Shown here piece after piece: positions 1 through 64,000 of a stretch of DNA of 64,000 bases. Within the stretch, counting starts at the first letter, position 1, and every line of letters starts with the position of its first letter. The stretch comes from Isoetes taiwanensis (taxonomy: Eukaryota; Streptophyta; Lycopodiopsida; Isoetales; Isoetaceae): assembly GCA_021234155.1 (NCBI GenBank), contig JAJEKV010000323.1, forward strand, positions 62,001 to 126,000, given 5' to 3'. A program made the translations under genes and the position numbers. The notes beneath the pieces were generated by a model. It made no database searches. It worked only from the letters and a program-made list of their open reading frames with translations, and was not told the DNA's origin.

Positions 1-1077
1 AAGTCTCTGGTACTCTGGTTTTGCAAAATATCCATTGCATCATTCATAGATTAGTTTCTTTGTGTATTTAATGTCTTATTACTTGAACTTTATATTGTGC
101 CAGATATATGGCTTTAATCAGGTAGTCTACTCTTATCCATATTTATGCCGACTTGAAATTTGAAGGTTTGTTTCGTGCTCTAATATTTTTGATTTCATGG
201 AACGTCGGGGACATTGGGAGTTAAAGAAATCCTGTCTTGAATCAGAATCTCTAATAAGACAGAGAGGAAGCTGATGGAACTATTTAGAGCTATGATCACG
301 GTTGTAGTAGCTTGAAAAGTAGACGAATAGAGCTATGATCACGGCATCTACACATCTGTTTTATGTGGCTGGATGCATATGCAAATGCATGCAACAATGT
401 CCATTATTCTGTTGATGTCCAATTCTAGCAGTGGACAAAAGATAGATAGATGAGCAACTTGGCTTTAGAAAGATGTAATATGGTACATCTATTTTCAATG
501 TTTTCAATGTACACTCGCGTCTAAAACTAATTCTCTCTAATTTGTCTGTTGCTGGATTATTAAAAAATGAGGAGTAAATTTTAAGAGCAATAAATGGATT
601 AGGTAAGTGTACCTTTTGTTATCAGTTGCATGTCACCATCTGTCACCATCTCCATCCAGGTACTATCCTTTAGAGATTTAAATATACCATCCTAAGACCT
701 GGGAAGTTCCCAAAACATAGCATCCAGGATCTGCAATGTCATATTTGTTTATACTTCTGTAGTAGTTAAGATGCAAAATTGCTACTATATGCAGTAAGAG
801 TTAGCTAGCTTTTAAAGATATTGAAGGGCATAGATCTTAATAGACATTTTCCATTTATTTTTAATGAATACAAGACTTCACAATTATGACCTTGGGCATG
901 CTAAGAAGAAAAGCTACTGTATTGAATAGGAAAATAGACTTTATGGTATTACTGCATGTGCATGCTAGAGTTTGATTTGGAAAAGAGGCAATAACTAGCT
1001 ATTCAGATGTAACAAAAGGCAACATCGTCTACAAATGCAAGAAATTAACTTTAGCTCCTACAGTGAAACTGTAGTCA
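1..1077. other. AT-rich non-coding flank
   Basis: No open frame of interest and no recognisable domain. If the Helitron 3' terminus just to the right is genuine, this stretch is its internal sequence, because Helitron bodies lie 5' of the hairpin. I could not find a matching 5' TC terminus here, so the element may begin before the window. Confidence 0.4.
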
Positions 1078-1107
1078 TGCCCGGCAACGCCGGGCACCCG
1101 TTACTAG
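1078..1107 (+). mobile_element. Helitron 3' terminus
   Basis: A perfect 8-bp stem (TGCCCGGC at 1078-1085, GCCGGGCA at 1089-1096) with an AAC loop is followed by seven bases and then CTAG at 1104-1107 and a T. A GC-rich hairpin about 10 bp before CTRR, followed by T, is the classic plant Helitron 3' end, which inserts between A and T. The hairpin and tail resemble the terminus at 17525-17553, supporting one family. The element's 5' end was not identified. Confidence 0.75.
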
Positions 1108-1394
1108 TTTGACATTAATTTATGAATCTTATGGTATGTGTCTTGGTTTGTAAAACATTTTATGCGTTAAAGAGAACTTTTCTGCAATTTTCGAATATGA
1201 TAAGAAATGACCCTAGCTTAGACTGTACGTGTATAGTCCTAGGATTCCACTCAATAATGGGCTTTTCATTCAGTAATCCCCATGGATTAGGAGTAAACTT
1301 AGTGACCTTATATTCTAATGGAAGTAATTGACAGTTATACTAATCAAAATCGAAATTAATGAACATAAAAGTGATAATTAATTTGCCATAACTC

Positions 1395-1444
1395 AAGAAA
1401 AGAAAAAGAAAAAGAAAAAGAAAAAGAAAAAGAAAAAGAAAAAG
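1395..1444. repeat. (AAAAAG)n microsatellite
   Basis: About eight near-perfect copies of a purine hexamer lie immediately upstream of the LINE ORF1-like frame. This is simple sequence with no coding meaning. Confidence 0.9.
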
Positions 1445-1462
1445 CCTCCTACTCAAGAATCA

Positions 1463-2390
1463 TTGTTTGCACAGGAGGTCCCTCGTCCCACAAGTGCTCG
1501 GTCTAGCATACAACTCCATGGTCAGGGGCAAGCTAATTACAGTGTAATAATGGATTTTCCATCTTTTCTTTTTGGTCCCCAGCGGCCTCTTCATATTGGC
1601 ACAAGCAGGCCTGGTACATTTACCTTCCAAGATCGGGAGGATCTCCAAAGTGCTCTAGACCTGCAAGTTCAGTGTTTGCCGCCTACACTTCGTGACCAGG
1701 TACGACTCATTCATTCTGAAGGAGGAATGACGGCCACATCTATGATTGTGTCTATTGAGAGATGGACACACTTATTACAGTTAATACATGCCTTTGTTCC
1801 AGACCCTAAAGCCCAGTATGTGGGCACAAGTGATGCCTCAGTACAAACACTAGATACAGAATTACAGCCACAGAAGAAACATTGTGTTGAAGCAGAGGTG
1901 CAGTCATTGGAAAGGGAACATGTTGAGGTGGGGACCAGGAGTCACAGTGCCGAGCTAGCAGCCAGGAGCAGGCTGCCTCAGTATCTTCTATTAGTAGGAG
2001 CCTGAACTTGCGTATTATAGGGGTTTCAGAGGCAGATGATGATGCCCTTTCTGATATGGATGCTTGCATTTTTTCACTAATGTCATGCATGTGAAGGCTG
2101 GTGGAGTTGTCTCTGCTACTAGGGTGGGAGCGGCAAGACTTGATCGTCCTTGCCATCTTTTGGTTCGGTTTCAAGACACTCTTAGCCGCTTACATGTTCT
2201 TCAGCATGGAAACCATCTCAGAGGGACTAGTTTCTCAGTACAGGAGGACCTCTCCCCTCTTCAATTGTGTAACCTAAGGAGGAGCTCTGCAAGGTGAGGG
2301 CAGCCCGCCTGCAAAAGCAATGGGCAGTGTACAGGGGAGGCGCAGCAATTATTCTAGATCAATGGCCTTCCAATCCTTGGACTGGCTATG
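1463..2390 (+). pseudogene. LINE ORF1-like remnant (nucleic-acid-binding protein of a non-LTR retrotransposon)
   Basis: An open frame (1463-2005) runs into a second frame around 1960-2090 and a third at 2064-2297. Read across the frame changes, the C-terminal part has the layout of plant LINE ORF1 proteins: a segment reading SLNLRIIGVSEADDD, then RVGAARLDRPCHLLVRF, then HLRGTSFSVQEDLSP, then a basic stretch with KQWAVYRGG. In ORF1 proteins this block is the RNA-binding region (pattern: RVG, RPRPVLVKF, LRGT, EDLP). At least two frameshifts make it non-functional. The N-terminal part is not recognisable. Its likely 3' tail lies just downstream at about 2489-2600. No ORF2 follows, so the copy is truncated or rearranged. 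Confidence 0.6.
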
Positions 2391-2479
2391 TCTAGATAAT
2401 TTTAGAAGCATAACTTTACCACTAGCATTAGCATTATCTTATCTTATTCTTGGTAGCCTTTTAATATTTGGTTATTGTG

Positions 2480-2730
2480 TTTGGTGATGGGGCCTAGTCC
2501 CCAAGTTTTAGATGGGTTGTTGCCCTTGCATGTGTCGTCCCATAACCCGTTGGGTTCCCGTGGACGTAAAACTTCATCTTATCTTATCTTATCTCTATTC
2601 AAAAAGGGCACACGCAGGCCCATACATAGGGTTCGGACATGGCTCGCCCTGCCGGGCTTGCCATGCACTTACCCTGGCCTTCTTTTGTCCCATGGCCATG
2701 TATGGTCTCTGTGGATGTTAAAATGAATCC
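2480..2730 (+). repeat. Two LINE/SINE-type 3' tails with (ATCTT)n-like end
   Basis: At 2489-2600 a segment ends in CCCGTGGACGTAAAACTTC followed by tandem ATCTT units. At about 2645-2725 a related segment ends in GTCTCTGTGGATGTTAAAA. A third relative at about 56530-56600 ends in GTCTCCGTGGACGTTAAAA followed by TTCTA units. A conserved end followed by a short A/T-rich tandem repeat is what non-LTR retroelement 3' ends look like. The tails follow a LINE ORF1 remnant. Confidence 0.55.
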
Positions 2731-3273
2731 ATCTATCTTTTGAGCATTGAAGCAAATCATTCCTTATAAAAAACAAATGACCTTCCAAGTTTGCAAGGCA
2801 ACATCTCGACCTAAACTCATTCCAACAGAGCAGAGGTGGTTTGTCAATGGCGAAATTAAGTTCCTTTTTATCTTTAACACAGACCACGAGGTCTATGGTA
2901 ATGAAAAAAAAGGAGCAGATATAACAGGATTGCAAATTAAACGGGAGTGTTGCATCACTCCCGTTTCAAAGATTCCCTTAAAAAAAACACCAAGATTGGA
3001 AAAATGTTCATTTTCAAAAGAAGCTTGGGATTTTAAGTGGAACAAAATATTATATCATGCATTTTGGGGCCCTTTAAAATGATAATCTCGCATTTGTAGG
3101 AAAGAGCACTTGAAAATGGCAGAATTCCAGACACTAATACACCAGGAATATAACCAGGAAGTCGAAAACATCAAAAATACGTAAAAATAATTTTTTTTTT
3201 TATTAATTTCTTTCAGTACAGTAAATATGGCAGTATTTTGTAGCCAATAATAAATAATATAGCAAAAGAAAAC
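2731..3273. other. Spacer with one strong hairpin
   Basis: An open frame on the plus strand (2747-3082) has no recognisable domain and is probably fortuitous. Within it, 2939-2966 is a near-perfect hairpin: AACGGGAGTG, a short loop, then CACTCCCGTT. It has no T-tract or neighbouring gene that would make it a terminator, and might be a mini-element or a small RNA fold. Confidence 0.4.
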
Positions 3274-4792
3274 TCAGAGGTCTAAATCGAAGTCCTCAGT
3301 GTGTGGTTTGCTCGTCTCACCTTTTTCTATCTCTTCAGTTTGCTCCTTTGGCACAGTTTTATCTTTGCTGGTGTCAACAGTCTCTTCAGGAATAGTATCT
3401 AGAGCTACTTTTTTGAGCTTTGCAAAGGTAGCTTCATCTTCCAGAGAGCTTGTAAAAGGAGGCTGTATCTCAGAGGATGTCATCTTGGCAAAATCTGATG
3501 ATGATTTAGCTCCTAACTCTTGATTTTCATCTGGTAGAGTTGGTAGAGCAGACAACCTCATCTTGATGAAGTCTACAGCCTCTTTATCAATGTCAACAGC
3601 AACACAATTACGGCCCTTTTTAAGTGCACATGCTATTGTTGTACCAGAGCCAGAGAAAGCATCAAGGACCCAATCTCCTGGACGTGAGAACATATCCAGA
3701 ATATGGTTGATTAGTTTCTGTGGCTTCTGATAATGATTTACAATTCTGCCTTGTGCACTTGGGTCCTGGAGCTTCTATAATACTGCTGGGAACTCTAGGA
3801 CATTAGAAAAATTCTGGCAGGTTGCAGTGTTGAAGTGCTCCATGGTACGCTTCCCGTCGAAACTCCAGTAAGCTACATGGAGATACTCAACCTTGCTCAG
3901 CAGCCTCGGTCCTCCACCATGGTAGTTAATATTAGTTTTGTACCTGCAAGATCGTATTCCAGAATAGTAAGTACGTATTCCAAAATACACCCTGACGGGT
4001 TACAATTGCAACCATAAAAAAAAACTTGAAAGAAAGAACACATGAACGGCACTTTTGATTCTAAGACTCACCAGACCATGTTTTCATAACCGGCTTGCAC
4101 AGGGGAACCGAAGTGGTTCTTGAAAGTAGCTTCCACAAGGCCGGCCTGCATGCTTGAATGGAACACAACAAGACGCCAGTGTTTTGCTGTGGTAACCTGC
4201 TTAATTCCATCGACGAAAGCATTGAATTCTGAGTTTTTGAAAGGCTGATCGTCGTAGCGGCTATCCTTCAGCTTGAAACCATATGGCAAGTCTGCTATGA
4301 CCAATGTAAAATCTTGTGGCTTTATACTGCCTGGCAACTTAGTGCAGTCCCCATGAACGATAGAATAAAAATTATTTTGATCGAACATAGAAAACCTCTC
4401 GTAGTCGGACGGCTCAGATCTACAACGCCTGTCCGCTAGGGTCCTCTCTCTTCTCGGGCTGTTCGTACCAGGTGCATAAAACCTTGGCGGCAGGTCCTTG
4501 TTCTTCTTCTTGCTGTTAATGATTAAAGTCACTTCATGCAACACAAGCGGAAAACTTTAAAACAGGAAAACGACGTACCCAGCCCTCAAAATTTGGAGCG
4601 TATTGAATAATACGCTCGTCGGATGTAGCAATGGGATAGAGCTCTCTGCACCTCTCCCAGCTGTCCACGTTCAGCTGCTCCATCAAACACGTTTGGCACG
4701 TAATAACGTTTTTTTGGCTGGAAGTCAACGACAAGGAAACAAAATAAGACTTCGTTTCCGGAAAACGAAAACACCAAGAAGAGGAAACCAAA

Positions 4793-5038
4793 TTGTATTC
4801 CGGAATACACATTTGACTCATGTGAAAGGCCAAAAGGTATTCCGGAATACACATCCGCTTACAAGCCGAAGCAAAAGTGTATTCCGGAATACACTTTTGC
4901 TTTACGTTGGAAGCAAAAGTGTATTCCGGAATACACTTTTGCTTCGGCTTGTAAGCGGATGTGTATTCTGGAATACACTCTAGACTACTCGCAGAATCCG
5001 TAGTGTGTTCTGGATCTCTACTGTATTCTGGAATATGC
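4793..5038. repeat. Intronic palindrome array, period 42 bp (array 1)
   Basis: The 18-bp palindrome GTGTATTCCGGAATACAC or a close variant starts at 4793, 4835, 4877, 4919, 4961 and 5003 (exactly 42 bp apart), with one more at 5021. It lies in the methylase intron 4718-5085. The spacer units are themselves partly inverted (CTTTTGCTT against AAGCAAAAG). The copies at 4961 and 5021 have CTGG at the centre in place of CCGG. The same unit forms array 2 at 7335-7587. Confidence 0.92.
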
Positions 5039-6350
5039 TTAGTGCTAAGGAAAGAAACCTAAAACGAAAGTTTACATCGTTTTACCATGCGAGTTCCTTG
5101 GACATTTCTTCTAGAGTTAATTCTTTGTCTACTACCTTCTGCAGTAGCCTTTCTAGTATGTCCATATTAGTAAAGCCCTGCATTTCTCTCCACACTGTTA
5201 TCGTCATTTCTTTTTTTGGGACATCAGAACCTTTTTTCTTTTCTGAGACCTTCCTTTTACTTTTCAATTCACCACACTCGAACATGGTAAATATCTCGTT
5301 TTGTAGGTCCCATATCTGCACAGTATTAAACGAGGTCAGTCGAGGGCAAGAAAGTTATTCCAGAATACAAAAGACACTTACTCTGCCATCTCTGAAGGCT
5401 AATTGAAACCAGTTGTCATGCGGTATGAGTGACTGCCGTTTGTTAGCCTCGTCGTGCATTTGAGGCAAACACTCCTCGCAAGCAGCTTCCTTGCTCTAAA
5501 GGAGTTTGGTTTCTTCAAGTCTTCTCCATATTTTTCTTTAAAAATCATGTACTCCCCCGTGCATGAACCGGATCTTGTCGACAAAGCTCATTTTTAATTT
5601 GTATTCGTTGTCGCGATTGTGTGTGTTGGCAAGCGATTTTTTTGCTTCTTCGTCGGTGAGACCACGATGAGGCGCATTACGGGACGGAAAGATACCTGGG
5701 GTTATTTTTTTCCTTGTACAGCTGCCTTCTTGTATGATTTCCTCCCAAGACGTAGTGAGTGTAAGTGTCTGCTTTTTCTCTGTCATAGTCCTGGGGGGTG
5801 TTGCATTGCTCCCTGTCAACAAGGACAACTATTGGCGCCACATGAGCATTAGGATTGCTCCTAATTCTATCCTTCCGGGTTCCTTAAGTGGTCGGCATAT
5901 ATTTTACTGAACACAAGCGGCCTTTCACCAGCTTCATTCTTTGGAAGCAGCTTCATGCAAGTTACAGGAAGATAGATCACCCCTTGTACAAATTTTTCTG
6001 CATTTATTACCTCCATTCTTTCGGAGGTCTTATCAACTTTCTTTTCTTTTATTGCTACCCCGGGAGCTTTTCCTTTTCCCTTTTGTTTTTTTGTGCTTCC
6101 CTCGGGGATTTCAGCAACTTCAAGCTGCTGTACCTTCCGCTTCTTTGGTTCCTTAGCAGCTATAGTGTCTCTTGGCCTGCTAGGTTTCTTTGGCGGCACT
6201 GGGGGCTCTTCCTCTTCGAAATCTTGGTACCCTCCATCTGATGACCCCCCGGAATTACTAGGAGAAGGTGATGATCCTCCATCTGACTGCTCTGACTCAC
6301 TGACAGGAAAATCTTCGCTGGTACTAGTACAAACCTGTCTAATTAGTGAA

Positions 6351-6671
6351 GGGTAAAAGCATGTTAGGGTGTACCACTTTTGGAACCTGCAAAAGTACAT
6401 ACACTAGGTACTTCAGAACTGGGTACTTTCTCATTTTTATTTTCATTAAAACTAGTACAAAAGTCCAAAATAAAAGTCAAGGACGCATTAATATTCAAAG
6501 TTAAGATAAAGATAATGCTACTGGAGACCAAAATATATATAAAAGTTCTAGAGTGTACCTATTATTGAGATATTACACAAGTACCCAGTACCCAGTCCTG
6601 GGTACCTTTTTAGGTACTTTTTTGGTCACTAAATAATACTTTTTAAGGGACACCCTAACATGCTTTTACCC
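6351..6671. mobile_element. MITE, 321 bp, 4-bp TSD (copy 1)
   Basis: Terminal inverted repeats begin GGGTAAAAGCATGTTAGGG and end with the reverse complement. The target duplication is TGAA (6347-6350 and 6672-6675). The inside is AT-rich and non-coding, with repeated GGTAC motifs. A second copy in the opposite orientation is at 49311-49632. A 4-bp TSD of variable sequence fits superfamilies such as Sola, Ginger or Academ, but I cannot choose among them. This copy sits inside a coding exon of the methylase gene. Removing it and one TSD leaves the reading frame continuous. Confidence 0.93.
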
Positions 6672-7334
6672 TGAAGACAAGCTGCGTTTAGTCCGGTAGT
6701 GTGAAAAGAAATTGTACAGTGTTTGTGGTTGCACACTGACAATTCTAAAGAAGGCGATGTCAACAACAATGAACCCTTGGAAGGTCTTGAAGGATAGCCT
6801 CCCCATCTGACCTCCTTGTCCGGCTACCTCTGAGACCTCTTTAATTGTCCCAAGGTTGACAAACTCTGTGTCGGCGTACCTTTTGCTTCCAGCACTTTTA
6901 CAGACGTACAGAAATGTCAATGTGCTGTACTTTCCGTCTGCACCCCTGGTAATGAACCACTGCGTTTGAAAGTTTTCATAAATGGTAGGCTCCTCCGTGT
7001 CACCAGTGCGCTTTTGAGGGTGTGGACGCTTAATCTTCAAAGTCTTTTTTGTTGCCCTTTTGCTGCCTTCTTCCCTGTTACTGAAACATTGCAGACAACA
7101 ATGTTAAGACAGAAAATGAGACGAAAGCTATATTCCAGAATAGGATTTACTAATCATGTGCCCTAAAGGCTAGCAAAAGACAACAAAAAAAACACAAATA
7201 TTGTCTTTTTAACACAATTTTTCATGCCCTTAATGGGTAAATATGTGGAGTGTTCAAACTAAAAATTGGTCTGTTACAGCTAAAAAGTGGTGTTCAAGTG
7301 CAAAAAAACTAGTGTTTTCAAGAAGATAAGCAAA

Positions 7335-7587
7335 GTGTATTCCGGAATACACTTTGCCCTTCTGCCAGAAGGGCAAAGTGTATTCTGGAATACACTTTGC
7401 CCTTCGGCCGAAGGGCAATGTGTATTCCGGAATACACTTTCAATGTGTATTCCGGAATACACTTTGCTCTTCTCCTGAAGGGCAAAGTGTATTCCGGAAT
7501 ACACTTTGAACTTCGGCAGTGATCAAAGTGTATTCCAGAATACACTTTGCACTTCGTCAGAAGCTCAAAGTGTATTCTGGAATACAC
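7335..7587. repeat. Palindrome array, period about 42 bp (array 2)
   Basis: Seven copies of GTGTATTCCGGAATACAC or its variants start at 7335, 7378, 7420, 7445, 7487, 7528 and 7570. The spacing is 41-43 bp except for one 25-bp interval. Spacers contain a second inverted repeat, for example GCCCTTCTGCCAGAAGGGC and GCCCTTCGGCCGAAGGGC, giving nested palindromes. The array is in the first predicted intron of the methylase gene, 0.4-0.7 kb upstream of the divergent transposase-like gene. Variants at the centre are CTGG (7378, 7570) or CCAG (7528). Confidence 0.93.
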
Positions 7588-7651
7588 TTTGGCTTACAAA
7601 AGCAAAACATTAAACACACGAAAGACGTACTATGTACTTTAATTGCTTACC

Positions 7652-7993
7652 TGTCCATTATTTTCGCTATGTGAATCAGAATACAGCAAATCAATATAGA
7701 TCGGAAGGCGCTTGGGCTGGCGACTAAATCTCTGGAAGCGGAATACGCAACTGAGGCGCTGAATTTTCCTTTTTAAAGGTAGGCCACTGTCAGTTGCATT
7801 TTTCTATGTAATGCGGAATACGTCTTGTTTAAACACTCTGGCCAAGTGTATTCTGGAATAGCATCTGTGCACACAAACAGCAAACGCTGCACAAAAATTA
7901 GTATTCCGGAATAGCATTTGTATTCTCTAGTATCTTTAGTCCAATCGACTTGTGAGTTAGTAACAAGTCCACAATTTTTTGCAGTTGTTCAAC
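7652..7993. promoter_or_regulatory. Divergent intergenic region with palindrome half-copies
   Basis: This region separates the 5' end of the methylase gene (a probable exon ending at the donor near 7650) from the plus-strand gene starting at 7994. It holds truncated copies of the palindrome at 7846-7861 and 7901-7914, both continuing as GGAATAGCAT, and looser GCGGAATACG sequences near 7740 and 7813. A polypyrimidine-CAG acceptor-like site at 7973-7984 suggests a 5' untranslated exon for the plus-strand gene. A shared promoter role is inferred from layout; no TATA box stands out. Confidence 0.4.
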
Positions 7994-10900
7994 ATGGTTA
8001 ACCGCTTCGTGAACAAACTTCCACCACCATTTGTTTGCCCAAGTACCTCTACTTCAGATGGAACACAAGACGGAGATGCTTCTTCAACACCTACCTCGAC
8101 AAGGTCTTTGTTGCGTCTCGAAGACACTCCGAGTCCAGTAACTAGTAGACTGCCACCACCTTTCCAACCCTCTCCAAGTCCAGTAGGAAACCGGTTGCCA
8201 CCACCTTTCCAGCTCTCACCTGTTGCACGTAGCAATCTTCCACCACCATTTGTACCATCCCCCGACACTACAAATTCTCGACCTCAGAAAATAGTTCGAA
8301 ACAGACTACCTCAGCCGTTTGTAGTTTCTCCATCTTCACTTACACAAACAAGGAATACAGTACGTTCCGAAGACTGTGAGATTCACCACAGCTTCTCCCA
8401 CCACGATTTCACAACAAATGAAGACGACATTGCAACATTTACTCCTCTTCACACAACCGTAGTGACACATGGTTTTTTGCAGAATTTCAGTCTGCTATAA
8501 GAGACATGTTTGATCGAACTCCTTGTGAAGAAGCTACAACAACTTTCGCTGGCACATCATATGGTGGCCCATCTCCTTCATTCAACACTGCACCTCCGCC
8601 TTATCCGGGTACAGCTTCACGTGGTTTGTTCTCCTCTACAAGCACACCACTAAGGGTAGAGGAGGTCACCCCCAGAGTAGAACTCTCTTCAGAAGATGAA
8701 GACACCAACGAAGTGCAACGAGATTACACATTCTCTAGCCAATCCACCAAGAAATTCAAGGTGGATTTTAGTTTGAGAGCATGCTCCTCTGTAAGAAGAA
8801 GAAACCTTATGGACGAGCACAAAATGAGAAAACTTTTAAGAAGTAAATGGTGCTCATTGGGTTGCATCAACAAATTTAACATGGCTAAATTACGAGCAAT
8901 TAGAGACAACTACAGTTCAATGACATTGGCTGACCAGAATGCCTATTTGGCCTATCATGTACGACCAGACCGCAACACCTTCTTGCACTACATTAAGCGT
9001 CAAGAAGTTTGCCAGAAATGCTTCATGGTTGTCCACCGTTTAGGGTCCACCAGAATGTCTAGAATACATAAAAGACTGGACAAAAATCCAGCAATTGATG
9101 ATCATTGTGGACCAAGAAGAGTTGTAACCATGCATGCCCTTGCTGCTGTGTCATGGATGAAGAAATATTTTAGAGAAACATGTGAGAAGCTTCCTAATAG
9201 TAACATGTATCATTTAACTGATAACATCACCAAAAAAGATGTTTTTAATGAGTACAAAGAGACTTGCACTCAGCTTCAGCACATCTCTTACTCACACTTC
9301 ACCAGACTGTGGAAAAGTGAATTCGGTTTAGTGAAAATTCCCAGGAGACATAGAATGTCTGTTTGCTCAAGGTGTGCAGAATTAAAGAGTCAAAGAGAAA
9401 CTGCAAAGACAGAGGTCGAAAGAAGTAAGCTCATGTTCTCCAATCTCTCACTTGTTTTAAAGATAATGCTTTGACCTCATTTCTTCTACAGATATTGTGC
9501 AACAGAACCTTGCCAGACATCGTGAACAACAAGCAGCAGAGAGAAGAAAGCTTGCCAAACACAGAAAAAAAGCTCTTGAACGTCCACTGCAATATATGTC
9601 TGTTGTGATTGATGGAATGGACCAAAAAAAACTACTCTACCGCATTTCTTGAACATTCCTAAAGATGTGCCAGAGGAATGTTTTGTTAAGGTCCACCTTG
9701 TAGGAGCTATGGTCTTCAAAGGAAGTCTAAAGTGCAAAGTATTCTTGACGTATCCAAACTTGCATGGTGATCCGAACCTCACAATTACAATTCTTAACAA
9801 GGTCCTGTGCGAGCAAGAGCAATTACCACCAGTGCTTTACCTGCAACTTGACAATACTGCAAGGGAGAACAAGAACCAAACACTCTTTGCGTATTGTGCC
9901 ATGTTAGTGGAGCTAGGGATCTTTAGAAAAGTGAAGCTGGGTTTCTTACTTGTAGGCCACACTCATGATCAAATTGACCAAATGTTCAGTAGATTTTTCA
10001 GGCGCCTCTCGGAAGGAAGAAGGCTTTCTCTCTTCCTACTTTAGTTGAATTATTGAAGATTCTTACACTCCCACTCCGGTGATCGATCTTCTTAAAAGAG
10101 ACCGCTGATTTCGAGAGAGTTTATTTTCTCTCAACGTTCGCACGAGAGAACAAAGCTGTGAACAAATTGAATGATCTCACCTTTCAACATCACATCAAGT
10201 TCTACTTGAAGGATGGCCAGAGTTTCTTACAGGGCAAGAAGTATACCACAACTAAGGACTGGAGTCCACCAGAGGGATTACGCAGACACTTCCTTCGTAG
10301 AACGTGCTGAGCAACTTCCTCTCAAAAATCCTAAGGAGTCCAAGCAGAAGAAAAGTACCCCAGAGTCATCCTTAAAAGCCATTGAAAATGGAATTTCCTC
10401 AGGCTTTAAGTACTTCTTAGAAGAAGATCGGATGTGGTGGAGTAACTTCTTTCTCGAACAAAAAATTGTTGTGAAAAATATAGCTCTAAGACAGTTGCAA
10501 GAACCATTTCAATGGCCTAACACCTTCCATCAACCCCAGCACCAAACAGGTCCAAGCAATGCTACGTTAGCACCTGCAGTAGAAGAAGACGAGGATCGAG
10601 TCATGTACCTCGGACCAAGACGCAGGAATGAGCCTCAAGGTAATATCACAGAAATTACTAAGGGTATGCTAATTGCTCTTCCAACTGAGGAGGATGACAA
10701 AGGTCGACCTTTCGGATAGCAAAAAGTGCTTGACACGGGTCAAGGAGGAAGGCTTAGTCACTAAACTCAAGATTCATTGGCTTGCAACACATTTCGCTCA
10801 GAAAATGTTTTTGAAGGTAGATATGAGTTAGAAATGAGAAGCCAAGGAAAAGGGAGAAAGTCCAAGAAGGTGGGTTGTAGGGATGAGCTGATCCTTAATG

Positions 10901-11177
10901 ACGTGACTATATTATGCTATGATTTTAAATTGAAATCTGACAATCGTCTACACGCCAGAGGACTATCAATTTGCTTAAAAAAGCTTGTAATTACGAAGAA
11001 GAGGATGAAGAAGGTGGTGGCAATGCTTCACCATCTGTTGATAGTGATGAGGAAGATAACTCAAGCACTTCCTCTAGTGATAGTGAAAGAAGTGAAGGTG
11101 ATGAGGATGGCATAAATGAACAAGATGACGTCCTGGATCCCTCTCTCATCACTCCTCACACTTTTGTACATAACTGA
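7994..11177 (+). pseudogene. DUF7869-like transposase gene (element 1), degenerate
   Basis: First ATG at 7994. Exon 1 (7994-8359) encodes five LPPPF/LPQPF repeats in a Ser/Thr/Pro-rich tail. Exon 2 (8491-9424; donors GTACGT and GTAAGC, acceptors TTTCAG and CTACAG) carries FTRLWKSEF, then a CSRC zinc-ribbon-like pair. Exon 3 (from 9492) has VVIDGMDQ, LQLDNTARENKNQ and GHTHDQIDQMF. These spaced Asp-bearing motifs resemble the domain Pfam names DUF7869 and suggest an RNase H-like, DDE-type catalytic core; that assignment is my recognition, not a search. An acidic Ser/Asp/Glu-rich tail ends at 11177. Frame breaks: an A8 run at 9624-9631 (nine A would restore frame), near 10000, near 10275 and near 10720. 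A homologous gene is on the minus strand at 59.4-62.3 kb. Confidence 0.7.
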
Positions 11178-12639
11178 GTCTTAGAAAAGATCAGAATTTT
11201 GCATGTGAATATGAAGATTCTATCTTCAAATTTTGAGAATACTACAGTTTCAGTTACGGACTTACTTCAATTTTTTGTTAAATATTTTATCCTCTTAAAT
11301 TAGAGATTCTCTCGTAAAATATACTTCAAGAACATTCTATTTGCTAAGAAAAGTGACACTTTGAAAATGTCAATTCTTTCGTTGCACAAAAAAATTAGTC
11401 ATTTTGGGGGGGGGGTCAAAATAGAATTTCATGCATCTTTTTTTTTTTTAACCTAGTTTTACCCCCTTTTGTAAAAAAAAGGGGAATCTTTGAGGAATAT
11501 TCCTTTCGCTCTCGTTTCGATGATTTGCTCCCGTTTAATACGCAATCCTGTTATATACCTATGGAGATGAGAAATGATAGACCACAAATTTACTCTAGAA
11601 AAAATCCATGCATAGTTCGCCTGTTCCATGCAACATCATATACAAACTCCAGATCATACTCCAATGAAGGACATCATGCAGGACTACGGTCTCAAAATTG
11701 TGAAAAGCATATGGTGTTAAATAAGATTTTGAATGGTTATCGAGCTGTATTGGTAGATATTTTCGTATGTTGCTGATGGTGGATGGGCTAGTTTGACCCA
11801 AAGAGATGCCTTTACGAAAGTTGCTTTTTTAGTTGTTAGAAAAATGTCACATGGAGATGCTAAAAAAGATAACACGGCCAATTGCTATTTAGATATTTTC
11901 ATTTTGGTGACGTGGTATATTCTATTTTAAGTATTTTGATTTAGGTTAAGTGTAACAGGGGCGGCATGATGGCGACATGGTTCTCTGACTGATGCGGATG
12001 TTGGGTCTTTGCGAGATGGTCCGTTGGCTTTTTTTTTTGCAGAGACGAAGCCAATCAAAGGGAGCGTTAGTGATGCAAGCATAAAGCGAATGCCAGAAAA
12101 AATGTTAAAATGGCGTCAGCAAGCACGTCATAAATATTTTAACTAAATAGATTGTTCTTCGGGCAGAAGATGAATATTGGATAAAAAATGTGGCTAAATA
12201 ATTCCCTCTCCACTGAAAGAGGAATTGAATCGGATTGGATTGGATTGAATTGAACTGATTTGAATAAAGGAGTTAGTAGCAAGAATGGCACATTTGATTT
12301 GAGGTTTTTATGTCTGAAAGATAACACACTACTTGACCTATTGTTTCTATGGTAATATAGTTTTTACTTTCTTCAAGAAAAACATATATTTTTACAAATG
12401 ACGTCCGTCAAAAAATAAAAACTATAAAAGACCATACCTATAGTGGCTTGATAACGGTTAATAGTTTAATTTAGTAGTTTTAATGTCATACCACATTGCC
12501 AGCATCCCCCTAGGACATATGACGACTCATACTCAGACACACACTATATATGATGAGACTCGCACTCACCCGCTTCATTCCCAGCACACACCACCCGTGA
12601 TGAGACTTGCACTCATCCACTTCTCCACCTGATGGTAAT
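11178..12639. other. AT-rich spacer downstream of element 1
   Basis: Contains a G10 run near 11405, a T12 run, and a CCCCCTTTT/AAAAAAAGGGG inverted pair at about 11463-11487. Short frames (11525-11776 and others) have no recognisable content. I looked for an inverted match to the left side of the methylase gene that would mark the end of a composite element and did not find a convincing one. Confidence 0.45.
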
Positions 12640-13157
12640 TATGAAGTTTGTTTTTTGGGTGCCTTATGAGTAACCACTATTGATAACCACTAACAATGAC
12701 AATTAACCATGACAATTAACTCCATATTGAAACCCATGCTACAAACCACAACCATTGTATATCATACTTTGTGATAATAAAAAACTAGCATGAATAACCA
12801 CCACGGCATTTGAATTGGTGTAAAAAAACCACCTTATAAACTACAACTTCTCTAAGCCATGTGATAATAGAATGCCATATTTAAAGTGGTATTGAATAAT
12901 CATGCTACAAACCGGTGTTGATTTAATAAACCATAAAAAACCAACATGAAGATCATCGTTGATGCTAGAAACCATTCAATAAACTGATATTGGTTTTAGT
13001 AAACCACGATATAACAAAGAAGCAACATGAATAACCATACACTAGTTATGAAAATCACTATGTTGTGTGGTTTTTATTGATAATAAAAATTTTACCATAA
13101 AATATCACATTTATAGTGGTTTTTTGGTGGTTTATTATAGTGGTTAAATCTTTGGAT
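12640..13157. repeat. AACCAC-rich repeat with loosely inverted ends
   Basis: The sequence is dense in AACCAC and TAAACCAC on the left and GTGGTTT on the right. The edges are loosely inverted: GGGTGCCTTATGAGTAACCAC near 12658 against the complement of TAGTGGTTAAATCTTTGG near 13140. This suggests an old MITE or foldback repeat of about 0.5 kb. No target duplication could be defined. Confidence 0.4.
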
Positions 13158-13172
13158 GCCTTGTGCTAGGGA

Positions 13173-13739
13173 TCAGTAATTGCAGACGTTTATATCTAGA
13201 ACCTCAAGTATGTATAATGCCAAGTCATGCACAGATAGTGCTCTGAGAAGTTGTGGGAGCGTGGAATGGAATGCTAAGGTCAAAAAATGATTCCGGACTA
13301 TCTCAAAAGCAGGGCAACTCAGAAGAGTATGGCTTTCATCTTCACTAACCTGTAACTGGCAACAGGCACATAGTCTCGCTTCTCGCGGCAATTGCGGCCG
13401 CTCCCATCTACATGTCTCAATCCGTAGCCTGTGGGACCCCGTGCGAATTGATGCAATAGCTACAAGCTTGTTCCTGGACAATGAAGCAAGCAAATAAGCT
13501 TGGGGCCCTGGTGCCAAGGTGGGATTTATGTGTGCATGATAATGACCAGTTTTCACTTAGGCCAAAGTAACTACGTCCCATATCTTTTGAGAAAAACGAC
13601 CATTGAGATATTGTTGCAAAAGCTCAGGATCAGAATTGGCAAGCATCAGGCAGTGCTCTGGTTGCACAGCCCAACGGGCAAACCATGTAGTGCAATGCTC
13701 TTTCCAACATCGTTTCAAACACTGAGGAGATTCAGCCAT
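13173..13739 (-). pseudogene. LINE ORF2 C-terminal remnant
   Basis: Two frames (13739-13557 and 13556-13173) are contiguous in the same reading frame, interrupted by a single stop at 13557-13559. The upstream part has LKRCWKEHCTTWFARWA and LMLANSDPELLQQYLNG. The downstream part has RLRIETCRWERP, then CACCQLQVSEDESHTLLSCP. The RL.IE..RW and C..C...EDE.H.L..CP pattern is the zinc-knuckle tail of plant LINE ORF2, after the reverse transcriptase. No endonuclease or RT is attached, so it is truncated at the 5' side, as is typical of LINE copies. Confidence 0.75.
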
Positions 13740-13895
13740 GGCAAGGCAAGAACAGGATACCTAACATCAAGGGGTGCCTATGATTTCGAAACAGGAGATA
13801 CCCAGGGGCTCGAACATACAACCTGGACCATACGATGGACAGATCTGACGATCGAGGTAGTTCAGGGTGTACCTCAATTAGAATATGTAGCATAA

Positions 13896-16273
13896 TAACA
13901 CATAGAAAACATTAAATATAGCACAAACCCCATAATATACCAAAACAAAAAATTTCATTTTTTTTTTTTTTTGATACAAAATACGGGCAATAAAACGCGG
14001 CCACATAACATCATCTTCTAAAGTAAGGAATGAAAGAGGCCCAAAAAATAAATTGCCCAACCTACCTGTCTTAGTTTCAATATCTTCATAAAAGCTTATT
14101 GCATTACAATGATCTTTCACATATAGTTTGCAATGCTATCTTTTGCAGGTCTTCTAGTTTATTTAGCCATGGCTAAGTTCTGGAAGCAACTAAGCCTCTC
14201 CCATTCATCTCTTCTTTCATTAACTGTTGCCTGAATCCAAAAGCAACTCTAAATTCTGCCATACCAGATAAAATCAATTTGTGGCAAATTCAACACAATC
14301 TATCGGCGAACCATCAAAATCTATTTTCCAACAGTCTGCCCGGGTAAGGTAGGGGGCCCAACTCATCTGGGCATCCTCCGATATGCAAGCAGCTATCCAA
14401 CAAAAACTCTTAGTTGCCTTTGCATTTTTGGATTCCGAAATAATAAGGTCTTAAAAATATAAACAAAAAAAGCTCTCGAAAAGTTTATTAGGTTTAAAAG
14501 TATACATCAAGCTCTGTAGTGACTGTAACCTGTCGAGGACACAATCTCATGGAATCGCCCAATGAGACTACTCCTGGCTATATCTCCCCTGCCCGATGAA
14601 GTAGGTAGGGTTGCATCTCCCCTACCCAAAGTGCAGTGGCTTCCATAGGCGGCTAGAGGATCATGGCAACTCCTGTCACCCTGATCCGTACACGACTTTA
14701 CCCCCCAAAACAGAGCCGGAACAGCACCCGCTACTCTGAGAGTCCTAGGCGGCACCAGACCAGGAGGTGTCGAGCCCATGCCCAGTCCACTCGAAGGTAC
14801 CAGCCATAAGTCTAGCTACATCTTCTCCTCTATATTTCATCCACATACTCGTTTCATCTGGATCGTTGGTCCACGGAATATACTAGAGGATATTCCCTAT
14901 CCTCTAACCCTAGGCGTCAGCCCAAAAATCTTTATCCATGTCAGCCTATGATTTTGGAGCCATGGTTTGAAGTCATGATGCAGTCAACTAAAACAGATTT
15001 GCCTGCAGTGTTTTTACAACAAGAAAATAATTGGACTACAGGAATAAGAGCTTGAAAATACAAAAATGCTAAGATCTGCTTTGGATTTGTGGAGCTGCCA
15101 TGCATGAAAAACATGAAACGTCATAGGTTTCAAATCCCAGCCTTGATGACTTTCATTTAATGTCCCTCAACACAGGCATAATCTTTGCTCACATAACTTC
15201 CCTGGAAATCTAAATCTTCGATGAACTGAAATTAAGAAACAGGGCAAATTGAAATTAAATATGTGCTTGGAAGAAGCTTGCCAGAACGGCCTTGCATGGA
15301 AATGGAGAAGGGAAAATAAAATGAAAATAGAAGATGCAATCATGCATCTTCTCAAATGAACACAGAAATTGGCATGTCAGAATTGGGCAAGAAAATATCA
15401 ACAACATAAAAGGGGAAGAAAATACAGAGGAGGCCCATTCAGGGGAGGCCAAAAATGGTTCTAAGCACATTTGCTGGATGCAACAGGGGATTCAAATGGG
15501 GATGACCTGCAAAAAATCTGGGCAAGGAACAATCTCAACACAATCGTTCCTCAACAGCATCAAACGCACAAGTTCAGAAATTGGAATGTTTAGCTATGGC
15601 GGCAGAGAGGCGACCCATGAATCACTCCCATAACCAAGCACATCCATTGCTTGCAATAAAACTGTCAGAGCAAAACCTCGGCCAGCAAAACCTCGGCAGC
15701 AAAACCTCCATGCCAGCAAAGCCTCGGCAGCAGGAAAACCTCAGCCAACAAAATGAACCTCGACCTCCATGCCGCCATTCGTTCCTTGCGAAGAAAAGCC
15801 GATCGAGAAGCTTCTGGAAGACCTCAAACAAAATCAATAACCATGCAAAACTCAAACCCCATTTTCTGACCTCATCAAAGTACGGTTTTAGCATACAAAT
15901 ACTTCCCAAAACTATACAAAATCTATGTAATATCTGCTACTTTTAACAATTGTAGAAGATAATCTCAATAGTTCAGCATGCACAAAAAACCTCTATTTTT
16001 TTTATAAACGTTTTTTTTTCCCAAACAGAAAACTTGTAAAAACCATTTGCCAACAAAATAGGTTGCATATAGGAAGGATCCTTACACATTATCCCATACA
16101 CAAGTAGAACCGTTTTATTGATGCATGTTCAATTCCTTAAAAAAAGGATCGAAGTTCACTTTAAGCCCTGTATGTTAATGTCAATGAAAGATTTTCAGCA
16201 TTTGCACAGAGATTGTTTATATACAAAAATTCATAGAGAAATGATTAATCTTAAGGATATAATAACACAGATT
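13896..16273. other. Non-coding spacer
   Basis: No convincing gene. The stretch 14500-14950 is less AT-rich than its surroundings and may be an old repeat, but it has no recognisable ends. A sequence reading GGTTTCAAATCC at about 15128 resembles a pol III B box without a matching A box. A short tandem repeat lies at 15668-15770 (listed separately). Confidence 0.4.
15668..15770. repeat. Minisatellite, CAGCAAAACCTCGGC units
   Basis: About six imperfect copies of a 15-20 bp unit (CAGCAAAACCTCGGC with small insertions) occur in a row. They inflate frames on both strands; no protein is supported. Confidence 0.7.
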
Positions 16274-16281
16274 ATTTTTCA

Positions 16282-16615
16282 CAGTGTTGTATCCATACGG
16301 GTACGATAATTTCAAGTACTTAACGTACGGAATAAAAAATGCATTGTTCTTGTGTCAAATTTTGGTAGTTTTCAACACAGGTACGGTAAGTATTTTATAG
16401 GTATGGTACGCATTTTATAGGTATTTTATAGGTACTGTAAGTATTTTATAAGTATTTTATAGGTACGGTACGTATTTTATAGGTACGGTAACAACACCTT
16501 TTAACGTACTGTTTTTTTTTTTCGGGTACGTTAAAAACTCAGAGGTACGTTACGAGGTACGATACGTAAAATACTTACAGTACCGTACAGGTACGGTAAG
16601 TACGTAACAACACTG
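16282..16615. mobile_element. hAT-type MITE, 334 bp, 8-bp TSD
   Basis: It begins CAGTGTTG and ends CAACACTG, flanked by a perfect 8-bp target duplication ATTTTTCA at 16274-16281 and 16616-16623. An 8-bp TSD with CAGTGTTG-like ends is diagnostic of the hAT superfamily. The interior is made of direct and inverted copies of TACGGTAAGTATTTTATAGG, probably expanded subterminal repeats (transposase-binding motifs in hAT elements). No coding capacity. Confidence 0.93.
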
Positions 16616-16917
16616 ATTTTTCATTGATGCACCTCAAATCATATTTCAGCCATGGCATTACGTATCCAACTTGGCAGAACTATAATAGTGCAGATATTAA
16701 TACTTACTGCCATAGATGTGATTAGGCACCAAAAGCTAGACTTGGGCTTGTTACTCTAGTCAATTATTCTTCACAAATGTAGATCTAGAGTAGCAAAACA
16801 ATTCACAACTTAATGAGCTCAAAGCACTCTATTTCGCGTTGATTTTTTTTTTATTGGTTTTATATTTGCACTTATTCAATAAGTACTGACCCGATTATTG
16901 CTTATTGTTGACTAGAC

Positions 16918-17524
16918 ATTCTTCCCTTTTCCTCGAGGCATTTTTCCTTTCCTTTCCTCCCTTGTTTGTACTTTTGCCCTTTCCTCACCCTTTCTCTCTT
17001 CCTTTTTTCTCTTCTCTTTTCCTCCTTTCCTCCTCCACTTTTTCCCATGCCCCTTTTCCCTTCCCTTTCCTTCCCTTTCCCCTCCCCTTTTTTTTCTCTT
17101 TCACTTTTTTTTTCTTCCCTTCTCCCCTCCCATTTTTCTCTTCCTTATGTTCTCATGTCCTTTTTCCTTTCTTTTTTCTACCTTTTCCCACCCTTTTCTT
17201 CTTCCCTTTCTGAGTGTTCTTTTTTGCTCTCCCTCATCCCCCTTTTCTGTTCCCTTTCCCTTCTCCTTCTCTTTTCCCCTTCCCCCTCCCTTTTCTTTTT
17301 CTTAGTTTTCCCCCTCTTTTTCTTTTTTTTCCTCTCTTTTTTCCCTTCCTTTTTTACCTTTCACCCTTTGACTGTGGATTGAATGAATCGTATTGAAGCA
17401 ACGATCAAGATGAAATTTTGGTTAAAAACACCCACACATCAACTTCACCATTGGTCGATCAAATCCTCAATCGTCCGAGCTTAAGTTGATTCACGATGAA
17501 CATACAGTATAATTTTATATAATA
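16918..17524 (-). mobile_element. Partial second Helitron copy with polypyrimidine interior
   Basis: 16918-17375 is almost pure C/T on the plus strand, like the interior of the Helitron to its right. At 17383-17524 the sequence leads to an end whose minus-strand reading (TATTATATAAAATTATACTG) aligns with the 5' end of the adjacent Helitron (TCTTATATTATAAAGTTTTA). This makes it the 5' half of a related copy directly abutting the other copy's 3' CTAG, in the same orientation. Its own 3' hairpin was not found near 16.3-16.9 kb, so it is truncated or its 3' part has diverged. Confidence 0.6.
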
Positions 17525-19537
17525 CTAGTTAAGGTGCCCAGCGTTGCTGGGCATAGCTAAGAACTGTGAATGATATACTGGAACCTTTTCCTTTTGCCTT
17601 TGTCTACTATTTTTTTTTTTCTATTTTCCCTTTGCCCTTTTTCCTTTTTTACATTTTTCAATTTACCTTTTTCATTTTCCATTATTCCATTTCCCCTATT
17701 TCCCTTTTCTGTTTTCTGCTTTTCCATTTTCCCCTTCCCTTTTCTCCAATTTGTGGTGCCCTTTTTTCCTTTCCCTGTGCCCTTTCCCCCTCTCTTTTCC
17801 AATTTCCCTCTTCCCCTTTTCCTTGTGCCCTTTTTTCAGTTTTTCTTTCCCCTTTCCTTTCCCTTTTCCCTTTCCTTCTCCCAACCTTTTCTTTTTTCCC
17901 CTTTTTTCTTCCCTTTTCCTCCTTTGCCCAGCCCTTCCGTCTTCCCTTTTTTCTAGTGTCCTTTTTCTTTCCTTTCCCCCCTCCTTTTTTCTTTTCCATC
18001 TTTCTTTTTCCCCTTTTGCATGTCCATTTTTCCTTTAGTTTTTCCCCCTTCCTCACCCTTTCCCTCTTCCTTTTTTGCCATGTCCCTTTTCTCTTCTATT
18101 TTTTCATGCTTTTTGTTTTTCGCTCCTCTTTTCCCCTTTCTTCACCTTTTCCCTCCTTCCCCTCCTTTTCCTTCTCTTTTTCTTTTTCTATTTTGCTCTT
18201 CCTTTTTTGTCCACCTCCCCTTTCTATTTTCGCATTTTACCTCCCTTTTTTCCCTTTTGCCTTTTTCCATTTGCGTTTTGCATCTTTTTCACGTTTGCCT
18301 TTTCCATTTTCCCCTTCCTTGTTTTTCCCTTTTTCTATCTCCCTCTTCCCCTTTTTCCCCTCCCATTTTCACATTCCCTTTTTGTTTTTACTATATTTTA
18401 TTTTCCTTTTCTCCCATTCCACCCCCTTGGCTTCCCTTTCCCCTTTTCCCTTTTCCTTTTCCTTTTTCTTTCTTTTTTACCAATGGCCTTTTTCCCTTCC
18501 CTTTTCCTCCTCTCCCGATCCTTTCTCCCTTCTGCTTTTATTCATGCCCTTTTTTCCTTCAATTTCCCTCTCTTCCGCCTCCTTTTTCTTTCCTTTTTCC
18601 CTTTCTTTTTCTCATGACTTTTTTCCCTTCCCTTTATTTCTCTTTCCCCTTTTACAAAGCCATTTCTTCCTTCCCTTTGCCCACCCTTTCCCTCTTCCCT
18701 TTTTCTCGTAGTCTTTTTCTTTCTCTTTCCTCCGTCCTTTGTTCTTTTCTTTTTCCTTTTCCCCTTTCCTCCCTCCTTTCTCTCTTCCTTTTTTCTGCTT
18801 CTCTCCTTCTTTTCTCTTCCTCTTTTCCCCATGCCATTTTTCCCTTTTGCCCCTCCCCTCCCCCTTTTCCCTTCCCTTTTACTCCTGTCCTCACCCTTTC
18901 CCTCTTCTTCTTTTTGTACTGTCCCTTTTTCCTTTCTTTTCTCCCTTTCTTTTCCTTTCTCTTTTTCGTGCGTTTTTCCATTTCCTTTTCCCTTTTACTC
19001 GTGCCTTTTTTATCTCCACTTTGCCCTTTTCTCCTCCCTTTTTCTCCTTTCTCCACCTTTTTCCTCTTCCCCTTTCCCAGTGTTCCTTTTCGCTCCCTAC
19101 TCCTCCCCCTTTCTTTTTCCCTTTTTTTTTCCTTTTTCTTTCCTTTTCCCTTTTCCTTTTCCCTTCCCTCCTCTCTACCCTTTTCCTCACCCCCTTTTCA
19201 ACTTCCCTTTTACTCCTATCCTCATCCTTTCCATCTTCTCCTTTTTGTAGTGACCTTTTTTTCTTTATTTTCCCTTCCCTTTTTCGTGCACTTTTCCCTT
19301 TCCTTTTTCCCTTTCTTTCTTTCCCTTTTACTCGTGCCTTTTTGCCTTCCACTTTGCCTTTTTCTCCCCCCTTTTCCTTTTCCTTTTCTCTTTCCTCTTC
19401 AGACATTAGAGCATGGCCAATCATGGTGGTGGGAAGTCGTGTGATAAATCTCGGTCTTCGGATACAATTAGATGATCTCAACCATCCAAATTAGGGTTTT
19501 TTCTTCATGACATACGCTAAAACTTTATAATATAAGA
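17525..19537 (-). mobile_element. Non-autonomous Helitron, about 2.0 kb, filled with polypyrimidine DNA
   Basis: On the minus strand it starts at 19537 with TCTTATATTATAAAG after an A, and ends at 17525 with a hairpin (stem TGCCCAGC/GCTGGGCA at 17535-17553 plus), then ACCTTAA, then CTAG before T. TC at the 5' end, a 3' hairpin, CTRR and insertion between A and T are the accepted Helitron hallmarks. There is no Rep/helicase gene. About 1.8 kb of the interior (17590-19400) is nearly all C and T on the plus strand, in loose units such as CCCTTTTTCCTTTCC. Long Phe/Pro/Ser-rich frames there are artefacts of that composition. Confidence 0.85.
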
Positions 19538-21565
19538 TAAAGATTTATCGCATCCTATGATGGTGTTATTTCTTTTTCCCTTAAAAATGTATTATCTTTG
19601 ATGGAATAAATGCAAGTTTTGTAGACCTTTTGGGAACACTTTGATCCCTATTGGTCTATTGCAGGTAAACCTCATAGCATAGAGAGAAATAGGAGTGAGA
19701 ATGGGCACATTGAATTCTCGTCCTCTTTTAATCTACACTCAGGTTTTGGCATTCGTTGGTTGGCCTCCAATTTCATTTACTATTGCTATGTGCCTGAAGC
19801 AATAAATACATGAATAAGGAACAAAATAGCAAAATGATTGGCTATGTCCAGCTTCCTTGTTCCCAAAAATCCATCTCATGTTTACCCAATAATAGATAAC
19901 GATTTTGTCCATGTGGGATTGAAAGCAGCCACCCATTAGTATCCTCAAAGAGAGACTATCTTGCCACAAGAGCAATGCAAAGAAAAAGAGGGATGAGCCT
20001 AGATGTGTTCCCCAAAAACACTGCTAGGAATTCTTAAGGCTACTTTCTGATTTACACATAGCAGCGCCGTAGAATCAATTCCAAAACATATTGTCTGATT
20101 AAATAGCTGTGTTTCTCTCTTACCTGATATATCGAAAGAAAATGCTATTCTGCTGTTTGATAGACCTATATCTGAACAAAACATGCTATACTAAATGGTC
20201 CTTCATAGCTTTGGACAGGATATTACGTATATTTATACCCTTGATTGATATTAAGTTCTATAATACAGAACAAGCAAACTATAGACTGATGAAACCTGAA
20301 CAAACCCACATTCTAGAAGCATATTTCTCCATATGATTTCCAGATACTAGTCTGTAAAGCATCAACAAGCTTAGAGAATCACCCACAAAGTGGAAGAGCT
20401 GGTTGCTGTATCTTGCATCTTATTATCTGCAGCTCCAGTGAAGTATTCACCCTAAATGGGTGAAGAATTAAAACATAAAAAATCAAAACCTAAGCCAGAT
20501 GTGCTGAATTGGTTCTAGAAGCGATGCTTCTTCGAAATATCCTGATTCCGTGTTTTATCATCTCTTGTTGAAACTTCAATTGTCATTGGGGGGGAACCAT
20601 TTTGAAGACCAGCTGAAGCATTGAGAATAGATAGATTTAGAACTGCTAAATAATACCAGATGAAATAATAACTATGGATAAATTTGTTAGCCATATAGGT
20701 AAGCATCTGAAAGACACTAAATCATTACAATGGCGATCTCGATCCAGCAAAATGGCCAAGTGTAGTGTGTCGGTTGGTTGCGATTGAACACACCTTAAGA
20801 GGCAAGAGAGTGCAAGCTGCAAGCTATCTATGTACATATATGTAAAAGAGACTCCAAGCTAGCTCTCTAAACACAGCATAGTTGGGCCGACCTTCTGACC
20901 TTGCTGACCTAAGGTTGGGAAGGTGAAACTTTTTCCGACTTTCCTATCTTTTTTCGAAAATTCAAAATTCAATTTTCTTGCAAAAACAGCTGCAATATAT
21001 CCAACTACTACTAAATGAACAAGAACAGATAGCAACTTATGTGTAGAAGACAAGTAAATAATACTAAAAGTTCTATGAACTCTATCTATTATCCCCAATT
21101 CAAAAAACCAGTTAACACAAACAAAAGTATACTGTACTTCAAATGGCAACAAAAAGTAGATGATGAAACTTTTTCATTTGAAATGCATTGAGAAATAAAT
21201 GAATGGAAGAATCAGATCTTCATTGATGAACAAGTAAACTGCAGTTATTATGGACTGCACTCAAGCAAACTTCCTTGCAATGGACTGAAGCAGACGCATA
21301 CCATTTGCATAGTGCAAACAAGCTCATTTCTTTACAGGCAAACAGAATAGCACAGCAGCCTTGGAATCTAGTCAATTCTTCTATTATATACCAATATCGA
21401 TCTCTTTGGAGGATTGCCATGCAGGAAAGAGCCAGTCCAGTCAAAGAATCACTTCTTTAAAAGTTATACCAAGGTTATGCCATATTACTACCACACAAAT
21501 GCTTGCATGTCCATACATACTGTTTGCATGACTACTTCCATGTAAATCTTAAGCAAGATATATAC
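19538..21565. other. AT-rich region; possible downstream exons of the minus-strand membrane-protein gene
   Basis: A minus-strand stretch at about 20518-20615 follows a CTTCAG acceptor and reads AGLQNGSPPMTIEVSTRD before a stop. It could be the last exon of the gene at 21566-22224, but no splice chain was demonstrated. Nothing else recognisable is present. Confidence 0.3.
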
Positions 21566-22224
21566 CTCGATGATGGGGGTGGTGCGTCCTCCAAGATGTC
21601 AATGCTAATGCCAAAGATAACAGACCAGCTGCAGCAATAGCAGGTCCAAACCATGATGGAATCTTATCTGGTAGAGGGTTCAGGAAATGGCGCACAATGC
21701 GTCCATTAAACTGCACAAACAAAACTGTAAGGATCCAGGGAATGGGAATAAAGTAAGCAAGATATTTTAATAGCCAAAATGACTTTGGTTAAGCCCACCA
21801 TTAATTTATTTCCTGATTTTAAAGCAAACTAGTAGAAGTCTCTTACCATATTCTCTGGTGTAGTATAGCCAAGCCTAGAAATGATGTGCTTCAGTTCGCC
21901 TTCTATTCTAGAAAGATTTTTGCTATAATCTGCATCAGATGTATTAAGGGCCCTTGCTTTCAACCGAGCAAAGACGATATCCAATTCTGTTAAAACTTGA
22001 TCCTTCACCTTGTCGAACTGTTTCGCCTTGGAAATATTTTCTAGGGTGTTTGACGAAGTAAATTCATCACCGTGATTGTGCATTGCAGCCACTCTACTTA
22101 TACTTTGGGGGCATATTGAAATTTTTGGGCTAAAGCAGGCAGAACTTACAGCACAGATCTTGAAGAACGGTTGAACACAAGGATAAGTGAACTTGAAGGA
22201 GGGAATATTTTGTAAAGCAGCCAT
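21566..22224 (-). CDS. Small membrane protein, two exons seen, function unknown
   Basis: ATG at 22224. Exon 1 runs to 21847 (donor GTAAGA) and exon 2 from 21710 (acceptor TGTGCAG) to 21566 (donor GTATAT), in phase. The N-terminus (MAALQNIPSFKFTYPCVQPF) is low in acidic residues and could be a plastid or mitochondrial transit peptide. The middle is a charged helical segment (KVKDQVLTELDIVFARLKARAL, then LSRIEGELKHIISRLGY). Exon 2 encodes one membrane helix, WFGPAIAAAGLLSLALALTS, followed by WRTHHPHHR. The clean splice sites and continuous frame suggest a real host gene. The 3' end is not resolved. I do not recognise the family. Confidence 0.55.
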
Positions 22225-22656
22225 GTATTCTCGACTTGAGACTGCGCAGCTGATACAGGTTTATACCTCCATGTTCGAAATGCATGTCAATTGCTCGGCC
22301 ATCGCATGACGACTTGAAAGCACCATAGAACATCTGTATTTCTATACACATTCCCCTAGAGATCACTTCATGCAAAGATCTTGAGAATATGTTAATTGCT
22401 CGGCCATCTCATTGCCAAGTGGGGTGTAGGAAACTTGTACAATCCCTGAAGATTAACTTGACGTAGCTGAGCATTCTCAAACCTGTTGTTGCCGGTCGCA
22501 TCCCCGACAAGAGCAAGTCTAAGAATGCTCTCACAATAGCAAGCCTAGTGTTTTAGTTGCGCCAGTACCATACCCTAGCAATGGTGAGGAAGGCAGCAAT
22601 GGTAGTGAGGAAGTTGGAATCTACTTACTTAAAAACTAGTAACAGTCTGGGCATTA

Positions 22657-23386
22657 GGCTGGGATCGCACTTAATGGTTAATAGAGAAAGATCAAATAGC
22701 ATAATGCCATGTGGCAAAATGCAAAGAAGTCGGTATCGCACTTACTATGCCAAACCGCCTGCTTTGTTTCGGCAGGCGCCCAAGTTGTGGCGGGCGAGAT
22801 TGCCCGCCCAAGTTCGGGCTGCTGCATACGTGGACAAATTTGGAGGGAATTGCAGTGGCGACTGGCTATGGTTTTTCCGTGGATCCCTAACCAAGGTTCC
22901 TGTTATGGAGTATTTTCTTGCCGGATCATGTGACACCTTTTCTTCAACCTGCATTTTCGGCATAATCAATCTCCAGAAACAGATTTGATCAAAGGATTTC
23001 CCCTGTATCGGTGAAGGAAATCTGTAAGATTGGGTGCATCAAGCAGAGGAAAATTGTGGAAAAGCTACTTGGAACAGACTTGCATGGCTCAACGGATTCT
23101 TGCTTTCAGCTATGGCGTCTTATTTGTTATGTGAAACATGAAGATCAGCAAGAAAAATGCCAGTGATGGCCACAGCATACAGAGCTCGAAGAAATGCAGG
23201 GAGTTCGATGGCGGCGTGCTTCGCGGGCGCCGTGGAGTTGTTTGATTCCAACGTGTACCGTTGATGTGGCATATTGTTCCCTATTTAGTGCGATATCAAT
23301 CCTCGGGCACCCACCTCCACCGAAACCGAAGCCTGCCCCAACAATTCCTAGCGAGTTCGGTCATTCCAGTAAGTGCGATCCCAGCC
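22657..23386. mobile_element. PIF/Harbinger-type non-autonomous element, 730 bp, TTA TSD
   Basis: Ends are GGCTGGGATCGCACTTA and its inverse TAAGTGCGATCCCAGCC, a perfect 17-bp TIR. The target duplication is TTA at 22654-22656 and 23387-23389. A TWA target and GG-starting TIRs are hallmarks of PIF/Harbinger. The interior is more GC-rich than its surroundings and includes a further TATCGCACTTAC copy near 22733. A plus-strand frame covers part of it (22557-22988) but has no transposase motif. Confidence 0.92.
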
Positions 23387-23389
23387 TTA

Positions 23390-26189
23390 GTTGGGGACTT
23401 GTAACAGTGGCCATGTTTGTATTGATATTCATTTCTACAAAAATACGCATGCCAAAGCTAGAGTATAGTATAGTATAAGAGGTCTATAGGACCTAAGGGG
23501 CTATTTCATCATGTAGGATCTCTTTGTAGACTATACTAGAAACGTATGCCCGGCGATATGTGTCTATGGTTCGATCAGCACTAAAGTAATATATCTCCTC
23601 TCCAGGGATAAGCAAGGCCACCTTCCTATTGATCTCAACCACAAAATGGTTCAAAGGTGATTACGATGTGTCTAGAAATGGTTCAAAGGTGATAATATAT
23701 TACGATGGAATCCCACTAAATGGGGTCTGCTCATTGCCCATCACGTCTCTTAGTGAATTATCCAAGGCCTCAAATAATCACTTGTGTATCATTGGTGCCT
23801 CGTCCCATACGATCAACCGACATGAATCGTGGAGGTGCATAATGCATTAGCATTAATAATGGTTATGTCAAATGGGTAGATGTATGGATTTGACATATGA
23901 AATGTAGATAAAATGTGTCTATCTATAGAATGGAGTGCTAATATGTGAATTGAGATCTCGCAATTATTAATAGCATTGATGTTCATAAAACATATGCATG
24001 CGTTTCTTCATATTGTTAAATAACAATTGACTTCGATTGAGATTGTGCATACATGTACATCTATGACAACCATATATAGTCTTTAATGCAAGGTTCCCGT
24101 TAGTTGATGCAAATGAATTTAACAAAATACTAAATAAGAATGGTCATTTCTAAACACCATTCTTGATGTGTAAAGGATGGAAATGCCAAATAAAAAATGA
24201 CATCAATGTGTGGCCAGATTTTGATTGTATATACACCATTGGTTCTAGTTGAACAAAAGATGAAGCCAATGGTTAACTTTTATAGAGGAAGAGGGCATAC
24301 ACAACACAATAATAAGATATGATGCCACGTACGCTAATGGGGAAATTAGTTTAATTGGATGGGGAAATGGCATAAAGCTATGAGGTGGTCCATGTGTTGA
24401 AGTTGTATGAGATGTTATTTCGACACATACCATTGTTGTAAATTCCCAACCTTAAAATATTGAATATATTTCTTATGAAGTCCATATAGAAACTAACGCT
24501 TCACATCCATCATGATTTATACTTATTGGATATATTATTTCTCCCCTAATTTGATTCTACATTTCATGCCTGGAGATTTCTTAGGGCAATCTATGAAATA
24601 GACCAAAAGGCTTCATCATAAATTGACATCTCAAAGGACAGAGCATCTTACCTTGCCTAACTTTAATGGGCCTCGCTGCATATAATAAATGGATGCCTCA
24701 CTTTTCATATAAAGGCCCATGACAAACCCTTCATAGCTTCTAAGTTAACTTCTAACATAACGAATTTTGTTAAATTGGTACTCATACTAAGGCATTATAT
24801 TCACACAAACACGTTATATTAACTTCAAACATACCCAATTTTGTTGATTTTGAGTTCACACTTTAGGCAATGCTCTCTATAAACTTTTTAACCTCAATTT
24901 TCAACAACTATCTTATGTCTGGTGTTAGGATTGATGGTGGGGGTAGGATGCTTCCTGCCATTAACGTAGCTGGGAAATTTTCAATATCAACCTATTGGGT
25001 TACTCTGCGGGTTACTCTGTCAGGTTTGACAGCATCAATTTTGAAGAGAACGTGGTGCTGGATATCGTTGTTTTTGTTCCATAGGCCTGAAGCAGGAAAT
25101 TACTTTATGAGACTTTGGACCAGCAAATTTGCTAACAAATTTATGAACATGAAGAATATAGTAAAAAACCTTAACTGTACATATTTTATCACAACAAACC
25201 AAGACTTTGAAACATGTGGAAACCAATCTTGCTCAAGGTACAACAATGTTGAATACAGCCAAAATGTGTTTTATACTATGCCGTCACATAAATATTCAAC
25301 ATGAGAATATATACTGGAGCATATAGGGATCTAAGATAACAATCTGATCGATGTATTAGGACTAACTCCACATTAAAGTGCATTCTGCAAGGGTTATACA
25401 TCTACTTTTACTGTGGTCGTAGGCACGTCTTAGTGTAAATTATCCCGTGTGCCCCAAAAGATCCTTCATGGACATCACATAACATACATTTGGCCTTAAT
25501 TCATGATATTCATCCATCTTCAACAACCAAGCCCAACCAAGCCTGCATGACAAACTGTTATGAGAGCCAGAAATACAACCACGTTTGATAAAACACCATA
25601 GCTGTGCATTAAAGCACTTTGTAGCTTCTCAAAGTTGTATAATAGCAACAATTTCGAGTTTCTAAAACTGACCTCATGTAGTCCAAATTATAGATGGTTC
25701 CTTCCTTCCTTCCTTATCGATCAACAAAATCATGGATGCTAAATGACAAATGCAAGCGGCAAATTGCTTCAAACAAAAAAGGAAGGCCGACATAAACATT
25801 TAGCATACTTATAACCTTAACTTAGACTTAGTATGCCGTACATGTATTGTGCCATCAAGTAATTGCACCATGGTTTAACATAATTTTCCCCCAATGTTTT
25901 AGCTCATCAAATGAACAGCTCATTACCTGCTTTGTTATCCCAAGAGCTCAAGCTACATCCTGTTATAACAGATCAAAGATCACAAAACTATTAGGCTCGT
26001 GCAGAATCATGTATACCTTTGATATCGCTGACATAACAATTTGTACAACCTAAAAAATTTTTAGAGACGTGGAATTTGAAGTAAAACCTGAAGTTCACAT
26101 GAATTATATTTTCAGAAATGAGCCAGAAGATTCAAACTTTTGGCATACATTTGTGCTTCCTTGTAAATTCTCTTATTTCTGCAACTTGT
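23390..26189. other. Long AT-rich intergenic region
   Basis: No recognisable gene, repeat ends or RNA. The longest frame (24870-25304, plus strand) shows no domain, composition or splice context supporting a protein. Short CA/TG-rich and ACATAT-rich stretches only. Confidence 0.45.
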
Positions 26190-26328
26190 AGTTCAAGTAT
26201 GTGTTCAGCCCAAACCATTCGCAGATACGGATTTTATAAATGATGGTGAAGTGGTGGACATGGAGAATGACATGCCCAATAGTTTTGTAGGTTTGGAAAT
26301 GTCTGGAATGGAGGCGTCCTTTGATATG
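26190..26328 (+). CDS. Possible terminal exon, acidic tail
   Basis: After an acceptor-like TGCAACTTGTAG at about 26190 an open frame reads VQPKPFADTDFINDGE, then acidic and Met-rich residues, ending IDATIGS and a stop near 26350. Composition is protein-like and unlike neighbouring frames. No upstream exon on the plus strand could be tied to it, so this is tentative. Confidence 0.3.
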
Positions 26329-27004
26329 ATAGATGCTACAATTGGATCATAATTCTAGATCAGACCCTAAGGGATGCAATTCCCACTTGATAAAACTGAT
26401 TGGTTGGAAAATGTATGTGAAGAATTGCCAGTTTTATATGCATTCTCAAAATGTACACGTTTCTCAGTCTTTATTTTGGAAGGACTGTAATCTGCTCCTT
26501 TTTTCTGCAGACTGTAGTCTTAAATAGTTTTCAGATGGAACTGGGCTCCTTGAAGAAATGTGGACTTTTGAAATATAAAAATAACTTGTTCAATCCTTAT
26601 GTTGTAGGACGCGTGTCTGGGTGGCATTCAACTCTATGCTGCCTATGGTATGATTCTTACTCAAGCTTCAAGTGAACAGTATTAGCAGAGAATCCCTTTA
26701 CAGATTTATAAGGATCTAAATTCATGGCCTATTAAGACCATGAAAATGAAATTTAAAAATCTCTGATATGTTAGCAAGATGTTTTGTCCACCATGTTAGA
26801 GCTGATTCTTCATATACACCTTCCAACAAACTGGCAACGCTTAATCAAGAAAATGTATAGTGAAGGTATATAAAAGAGAAATAGAGCAGCGAGTTCAACT
26901 GCTTAATGTTACAGTAAAGACACAGCTAGTATATTGGAAATTTTGACAAATTTTCATACTTTGAAACCATGATAGTACCTTTGGAAGAAAACATAGAGCC
27001 CTAT

Positions 27005-27225
27005 TTCTTAGTGAGAAGAGATCCAACGAAAAACCTGTGTGTAACCTGCAATATAAACAGGACTGATTAGAAAGCTCTATTACGTGTGCCAAAGCGAAAA
27101 ACCACACTGCATTTTAAACATGTTTGAAAAGAAATTTATATTACATGTGTGTAACCTGCAACAGAGAGAAGAGATACTGCCCAGTTGCCCAGCAAAAAAT
27201 GTGTGTATATACTGCAATATAAACA
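27005..27225. repeat. Short dispersed repeat ending TGCAATATAAACAGG
   Basis: Two copies here (ending near 27062 and 27225) and one in each 1.25-kb duplicate (near 28877 and 30125) share a roughly 55-60 bp core. The core contains GAAGAGATCCTGCCCAGTTG-like sequence, then CCTGTGTGTGACCTGC, then AATATAAACAGG. A shorter relative, CAATATAAACAGG, is at about 50380. It looks like a fragment of a repeat family seeded in introns. Confidence 0.6.
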
Positions 27226-27469
27226 GGCAAAATCATAAGGTAATGCCACTTTTAAATAGGATGGAACATCATAAACTCTGCTCTATTAGGAAGGAAGAAA
27301 AAAAAAACATGCCAGAAAACAGTTGTAACTTCAGCACCATTTGCTTGAAATTTAGCCTGCAAAATCCAATCACACTAATATGGACTAACCATGATCAGGG
27401 CGTTGTTCCTTTCTTCATGCAATCGCTTTGGTTAAGAGCCAAATATGACCGAGCAAGTTGAGCCAAATC

Positions 27470-28414
27470 TACATTTGATGATGGATGCCCTAATAATGGC
27501 TACAGCCTGAAAATTTGAAACAAATAGTAGTTCTCTAAGCCACATTCTTAGGTGGAACTACAACGAAAAAGGATTACTCAAATAGTTCAATATCAAACTT
27601 GAAGCCTTATTGAAACATACCGGTTGCATCTTTTGACCTTGACATTTTGTTGAAATTAAAAACATGTGCCCTTCAACATGAAGCATAAATTCCACTGTGA
27701 TCACCTGAAAAACGTCATGCCACATATGGAATAGGTATTGCTGATATTAAAAACAGAGGATTAAAAAAGTAAGGAAGCACTCAGCACATATGAACACTTT
27801 GTGAGCAAATGGATTCGAAATTGGAGCATCAAATTTTGCCCATGAACAACCATAGATGGTGAATTTAATTTGCAACTAAATTTGAAATACACTAATGCTA
27901 CGAAAACACAATACCTGCATTTGAATAAGGGCACTACTTATGCTCTTCAGTTCAACACATACCAGTGGCTGCTCAACTTTCCAATGTATGTCACCAGTTA
28001 AGAAAATGCAACAGAATGTGGCAAGGAGCAAGATGAAAGAACAGGATTTGATTGGCAAATAGACTACCAATACAACATATAGTGCTTCAAAATGAAATAG
28101 GAAAAATAGAATAGAAAGAATGAAATGACCTCGATCTCAATTTTGCAATTCTCCACATCTAAGAGATGAACAAACTTGAAAGATCAGATATAACTGCAAA
28201 GTGGTGAAGAAAACTTACACAGAACTTGGCCATTTAGATAGCTTGCTTTCACATATACATCTGCCTTGAGTATTATTAGATGGCATGCCTTTGTTCTCAC
28301 TGCCTGTGGAACAAACGATGGATGAAAAGTAAAAAAGTGAAAGAAAATGATCTTCAATACTATTTTTACCAAGCTCAAAAGCAACAGAGCAGAAAAAATC
28401 GCCCATATCCTCAT
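27470..28414 (-). CDS. Exons of an unrecognised host-type gene
   Basis: Minus-strand segments with plausible splice borders: about 28414-28365 (MGDFFCSVAFELG, donor GTAAAA), about 28303-28220 (acceptor TTCCACAG, donor GTAAGT; GSENKGMPSNNTQGRC in phase with the previous exon), about 27995-27915 (DIHWKVEQPLVCVELKSI, donor GTATTG), about 27704-27622 (VITVEFMLHVEGHMFLISTK, donor GTATGT) and about 27510-27460. A further exon near 29037-28936 reads RETFKGIPAMKLQEFGDESL. The first two and the last are duplicated at +1249. I do not recognise the protein. The phase linking all exons was not established. Confidence 0.4.
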
Positions 28415-29293
28415 GGCTTCATCCGTTCAACAAACTAATAATCTAAGTAGCTTAGATGAAATCTAAACTTGTGAAAGTGTAAGTTCCATGGAATTTTTTA
28501 TGGACTGGAAAACTAATATGTATAAAACCAAAGCGGTTACATGATTGTTTGAATTGGAAATAACATGCAGAGAACTACATAAAATAATAGTAATTAGAAT
28601 CACTGAAGGGAACTGGCTCGTCTTTTTGTTTCCTAATACAAAAGGGAACTCTAAGCGAAAAGAACTCAAAGCGGACAGAAATCGAAAGGGAATTCTAAGC
28701 GAAGAGACCATGAAATTTGCGGGGCTTTTGTTTCAGCGCATTAATCGTCAAGGTCATTTTGATTGGATAACCGAATGCTATTTTACCTTGCGTAATCGGT
28801 GAAATCACCGGAAGAGATCCTGCCAGGTTGCCCAACAAAAACACGCGGTGTGTGTGACCTGCAATATAAACAGGACTAATGCTTAAGCTCTGTTCCTACC
28901 TGTAGCAAAGCAACAAACACTGGATAACTGAATACCTGAACCCAAATCCATAGCCATATCCTGCAAGGATTCATCCCCAAATTCCTGAAGTTTCATTGCC
29001 GGAATGCCTTTGAATGTCTCACGATCTACCGGATGGACTCATGGAAAAGGAAAAGTAACATATACAGGCGCCATAAATCGTAGGAGAATGGAGTGACCAT
29101 AAATCGTGGGAGAATGGAGTGAGAAGAAAACGATTTGCATGGGACGGAGCTCTGCGGATTCAAATTTCGCAATCAATGTCGTCGGCCAGCGTCCCGCGAG
29201 GGGAATCGCAAGATGAAAGGGAACGCTGCATGCGGTGTAAGATGCGGCGTTCGTTTGGCACGGTTTCCAACACCATCTCAAAATAAAAAAGAA
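28045..29293. repeat. 1.25-kb tandem duplication, unit 1
   Basis: This unit recurs immediately as 29294-30543 in direct orientation (offset 1249 bp). The junction shares GATTT with both outer borders, consistent with microhomology- or slippage-mediated duplication. It includes at least three predicted exons of the minus-strand gene. Identity is very high except for a block at about 28708-28760 where the units differ at many positions. Confidence 0.95.
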
Positions 29294-30543
29294 GATTTGA
29301 TTGGCAAATAGACTACCAATACAACATATAGTGCTTCAAAATGAAATAGGAAAAATAGAATAGAAAGAATGAAATGACCTCGATCTCAATTTTGCAATTC
29401 TCCACATCTAAGAGATGAACAAACTTGAAAGATCAGATATAACTGCAAAGTGGTGAAGAAAACTTACACAGAACTTGGCCATTTAGATAGCTTGCTTTCA
29501 CATATACATCTGCCTTGAGTATTATTAGATGGCATGCCTTTGTTCTCACTGCCTGTGGAACAAACGATGGATGAAAAGTAAAAAAGTGAAAGAAAATGAT
29601 CTTCAATACTATTTTTACCAAGCTCAAAAGCAACAGAGCAGAAAAAATCGCCCATATCCTCATGGCTTCATCCGTTCAACAAACTAATAATCTAAGTAGC
29701 TTAGATGAAATCTAAACTTGTGAAAGTGTAAGTTCCATGGAATTTTTTATGGACTGGAAAACTAATATGTATAAAACCAAAGCGGTTACATGATTGTTTG
29801 AATTGGAAATAACATGCAGAGAACTACATAAAATAATAGTAATTAGAATCACTGAAGGGAACTGGCTCGTCTTTTTGTTTCCTAATACAAAAGGGAACTC
29901 TAAGCGAAAAGAACTCAAAGCGGACAGAAATCGAAAGGGAATTCTAAGCGAAGAGACCATGACTGAGCTGTTGCAGGGCTTTTGTTTCCAGGCAGACACT
30001 GTCAAGGTCATTTTGATTGGATAACTTCTGAATGCTATTTTACCTTGCGTAATCAGTGAAATCACCAGAAGAGATCCTGCCCAGTTGCCCAGCAAAAAAC
30101 CTGTGTGTGACCTGCAATATAAACAGGACTAATGCTTAAGCTCTGTTGCTACCTGTAGCAAAGCAACAAACACTGGATAACTGAATACCTGAACCCAAAT
30201 CCATAGCCATATCCTGCAAGGATTCATCCCCAAATTCCTGAAGTTTCATTGCCGGAATGCCTTTGAATGTCTCACGATCTACCGGATGGACTCATGGAAA
30301 AGGAAAAGTAACATATACAGGCGCCATAAATCGTAGGAGAATGGAGTGACCATAAATCGTGGGAGAATGGAGTGAGAAGAAAACGATTTGCATGGGACGG
30401 AGCTCTGCGGATTCAAATTTCGCAATCAATGCCGTCGGCCAGCGTCCCGCGAGGGGAATCGCAAGATGAAAGGGAACGCCGCATGCGGAAGATGCGGCGT
30501 TCGTTTGGCACGGTTTCCAACACCATCTCAAAATAAAAAAGAA
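29294..30543. repeat. 1.25-kb tandem duplication, unit 2
   Basis: Second copy of the unit at 28045-29293. Here the variable block reads CTGAGCTGTTGCAGGGC where unit 1 reads AATTTGCGGGGC. The repeat-derived CCTGTGTGTGACCTGC is intact, while unit 1 has an altered form. Most of the remainder appears identical. Confidence 0.95.
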
Positions 30544-31775
30544 GATTTAAGCACTCTGGCAAACCTCTTAGCTTTCAGCAATGATGCATTAGAAATGTAA
30601 ACATCCCACAACAAATTTACATGGCATGGTACGGATGATCATCAAAAAGAAAGATCAGAATACAAATAGTTAGAACATGCATCCTTGCCTTATTGTGAGT
30701 CTCGCTGACCCCATAATCTCCTTGAGTAACGAAAAATGCAATAAGCTTTAATAGAATAGAAATTGCACCGAAGTGTTCCTGCAAAGGACAAAAACAAAAA
30801 ATGCATCAAAACAAAGCTCAAGCATGTAAAAGATGCAAATGCAATTCAAAGATAAGCTCATTTCAAAGATAAGCTCCTTCATTTTATAGAGGATCTTGGA
30901 TGGACGGTTAGAAATGAATTCATGCAACACAAACAATACTTAAGTAGATAGAACACACCTCTGATTCAGCTCCTAACAAACTGGAATCTAATAATAGCAA
31001 AAGAAAAATGCAAGCAGGTGACGTTAAATCTCCTTTAAATCATCTCCTCTCATGCGCTTCAAAGAGAGATGAAGAACCTACAGTAAACAAACGAAAAAGT
31101 AGATCTGTTAGTTTCTGAAACATAAAACCGAAGCAAACAAAGAGTTAGGCAGAAAGAAAATACAAAAGGGCAAGAATATGATTGTGAACAGCCTGAATTT
31201 CCAACTCTGTTGCCAAGGGTATGCCAATATTTTATTAATAATGAGAAACAAATTTTTCTTCTGCAAAATAAAGATGTGCCACATTGTGTGGCAGTCCAAG
31301 AGGTATTCCCTCAAATTTCCACAACCTTGTAAAACTGCTCTTTTCGTCTTTAATAGTGAAAGCATTGCTGAGAGCTGCAACAGGAGAAAGTGTACCTTTG
31401 GTTTTCAAGAAATAGGCACTGAAATACGGCTTTTTCACGACCTTTCTCTACCAATGCTACCACTTTCTTGAAAAGAATGTACAACTCAATTTTAGCAATG
31501 TTGCTGGAGCTGAAGCTTTTGCTTACAAAGGCCCAATATTAGAGTGATCCTCCAGGCGCATACCATATCGACAGAACTAAGTGGAAGAAAGAAAGAGAGA
31601 TGTGCTTAAGGAAGAGAGAACATAACTTGAACTGAAGAAAATGCGCTAGAGTTTGATTTGTCCTGCACTTTGCAGAACCCACTTCAATAGAGCCTTTCAA
31701 ATGGAAGATTATATGCATAGCTAACCAGTTTGCTTGACAACAGTTCAAATGGTGAGAAAGAAAAGGCAGAGTTAC
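30544..31775. other. Intron-like region between duplication and kinase exon
   Basis: AT-rich, with short frames only. A minus-strand stretch near 31490-31410 (VALVEKGREKAVFQCLFLEN) with a downstream GTACAC donor-like site might be an exon, but it has no recognisable homology. Confidence 0.35.
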
Positions 31776-32240
31776 CCAAATATGCCAACTTTCCATCCTG
31801 GGTATGCATTAAGTTTCCAGGATGAGGATCAGCGTGGTAAAACCCGTCTTGTAATATTTGCACCAAAGAACAATATGTTCCAACCTGGAATGATAGATTT
31901 GTAGATAATTGTCTTACAACTGAAATCTCTCAGCAATGCAACAAACAATGTCCTGTTTACCTGCACAAGATGTAAGTCTTTTTCTTCTTCCAGTTTTTGC
32001 CCCTGCAGATTGTTCAACTTATCTTCCAGTTTTTTAGCTTATAGTGTAAAAAACCTCAAGTAAAGCAAGTTAAACAATCATTAATAGCTATATATAGTAA
32101 TAAATGAGGACATTTGTAACCTATACCTCAATCCATTCCATAATGAGCACTTTCTTACTTGACAGATCTTTGTACATCTCCGGAACCTGATAGATCTTTG
32201 ACTCCAAAGCAAAACGTCTTTCTACTGAAGACTATCTGGC
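31776..32240 (-). CDS. ABC1-family (ADCK/UbiB-like) atypical kinase, partial exons
   Basis: Three exons on the minus strand join cleanly. One, ending at 32127 (donor GTATAG), encodes VPEMYKDLSSKKVLIMEWIE. A 43-nt exon at 32003-31961 encodes GQKLEEEKDLHLVQ. The third, 31884-31776 (donor GTAACT), encodes VGTYCSLVQILQDGFYHADP followed by HPGNLMHTQDGKLAYLG. LIMEWIEG and HADPHPGN are signature motifs of ABC1 kinases, which in plants are plastid or mitochondrial proteins affecting prenylquinone metabolism. The DFG exon expected next was not found downstream. Neighbouring exons are scrambled by duplications, so this locus may be a broken copy. The two upstream exons are duplicated at about 35889-36150. 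Confidence 0.75.
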
Positions 32241-35200
32241 AAAATCACAAATCCGCACCTTGCAACTAAGCCCTGGGTATAATTATTAAGCATCTAAAAA
32301 GCTTGAACAGACATAGCAAAATGCTCTGGTTAGCCATGGTGCCTTCTGCGCCCAATCATCTGAATGAAATAGAAAAAGGAGAGACGTTAACGGAAAAATG
32401 ACCAAAATATTTCTTGCCATAAAAAATAGAGAGATGTACCACTCAAATTGAAACGCACTGCTCAGATTGTTGAAACTCAAATTTAGAAGAAAAAGCCTGG
32501 AACTTGAAGCTATGCTTGCGGAAACTTCACCTTCTAACATCCTCATACTCAAATCCATAGCTTACAACTCCATCGCTGTCAATGTTCATATCTGCAGATC
32601 CTCCATTCCATACCCATAAACCGAAAATGGCTACAACGACACCCCAAAACGAAGCTCACAAAGAAGAAAAATGACGAATCCCTCAGTGGTACGAATTTCT
32701 CACAGAAAAAATCAGGCCCGCATTCATGAGTATGGTCACAGTTAGTAGCTGCAGCTACAATTAAGTGTCAAGAAAATGAAGCAAAATGTCAGCACTTTGA
32801 TTCTTCATAATATATGCCTGAGAAGGCTCTTTTTAACTGCCATGCTCTTATCAGAGAAAGCTTGTTGAGAATTCCCCCCAGCTGGTATTTTATGAAAATA
32901 TTTCACCTCTAAGCTTCTTTTCTTCACATACTTGATTTTTGTTCTGATTTTGTGCTTCTTGTGCTTTTTTGAGCTTGTGCACACAGGGTCAAACATCAGT
33001 GATTGTGGAAATAAGCTTCTGAATTGGAATGCATCCACCTATATCTGTGCAACCGGACTGGTGTCACTTGTAAGAATGGCAGCCTCAAGGTTGAACGGCT
33101 TGAATTAAATGGCTTGCAGCTGGGATTGGGAAGCTAACAAATCTTACAACTCAAAGGGCAAACTTTGCTTCAAATTTTACAAAATATATAGAAGAAAGGA
33201 AGCTTACAGCATCCAGCAGCAAAACACTGCAATTATCACCAGTGTAATATGCAACCTGCATAAAAGTAATTTAAAATTAGGAAGGAAACTGAAGCTAAAA
33301 TTTGTAGAACATAGCAATTTAAAGCAATCATGCCAATCAGTAATCGCATACCATGGCTGACCTACAGGGGAGAGACAATGCTTAATTCAGAAAAATATAA
33401 TGAATTTTACAATCTCAAATATTTCGCTAAGAGTACCTTTCTTGCCCTCGTGAATATCTCAAGAATTTAAGAAACTTTACATTCCATTTGCTGAGTAACA
33501 CCTATATCTTACCTTATTAACAATGTGTCTACGGCCAAATGTAAAAATGAGTTAAGGTGTTCAATGAACATAGTCCCATTCTTTGCTAGAGTTATGGAAA
33601 GAGGGGGACTGCCAAATTAACTGGCAAAAGATAACTGGAGGTGTGCAGAGAAGTTTAGAAATAGATTTTCCACAAGATTTCCATCAGAATAATCATGATT
33701 GGCATATATGCAGATGCAGAATGGAGATCCAAAAGGAGTCAAGCAGCATCCAGCAGACCCTTACTGAGAACTCTCCTCTAAAATCATAAACAGGTTCGAT
33801 TGCTTGCTGGATCTTTCACAACGGTGGTGAAGCAGCATCCAGCAGACTCTTACTAAAAACTCTTATACAGTATACAACATTAATGCTGGAACTCTTTAAA
33901 AATGTCTGAAAACTCTTATAAAAACCTTGTATACAACAGCATGGATAGATCGTACAAAAAGAAGGAGTACTGGAACGTACCTGGAAAAATCTTGCCAGTG
34001 CAAAGCCTGCCTTACTTGGTGAGTAAAACGTAGGAGCCTAATGACATGAAGAATAAAACTTAATCAGATCTTCAAGATAGCAATGCGGCTTCTGTACTTT
34101 CTACCTTGAGAGCCAGAGATTTGTTTTCGAGAAGAGCCAGAGATTTGCTTTCCAGAAGCTCGAAATCCTGTCAAAATCTTGAAATATAACAGCATTGCAA
34201 TTGACTTTGGTAAGAAAAGCTTAGGATTCTTGGTGTCGTGCTAAGTTTCTTGGTGTCTTGCTGACCTATGATGATGCCGCCCAGCTGAAGAGCTCCACAG
34301 TTCCAGTGATGATCTGAACAAACGCAAGAGCCGGAGGCGCCAAACCGAGATTCGTAAGAAGAGAGCTGGTCCAAATTTCGTAGAAAGAAAGGGTTTTGAA
34401 AATTCGTCGTCATTGAATAGGGTCGGCTACGGCAACTTCAAAATATGAATTTAATGCTGGAAACCAAGATGCCGGGAGGGGGAACGCATGCGGGAAGGGA
34501 ACGCCACATGCGTCTACACTGCGGGGTTTCAGGCACGAAGTCCAACACCTTACCAAAATAAAAAAGAAGATTTGGAGTGAACCTCCTATTATTTTTGAGT
34601 AGCGCTCCTTGCCTTGAGGTGTCTTGGGGCGAAAGCATGTTGTAGTGGAACACCCTGGGTGTCCCCCCTGTCCCCCCCTAAAAATGTGGTGGGAGATATC
34701 AAATTTGTGGTGCGATTTTAAATGTTTGTTTGGCTCTTAGTGCATGTACTGCCCGGATTCAATCATTTCTTGAACTGCAACAACCCGATTCCCACGCCAC
34801 CCGTCCCATTCCAATTTCCTACGCCACCCGTCCCATTCCAATCTCCACCTAACCGATTCCTAAACCCACGACCCACCCGCGCCTTTCCTGAAGCACACGG
34901 CTATGGCGCTTAATCCGGTTGTGGATCAATCCGGTTCATACTTTGAATCATTTAATTTGGAAGCAAATCTGCCTAAAATCCCAAACCGGAGCACAGGTAA
35001 GAGAAAGAGAACTCCAGAACAAGAACGTGATCATAAAAGATGCCAAAGGAAAAGAAAAAGGGAAGCTAAAGAAGAAGTAGCAAAAGTTGCATCAGCAGAG
35101 GGAGGATCCACCAGAACGGCCTCTACTAGGCGTCGGATGGTGTTGAAATTATTATCTTCATTTCATAGCACCACTAAAGGCTTGGCTGACAGTGATAAGA

Positions 35201-35807
35201 AAGAGGTTTTACGAGATTTTCTGGAAGATGACACAATGGACAGCGTACTTGGTGAAGAGCTGAAAGATTTGCAAGCCAAGAGCATTGTGGTCAGCAACCT
35301 CATGGCTTCCATTCCACTTGTGAAGAAGTCTAACAGCAATGACAGTTTAGCAGCCAAGAGTAGTTGCCTTGCTATGGCCGTAAAAGGAAGCATTAATACC
35401 GAAAGTGCTAATCCTGTCAGTGCTCGGGGTTTTGGTAAACTGCTGGGTGTTCATCCTAGGAATCTTACCAAAGCAAAATTGAAGAGGGAAGAGATAGATT
35501 GCAAAGGGGGGAAATGGGTTTTGTACAAAAGAGTTAGAAGAGCAGATGCAATTCCCAATTCTGTCATAGAACTTGTGCAGCAATTTTGGACCGAAAACAG
35601 TAGGGTCTCTCCAAATGCAAAGGATGTTAAGTTCAGAAGATTGGAACGAAATGTAAGAGAGGATCATGCCACTCACTATCTGGAAGAATCACAGGTTATT
35701 TCATTTCTTCATCTTCACCACATTTTTTATTGTTAATGTGGTATGTGGTTAGTGATTGCTTGTGATATGTGGTTGGTGTGGTTAGTGATTGCTCGTGGTG
35801 TGTGGTG
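31880..35807. repeat. 3.93-kb tandem duplication, unit A
   Basis: Direct duplicate of 35808-39739 (offset 3928 bp at the left edge). The left border falls within the first five bases of the kinase HADPHPGN exon, the right border in the intron of the plus-strand transposase-like gene. The junction has only about 2 bp (CC) of shared sequence. Identity is very high with scattered small indels. Confidence 0.95.
34903..35694 (+). pseudogene. First exon of a transposase-like gene, duplicated copy A
   Basis: ATG at 34903. It encodes MALNPVVDQSGSYFES, a basic region (GKRKRTPEQERDHKRCQRKR) that is probably a nuclear localisation signal and short coiled coil, then SARGFGKLLGVHPRNLTKAK, and ends at LEESQ with donor CAG/GTTATT. 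The frame is intact but downstream exons are absent: the duplication ends in the intron at 35807. The only exon 2 (40414 onward) follows copy B. Long-range splicing from copy A over copy B is conceivable but unproven. Confidence 0.7.
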
Positions 35808-38800
35808 CCAACCTGGAATGATAGATTTGTAGATAATTGTCTTACAACTGGAATCTCTCAGCAATGCAACAAACAATGTCCTGTTTACCTGCACAAGATG
35901 TAAGTCTTTTGCTTCTTCCAGTTTTTGCCCCTGCAGATTGTTCAACTTATCTTCCAGTTTTTTAGCTTATAGTGTAAAAAAACTCAAGTAAAGCAAGTTA
36001 AACAATCATTAATAGCTATATATAGTAATAAATGAGGACATTTGTAACCTATACCTCAATCCATTCCATAATGAGCACTTTCTTACTTGACAGATCTTTG
36101 TACATCTCCGGAACCTGATAGATCTTTGACTCCAAAGCAAAACGTCTTTCTACTGAAGACTATCTGGCAAAATCACAAATCCGCACCTTGCAACTAAGCC
36201 CTGGGTATAATTATTAAGCATCTAAAAAGCTTGAACAGACATAGAAAAATGCTCTGGTTAGCCATGGTGCCTTCTGCGCCCAATCATCTGAATGAAATAG
36301 AAAAAGAGACGTTAACGGAAAAATGACCAAAACGTTTCTTGCCATAAAAAAATAGAGAGATGTACCACTCAAATTGAAACGCACTGCTCAGATTGTTGAA
36401 ACTCAAATTTAGAAGAAAAAGCCTGGAACTTGAAGCTATGCTTGCGGAAACTTCACCTTCTAACATCCTCATGCTCAAATCCATAGCTTACAACTCCATC
36501 GCTGTCAATGTTCATATCTGCAGATCCTCCATTCCATACCCATAAACCGAAAATGGCTACAACGACACCCCAAAGCGAAGCTCACAAAGAAGAAAAATGA
36601 CGAATCCCTCAGTGGTACGAATTTCTCACAGAAAAAATCAGGCCCGCATTCATGAGTATGGTCACAGTTAGTAGCTGCAGCTACAATTAAGTGTCAAGAA
36701 AATGAAGCAAAATGTCAGCACTTTGATTCTTCATAATATATGCCTGAGAAGGCTCTTTTTAACTGCCATGCTTTTATCAGAGAAAGCTTGTTGAGAATTC
36801 CCCCCAGCTGGTATTTTATGAAAATATTTCACCTCTAAGCTTCTTTTCTTCACATACTTGATTTTTGTTCTGATTTTGTGCTTCTTGTGCTTTTTGGAGC
36901 TTGTGCACAGGGTCAAACATCAGTGATTGTGGAAATAAGCTTCTGAATTGGAATGCATCCACCTATATCTGTGCAACTGGACTGGTGTCACTTGTAAGAA
37001 TGGCAGCCTCAAGGTTGAACGGCTTGAATTAAATGGCTTGTAGCTGGGGGGTTTTAACTCTGCCATTGGGAAGCTAACAAATCTTACAACTCAAAGGGCA
37101 AACTTTGCTTCAAATTTTACAAAATATATAGAAGAAAGGAAGCTTACAGCATCCAGCAGCAAAACACTGCAATTATCACCAGTGTAATATGCAACCTGCA
37201 TAAAAGTAATTTAAAATTAGGAAGGAAACTGAAGCTAAAATTTGTAGAACATAGCAATTTAAAGCAATCATGCCAATCAGTAATCGCATACCATGGCTGA
37301 CCTACAGGGGAGAGACAATGCTTAATTCAGAAAAATATAATGAATTTTACAATCTCAAATATTTCGCTAAGAGTACCTTTCTTGCCCTCGTGAATATCTC
37401 AAGAATTTAAGAAACTTTACATTCCATTTGCTGAGTAACACCTATATCTTACCTTATTAACAATGTGTCTACGGCCAAATGTAAAAATGAGTCAAGGTGT
37501 TCAATGAACATAGTCCCATTCTTTGCTAGAGTTATGGAAAGAGGGGGACTGCCAAATTAACTGGAAAAAGATAACTGGAGGTGTGCAGAGAAGTTTAGAA
37601 ATAGATTTTCCACAAGATTTCCATCAGAATAATCATGATTGGCATATATGCAGATGCAGAATGTGGAGATCCAAAAGGAGTCAAGCAGCATCCAGCAGAC
37701 CCTTACTGAGAACTCTCCTCTAAAATCATAAACAGGTTCGATTGCTTGCTGGATCTTTCACAACGGTGGTGAAGCAGCATCCAGCAGACTCTTACTGAAA
37801 ACTCTTATACAGTATACAACATTAATGCTGGAACTCTTATAAAATGTCTGAAAACTCTTATAAAAACCTTGTATACAACAGCATGGATAGATCGTTACAA
37901 AAAACAAGGAGGAGCGAACGCACGGAAAAATCTCGCCCGAAGGCAAAAGCCTTTACTTGGTGAGTAAAACGTAGGAGCCTAATGACATGAAGAATAAAAC
38001 TTAATCAGATCTTCAAGATAGCAATGCGGCTTCTGTACTTTCTACCTTGAGAGCCAGAGATTTGTTTTCGAGAAGAGCCAGAGATTTGCTTTCCAGAAGC
38101 TCGAAATCCTGTCGAAATCTTGAAATATAACAGCATTGCAATTGACTTTTGTAAGAAAAGCTTAGGATTCTTAGTGTCGTGCTAAGTTTCTTGGTGTCTT
38201 GCTGACCTATGATGATGCCGCCCAGCTGAAGAGCTCCACAGTTCCAGTGATGATCTGAACAAACGCAAGAGCCGGAGGCGCCAAACCGAGATTCGTAAGA
38301 AGAGAGCTGGTCCAAATTTCGTAGAAAGAAAGGGTTTTGGAAATTCGTCGTCATTGAATAGGGTCGGCTACGACAACTTCAAAATATGAATTTAATGCTG
38401 GAAACCAAGATGCCGGGAGGGGGAACGCATGCGGGAAGGGAACGCCACATGCGTCTGCACTGCGGGGTTCCAGGCACGAAGTCCAACACCTTACCAAAAT
38501 AAAAAAGAAGATTTGGAGTGAACCTCCTATTATTTTTGAGTAGCGCTCCTTGCCTTGAGGTGTCTTGGGGTGAAAGCATGTTGTAGTGGAACACCCTGGG
38601 TGTCCCCCCTGTCACCCCTAAAAATGTGGTGGGAGATATCAAATTTGTGGTGCGATTTTAAATGTTTGTTTGGCGCCTAGTGCATGTACTGCCCGGATTC
38701 AATCATTTCTTGAACTGCAACAACCCGATTCCCACGCCATCCGTCCCATTCCAATTTCCTACGCCACCCGTCCCATTCCAATCTCCACCTAACCGATTCC

Positions 38801-39739
38801 TAAACCCACGACCCAGCCGTGCCTTTCCTGAAGCACACGGCTATGACGCTTAATCCAGTTGTGGATCAATCCGGTTCATACTTTGAATCATTTAATTTGG
38901 AAGCAAATCTGCCTAAAATCTCAAACCGGAGCACAGGTAAGAGAAAGAGAACTCCAGAACAAGAACGAGATCATAAAAGACGCCAAAGGAAAAGAAAAAG
39001 GGAAGCTAAAGAAGAAGTAGCAAAAGTTGCATCAGCAGAGGGAAACGGCCTCTACTAGGCGTCGGATGGTGTTGAAATTATTATCTTCATTTCATAGCAC
39101 CACTAAAGGCTTGGCTGACAGTGATAAGAAAGAGGTTTTACGAGATTTTCTGGAAGATGACACAATGGACAGCGTACTTGGTGAAGAGCTGAAAGATTTG
39201 CAAGCCAAGAGCATCGTGGTCAGCAACCTCAGGGCTTCCATTCAACTTCTGAAGAAGTCTAACAGCAATGACAGTTTAGTAGACAAGAGTAGTTGCCTTG
39301 CTATGGCCGTTAGAGGAAGCATTAATACCGAAAGTGCTAATCCTGTCAGTGCTCGGGGTTTTGGTAAACTGCTGGGTGTTCATCCTAGGAATCTTACCAA
39401 AGCAAAATTGAAGAGGGAAGAGATAGGCGCAAAGGGGAAATGGGTTTTGTACAAAAGAGTTAGAAGAGCAGATGCAATTCCCAATTACGTCATAGAACTT
39501 GTGCGACAATTTTGGACCCAAAACAAAGAGGGTCTCTCAAATGCAAAGGATGTTAAGTTCGGAAGATTGGAACGAAATGTAAGAGAGGATCATGCCACTC
39601 ACTATCTGGAAGAATCACAGGTTATTTTATTTCTTCATCTTCACCACATTTTTTATTGTTAATGTGGTATGTGGTATGTGGTTAGTGATTGCTTGTGATA
39701 TGTGGTTGGTGTGGTTAGTGATTGCTCGTGGTGTGTGGT
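35808..39739. repeat. 3.93-kb tandem duplication, unit B
   Basis: Second copy of 31880-35807. It starts with the last intron bases and first five exon bases of the kinase HADPHPGN exon, and ends where unit A ended, after which the unduplicated transposase intron continues. Differences from unit A include an 11-nt deletion near 39042 and an insertion near 37045. Confidence 0.95.
35889..36150 (-). pseudogene. Duplicated ABC1-kinase exons without HADPHPGN exon
   Basis: This repeats the LHLVQ-encoding small exon (with a Glu to Ala change: KLEEAKDLHLVQ) and the EWIE exon of the kinase on the minus strand. The HADPHPGN exon is lost apart from its first bases because the duplication border cuts it, so these exons lead into unrelated sequence. 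Confidence 0.8.
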
Positions 39740-42305
39740 GCCTATTAATGCTGTGATATATGATATGTGCTGCCTAGTGTGGTGAGGCACGTGGTGTAAA
39801 ATGCATGCTATAAATATATGCTTTGTGGTGCCTAGTGTGGTGAATAAAATGGTGTAAAAAAATACATCTTTGTAATATATGCTATGTGGTGCCTAGTGTG
39901 GTGAAAAATATGGTGAAAAATAAATGCTCTAAATATACGCTTTGTGGTGCCTAGTGTGGTGAATAATATGGTGTAAAATAAATGCTGTAATATATGTTGT
40001 GTGGTGCCTAGTGTGGTGAATAACATGGTGTAAAATAAATGTTGTAATATATTCTATGTGGTGCCTAGTGTGGTGAAAAATATAGTGTAAAATAAATTAT
40101 GTAATATATGCTATGTGGTGCCTAGTGTGGTGAAAAATATGGTGTGCAATAAATTATGTATTATATGCTTTGTGGTGCCTAGTGTGGTGAATAACGAGGT
40201 GTAAGATGAATGTCGTAATATATACTATGTGGTGCCTAGTGTGGTGAAAAATATGGTGTACAATAAATTATGTATTATATGCTTTTGTGGTGCCTAGTGT
40301 CTTTGAATAACGAGGTGTAAGATGAATGTCCGTAATATATGCTATGTGGTGCCTAGTGTGGTGGAAAATGTAGTGTGCAATAAATATGCTGATCACCTTG
40401 TTATCTTCCTTGCAGTTGCAATTGTTCAGGAAATTCAAGACGGAACATCCTAGTGTTATGATCAAACAGAGGATGTTTGAAAAGCTGAAACCATGGTTTG
40501 TTATAAAATTAAAGGACTTCAATAGTTCTTCTTTGTATATACCATGTTAGAATGCGAGATGCTAATAGATGGCTTCAATAGTATGAGAACTAAGCACCAA
40601 AAAGCTGCGGTGACTTGTCGACTTTTTGGTGTCGACATATATATGGTGAATGCAGTGCCCGAATACAAAATAAGTAGCACAAGAAAGTCGTGGCGGGGGA
40701 ATTTTATGTGAGAAAACTAGCTTCCAACCTTACCATAAGAGGGAATGCATTACGGGTGAGTGTAAAGAGTGTGGGATTAAGAAGTTCCCTATCCGCCCAC
40801 ATGAACAATCTAGTGATAGTGGCATGGTGAAGTGGGAATACCTAGACTATGAAAAAGCGATTCAGAGATGGCAGCAAGAAGTCTAAGCTCGTTCACCAAC
40901 ACAATGAAAGCGCAAGTCTTCCATCTGGTGAACAAAATGTTGGAGAAGCTTCCAAAATTTCCTTTACACAACTTCGGATATAAGTGGCGGGCGGGCAAGA
41001 TTACAAAGAACTCCTTGATAACTTGCACGGAGATGCTTACCTATCCGTGGTTGACCAGGCAGAGAATTATACTTTTAAGGAGCGAGAATGAAGTTCAGTC
41101 CATGCTTATTTGGGTCAACAACCAGCTAACTATATTTGTTCAAATAACCTATCGGGTTGATCCGAGAGAGCAGACACCATTGAGAAGGAAACACACTACT
41201 ATGTGTGGGATGATAGGGAACATGACACACTTTTTGTTCAACATTGTTTTATGAAACATTTTGAGTACTTAAAGCGAGAAAGGCAATGTCCCCAAACAAC
41301 ACTATGTATTTCAGGATGGTCTTTGCATCACAATTCAAAGCAACCCGGATCATTTTATTTTGTTGGAAGGTACGGTTGTGATGAGAGGTCAACATGATGT
41401 GGAACTTCTTTGGATCAAACCATGGAAAAGGTGAACATGATGGGAAGGGCGAGAATTGAAAAGATGGATCACGAGGTCTACGACTTAAATATCGACATTA
41501 AACTAGATAATGCCCATGATGTGGTGAAAATTGCAGAGAAACAATTTCAATGTGGTACATCCGAGTGGACTGAAAATGGAAGAAAAGTTCGGAGATACTT
41601 ACGGGAAATAAAACACGAGGATATCAAAGAGAAAAAAGGCTTGGGGTGCGAGAGACAATTCGAAACCCAGGCAAATTCATTGAGTCCATGGATTCAAAGA
41701 CGGAAATCCAACACGATTACATACCGTAAAAGCTATCATGTTTTTGCAGCAATTGTTTGGATGGAAAATGGGACATGTGTGAGAACAAATTGTATGTAGA
41801 TGAATGGAACCTTGTAGTCGTTGAACCATCCTCCAATGTTCATGCGGATGTGGAAGAGACCCGCAAGTCTACCAGGCCACTATACTCAACCTTGGCAAAT
41901 GTACTTGCGAGAAGCACTAGAGAAGGAGACGACTTTTTGATTCTTGCCGCAGCCAAAATGAATGAGGAGGATTCTGTATTTTGGATGTTGCTATGCACCA
42001 AGCCAAAATTTGAAGTTGAAAATGACTTCAGGCAGAACAAAAACTTGTTTATGAGAGGTGAAACCGTTGTGGAGGGCATTTACTATAGAAAGAAGCCTCG
42101 GTCAAAGGTGATGTATGAGTTGTTGACAAACGAGCCAAAGTCACTTGTATTCTCTACTCAAATTTGTGCTATTCGAGTTCCCATGCAGCAGATCAAGAAA
42201 GGTGCTCGAACTGTTTACAGGCTAGACTACGCAGATGAGGAAAAGATTCTAGAAAACTTGCCCGAGGTTTTATCTGATGAAGATAGCATGTCTGATGAAG
42301 AATAG
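38843..42305 (+). pseudogene. Transposase-like gene with D..ENY motif (copy B, with downstream exons)
   Basis: Exon 1 from ATG 38843 (MTLNPVVDQ) is broken by an 11-nt deletion near 39042 relative to copy A. After a long minisatellite-bearing intron, exon 2 starts at 40414 (TTCCTTGCAG acceptor) with LQLFRKFKTEHPSVMIKQR. Further fragments: FPLHNFGYKWRAG, SVVDQAENYTFKERE (about 41045), DDREHDTLFVQHCFMKHFE, and a C-terminal part 41757-42305 (MNEEDSVFWMLLCTKPKFE, an acidic end). The helical N-domain, FR..HP.V, D..ENY and C-terminal W-rich domain recall a transposon-like family seen as uncharacterised proteins in cnidarians and other invertebrates. At least five frame changes make it a remnant. Confidence 0.6.
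39740..40385. repeat. Intronic minisatellite, about 60-bp unit
   Basis: About ten tandem units built on GCTATGTGGTGCCTAGTGTG followed by GTGAAAAATATGGTGTAAAA, TAAAT and a variable TGTAATATAT. It lies in the intron of the transposase-like gene. The shorter GTGTGGTTAGTGATTGC units just upstream, inside unit B, look like the progenitor sequence. Confidence 0.92.
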
Positions 42306-42489
42306 TTGAACACATTCTTACAGGTTAGAAATGATTCAGAAATTTTGAATATATGTTGTTGTGTCTTGTCTTGTTATCTTATAATATAAGAAACTCAATT
42401 CCATGCTCAATTGTATTTTGATGTCCCTTGTTTCAATGTAATATGTTTGCTTTTGATGTAATATGTAATTGTTTTTTGATGTCCCTGAT

Positions 42490-42562
42490 GTAACATGCGC
42501 CAGGTTCACCACATGTTTCACCACATGTGTGACCACATGTGTTTCACCACATGTTTCACTTT
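42490..42562. repeat. TTCACCACATG short tandem repeat
   Basis: Five or six CACCACATG units spaced by TTT or TGTG lie just 3' of the transposase-like gene. Related CACCACAG/CACCACATG clusters lie at 44697-44765, 45925-46000 and 46510-46620. Confidence 0.8.
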
Positions 42563-42764
42563 CTGTCTCTTCCCCCGAGACAGATAGATCCTTCTGAACA
42601 GCTTTTCCACTAAAATGCTTTCCTTTTCCTTAAATTCTCTCGGTCCCATCAATTCCTCTCATCATCCTTTGGCTGACAGCCGTACCCGAAAATCATTATG
42701 GGATAGCGAAAATTAATGACCTCGGGCAACCCAAAAGGCCCAAGATGCCATTCTTCTTGCTCCC

Positions 42765-42895
42765 GACCGAGTTTACAGTTTATTATAGCAGTTCCGGAGC
42801 AGCTTACAGTTTACAGCAGCAGGTCCTTGGGAAGCAGTTTACAGTTTACAGTTGGGTGGGAAGCAGTTTACAGTTACAGCTTACAGCAGCTACTT
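42765..42895. repeat. AGTTTACAG clustered repeat
   Basis: Eight or so AGTTTACAG or AGCTTACAG units occur in about 130 bp, some back to back, interspersed with GGGAAGC. It lies directly upstream of the frame starting at 42904. Confidence 0.75.
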
Positions 42896-42903
42896 CAGCG
42901 GAC

Positions 42904-43532
42904 ATGGCCAACTTCACCTCTTGGATGCTGCAAAACGATGGAGTGCCGGAATGGAACAATGTGACCAGAGAAGAAGAGCCCATATAGGCGTGCTGTCCCG
43001 ATTTTTAGCCATGCAGAATGGATGGACATCCTCAGGCAACAGAAATTTCTCTATTCACCGGATGAGAATATGACCATAGAAATGCTGAAAACTCTCACCA
43101 GGAGGATGAATTGTACACCGGACCTCCCAGACCTCTCAACTTACTCTGCTGCCACTGAAATTTTTACACACCAGCATCTTTGGCCCGTTCCTCACTATTG
43201 ACCAGGATCTGCAAAGGTTGAGACCTTTTCTGCTTAATGGCTACCAAGCCTTTACGCTAGACAGGTTCTGCTTTTGTTATGATAGGTTATTTACAGAGGA
43301 CCAATTCATTCACTTCAGGGATATGTTCTATCATCACAAGGGCTTGCAGGATGCACATGGAGAAGCTGCTATTCTGTTTGGTAACACTGCACCATTATGG
43401 TTTTTTGCTTTCCCTCCAGAATGGGATGAAATAGGCTGGCAAGCTGACCCGGTGGCCACTGATCTGGTGATCATAGAAGATGACAAGAAGGAGCTGGACC
43501 TAGATCTCTTTTTGATAGACCCACAGGAATGA
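42904..43532 (+). pseudogene. Unrecognised protein, single frameshift
   Basis: The block begins near MANFTSWMLQNDGVPEWNNV and continues, after a frame change near 42985, in a frame reading EWMDILRQQKFLYSPDENMT. A second frame change near 43195 leads to TIDQDLQRLRPFLLNGYQAF, then ILFGNTAPLWFFAFPPEWDE, ending in an acidic tail at 43532. Codon-like composition, Trp content and continuity across the breaks suggest a once-real protein of about 200 residues. No domain recognised. It may be an accessory frame of the adjacent mobile element. Confidence 0.4.
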
Positions 43533-43815
43533 AAGCAAGTGTATATAAAAAGTTTCGTTTCTCATGTAATCTGAAATCTAACCTTATGTAATCATTTTAT
43601 ATGTTTAATATAAATCTTCACTCTTCAATCTTCATTGTTTAATTGACAGGGTGAAAGTGACACACAGAAAAATTACATTAAGGATGAACAGAATGGGACA
43701 GAGAAACACATGATGAAACCCACCATTGGAAATCTGTCACATCAAATGCAAGGTCAATCATTCAAAAGTTGGCTGTGCAGGAAAGATTGGAGGGAAACCC
43801 TAAATCTAGTTTTGC

Positions 43816-44336
43816 ATGCAGACATTGGCTTATCCCAATCCAGCTACGGCGGAAGAAAACAGAAGGAGAACACGAGCACAAACAATTTCGCCAGTTCAAA
43901 TGCAGTCGCATCTGGTAGGACCTATACTGGAGCAAATAAACCAGGAACAGAGGCGGATATTAGAGGAGCGGAGGACCCATGAATTCCGAGGTATTCTAGG
44001 CTTAAAACATAGGTTAATTCCTGATAGGCTTAAAGAATTAGAAGCCAAGGCAGTGATAGGCGGTTGCCTTTCTTTGTAGTAGAATGTGATTTCTATATTA
44101 CTAATGATGTTGTTTTACACGATGCGGTCGGGGAGACTTAGGCTGAGCTGGTGCGGCCGAAGCGGGGATCTAGGGGTGGCGTATGATTCTGAGGATGAGT
44201 TCGCACTCTCTCCATGCTTGAGGAAGAGGATATGTTCATCCAACTAAAGCAGGAAATGATCCATGCTTCAGCCATTAAAAAAGTGCTCAAAAGCCGGATG
44301 CATGGAGACACAACAACCCGAGACAATACTTTATGA
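43816..44336 (+). pseudogene. Unrecognised frames, possibly one decayed gene
   Basis: 43816-44079 encodes a charged helical protein (VGPILEQINQEQRRILEERR, then ILGLKHRLIPDRLKELEAKA). At 44214-44336 a 40-residue frame reads MLEEEDMFIQLKQEMIHASA and ends TTTRDNTL. Both have helical, charged composition typical of TE accessory proteins, but I cannot assign a family. Confidence 0.3.
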
Positions 44337-44639
44337 ATCAGTATCATAAGTGGGGAGCGTAAACGAGAAGCTCATGTTTTAGTGTTCTTTGGATTTCACC
44401 AACTATTCAGTGAGAAAAACTTGATCTCATCTTGAACATACTTGGAAGAAGAAGAGTTTCTGAGATCTCACAATGCGGGATCCGATTGAGGCCCGAATAG
44501 CGTATGTCATCATTAACCTCTTCAAAACAGCTATTATTATATCTCTAATGCATTTTGATAATACTAGAAGCTCGGGGTTATAGTTTTCCCGATTTTTTAC
44601 GCATACTTCATTTCATAAGAAGTATGAACTATTCTCTTG

Positions 44640-45082
44640 GATATGGTAGATTTCCATATGTATTTTTCTCCCTTTGAAATATAAAAACAACGTTTGCATC
44701 ACCACAGCTTCACCACAGTTTTTACCACATTTTTCACCACAGCTTTCACCACAGATTTCACCATAATCAGCCAGGGGCATTGACCATTTTTTGACCCGGT
44801 CAGAAAATGGAATGGCTCTCAGATTCCTGATAGTATCTTGACTGATTTTGGTGACAGCAATATATGGATCCCAAATTAGGTCCCTGAATTGATATGAGGC
44901 CAAAATTCATTAAGCTCTGCTTTGTGCAAAGATTCTTGCAAGGCCACTAACTTTTGCTTCAGTGGAATTACGTGTTTTTCTTTTCGGTTTCTTTTGAACT
45001 CTATTTCTTTTGAACCCGAGCCACCCATCTCATATTTTCCTATTTTTCTTTGGTTACCATATTTTGTTAGTGTGCGGATCAT
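44640..45082 (-). pseudogene. Unrecognised coding remnant with repeat-derived tail
   Basis: From ATG 45082 (MIRTLTKYGNQRKIGKYEMG) a frame runs to AELNEFWPHIN. A frame change near 44885 then continues as FRDLIWDPYIAVTKISQDTI and SDRVKKWSMPLADYGE. It then enters the CACCACAG repeat at 44697-44765, read as GESCGEKCGKNCGE. The central block looks like true protein. The family is unknown. Confidence 0.4.
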
Positions 45083-45572
45083 AGATTCTGCGCCTTCAAA
45101 TTCCTTGTTTGCATTTTATAATTAATGACAAAAAGTTCAACTAACTGAAAGAACAGTGGAAACTCAGAGAACAGTTAAAGCAAAAAAAATAGTCACAACA
45201 GCTGTAGAGAAGAGGAGTTCTGTCATTAATGAAAAAGCTTTACAAAAAATGGAGTCACAAAGACTATTGCAAAACAAGTTCTGTATTTAATTAAAAGTTT
45301 TTACAAAGAATAGTCACAAGGACTATTGCCAAAAAAATTGAAACCGGGGATTACAAAAAAACAAGGCTTGATCTTGGTGAGGGGGCCATCTTCAAATCTA
45401 TATGGAGGTCGTCCTCCATGGCATACATCTTCATTTCGGAGGAGTCGCCTCGTCATCATAACCCCGCATGCACCCACTCGATCACCCCCGCGAAGCGGCT
45501 TAATAACTGTGCATCCATGATGAGCTTCTCCACCTCTGGTGAAGTGAACTTCGCTCTGACTGTAATTGTGTG

Positions 45573-45640
45573 GCCTCCAGAGGAAGACACGGATTCTCCG
45601 GAGGAAGACACGGATCCTCCGGAGGAAGACACAAATCGCG
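45573..45640. repeat. 18-bp tandem repeat, CCGGAGGAAGACACGGAT
   Basis: Three to four copies of an 18-bp unit keep all frames open (PEEDTD on plus, SVSSSG on minus). On the minus strand it precedes ITVRAKFTSPEVEKLIMDAQ, which may be a small coding remnant, but no domain or start is clear. Confidence 0.75.
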
Positions 45641-45924
45641 GCCGGGCAAGGAGGAGCGAGCACCATGGCCGGGATAGTATTCCTGCGCGGTGTAGTATGG
45701 CCATGGCGGAAGTGAAGGAGATGGACGGAATGGGGAAGGAGTGAAGGAGATGGCGGAATAAACGATGGAGACGGAATGGACGGAATGAAGCTGCAGGGCA
45801 GAATTTTGGGAATAAAAGGGATGCAGAATCGTAGGCATGCATACGATTTTGGGAATGAGGCAGAAGAGGAAAGGGACGTTTGCATGCATACGATTGCACA
45901 CCTCGGGAGCCGAGCCACCCACCA

Positions 45925-46620
45925 CATGTCACCACATGATTCATCATATGTACCATTTGCATCACCACAGTATAACCACAGTATTCACCACATGATTCAC
46001 CACATGCCACCTAGGCTCCAACATGCCAAGGTGGCTCCAACATGCCACGTGGGCTCCAACATGCCACGTAGCATGCCACCTACGCTCCAACATGCCACGT
46101 AGCATGCCACCTAGGCTCCAACATGCCACCTGGGCTCAAGCGTACCACGTGAGCTCCAACGTGCCATCTAGGCTCAAGCATGCCAAGGTGGCTCAAATAT
46201 GCCACCTAGGCTCCAACATGCCACCAAGGCTTCAACATGCCACGTAGCCTCAACATGCCAACTAGGCCCCAACATGCCTCGTAAGCTCTAGCATGCCACC
46301 TAGGCTCCAACGTGCCACCCTAGGCTCCAACATGCCGTGGGCTCCAACATGCCACCTAGCATGCCACCTAGGCTCCAACATGCCACCTAGGCTCAAGCCG
46401 TACCACGTGAGCTCCAACATGCCAAGTCGGCTCCAACGTGCCACCTAGGCTCAAGCATGCCAAGGTGGCTCAAACATGCCACCTAGGCTCCAACATGCCA
46501 CGTAGGCTCCAACATGCCACCACATGATTCACCACATGATTCACCATATGATTCACCACATGCACCATTTGCATCACCACATCTATCATGACATGTATCA
46601 CCACATTGTCATGAATCTTT
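45925..46620. repeat. Minisatellite CATGCCACCTAGGCTCCAA flanked by CACCACATG repeats
   Basis: At 46010-46515 about 25 copies of a 19-21 bp unit (CATGCCACCTAGGCTCCAA with CACGTAG and CAAGGTGG variants) are in tandem. Both edges (45925-46005 and 46515-46620) are ATTCACCACATG repeats. An inverted, more diverged relative is at 57600-57745 (GAGCCTAGG and GGCATGTTTGAG). Confidence 0.92.
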
Positions 46621-47182
46621 GAATACATCAATTTCTTCTGGAGATTTGAACTCCACCAGAGTGTTGCTCTGGTCAGCCAGAAAAGTCTATTTTATACAAT
46701 AGTATACAACAATGTATATTAGAGTGTCAATGAAAGAATAGGTTACAAGAATAACCTCTTTGGTTACAATAATACAAACATGTGATTACAAGTAAAGATC
46801 TATTGATCTGTCAACCTCAGCTTCATTACTAGAGCAACTGTGCTTCACAACATCAATCATCATTCTGCGCGTGTCCAACAGCTCGCCACTAGAAATTGGT
46901 ACACCCTGCAACAAACATATCAGGCCTCACATTGGATGAGTAATACCTTCAAATTTACGAACTCACCTTGCATTGGGATAGTATGTCCAAGTCTCGCAGA
47001 CATCGCAGCCACAACTTTCTTTACAAAGACACATATAGCGAGGACCACCACGACCCAGCAATGAGACCGAAAGTGGGGAACTTGTAATTTTCTTGTGGCG
47101 CAGCCTTTATGGTGCTTGGGAATTTTGTGTTTGCATCCTCAACAAAACTCATGACAAAGCTCTGAGCCCTTGTACATTTCTA

Positions 47183-47473
47183 GGTTGTCAAAATGGTACA
47201 CACACGGGTGACATTTAACCGGTGACCTCCAAGACCTACAATGACATACACGGCCCAGTCTTTGCCGATAACATCTTTCGAGAATGGTACATTCAAATTG
47301 CAAGTTGAGGGTTCAACGGTTTGTTCTTTGAAGCAAGTTCGTTCGACAAGTAATGTGTAAATGAGCGGATCCATGAAATGGAACCCTCGTTCCATGTCAT
47401 GCTTGATGCGTAATTGGTGCATACACACCGCCAAAGTCCAAGGTCCGGTAAAACAAGATGATTTAAGAAACAA
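47183..47473 (-). CDS. Unrecognised small frame or exon
   Basis: The frame reads RIKHDMERGFHFMDPLIYTL, then FSKDVIGKDWAVYVIVGLGG. The hydrophobic pattern and residue choice look like real protein, and it is on the same strand as the phosphatase-like gene upstream (its 3' end is 0.35 kb away), so it could be a further exon or a separate remnant. No family recognised. Confidence 0.3.
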
Positions 47474-49253
47474 CGTAAGACTTCAAATCTGAGTTGTTTA
47501 TATTAAATTACTAATCTCATGAAGAAATGGACTATCCCATCCATCGAACCAATCCCTACTTTTCTCCAATATTCTCGATTGAATCTTGATCAAGCACAAG
47601 AGGCTCTATTTGTCCTTTAAACACTTCAAGTGGCAAGTGTTACGGTCGGATGTGCGCTCTTAACATGCAGAGCCCTCGTCTTTGGTGGTGTAAGTTTACA
47701 TTCAGCAAATGGAAGATCATTGAAAACCTTGAGGAACATTGAAATAGCCAAAATGAGCAATTGAAGTAAAACTTTGTTTATATTAAAAAGTCAAGAGAGG
47801 TTACATCATATACACAATAATACTATTTCTAGGCTTTAGTTTTATGTTTTTTCATCATATTAATACAAATTTGACTCTCAGTGTCAAACATATTCAGCAT
47901 TTTGTTGCTTTCGACATAACTTTGCACATTCCCTGCCTTTAGCAACCCCTGAAGCCAAACCTTTAGATCATTCATGAGGAAATTGCCATCTACTATGTCA
48001 GGGCTCCAGCTGTTTGGACAGATCATGGTGTTTGGCTCATTGAGGTACCCTTTGTATCTGCTGTCATCAATGAGAAGCACGTTCTCTTTTGTGAAACCTG
48101 GAAATTCGTCGTAGACCTTTTTGAGGTGCTTCAAAAAAATTGGTTTTCCACTGTTATATAAATTTGTGTTGGTACACTGATCCTGATTCCATATGAACTT
48201 GAATTTGTCCTTGTATTTCATCAATGCTCCCTTAACTATCATTCTCAAGTTTTGAGCCTGCAGGCTGGACCAAAGTGCTATATGAAAATTCTAACTGCAC
48301 CAATCTATGAACTCGGCCCAGCCTGGTCTAGTTACTACCCACTTGGTTCTATTAAGTGTGATCAACTTAACACCAACTTCTTTGGCAGTGGGTAGTAATT
48401 GACTCTTGTCATAGCTTCTACCCAAAACTCCATTGTAGTAAAAAACAAGCAGGATTGGGCTTAACCTTGTAGTCTTCTGCATGGACAGAGTTGGTGCGTG
48501 GTGGAAACTTCGCTGGCATTTCTTAGTCGGGGGGTGGAAACTTCGCTTCAAAGATCTTCTTCGCGGGGCTGGAAAACGCTTCAAAGATGTCTTGGAGGTG
48601 TCTTTTGCTTGGAATTCGCTCTTGCTTTTTCTCCGAGACACTTCCAAATTTGCAAAAATTTAACAGATTCTGTAACTATATGGGTCAAATTAAAAAGAAG
48701 ACAGACACAAAAGGTTGGAAGTTACCTTGTGACTTACATTCACCTAACGATATGTTCAGATCATAACCTGATGCATCTGCTGATTTGGCAGATTGGTGTG
48801 GAGCATGACTTAATGCATCTGCTGATCTGGTAGATTGTTGTCCAATTGGAGCTTGACTTGATGCACCTACTGATTTGTCCGAGTTCCTGTAATGTGATGC
48901 ATCTTCTAATTTGCCCGAGTTTCTATCTGTGTCTAATGCTTTTGAAGGGGTGTCTTGTCCCCCTACCTGACCACATTGTACCTCTATATCTACAAAGTAG
49001 GGATGAAGAAGTAAGCTACATATCCCAATTGCATCAAACAAGACTTGGTTACCTTTGAGGTTAGAAAATAATTCCCTTTTTGGTGTGCTATATGGACTCT
49101 CAAAGTCATTGCCACCAGTATGAACAGTTACACCTGAATTAGTAAACAGCACCATGCTCTGCAAACCTGGAATTGAATCACAATTGATTGTAACTATGCT
49201 TTGGTTTTTTTAACTATATAAGCTCCAAGCTTTTTTACTCTCTTTACGATGTT

Positions 49254-49660
49254 CCTGTTTATATATATCTAAAGTGCCCCCTAAAATGAGCGAGCGATCT
49301 CATCCCAGGGGGGTAAAAGCATGTTAGGGTGTCCCTTAAAAAGTATTATTTAGTGACTAAAAAGGTACCTAAAAAGGTAGCCAGGACTGGGTACTGGGTA
49401 CCTGTATAATATCTCAATATAAGGTATGTTTTAGAACTTTTTATATATATATTGATCTCCGATAGCATTATCTTTATCTTAACTTTGAATATTACCATGT
49501 CCTTGACTTTTATTTTGGATTTTTATATTAGTTTTAATGAAAAGAAAAATGAGAAAGTACCCAGTTCAGAAGTACCTAGTGTATGTACTTTTGCAGGTTC
49601 CAAAAGTGGTACACCCTAACATGCTTTTACCCAGGGGGCACTTTAGATACAATAAACAGG
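49254..49660. mobile_element. Small palindromic element containing a nested MITE
   Basis: Arms at 49254-49282 and 49633-49660 are inverted repeats (outer CCTGTTTAT, inner TATCTAAAGTGCCCCCT). Without the MITE the whole is only about 85 bp. The MITE entered next to the right arm and duplicated AGGG. The outer CCTGTTTAT matches the complement of the ATAAACAGG end found in several repeats in this window. Confidence 0.8.
49311..49632. mobile_element. MITE, 322 bp, 4-bp TSD (copy 2)
   Basis: Same element as 6351-6671 but inverted: its left end continues TCCCTTAAAAAGTATTATTT, which is the complement of copy 1's right end. The TSD is AGGG at 49307-49310 and 49633-49636. Divergence between copies is modest (scattered substitutions and a few indels), so the family was active fairly recently. 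Confidence 0.93.
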
Positions 49661-50135
49661 ACAAGCAAAAGAGACTAAGCCAGCCAGGATGGAAGAGACT
49701 AAGCCAGGATGACAGAGACCTGAGTACAAGCATCGAGACTTCCCAAACTTTCTTTGACCCCTCTTTGGACAATGGAACTTAGCATGTAAACTAAGCTACC
49801 TATAAGTGCTCACCTATAAGTGCCTCAGTAGCTTGAAGTTGCTTTTGATCCTCCCTACTCACACCTAAGGCTTGTACCCATGCTGTAGAAAATTCATGAC
49901 AGCAATTCTCAATGCAACAGTGATTACAAATCCTGCAAAGTGAACGCAAATTTGTCAATGAGAATACAATTATACTAAGCACTTCAGGAATTTTGTTATG
50001 AAGTAAGAGGCTGAGCAGACATGGAAGATGGTATTGGTGACTGCATTCAGCAATCAAAGTTGGTAGTGGTTTCCCCATCCACTGGAGGATCTTGCCACAG
50101 AATGGACAGGGGTTAAAGCATGGTATAGTGGCTCA

Positions 50136-51497
50136 ATATGTTAGTTTTGCAACATCAAATAATAGATCCAAAATAGTGGGAATTTTAGTCCAAAAATAGC
50201 TCCAAGAACTTCGACCAACTCGAATGGCGAGAATGACGGAAATTTGGGGGGAACTCGTTTGAAGCACCCAAGAGCTTAGCCTTTACCGCAGCATCTCCGA
50301 ACCGGATGTTCACACACACGAGGCGCCTCCATCAAGAACACGATTTGGGGCTTGCAATTGTGGCGCCAATTAAACAATATAAACAGGATTTTGAATTTTT
50401 CAAGGTCGAATTTGCACCGCATGTATTGACAGTGGTGTGTGACAGGGAAGCTACCATTTGAAGATTCGAAGTTATTGAGTAAGATTGGTTATGCACATAG
50501 ACTATTACAATTTTTTCTTTAGCCTTGGCATTCGATTTGCTTCACCCCTTTATTCTAGCTTTGGTGGAACCTTTTAAGTCCACTCTTTGGAGTCGGATTT
50601 GTGAAGACCTGAGAGAATTTTTTGGTTCCCAGATAAGATAAATTTTAGATATGAGCAGCAAAGCCATCTAACTGTAGCCAAGAATTTCATATTGAAACTT
50701 TTCAAAGGTTGAGCAATATGAAAGAAGTGGCTGCCATTTAGAATACATTTGTTTTGTTACGGAATTCTTATTAAAGAAAGCATTGTTGATTACAGCATTA
50801 TTAAAGTCTCAACGCATGTATATGTAAATGGCACCACCCCAAAACTGGGTCCACATGTTGTTTTTCAGTGTCTTTTTTGCTAAAAAACAACACCAAAAAA
50901 CTACGTGTTGTTTTTTGTCCGGATTTGCTAGAAATAACGTGTAGTTTTTAGTCAAACTTTTATACACGTGGTTTTTTTGTGTAAAAAGTCTACGCGTAGA
51001 ATTTTGTCAAGATTATCTACACGTAGAAAAGTAGCATGTGTTTCTACATGTTGTTTTCTAAATGTAGCTGTAGTTTTCAAGCGTTGCGTTCCAAAAAAAT
51101 AGACATGTGGTTCTTAATAAAATTTGAAAGTTCTACATGTTGTTTTTAACTGTTGTTTTGCAAAAAAAAAACAACACTAAAAAACCACGTAGAGAATTTT
51201 GTCCGACTTTGCTAAAAACTACGCATAGTTTTCTTAAACTATATCATTTCCATGTGTTGGCTTTCTCAAAAAATAATACGTGGTTTTAAGCAAAAAGATG
51301 TGGTTTTTCAAAAATAGCTATTGTTTTTAAGTATTGTCTTGCATAAAACCTACATTGGTCTTATAAAAACAAATGTTTTCTATGTGTTGTTAACATATTT
51401 TCTAAGTGGTTATAACACGTGGCTAATAGACATGTCTTAAAAATAAACGAGTTGAATATTTGAAAATAAGCATTGGTTTTTACCATAACATTTAATA
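50136..51497. other. Spacer with degenerate CTACACGTAG/TGTTGTTTTT repeat field
   Basis: 50136-50800 shows no gene. From about 50830 to 51440 the sequence is built of degenerate short units such as CTACATGTTGTTTT, ACGTGGTTTTT and AAAAACAACAC, many pairing as inverted repeats. It is probably an old, self-complementary repeat of about 0.6 kb. No target duplication found. Confidence 0.45.
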
Positions 51498-52490
51498 TCA
51501 TTTATTGCTTTCAAGCATTGTAACTTTTACACAATTTTCATCAGTTTTCAAATCCTTTTTCATCAATGTAAAGTTTACACAATTTTCATCATTTCTGAAT
51601 CCTTTTGCATCAGGTGCAAATTTGAGATCATATACAACCCATTTGTATGGGATTCTAGAAGGGAAAAAGTACAAGCGCAATTTTTTAGAAGCGTGCCACA
51701 AAGAATGAAGCGGGGTGCCAGCTTTTTGTGCAAAGAGCAAATTCATCATTCTCGTCCTCTAAAACGAGCTTACCTTTACCAACGTTTCATTTCTTTCTGG
51801 ACCTTGAAACTCGTTCATCATCATCATTTTCAAACCGATCATTATCAACAACAAAATCAACATCTTTGTCTTGGACATTTGATCTTCTGCAGGGGTTGTT
51901 CTCTGCCTCCAACTTCTAGTTAGGGTTGAACAATGCTATCTGCGCAGGGCATCCTCTATGGCAGCCAAAGAAGATGATTTTTGCCTCTACATTATGTTTG
52001 CCATCTTCCAGAAACAGAGGCTCCCCATATCCATAAAAAAAAAAAAAAGGAAATCTGAGCATGACGAAACCTGAGTGTCAGATCTTATGGTGAGGTTGTA
52101 AGTTCGGGCCCGCATGGCTATGACGGCATAAAGAGCTTCGCTTATCATTTTGCCTGCAGATTCAAAGCTGCTTCAGCCTTTTGTTGAGGTAATTCAGACC
52201 CCTGTCTGCCCTAAAATCTCATGCACAAAGCCTCCCACTACCAGAATCAAACCCAAAAAAGCTGAAATCCCCTTCTTGAAGCCATCTATCGAATATATGA
52301 AGATGATTCAAATCAGTAGCAGCCTCTACAAGTAAGATAAAACATTCACAGAAATCTTACACTGGCAGGGATCTTGGCAGCCTTCGTCTTCAAACACGAT
52401 GTCGGTTTTGCCAAAGCCTTCAAGCCGCTGCCGGATTTGCCATCGCCATAGCCAAGAAAGCTTCGACATGGAAAAACCTGCGCGCCAAGG
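51498..52490. other. Spacer, short frames only
   Basis: Frames on both strands (51498-51749 minus, 51693-51923 plus) have no recognisable domain. A minus-strand reading FVLEDENDEF at about 51760 may be a fragment of an acidic protein. Nothing else supported. Confidence 0.35.
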
Positions 52491-52640
52491 CCGAGCAGGG
52501 AAAATCGAAGGCAGGATATGAGCTTTGCCATGGGAAAATTTGAGCGCCAAGGCCTGAGCAGGGCAAATCGAAGGCAGGATATGAGCTTTGCCATGGGAAA
52601 ATTTGAGCGCCAATGCCTGAAACAGGCAGAGTTAGGCGGC
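52490..52640. repeat. Tandem repeat, about 63-bp unit
   Basis: Just over two copies of a unit containing GAAGGCAGGATATGAGCTTT and GCCATGGGAAAATTTGAGCG start at about 52495 and 52558; a third partial, diverged unit precedes them. The frames they keep open on the minus strand (repeats of FPMAKLISCLRF) are a by-product. Confidence 0.85.
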
Positions 52641-52734
52641 GACCAAGGCGGGAAAGTATCGACCAATCACATGAGAGGATAAGGATCGATATCTAAACCG
52701 TTCATTTCATGGCAATATCTGGACCGTCCATCTT

Positions 52735-55011
52735 GGCTAAAATAAACCTATACTAGAAGATTGATAATGAGTATGCTTTGAACAAAAAGGAGTAGATCGA
52801 GCATATATCACTTAATCTTCTAGTATGGAACAAAATATTTTTACCCCGGTTATTGTGATTCCATCGCAAAAAATTCCATCCCGCGGAATCACCAGGTCGG
52901 AGACCTCGTTATCCGTACCAGAGCCCCCGTTATCCGTACCTGACAGGGTCGCTTTCAGATCATTTATACCTTCCGGGGGAATCACAACTTTGCTATTCCG
53001 TCAGATGGAATCACCAATTTACGATTCTTCGAGATGGAATCACTGCTCATGTATTCCACCGCATTTAATCACAACCAGATATTTATTCCGCGAGACGGAA
53101 TCACAATCGTGTTATCCGCCGCACGGAATCACAACCTTGCTATTCCGCCGGATGGAATCACTTAACGCCCGATTCGCGGAGATGGAATCACCACTTTACG
53201 GATCCCACCGCACGAGAATCACAACATTGCTATTCCGCCGGATGGAATCACAACCATGCGATTCTCGCGGTGGAATCACAAATGTAAGATTCTTCGAGAT
53301 GGAATCACCACTAATGCATTCCACCGACGGTATCAAACCGCGCGCTATTCCGTGGGCGGATGGTTCAATCAGTGCCAGGTTAAAAATGGTTGAGGATGGT
53401 TTAAGCTAAGCCTACGTTACTTGAAGATCATGAATGGTGCAAAAAAAAAAAAGATTGGCTATTCCATTTTTTTTGTGCATGTCCATTGTTATGCTATGCA
53501 CTGCCCAAAATTTTTCTGTTGGGGATTTGAACCCCTTGCCAATATCGGCAATGCCATGGGCTGCTTCAAAGCAAGAGCAAGAAATAAGCCCGTTTTAAAG
53601 CAAGAAATAGAATAGCTTACCATAAAATATTGCCGGCTCTAATCTTTGTTGGGTTTGTTGGGAATCCATGCACAGGGAGGCGGATTTCTGCCCCTGGTTG
53701 CCACTATACTGCCCTGTCCAGCAAATTGAACTGGCATTATTGCCATGGCCAGGGCTCTGTGGGCCAGAAATCCACAGTCTTTTTGCTCTTATGCGGTCAT
53801 GCGACCAGGTGTAGATCATCAGCGAGAAGGGAAACAACCTGCCAAGTGGGAACATCTTCTGCCATTTGGATATTTTATGGGATGGCTTGGATTACAGTAG
53901 GGAGGCTTGGAAACGATCACAAACTGTTGAAAAGTTGTGCAGTAGGGTCTAGATGCTATACCGGTGAAGAATAATGGCGATGGCGCAGGATCAGATGGGA
54001 AGCAAGAAAATGCTTAGAATCCCTGACCAGCACTTCTACATGCAAGCTTAACCGCCGAATAAAAACCTCAACGGATTTATTCTGGCTATAAGCATAGCTG
54101 TCCTGCTTCAAATCTCCTCTCCGCCATCGCTGCCCTGTACGGCATGATACACTGTCTTCCTTGCTTCAAACATCCTCCCGGCCATGGCCATGCTTGCAGC
54201 CTCTCTGCCATGCTTGCAGCTTCTCACACAATCGGCCATGCTTGTAAAACAACCTGGAAAAGAATCGGCCATGTTTGCAGCTTCTTTGCATGTGCAAATA
54301 CAATGAGCCTGTAAGCTGCATTAATCCTATCTCTCATGTTCCATCCAGCGCTCATTAAGCTTCATTATATCAAGAATTCTGTGAATCCATCCAGCGCTGC
54401 AACCAGCCTGTTCTAACCACAGAAAACAGGTTTGTTCTAACCCCAGCCTGTTACTTGCCATAGCCGCACCCGCCTTCTGCCTGGAAAACAAGAAAACAAG
54501 TGAAAAAATGGTAGCCAAATGCGTTTATTGCCGCTGTATGTGCTCCCCCAAGCACCGTTTCCAGGCGATTCCCCAAGCTCAAGGTCTTTTACCTTTCGCC
54601 CAACGCATTTCCTCAACTCCAGGCCCTCCTTACTTCCGCCATAGCCGCCGCCATAGGCGCAGCAGCTCCTAACGGACGTCAAAAAAATTTGAATTTTTAC
54701 TGGAATATTCTGGATGGTGATTTTGTCGCATGGAATAACAGGGAATAACAGAGCGGTGATTCCGTCCGGTGGTATTTGGCAGATGTGATTCCGCCGGAAG
54801 GTATAAAATGGACGGCCAGGATGGACCCTACAGACGGATGGCTGGGATCCATCAGAAGGTACACCTGACGTTGTCAGGTACGAATAACGAGGCCTCCGGA
54901 ACGGATCCCGTTCCCAGAGGGTCTGTGATTCTGCGGGAGGGAATATCTTGCGATGGAATCACAATAACCGGGGTAAAAATATTTTCACGCTTCTAGTAGA
55001 TTTATTTAGCT
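52735..55011. mobile_element. Foldback-like element, about 2.3 kb, long TIRs and GGAATCAC repeats
   Basis: Inner inverted repeats match over about 100 bp: 52820-52935 (AATATTTTTACCCCGGTTAT, TGTGATTCCATCGCAA) against 54880-54985. Outer ends also match: GCTAAAATAAACCTATACTAGAAG near 52736 against the complement of CTTCTAGTAGATTTATTTAG at 54990-55009. The left arm carries an extra 75-bp insert bounded by CTATACTAGAAGATT and AATCTTCTAGTATGG. Inside the left arm, 52850-53310 has a dozen or more GATGGAATCAC units in loose tandem. The centre (53400-54690) has no recognisable transposase. No clear target duplication. Confidence 0.75.
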
Positions 55012-56250
55012 TGGTGTTGTTAGAACCCCAAGTATTATGGACATGTCTTTGTCTTTGTCGAGGCATGAATATAGTGAAGGTGTTTTTCTAAATTCATTGG
55101 GCATTTCAAGATGAAATAATTTCTAATGCAGAGAGATAATTATTCCCCTCGCCATATAGATTGTGGGTGTATAGGGGAAGGGATTATATGTGTATGCCTG
55201 CAATTCTGATGACAATCTTTTTGGGACGATTGGCTTTTTAGTTGAATGGTATGGGTCCTTTAAGAGATTCTACAAAACTATGGGAAGAGAAACGTGGAAA
55301 AGACATGGGGTGCGTAGTCAAGGTGTTTATTTTAATTTACAAAGCGACGTAACAAAAATACACAAAACAATAACTGGAAGCCAATTTCATCCTCCACCTG
55401 CTTTGAAGCTGGCCGCTGGGTTAGATGGGTTCTTTCCTTCTCTAGATAAGTTCAATTCTAATATTATAAAACCCTAGCAAGGGTTTAACCAATACGAAAA
55501 GACAAGTGGACATGTAGTTTTCAAATAGCTTGCCATGTACTAGTAAAAGGTGCAAGAATGCGATTAAAGAACTATACATCCTAATCCAATAGCTAATGCC
55601 AACATATTTTCAACACATTGTGTGTGTGCACGTGTTGATTTAGTGATAAGGGAAGGTAGTGTCAAAAGTATTGGCAGTGTTCAGTGTTCAAACTTGAAAA
55701 TTCTTTCAAGTCGTTAAACTTAGTGTGCTTTTTATGGTTCTAAGACGTCATACGAATGTGCCATGGATATAGCCACATGATTCTTAACACTACAGTTAGC
55801 CAAAATACATATGTCACCAATGTTTAAACTATAACAAATTCCTACGAAAAGAAAAAGGGATGCAAGATGCTTCTTTTGCCATAATGTTTTGAATATGTTA
55901 GCCATATATAGTATCATGTCGCTAAAAAATTAATCCTCAGATAGACATTCAATCCACATCCAGGACCTATGTTAAAGGAGATTATGTTGATGGGAACAAT
56001 AATATCACATAGATTATCATCATGCCCTTTTGGAGGGAATTGTTTGCCTTAAATCGCTTCTTCGCCTTAAAGCCCTCGAATTTTTCTTTTGTCGAAAAGC
56101 CCCTTTTGTAAATCCCCTGTTCTGTTGCATTCTTGATCAATTCCATTCAATTTTCTGTCTTTTTGTTTCCCAGATGCATTCTTAACATTAAACAAGATTA
56201 TTCGGGAGGTTTGGAGACAGTTAGTTTGGCTGAATCGACCGGATCTTGGC
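55012..56250. other. AT-rich spacer
   Basis: A plus-strand frame at 55190-55477 (with FGTIGFLVEWYGSFKRFYKT and HPPPALKLAAGLDGFFPSLD) is protein-like, but isolated, without neighbours or recognisable domain. The rest shows no feature. Confidence 0.35.
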
Positions 56251-56252
56251 AT

Positions 56253-56605
56253 TCACAGGTTTAGGGTTCTTGAAAATCTTCGTCGATTTATCCCACAGGC
56301 AGATTTAGGTCTGGCGAGCCAAGATATATAAGGAATAACAAATTCCTTATTTATAATTATTGCGTGCAATATCCACGTGGGATTCGGTACCTCCACCGCC
56401 CGACACGCTCGGATGTACCACGTGGCATGGGGAGATTGGCTGGGGAGAAAAATAGGCTGAGGGCGGTAGATAGGAAATTTTTTTTTTTTGCCCCATGGAC
56501 CATGGCACATTTCCTAATTTTTTTTTTTTTGTACTAGCCCATTGTATGGGTCCCATGACCTATTGGTCTCCGTGGACGTTAAAAAAAACTATTCTATTCT
56601 ATTAA
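56253..56605. repeat. Retroelement-type 3' end, related to 2.5-2.7 kb tails
   Basis: The segment 56530-56600 reads GTACTAGCCCATTGTATGGG, then GTCTCCGTGGACGTTAAAA, then TTCTATTCTATT, matching the tail pattern at 2489-2600 and 2645-2725. Two long homopolymer runs (T10-T11 near 56480 and 56520) precede it. Confidence 0.5.
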
Positions 56606-57595
56606 TGGCCAAAACAAATGAATTTTTCGATTTCATTTTTGCAATGGGAATCTTTTTTCATGCTCTAAAAGATTCTGGAATCTTTTTTGTGAATGGGCAT
56701 TTTCAAGTTTGGCTTAAAAATGGCTCAAAAAGATGTGATGTGGCATGTGAGAATAATGACATGATAAGGTAGGGGTGACATGGCAACTTGGCTTAGAATA
56801 TTTTTTCTAGTCAAAACCTCAAATGATGTGAACATGATGTGCGTGACATGTGGATGGTGATGTGGAGGTGCTAAAGATGATGTAGCAAGGTGATGTGTCA
56901 TCTTATGGATGTAACTTGAAGGCTTTTGACAAAAAATTTGAAGTATGATCATGGAGATAAGTGCATGACATGACATGGCAAGGAGGGTGACGTGTGTGAT
57001 GACTTGGCATTTCCAATGTGGTTTTCATGGGTCAATTTTGCTATAAATGCAAATCATTGGCATTTTCTAGGCAAGCTTGACTTTTGAATGTTTCCCTTAG
57101 GGTCTTTATGATTTTCTCTCTTCTTTGACTTTGAAGGAGGGAGTATTGACCTTTTGACCACATGCAAGACCAAGTCAAGTGAAGTTTAGGACTTTGAATG
57201 ATGTAGAGTTGGTGTGGTGAGCTCATGGCATGTGAATGACTTTTGAAAGTGTAGTTTTGACTAGGAAAAATCTTCAAGGCCAAATTTGACTTGGAAATGA
57301 GTTGTAGGCATGGAATTCAAGATCTCATGGGTATTTCATGGTGGTGGAAGGCATGGGAGGTATGGAATGGGAATCAAAGCGTACAATAATGCCAAGAACT
57401 CAAATGATCACATACCAAGAGATCTTCTAGGGGTCTTCATCCTTTTGCTTGATTCTCCTTTTGCCTCATTTGTGTGACCTGAGTCAATTGTCCTCACCTT
57501 GCTCTTCAAGCCTTCAATGAAGCATTCTTCTTGTGCCTTAAAATTCAGATCAAAGTGTGAGGATTACTCTTCAAAACATGTCTTGTTCTTCCATG
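56606..57595. other. GATGTG/CATGTG-rich non-coding region
   Basis: Degenerate GATGTGGCATGTG and GTGACATGG units recur through 56740-57000, possibly an older form of the minisatellite at 57600. No gene recognised on either strand. Confidence 0.4.
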
Positions 57596-57599
57596 CTGC

Positions 57600-57745
57600 C
57601 ATAACATGGCAGCACCCCCTGTGACATGTCCGAGCCTAGGGGCATGATTAAGTCAAGTGGCATATTTGAGCCCAGGTATGTGGCATGTTTGAGTGTATAT
57701 GGCATGTTTGAGCCAATGTAGCATCCTTGAGACTTGTGGCACCAA
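57600..57745. repeat. Degenerate minisatellite GGCATGTTTGAGCC
   Basis: Five or six units of GGCAT(G/A)TTTGAG(C/T)C with variable spacers. This is the reverse-complement orientation of the CATGCCACCTAGGCTCCAA array at 46010-46515. Confidence 0.65.
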
Positions 57746-57889
57746 CAAACAGCATGGAAAAGATGATGTGGCACTCCAAGTGGTGACATGGCATGCCAAG
57801 TAAGCAAGGTCAAGTTTTAACTAGGCCAAAAATGAAAAGATGTTCATCTTTGGTCTTTTTATTGGGTGATGTTGGCAAATTTTGGGTGA

Positions 57890-59129
57890 CATGGCTAGAT
57901 CGGCACTGCTATCGGCTCCCCAAACTGACTAGAGCAACCAGGAGGATTCACTTGGGTTTAATGGTAGTTCCTTCACAGAATTCCCTAATCGGGTGCCATC
58001 TACGCCTCTGCTATGAAGCCATTCTTCGAGTTCATCAATATACAGACCAAATATGGTAGGTGACAAAGGGCAGCCTACCTATGGTGCTATATACCGGGCC
58101 TGATGCTCTAGTTCCCAACTTGATAATCACTTTCTCATACGATATTTCGTAAACCAATGCCCTAATGACTCTTGTCTTTGCTTAAAAAAGGTGCGCTTCT
58201 TACATCTGATCAAATCTTTATACCACTTTGGTTTAATTCTAATACCTTTTTGCAGCGCTGCCCGGGCTCTACGACAATCATGGTCCCATCAGCTATTACA
58301 ATGATGTCCTAGTTTTCTCTGCTTTGTATATCCAAAAATTTTACCTGCAGCATGGATCATAACTTCTGTTAACATGGCAGCATCCTTGCTTAGGAGCCCT
58401 GACCATTTGATCTGAGCGAGCCCATCTGACACGACTTGTTTTGAAAGCTACTCCTTTTGTATAATCCAGCTTTAGCTTAGGTTGGAAAACCCTGTCAATT
58501 TGCTATTTAATGGTAGTCCCTTCTAAGACTACTTTCAAATAGGCATGATTAGATTATGGTAACTTGGTACCTATTTCAAAGTCTGTGACTAGGTGCGAGT
58601 ATCTGAGGGGCATTGCATAGTCTACTGTACTTTCCCCCAAAGGGGTAAAACAAGTAGAGCCTCCCGAGTTTGGAAACCTCCTGATTCCATTCATGATGGA
58701 GAGAGCGCATATTGTACCCAATTCAAGCAGATAATCCCCCATTAGATTCTTAACCGCATCATTTAAAATTTTGAGAGAGCCTGGATCCACATATTCGGGC
58801 AAGCGGACATCTCCTGGCTGCTCAAATATGACGGATTGAGCCCCTTTGGTTCGTGCGTTAAAGTCTCCAACGATTAGTACTTCTCCCAATTCAATGAATT
58901 CCATGATATCTTTGCAAAGTGCATGTAATGGATTCCTCCTGTCTAGATCTTGCTGGTGGTATAGACTCATATTTAATGGTGCATAACAGCATAAAGCCAT
59001 GTGAATCACCTTATCCCGCATATTCACCCTTATCCACATATGCTGATTATGTTCTTGTACTCTCACAATTGAGATATAAGTCTGCGGCCTTATATAAACT
59101 GCCAACCCTCCGTTACAACCATCATTCAA
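57890..59129 (-). pseudogene. LINE ORF2 remnant: AP-like endonuclease and reverse transcriptase pieces
   Basis: 58554-59129 is an endonuclease/exonuclease/phosphatase domain lacking its start: NDGCNGGLAVYIRP, VLIVGDFNARTKGAQS (the GDFNA motif), RRFPNSGGSTCFTPLGES and STVDYAM near the end, where active LINE enzymes carry S.IDYV. Further 3' on the same strand, near 58110-57950, a frame reads GCPLSPTIFGLYIDELEEWL, an RT motif of LINEs. Stops and frame changes lie between, and the RT catalytic YADD region was not found. A 5'-truncated, deleted copy. Confidence 0.8.
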
Positions 59130-59451
59130 TTAAATTGGGATTATGTCTTAATTTTGGGATAAATTTTATATTGCACTTTTTTAGTAACTTTGTTAAATTC
59201 ACTGTTTTAGTAACTTTGTTGCCCTTAGACTAGAATAGACGTTAACATATAATCACACACGGGAATATAAACTCACACCTTAACTTCAAATTACAAAATC
59301 ATATATCATGGAACTCAAGTAGTACACAACTTTTATTAACTGTAGAAAAGATACATAGTAATTGTTTTTCATTTTTCCACTAGCATCCCCAAGGATATGA
59401 GAACCTTATTCCTTACATCCCGAGGTATTGTAACTCTCATTTGTTTTACTA

Positions 59452-62340
59452 GGAATAGTTTTGGAGTCCACGCAGTACAATACTGGTTTCAATGTCTAGC
59501 CAAAGATCGGGATCACTTGGATTTCTCCTCCACCTCTTTGTCCAACAATCTGAATATCTTTCTTTATCGGTGACATTACTCAACCGATGTCTTTGGACAC
59601 CACCATTCCACAAGCACCTTATTGAAGTTAACATCACCTTCTTCTTTGCAAATATCCGAGATAGTCCATCCCAACCACTTTGGATAGGTCTCTAGATCTG
59701 CTTTGGTTTTACTACTACAAATTGGTTGCACTCCACGCGTCAATTAGAAGGTTCATAAGAATCCATGCCTAGATATTTTGGCCTATCCTTCTTAGGACCA
59801 ACATAGTGTTTATCGATTGAGGAGGAGCATATGCCTTCACAATGCTACTAATGGTACCATCATCTTCGCCGGCACCGGCTAATGTTTTCCACTTACTTTT
59901 AGGGAACCACCCTTCTTTCAGCTCTTCAGAGGATGTGTCTACCTCATCCAACAAGTTGATCACCTTCTTCCAATAATCTATCAATGCACGATTTGTGTCA
60001 TCTGAATTAGTTTGCCAATGCTTGATGTAGTCATTGATGCCATCCTTAGTCAATCCCAATTGCTTGACTCGCAGTTGGTTTTAGAGCTTTTGGTTGACCA
60101 GAGGTATCATAGGCTTGCCATTTGCATCCCTCAAGGCCAAATTTCTGCCCCACCTCTCCACTTCTCCTCTGAAGGTCTCATTTTCCATTGCATGATTGGA
60201 ATCCCTTCTCTCACCCAAAAGTGAATTGAAGAGGTCTAGAATGACCTTCCATGTCGAGAGCATAACCATCCACAAAACTCTTCCAATCAGGCACTTCTTC
60301 TATGATAGATCCTATAGGAGATGGATTTGTACATCCATGAAATATTTCCAATAGCCTGGGAAAGTTGGTAACTGTCTGCTGTCTCAATACATGACTATAT
60401 TTTCCAAACAATGCATCCACATCCTCATGAGTATGTCTAGGGCATTAGGAACCCCAAATTGACTCTTTCAAAAACACCCACAGCTGTTAAGTAGGATAGG
60501 AAAGAAAACATCCACCTGTTCTTATTTTGACCAGCACAATTATCTAGTTGCAAGAGGAACTTTCTGGGCAGATCTCGAGGTTTAGCACGAGATGTTGAAG
60601 CTCCAACATGTTCATTAGGTCCATTCCTCCTAAATCTTGCCTTGCTAAACTTTTCAATACTATTAGGGGTTCCATCCAACAATGCACTATGTAGTGCCTG
60701 GCGGCTATTTGTAGGATCCTGTAGAGGTGACCATTGTAACCCTTCTCATAGTTTCTTAAACACCTCATGATACTCCCAATGTGAAAATCTGGACCATCAC
60801 TCCACAACTCTAAACTGAAATGGCCATAATAGGTCTGAGACTGCCCATGCAATATTGCCCCAGTCATTGAAATCTGCAAAGGGTATGATCTTCCACATGA
60901 CTTAGGAATGTACTTGAATTGTGGAAGACAAGTCTTCTGTTGGTCCATTTTATCATGTATAATACATAGATAGTTATTAGGTTCCATTGCAGATAAGGTC
61001 CTCCACATCCAATAAGTTGATCTACATGATAGTTGATCTGTCATATGGTCCTTCATATGTTCCCTTATCTTTGCCCTTAGACTTGGTTGCACAGTCTTAT
61101 CTAGTGTCTCCTTCAGCTTGGCACATAAATTGCACTTGGCAAAGTTGTTTGAAGTTGCTATGGTCACATGCTTGAAATGCCTATTCCATAGCCTACTAAA
61201 ACTGGGCTGGGATATAGAGGCCACCCAAGTTTCAAGCAATGCATTTATTTCCTCTAATATGCTCTTACGGGTACAATGGGATGGCAATCTCTTTTCAACA
61301 ATAACTCTACCTGTTCATCCTTCTTACTCTTATGTGGCATGTTTTCGCATTGAAATCCACATATCTTTCAAATATTTCCTTTGCAGCTATAGTTCTTGAG
61401 GTAGGCCTTACCAGGCCAGTGTTCCCATGCAATGCAATTTTACTACCATTTTCATGTCTCTTTTGCCAGTTGTGCCAAGAAGAGGTTGGAATTCCATGTA
61501 TAGCCATCCATGCTTTTGAACATATCCACTTTCCATTCAATGGGAATCTTTTCTTCTTTGATCTTTCATCCTGAATTGCATAGCCAAATATGGTGTACAT
61601 GAAATTCCTCCTGCTATCACACTTATGTTCCCGATATGTAGCTCTTGCTACCACCATCTCTTCTATTGTGAACATTCTAATACAGGAGGCCCAACAACAT
61701 TCACTTCCTCTAACCTGCATCAGGGCTTCAGGAGAACAATCATAATCTGACTTACATCTTTTGGTGGGATAATGTTTGAAAGTTGGAAGTGGCCTCTTGC
61801 TACACCGCGGTGAACATTATTGACAATGGTTCTACATCTATAGGAAACGTGTAGTTCCCCTCCGGTTGAATCTTGTCCCTAGGCCATGCAACAATAGTTG
61901 GAACCTCTAGTTGCTTCACACAAGCTAGGCATTCTTGTTTGCCTGAACCCTTTTCCTTCCAATTGTCATATAATTTTGAGATTGCCACACCTAACCTGTC
62001 CTCCCCTAATCTTTCATCATTCACTGCATTGATAGGATCTGCTAGAACAATAATCCCTTCTCCTACTGCCTCTCTGTTGCATGCATGCGGGATCTTGACC
62101 TTTTGTTTTTCCAATCGACCCTAGTATAAAAAGTACAATTTCCTTTCTGTGGCATCATCCTTTTCATTTGAGGTCTTTTTCCTTTCCTTTGCCATCATCT
62201 TTGTCATCTTCATCCTTTTCATTTCTGGTCTTTTCCTTTCCTTTCCCATCATCTTTGTCATCTTCATTAGTTGGGGATTTTTCTTTGCCTTGATCACCAT
62301 CATCATGGGGGCCTTGGGGATTTAGCACTTTTGCATGCCA
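59452..62340 (-). pseudogene. DUF7869-like transposase gene (element 2), degenerate
   Basis: Homologous in layout to the gene at 7994-11177. From 5' to 3' on the minus strand: an acidic Lys-rich head with a duplicated DDKDDGKGKEK motif (62340-62150); 62114-61803 (ECLACVKQLEVPTIVAWPRD); 61760-61310 (VRGSECCWASCIRMFTIEEM, KWICSKAWMAIHGIPTSSWH); 61287-60740 (FSRLWNRHFKHV, CNLCAKLKE, IIHDKMDQQKTCLPQF); 60682-60437 (LLQLDNCAGQNKNRWMFSFL); then HTHEDVDALFGKY from 60420 after a frame break; and a C-terminal region to 59452. The three Asp-bearing motifs line up with VVIDGMDQ, LQLDNTARENKNQ and HTHDQID of element 1. Several stops and frameshifts make it inactive. Confidence 0.7.
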
Positions 62341-62379
62341 TTGACCTAAAATGAATAAAACCTATAGTAAGTTAGCATA

Positions 62380-62765
62380 TCCAAATAACATCTCCCTAAC
62401 ATGTTCTTAAATGAAAGTTAACCTTAATAATAACCTTAATAACCTATAATAACTTAATCTATAATAATAATAAGTTAACCTATAATATATTAACTTATAA
62501 TAACCTTAAATGTTGTAACCTTAAAAACAACTTTAAGGCTTTAGGTTAGCACTTTTAAGGTTAGAAGTTTTAAGGTTAAAACTTCTAACCTTCAATAAAT
62601 ATAACCTTAGCCTAAAACTTCTAAAACTTAAAACTTCTAAATTCAAATTCATAAATTTTTAAACTTATAACTTTATTTATGAACTTAAAAATATTAACCT
62701 TAACTAATAACCTTAACTTATAAACCTTAAAACTATTAACCTTAAATCTTATAACTTATATAACC
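62380..62765. repeat. AACCTTAA-rich low-complexity DNA
   Basis: Irregular repeats of AACCTTAATAAC, TTAAAACTTCTAA and TATAATAAC. It is not the plant telomere unit (TTTAGGG) and has no constant period. It lies upstream of element 2. Confidence 0.7.
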
Positions 62766-62929
62766 CTTGCAATAAATGTTCGCGGCAGTTATTATGGCGC
62801 GGTACGAAATTTTTTAAGGCAGTTATTATTTCCAGTTTACAATCCCTTTCCAACTTTTCCAGCTTTTCTGTCTCTCTTTCGAACTTCGACCTCTGGTGCG
62901 CTTTCGATCTATCTGCTCGCTTTCGAACT

Positions 62930-63100
62930 GCTTTCGCTTCAATCTCTGTGGCTTTCGCTTTCGCTTTCTGCTTTCGCTTTCGCTTTCGCTTTCTGCTTCC
63001 ACAATCTCTGTGGTTTTTCTCGGCGCTTCAATCTCTGTGCTTTTTTCTCGGCGCTTCAATCTCTGTGGTTTTTTCTGTGGTTCAATCTCTGTGGCTTCTA
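62930..63100. repeat. GCTTTC simple repeat and CAATCTCTGTGGTTTTT units
   Basis: 62945-63000 is (CTTTCG)n with CTTTCTG variants. 63000-63100 has four copies of a 25-30 bp unit, CTTCAATCTCTGTGG plus TTTTTCTCGGCG. The downstream stretch to 63450 is rich in TTCGGCTC. Frames rich in Arg/Phe/Ser here are composition artefacts. Confidence 0.85.
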
Positions 63101-63579
63101 TCTGCATCAATCTCGACTCAATCTCGGCTTCTATATGCTTTAAACTCAAATTTTCGAGCTTTTCGGCTTCTACAATCATCTGCTTTAGGGTTTTCGGCTC
63201 AAAGGTGTTTTCGGCTCCAAGGTTTGTAGGATATATTACAAGAATGTTACAGCAAGAATGTCTCTGGTTTTTTTGGCTTTTCGGCTCTGTACAATCTCTC
63301 TGACTTTGAATAACTTTGGTTTTTTGTGTTAAAGCTTCTCGGCTTCTAGCTGCTATTGCTTTTTCTCGGCTTCTTAAGGCTCAAATCAACTTTGGTTTTT
63401 GATCTTTTGGTTTCGGCTCGAAGTCAAAGGCTCAATTCTCGGGTACAGAACACAAATAGGTTAGTATCTCTCATTCTTTTAGTTATTTTACAGAAAGCAT
63501 GTTATTTACTTTTACATGCATCAGTATATTTACCACAGTTAATTTAATCAGTTAATCAGTTACATTGACATGAATCAGA

Positions 63580-63910
63580 ATATCCTGCTCTATGATCTTG
63601 TTCTGTGATCTTGCCTATATGATCTGCTCTTATTCTATTTCACTAGCTATTCCTCTATCTGTTCTAATTAATGATCTAAAATAATGAAGTTATTCTATTT
63701 CACGAGCTCTTCCTCTATCTGTTCTAATTAAATAATGATCAGGCATAAGTAAATAATGATCATAGATAAGTAAATAATGATCATAGATCATATCTGCTCT
63801 ATGATCTTGCTCTATGATCTATGATATCATAGATCATAGATCTTCACTAGCTCTTCCTCTATCTGCTCTAAATAATGAACTAAAACAATGAACTAAACAA
63901 TGAACTAATA
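63580..63910. repeat. TATGATCT/AAATAATGATCATAG repeats
   Basis: Two copies of a segment containing TATTCTATTTCAC(T/G)AGCT and CTCTATCTGTTCTAATTA (about 63634 and 63690, with a partial third near 63845) are followed by clustered TCTATGATC and its inverse GATCATAGA. These give several small hairpins. Confidence 0.75.
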
Positions 63911-64000
63911 CTGGCTTTATATTTTGAATTCTGCATTCTGCATTCTGCATTATGCATTTTGTTAGAATAATATGTTGGAATGGGAGAAATCGCGCTTGGC

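Follow-up and report, generated by a model that had tools for sequence, protein, structure and literature searches.

A DNA methyltransferase gene and a DUF7869 transposase-like gene lie head to head in Isoetes taiwanensis, among many copies of one palindrome. Do the two genes make up a single mobile element, and what do the palindromes do? We addressed these questions in a stretch of 64,000 nucleotides (the window, along which all coordinates are given), on which an earlier note had been made from the letters alone.

The transposase-like gene was identified by a match of PF25273 (DUF7869) to the open reading frame (ORF) at 9613-10044 (E = 1.4e-41; 142.7 bits against a cut-off of 26), and the methylase gene by a match of PF01555 (N6_N4_Mtase) to the ORF at 3274-3774 (E = 5e-17; 63 bits against 26.7). 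These matches bore out what the earlier note had proposed: a plus-strand DUF7869 gene that diverges from an intron-bearing, beta-class methylase gene on the minus strand. The extent that it gave to the latter was too short: a Ginkgo-type protein (P0001) matched the minus strand at 5811-5001 and then the methylase, and because these matches are collinear, the upstream stretch and the methylase probably form a single gene. A candidate triad, D..D..HTH[DE]xxD, is common to the DUF7869 gene and a second, distant DUF7869 fragment of a different family at 60-61 kb of the window (61287-60271). Near this fragment, there was no match to P0001 or to the Adiantum protein P0004, and the surrounding sequence yielded no inverted pair above 12 nt in a seed search. 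P0002 gave one chance-level match, at 56140 (E = 9.7). Pfam matches of nine element ORFs, which make up part of the coding sequence, included no endonuclease family, and Rfam gave no matches over the 64-kb window.

Both genes are enclosed by a 29-nt inverted repeat (2919-2947 and 11528-11556; 27 of 29 positions matching), whereas the earlier note had found no terminal repeats around them. The repeat (AACAGGATTGC at the candidate element ends) scored 23, against a maximum of 17 among 100 simulated sequences; it had two matches in the window (0 expected). With the arrays masked, no other inverted pair with arms separated by 1 kb or more ranked as high within the first 16 kb. ATAT, a candidate target site duplication (TSD), occurs at both ends of this single copy; because it is its own reverse complement, it may alternatively belong to the inverted repeat. 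The terminal inverted repeats (TIRs) and the flanking ATAT support the earlier proposal of one mobile unit, with the ends and the two-gene content judged from one copy. Both genes are real and lie inside a single element. Its domains, layout, and TIRs point to a DNA transposon of the cut-and-paste kind in a plant nuclear genome. The copy is now dead: both genes are broken by frameshifts, an in-frame TAG (3777-3775), and a MITE (6350-6672), a second copy of which (92% identical) lies at 49311-49632.

With a length of 8.63 kb and TIRs of ~25 nt, the element falls within the ranges given for Sola elements (mostly 2 to 9 kb, TIRs of at least 11 bp; PMC10741241), although these ranges are not specific to Sola. 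As a TSD, ATAT would suit the 4-bp, AT-rich duplications of Sola elements, a value reported for Sola2 (PMC3627910). The element is possibly Sola-like, and we infer the superfamily from these features.

Table 1. Features of the element, ordered along the window
Feature	Position	Strand	Evidence
Candidate TSD ATAT, left copy	2919..2922	.	Read directly
Left TIR, AACAGGATTGCAAATTAAACGGGAG	2923..2947	+	Inverted-pair search
Inner repeat block CAAAGATTCCC, left	2967..2977	+	
Last methylase exon, motif FSGSGTT, PF01555	3274..3943	-	Exon start by inspection
Intron with palindrome core 3955 and two-mismatch copy 3976	3944..4071	-	GT..AG by inspection
Methylase exon with motif IV (ADLPYG)	4072..4511	-	P0001 match 4514-4116, E = 6.5e-17
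Methylase exon	4579..4717	-	Frame and splice sites
Predicted intron with palindrome array A	4718..5085	-	Splice in phase
Array A cores	4796, 4838, 4880, 4922, 4964, 5024	-	
Exon, 3' end of ParB-like half	5086..5315	-	
Intron with palindrome core 5356	5316..5381	-	GTAAGT..CAG by inspection
ParB-like half, coding remains, motif YVLGGNHT, frameshifted	5382..6349	-	Significant matches only from 5874 downward
MITE within gene, 26-nt inverted ends (96%)	6350..6672	.	
Predicted exon 2 (frame open, no significant match)	6673..7080	-	
Array B stretch (first intron as predicted; upstream region should the first exon be wrong)	7081..7650	-	CAG/GTAAGC donor, TTTCAG acceptor; weak
Array B cores	7131, 7338, 7381, 7423, 7448, 7490, 7531, 7573	-	
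Predicted first exon, 8 nt, ATGGACAG, weak	7651..7658	-	Splice sites and phase only
Divergent promoter region, cores 7849 and 7902	7659..7993	.	
DUF7869 transposase-like gene with several frameshifts and an intron (9424-9490)	7994..11177	+	P0003 matches, 58-93% identity
Inner repeat block CAAAGATTCCC, right	11482..11492	-	
Right TIR	11528..11552	-	Inverted-pair search
Candidate TSD ATAT, right copy	11553..11556	.	Read directly

The methylase is of a bacterial or phage type. In beta-class methyltransferases, motif IV ([DNS]PP[YFW]) precedes motif I (FxGxG), and this order holds in the element. Its motif IV reads DLPY, as in two of seven phage methylases checked; the Ginkgo-type proteins have degenerate versions, DIPH and DISQ. 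In the PDB, the Ginkgo-type relative matched RsrI, MboII, and CcrM with E values from 2e-6 to 5e-6. Against PADLOC, P0001 matched 51 families (all methylases among the 25 matches listed), and P0003 and P0004 matched none. A tblastn search with the methylase hit 1,102 of 50,697 phage records at E <= 0.01, all at <60% identity (24 to 28% among the matches listed), so that there is no close phage source among them. Among viral contigs, 2 of 305 stretches were confirmed as relatives of the P0001 methylase, namely, a 564-residue ORF (L001) and a partial ORF (L002); with alignment A2, 1 of 97 was confirmed. None of 66 stretches in the genome contigs was confirmed with the methylase alignment, for which the patterns lacked motif I. 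The viral contigs likewise yielded no confirmed relative of the transposase (two stretches) or of the ParB-like half (one stretch).

The upstream half was matched by P0004 at 5874-5731 and 5669-5211 (E = 2e-26), a protein that, as annotated, consists of this half alone. Its N-terminal position and GNHT motif fit ParB, with scores that are weak or not significant. By hhalign, the resemblance scored 23.5 against a maximum of 18.4 in 40 shuffles, at a probability of only 4.9. The hmmsearch comparison reported nothing for the piece from P0001, -2.4 bits for that from P0004 (attained by 180 of 682 reported shuffles; 1,000 run), and 0.1 bits for that from the window (attained by 17 of 660; 1,000 run). 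Phage searches at E <= 10 returned only two records of one phage (E ~1), and the protein behind them itself had no Pfam match. Taken over tblastn, hhalign, hmmsearch, and family libraries, the sequence comparisons hint only weakly at a ParB identity.

The palindrome GTATTCCGGAATAC, with up to two mismatches, matched 19 times against 0.07 expected, and the core TATTC[CT][GA]GAATA occurs at 18 sites in the window, all within 3955-7913. The earlier note had placed the palindromes in a shared intergenic region; the abundance is indeed far above chance, but the sites are not all intergenic. Eight cores lie in well-supported introns inside the stretch spanned by P0001, and the other 10, between 7131 and 7913, are divided between the first intron or upstream region (8 cores), where the intron is weakly predicted from splice signals, and the divergent promoter (2 cores). 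None falls in a predicted exon. Within the arrays, 9 of 11 spacings are 41 to 43 bp (about four helical turns). Symmetric arms are only 7 to 9 bp long at the scattered cores (3955, 5024, 5356, 7131, 7849, and 7902); that these six keep the word despite such short arms suggests that the word itself is recognized. All nine one-letter core variants are CpG changes, a pattern that could stem from the usual cytosine methylation of the host. The observed/expected CpG ratio is 0.59 in the element and 0.50 outside, and thus CpG decay is no special trait of the whole element. In viral contigs, the palindrome GTGTATTCCGGAATACAC had no matches.

Most likely, the methylase that the element encodes recognizes the palindromes, for self-marking or self-regulation. 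Our main reading, to which we give a probability of about 0.5, is that of a dead ~8.6-kb transposon in which a ParB-like/methylase gene, divergent from that for the DUF7869 transposase, would act on its own palindromes. In the accessory product, a putative ParB-like half would be fused with a beta-class DNA methyltransferase for N6-adenine or N4-cytosine. The product, or its ParB-like half, would recognize TATTCCGGAATA where this word stands in the gene's introns and upstream region as well as in the promoter between the two genes, and it would methylate DNA at these sites. The mark or the bound protein may then tune the expression of both genes or counter host silencing. Counted in favor of this reading were the enclosing TIRs, the methylase and DUF7869 domains, the collinear P0001 matches, the confinement of the cores to predicted noncoding parts of 3955-7913, the short-armed scattered cores, the regular array spacing, DLPY in phage methylases, published transposon accessories of this type, and phage methylases annotated as starting with a ParB-like part. 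Counted against it were the weak ParB scores, the degenerate motif IV of the Ginkgo-type proteins, the weak first intron, the single dead copy, and the host methylation that could account for the CpG variants.

The alternatives are neither all mutually exclusive nor all exclusive of the main reading. The arrays could be functionless, the palindrome having spread by slippage and fold-back copying in noncoding DNA that is free of purging selection. We regard this as somewhat unlikely. The arrays are built of 42-bp units, inverted copies of which reach 66 nt at 98%, as is typical of local copying, and introns tolerate such DNA. Against this, the promoter and two more introns contain isolated cores that lack the flanking unit, and no core with up to one mismatch occurs elsewhere in the 64 kb. 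The arrays might also act as RNA: their transcripts would form long hairpins and give rise to small RNAs by which the element is silenced or tuned. Their spacers are themselves inverted repeats, and the minus-strand RNAs fold far better than shuffled ones (array A, 4718-5085, -170.8 kcal/mol, z = -18.7, matched by none of 100 shuffles; array B, 7320-7600, -186.3 kcal/mol, z = -24.8, matched by none of 200). However, 7 of the 18 cores, six of them outside the arrays, have arms of 7 to 9 bp and could not form long local stems on their own, and two cores lie upstream of every predicted exon of the methylase gene; we consider this role unlikely.

Repeated internal motifs are bound by transposases in other families, and the palindromes could accordingly be transposase sites for regulation or synapsis, with the methylase an unrelated passenger. 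Two cores in the transposase promoter would suit such a role, as would array B, which, if upstream, is common to both genes. Yet at least 8 of the 18 cores are in introns of the other gene, and no core with up to one mismatch is present in the leftmost 1.0 kb or the rightmost 3.6 kb of the element, where end-binding would be expected; we judge this role quite improbable. We give very little credence to a host methylase gene that adjoins an unrelated transposon by chance. Only one copy was seen, and the relatives from Adiantum and of the Ginkgo type were obtained without their genomic surroundings, which leaves room for such a neighbor; against it, exactly the two genes are enclosed by the TIRs, which are the top-ranking inverted pair described above, and the two Ginkgo-type paralogues (88% identical, one shorter) look element-like.

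The architecture has a published algal counterpart. In the Ectocarpus DNA transposon Sola1-1_Ec32, a gene for a ParB-like/N4- or N6-methyltransferase protein is transcribed on the strand opposite the transposase, and similar proteins are stated to occur in transposons of green and red algae (PMC12477816). The methylase domain of the present element likewise lies inside the TIRs on the strand opposite the transposase; Sola1-1_Ec32 differs in being 21.5 kb long and brown algal, and target palindromes go unmentioned in the available part of the report (PMC12477816). With such accessories in print (PMC12477816), calling the element "undescribed," as had been done before, was too strong. In the literature searched, mostly without full texts, we found no land-plant ParB-like/methylase transposon accessory. 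Viral Mariner elements are also DNA transposons that encode a DNA methyltransferase besides the transposase, but they belong to algal viruses, carry other methylase families, and add an endonuclease (PMC3627910). DIRS and DNMT-carrying retrotransposons are mobile elements with their own DNA methylase; these are retrotransposons with Dam-like or C5 methylases, and the available text mentions no ParB-like half (PMC5890265). Three phage methylases (prophiT49-1 [L008], Elener [L009], and RogerDodger [L010]) all carry N6_N4_Mtase in the C-terminal half and all have an N terminus similar to an annotated ParB-like phage protein; only L008 had a Pfam ParB_N match, below the cut-off (23.0 against 26.3 bits). 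These are phage genes, and their similarity to the plant ParB-like half was not significant by HMM. IS10 is a bacterial transposon regulated by adenine methylation; it shares this kind of control with our main reading but relies on the host's enzyme.

The role suggested for the algal ParB-like/methylase proteins, to bind and modify their own sequence, gains a concrete candidate site (PMC12477816). We tentatively raise the doubtful but possible view that land plants, probably vascular plants, harbor a transposon with a self-contained, sequence-specific 6mA or 4mC writer and its cognate sites: the ParB-like/methylase protein would bind and methylate palindrome arrays in its introns and promoter, to mark the element's DNA against host silencing or to sense its copy number. 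Whether land-plant DNA contains real enzymatic 6mA or 4mC is disputed. A transposon that supplies both an amino-methylase and a candidate target for it, TATTCCGGAATA, would make this question directly testable.

Among inverted pairs spaced by ≥1 kb within the first 16 kb of the window (palindrome arrays masked), the strongest joins 2919-2947 to 11528-11556 (27/29 matches) and encloses both the methylase gene and the DUF7869 transposase-like gene, for which the earlier note had found no terminal repeats. It scored 23 (best of 100 first-order Markov controls, 17), and the terminal-repeat word occurs at two sites in the whole window, both element ends. A second, more internal block, CAAAGATTCCC, is common to both sides. 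Both outer borders bear ATAT, which may be a candidate 4-bp target duplication or, since it is palindromic, may instead be part of the inverted repeat. Passages in two papers attribute 4-bp duplications to Sola elements (PMC10741241) and AWWT duplications, including ATAT, to Sola2 (PMC3627910); we take assignment to the Sola superfamily, from duplication length and sequence, as a lead only. A 14-nt hairpin (93%) at 2939-2966 lies immediately internal to the left repeat; no hairpin of ≥12 nt was found at the corresponding place of the right end.

Features of the candidate element and distribution of the palindrome core
Feature	Position	Strand	Evidence or count
N6_N4_Mtase reading frame	3274-3774	-	PF01555 (Pfam), E=5e-17, 63 bits
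P0001 residues 118-155	5811-5710	-	protein match
P0001 residues 170-366	5669-5001	-	protein match
P0001 residues 293-436	4514-4116	-	protein match
P0001 residues 465-613	3885-3454	-	protein match
DUF7869 gene	7994-11177	+	PF25273, E=1.4e-41
Cores, intron	4071-3944		1/18
Cores, intron	5085-4718		6/18
Cores, intron	5381-5316		1/18
Cores, weakly predicted first intron	7650-7081		8/18
Cores, divergent promoter			2/18
Two-mismatch core sites in element	3383, 3976, 7809		3383 exonic
Two-mismatch core sites outside element	13289, 14431

The methylase carries motif I as FSGSGTT and, on an upstream exon, motif IV as ADLPYG; beta-class amino-methyltransferases have this order, IV ahead of I. The proposed methylase gene with introns was confirmed, its extent having been drawn too short: P0001, one of two relatives among 1811 candidates from a protein database search with the methylase query (P0001, EukProt Gb_37443; P0002, Gb_17912; the prefix presumably denotes Ginkgo biloba), also matches the stretch upstream. 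For that stretch, scoring the 7999 candidates with the most shared words yielded at least one relative, P0004 from Adiantum capillus-veneris (GOP47_0012334; E=2.9e-33). Residues 293-366 of P0001 match the window twice, and the second match (5669-5001) runs 85 nt beyond the predicted exon end. A GTAAAA donor overlaps the codon at which the upstream stretch seems to stop. Because the P0001 matches are colinear over both minus-strand stretches and splicing out 5085-4718 keeps phase, a single gene most likely once encoded one predicted fused protein here. Upstream of 5874 the gene model has no significant protein match; predicted exon 2 is an open frame, and the 8-nt exon 1 is a weak prediction from splice signals. 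The introns and plant relatives are the basis for regarding the DNA as plant nuclear.

The upstream half bears YVLGGNHT followed by LAxxHN; phage ParB-like proteins have EVLAGNHT, with ADN at the latter place. A tblastn search of 50,697 phage records (E≤10) returned two records of one phage, both annotated ParB-like (E about 1), whose protein has no Pfam match. By hhalign, the upstream half scored 23.5 (40 column shuffles, ≤18.4; probability, 4.9). By hmmsearch, with 1000 shuffles run for each, the window piece scored 0.1 bits (17 of 660 reported shuffles as high or higher), the P0004 piece scored -2.4 bits (reached by 180 of 682), and nothing was reported for the P0001 piece. Statistically, these scores hint weakly at a ParB identity, which architecture and literature favor: the phage methylases of prophiT49-1, Elener, and RogerDodger join an N terminus similar to an annotated ParB-like protein to N6_N4_Mtase, with Pfam ParB_N in prophiT49-1 only, under its cut-off. 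For an Ectocarpus Sola1 element, PMC12477816 describes a ParB-like/N4-or-N6-methyltransferase protein encoded on the strand opposite its transposase, and mentions similar proteins in transposons of green and red algae.

The divergent plus-strand transposase-like gene was borne out by its DUF7869 domain. At least one relative was present among 8000 scored candidates, again those with the most shared words (P0003; 76% identity across 46% of the query), with an open frame of 559 residues. Putative catalytic acids lie in IDGMDQ, QLDN, and HTHDQID; they recur as HDKMDQ, QLDN, and HTHEDVD in a distant DUF7869 gene fragment (61287-60271, minus strand; 25-46% identity), compatible with a DDD enzyme. 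No P0001 or P0004 match was found near that fragment.

This copy is dead: a TAG interrupts the methylase frame, both genes are frameshifted, and a 323-bp MITE has been inserted (6350-6672). A second MITE copy (49311-49632) is 92% identical; the copies, of about 322 bp, have 26-nt inverted ends (AGGGTAAAAGCATGTTAGGGTGTACC) and may be flanked by short target duplications (4-5 bp). Elsewhere lie a strand-biased tract of ~1.8 kb (17584-19400; C+T, 90.5%) with long low-complexity reading frames and two tandem duplications: 31877-35414/35805-39343 (spacing about 3.93 kb; 96-99% identity in sampled stretches), whose reading frames 34864-35736 and 39021-39662 had no Pfam match above cut-off, and the shorter 28036-29148/29285-30401 (about 1.25 kb; 99-100%).

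Matches to GTATTCCGGAATAC with ≤2 mismatches numbered 19 (0.07 expected), in non-coding DNA within and between the two genes. The palindrome-rich intergenic region described earlier stands as to enrichment, but many cores fall in predicted introns. All 18 cores (TATTC[CT][GA]GAATA) in the 64 kb lie inside 3955-7913, and no further site in those 64 kb has one mismatch. Nine cores have CCGG, five CTGG, and four CCAG; in each of the nine sites with one mismatch, TpG or CpA has replaced CpG. These changes, which are not independent events because the arrays copy themselves, would match deamination of methylated CpG. Within array A (in intron 5085-4718) and array B (in the weakly predicted intron 7650-7081), 9 of 11 steps are 41-43 bp, near four helical turns. 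Symmetric arms span just 7-9 bp at 3955, 5024, 5356, 7131, 7849, and 7902, six cores that do not belong to the arrays, and at 4838, which is part of array A. As RNA, the arrays are predicted to form exceptionally stable folds (z=-18.7 and -24.8), which makes a small-RNA role possible.

A literature search, with subscription papers and preprints outside its scope, returned no paper naming DUF7869; among the titles and abstracts it listed were an algal report (Ectocarpus Sola1-1_Ec32; PMC12477816) and no land-plant case, which is no proof of absence. The two genes probably moved as one unit. IS10 is reportedly a precedent for a transposon controlled by DNA methylation. We infer that the fused protein would recognize the palindrome, that the site would be methylated, and that this methylation may serve regulation of the element or its escape from silencing.
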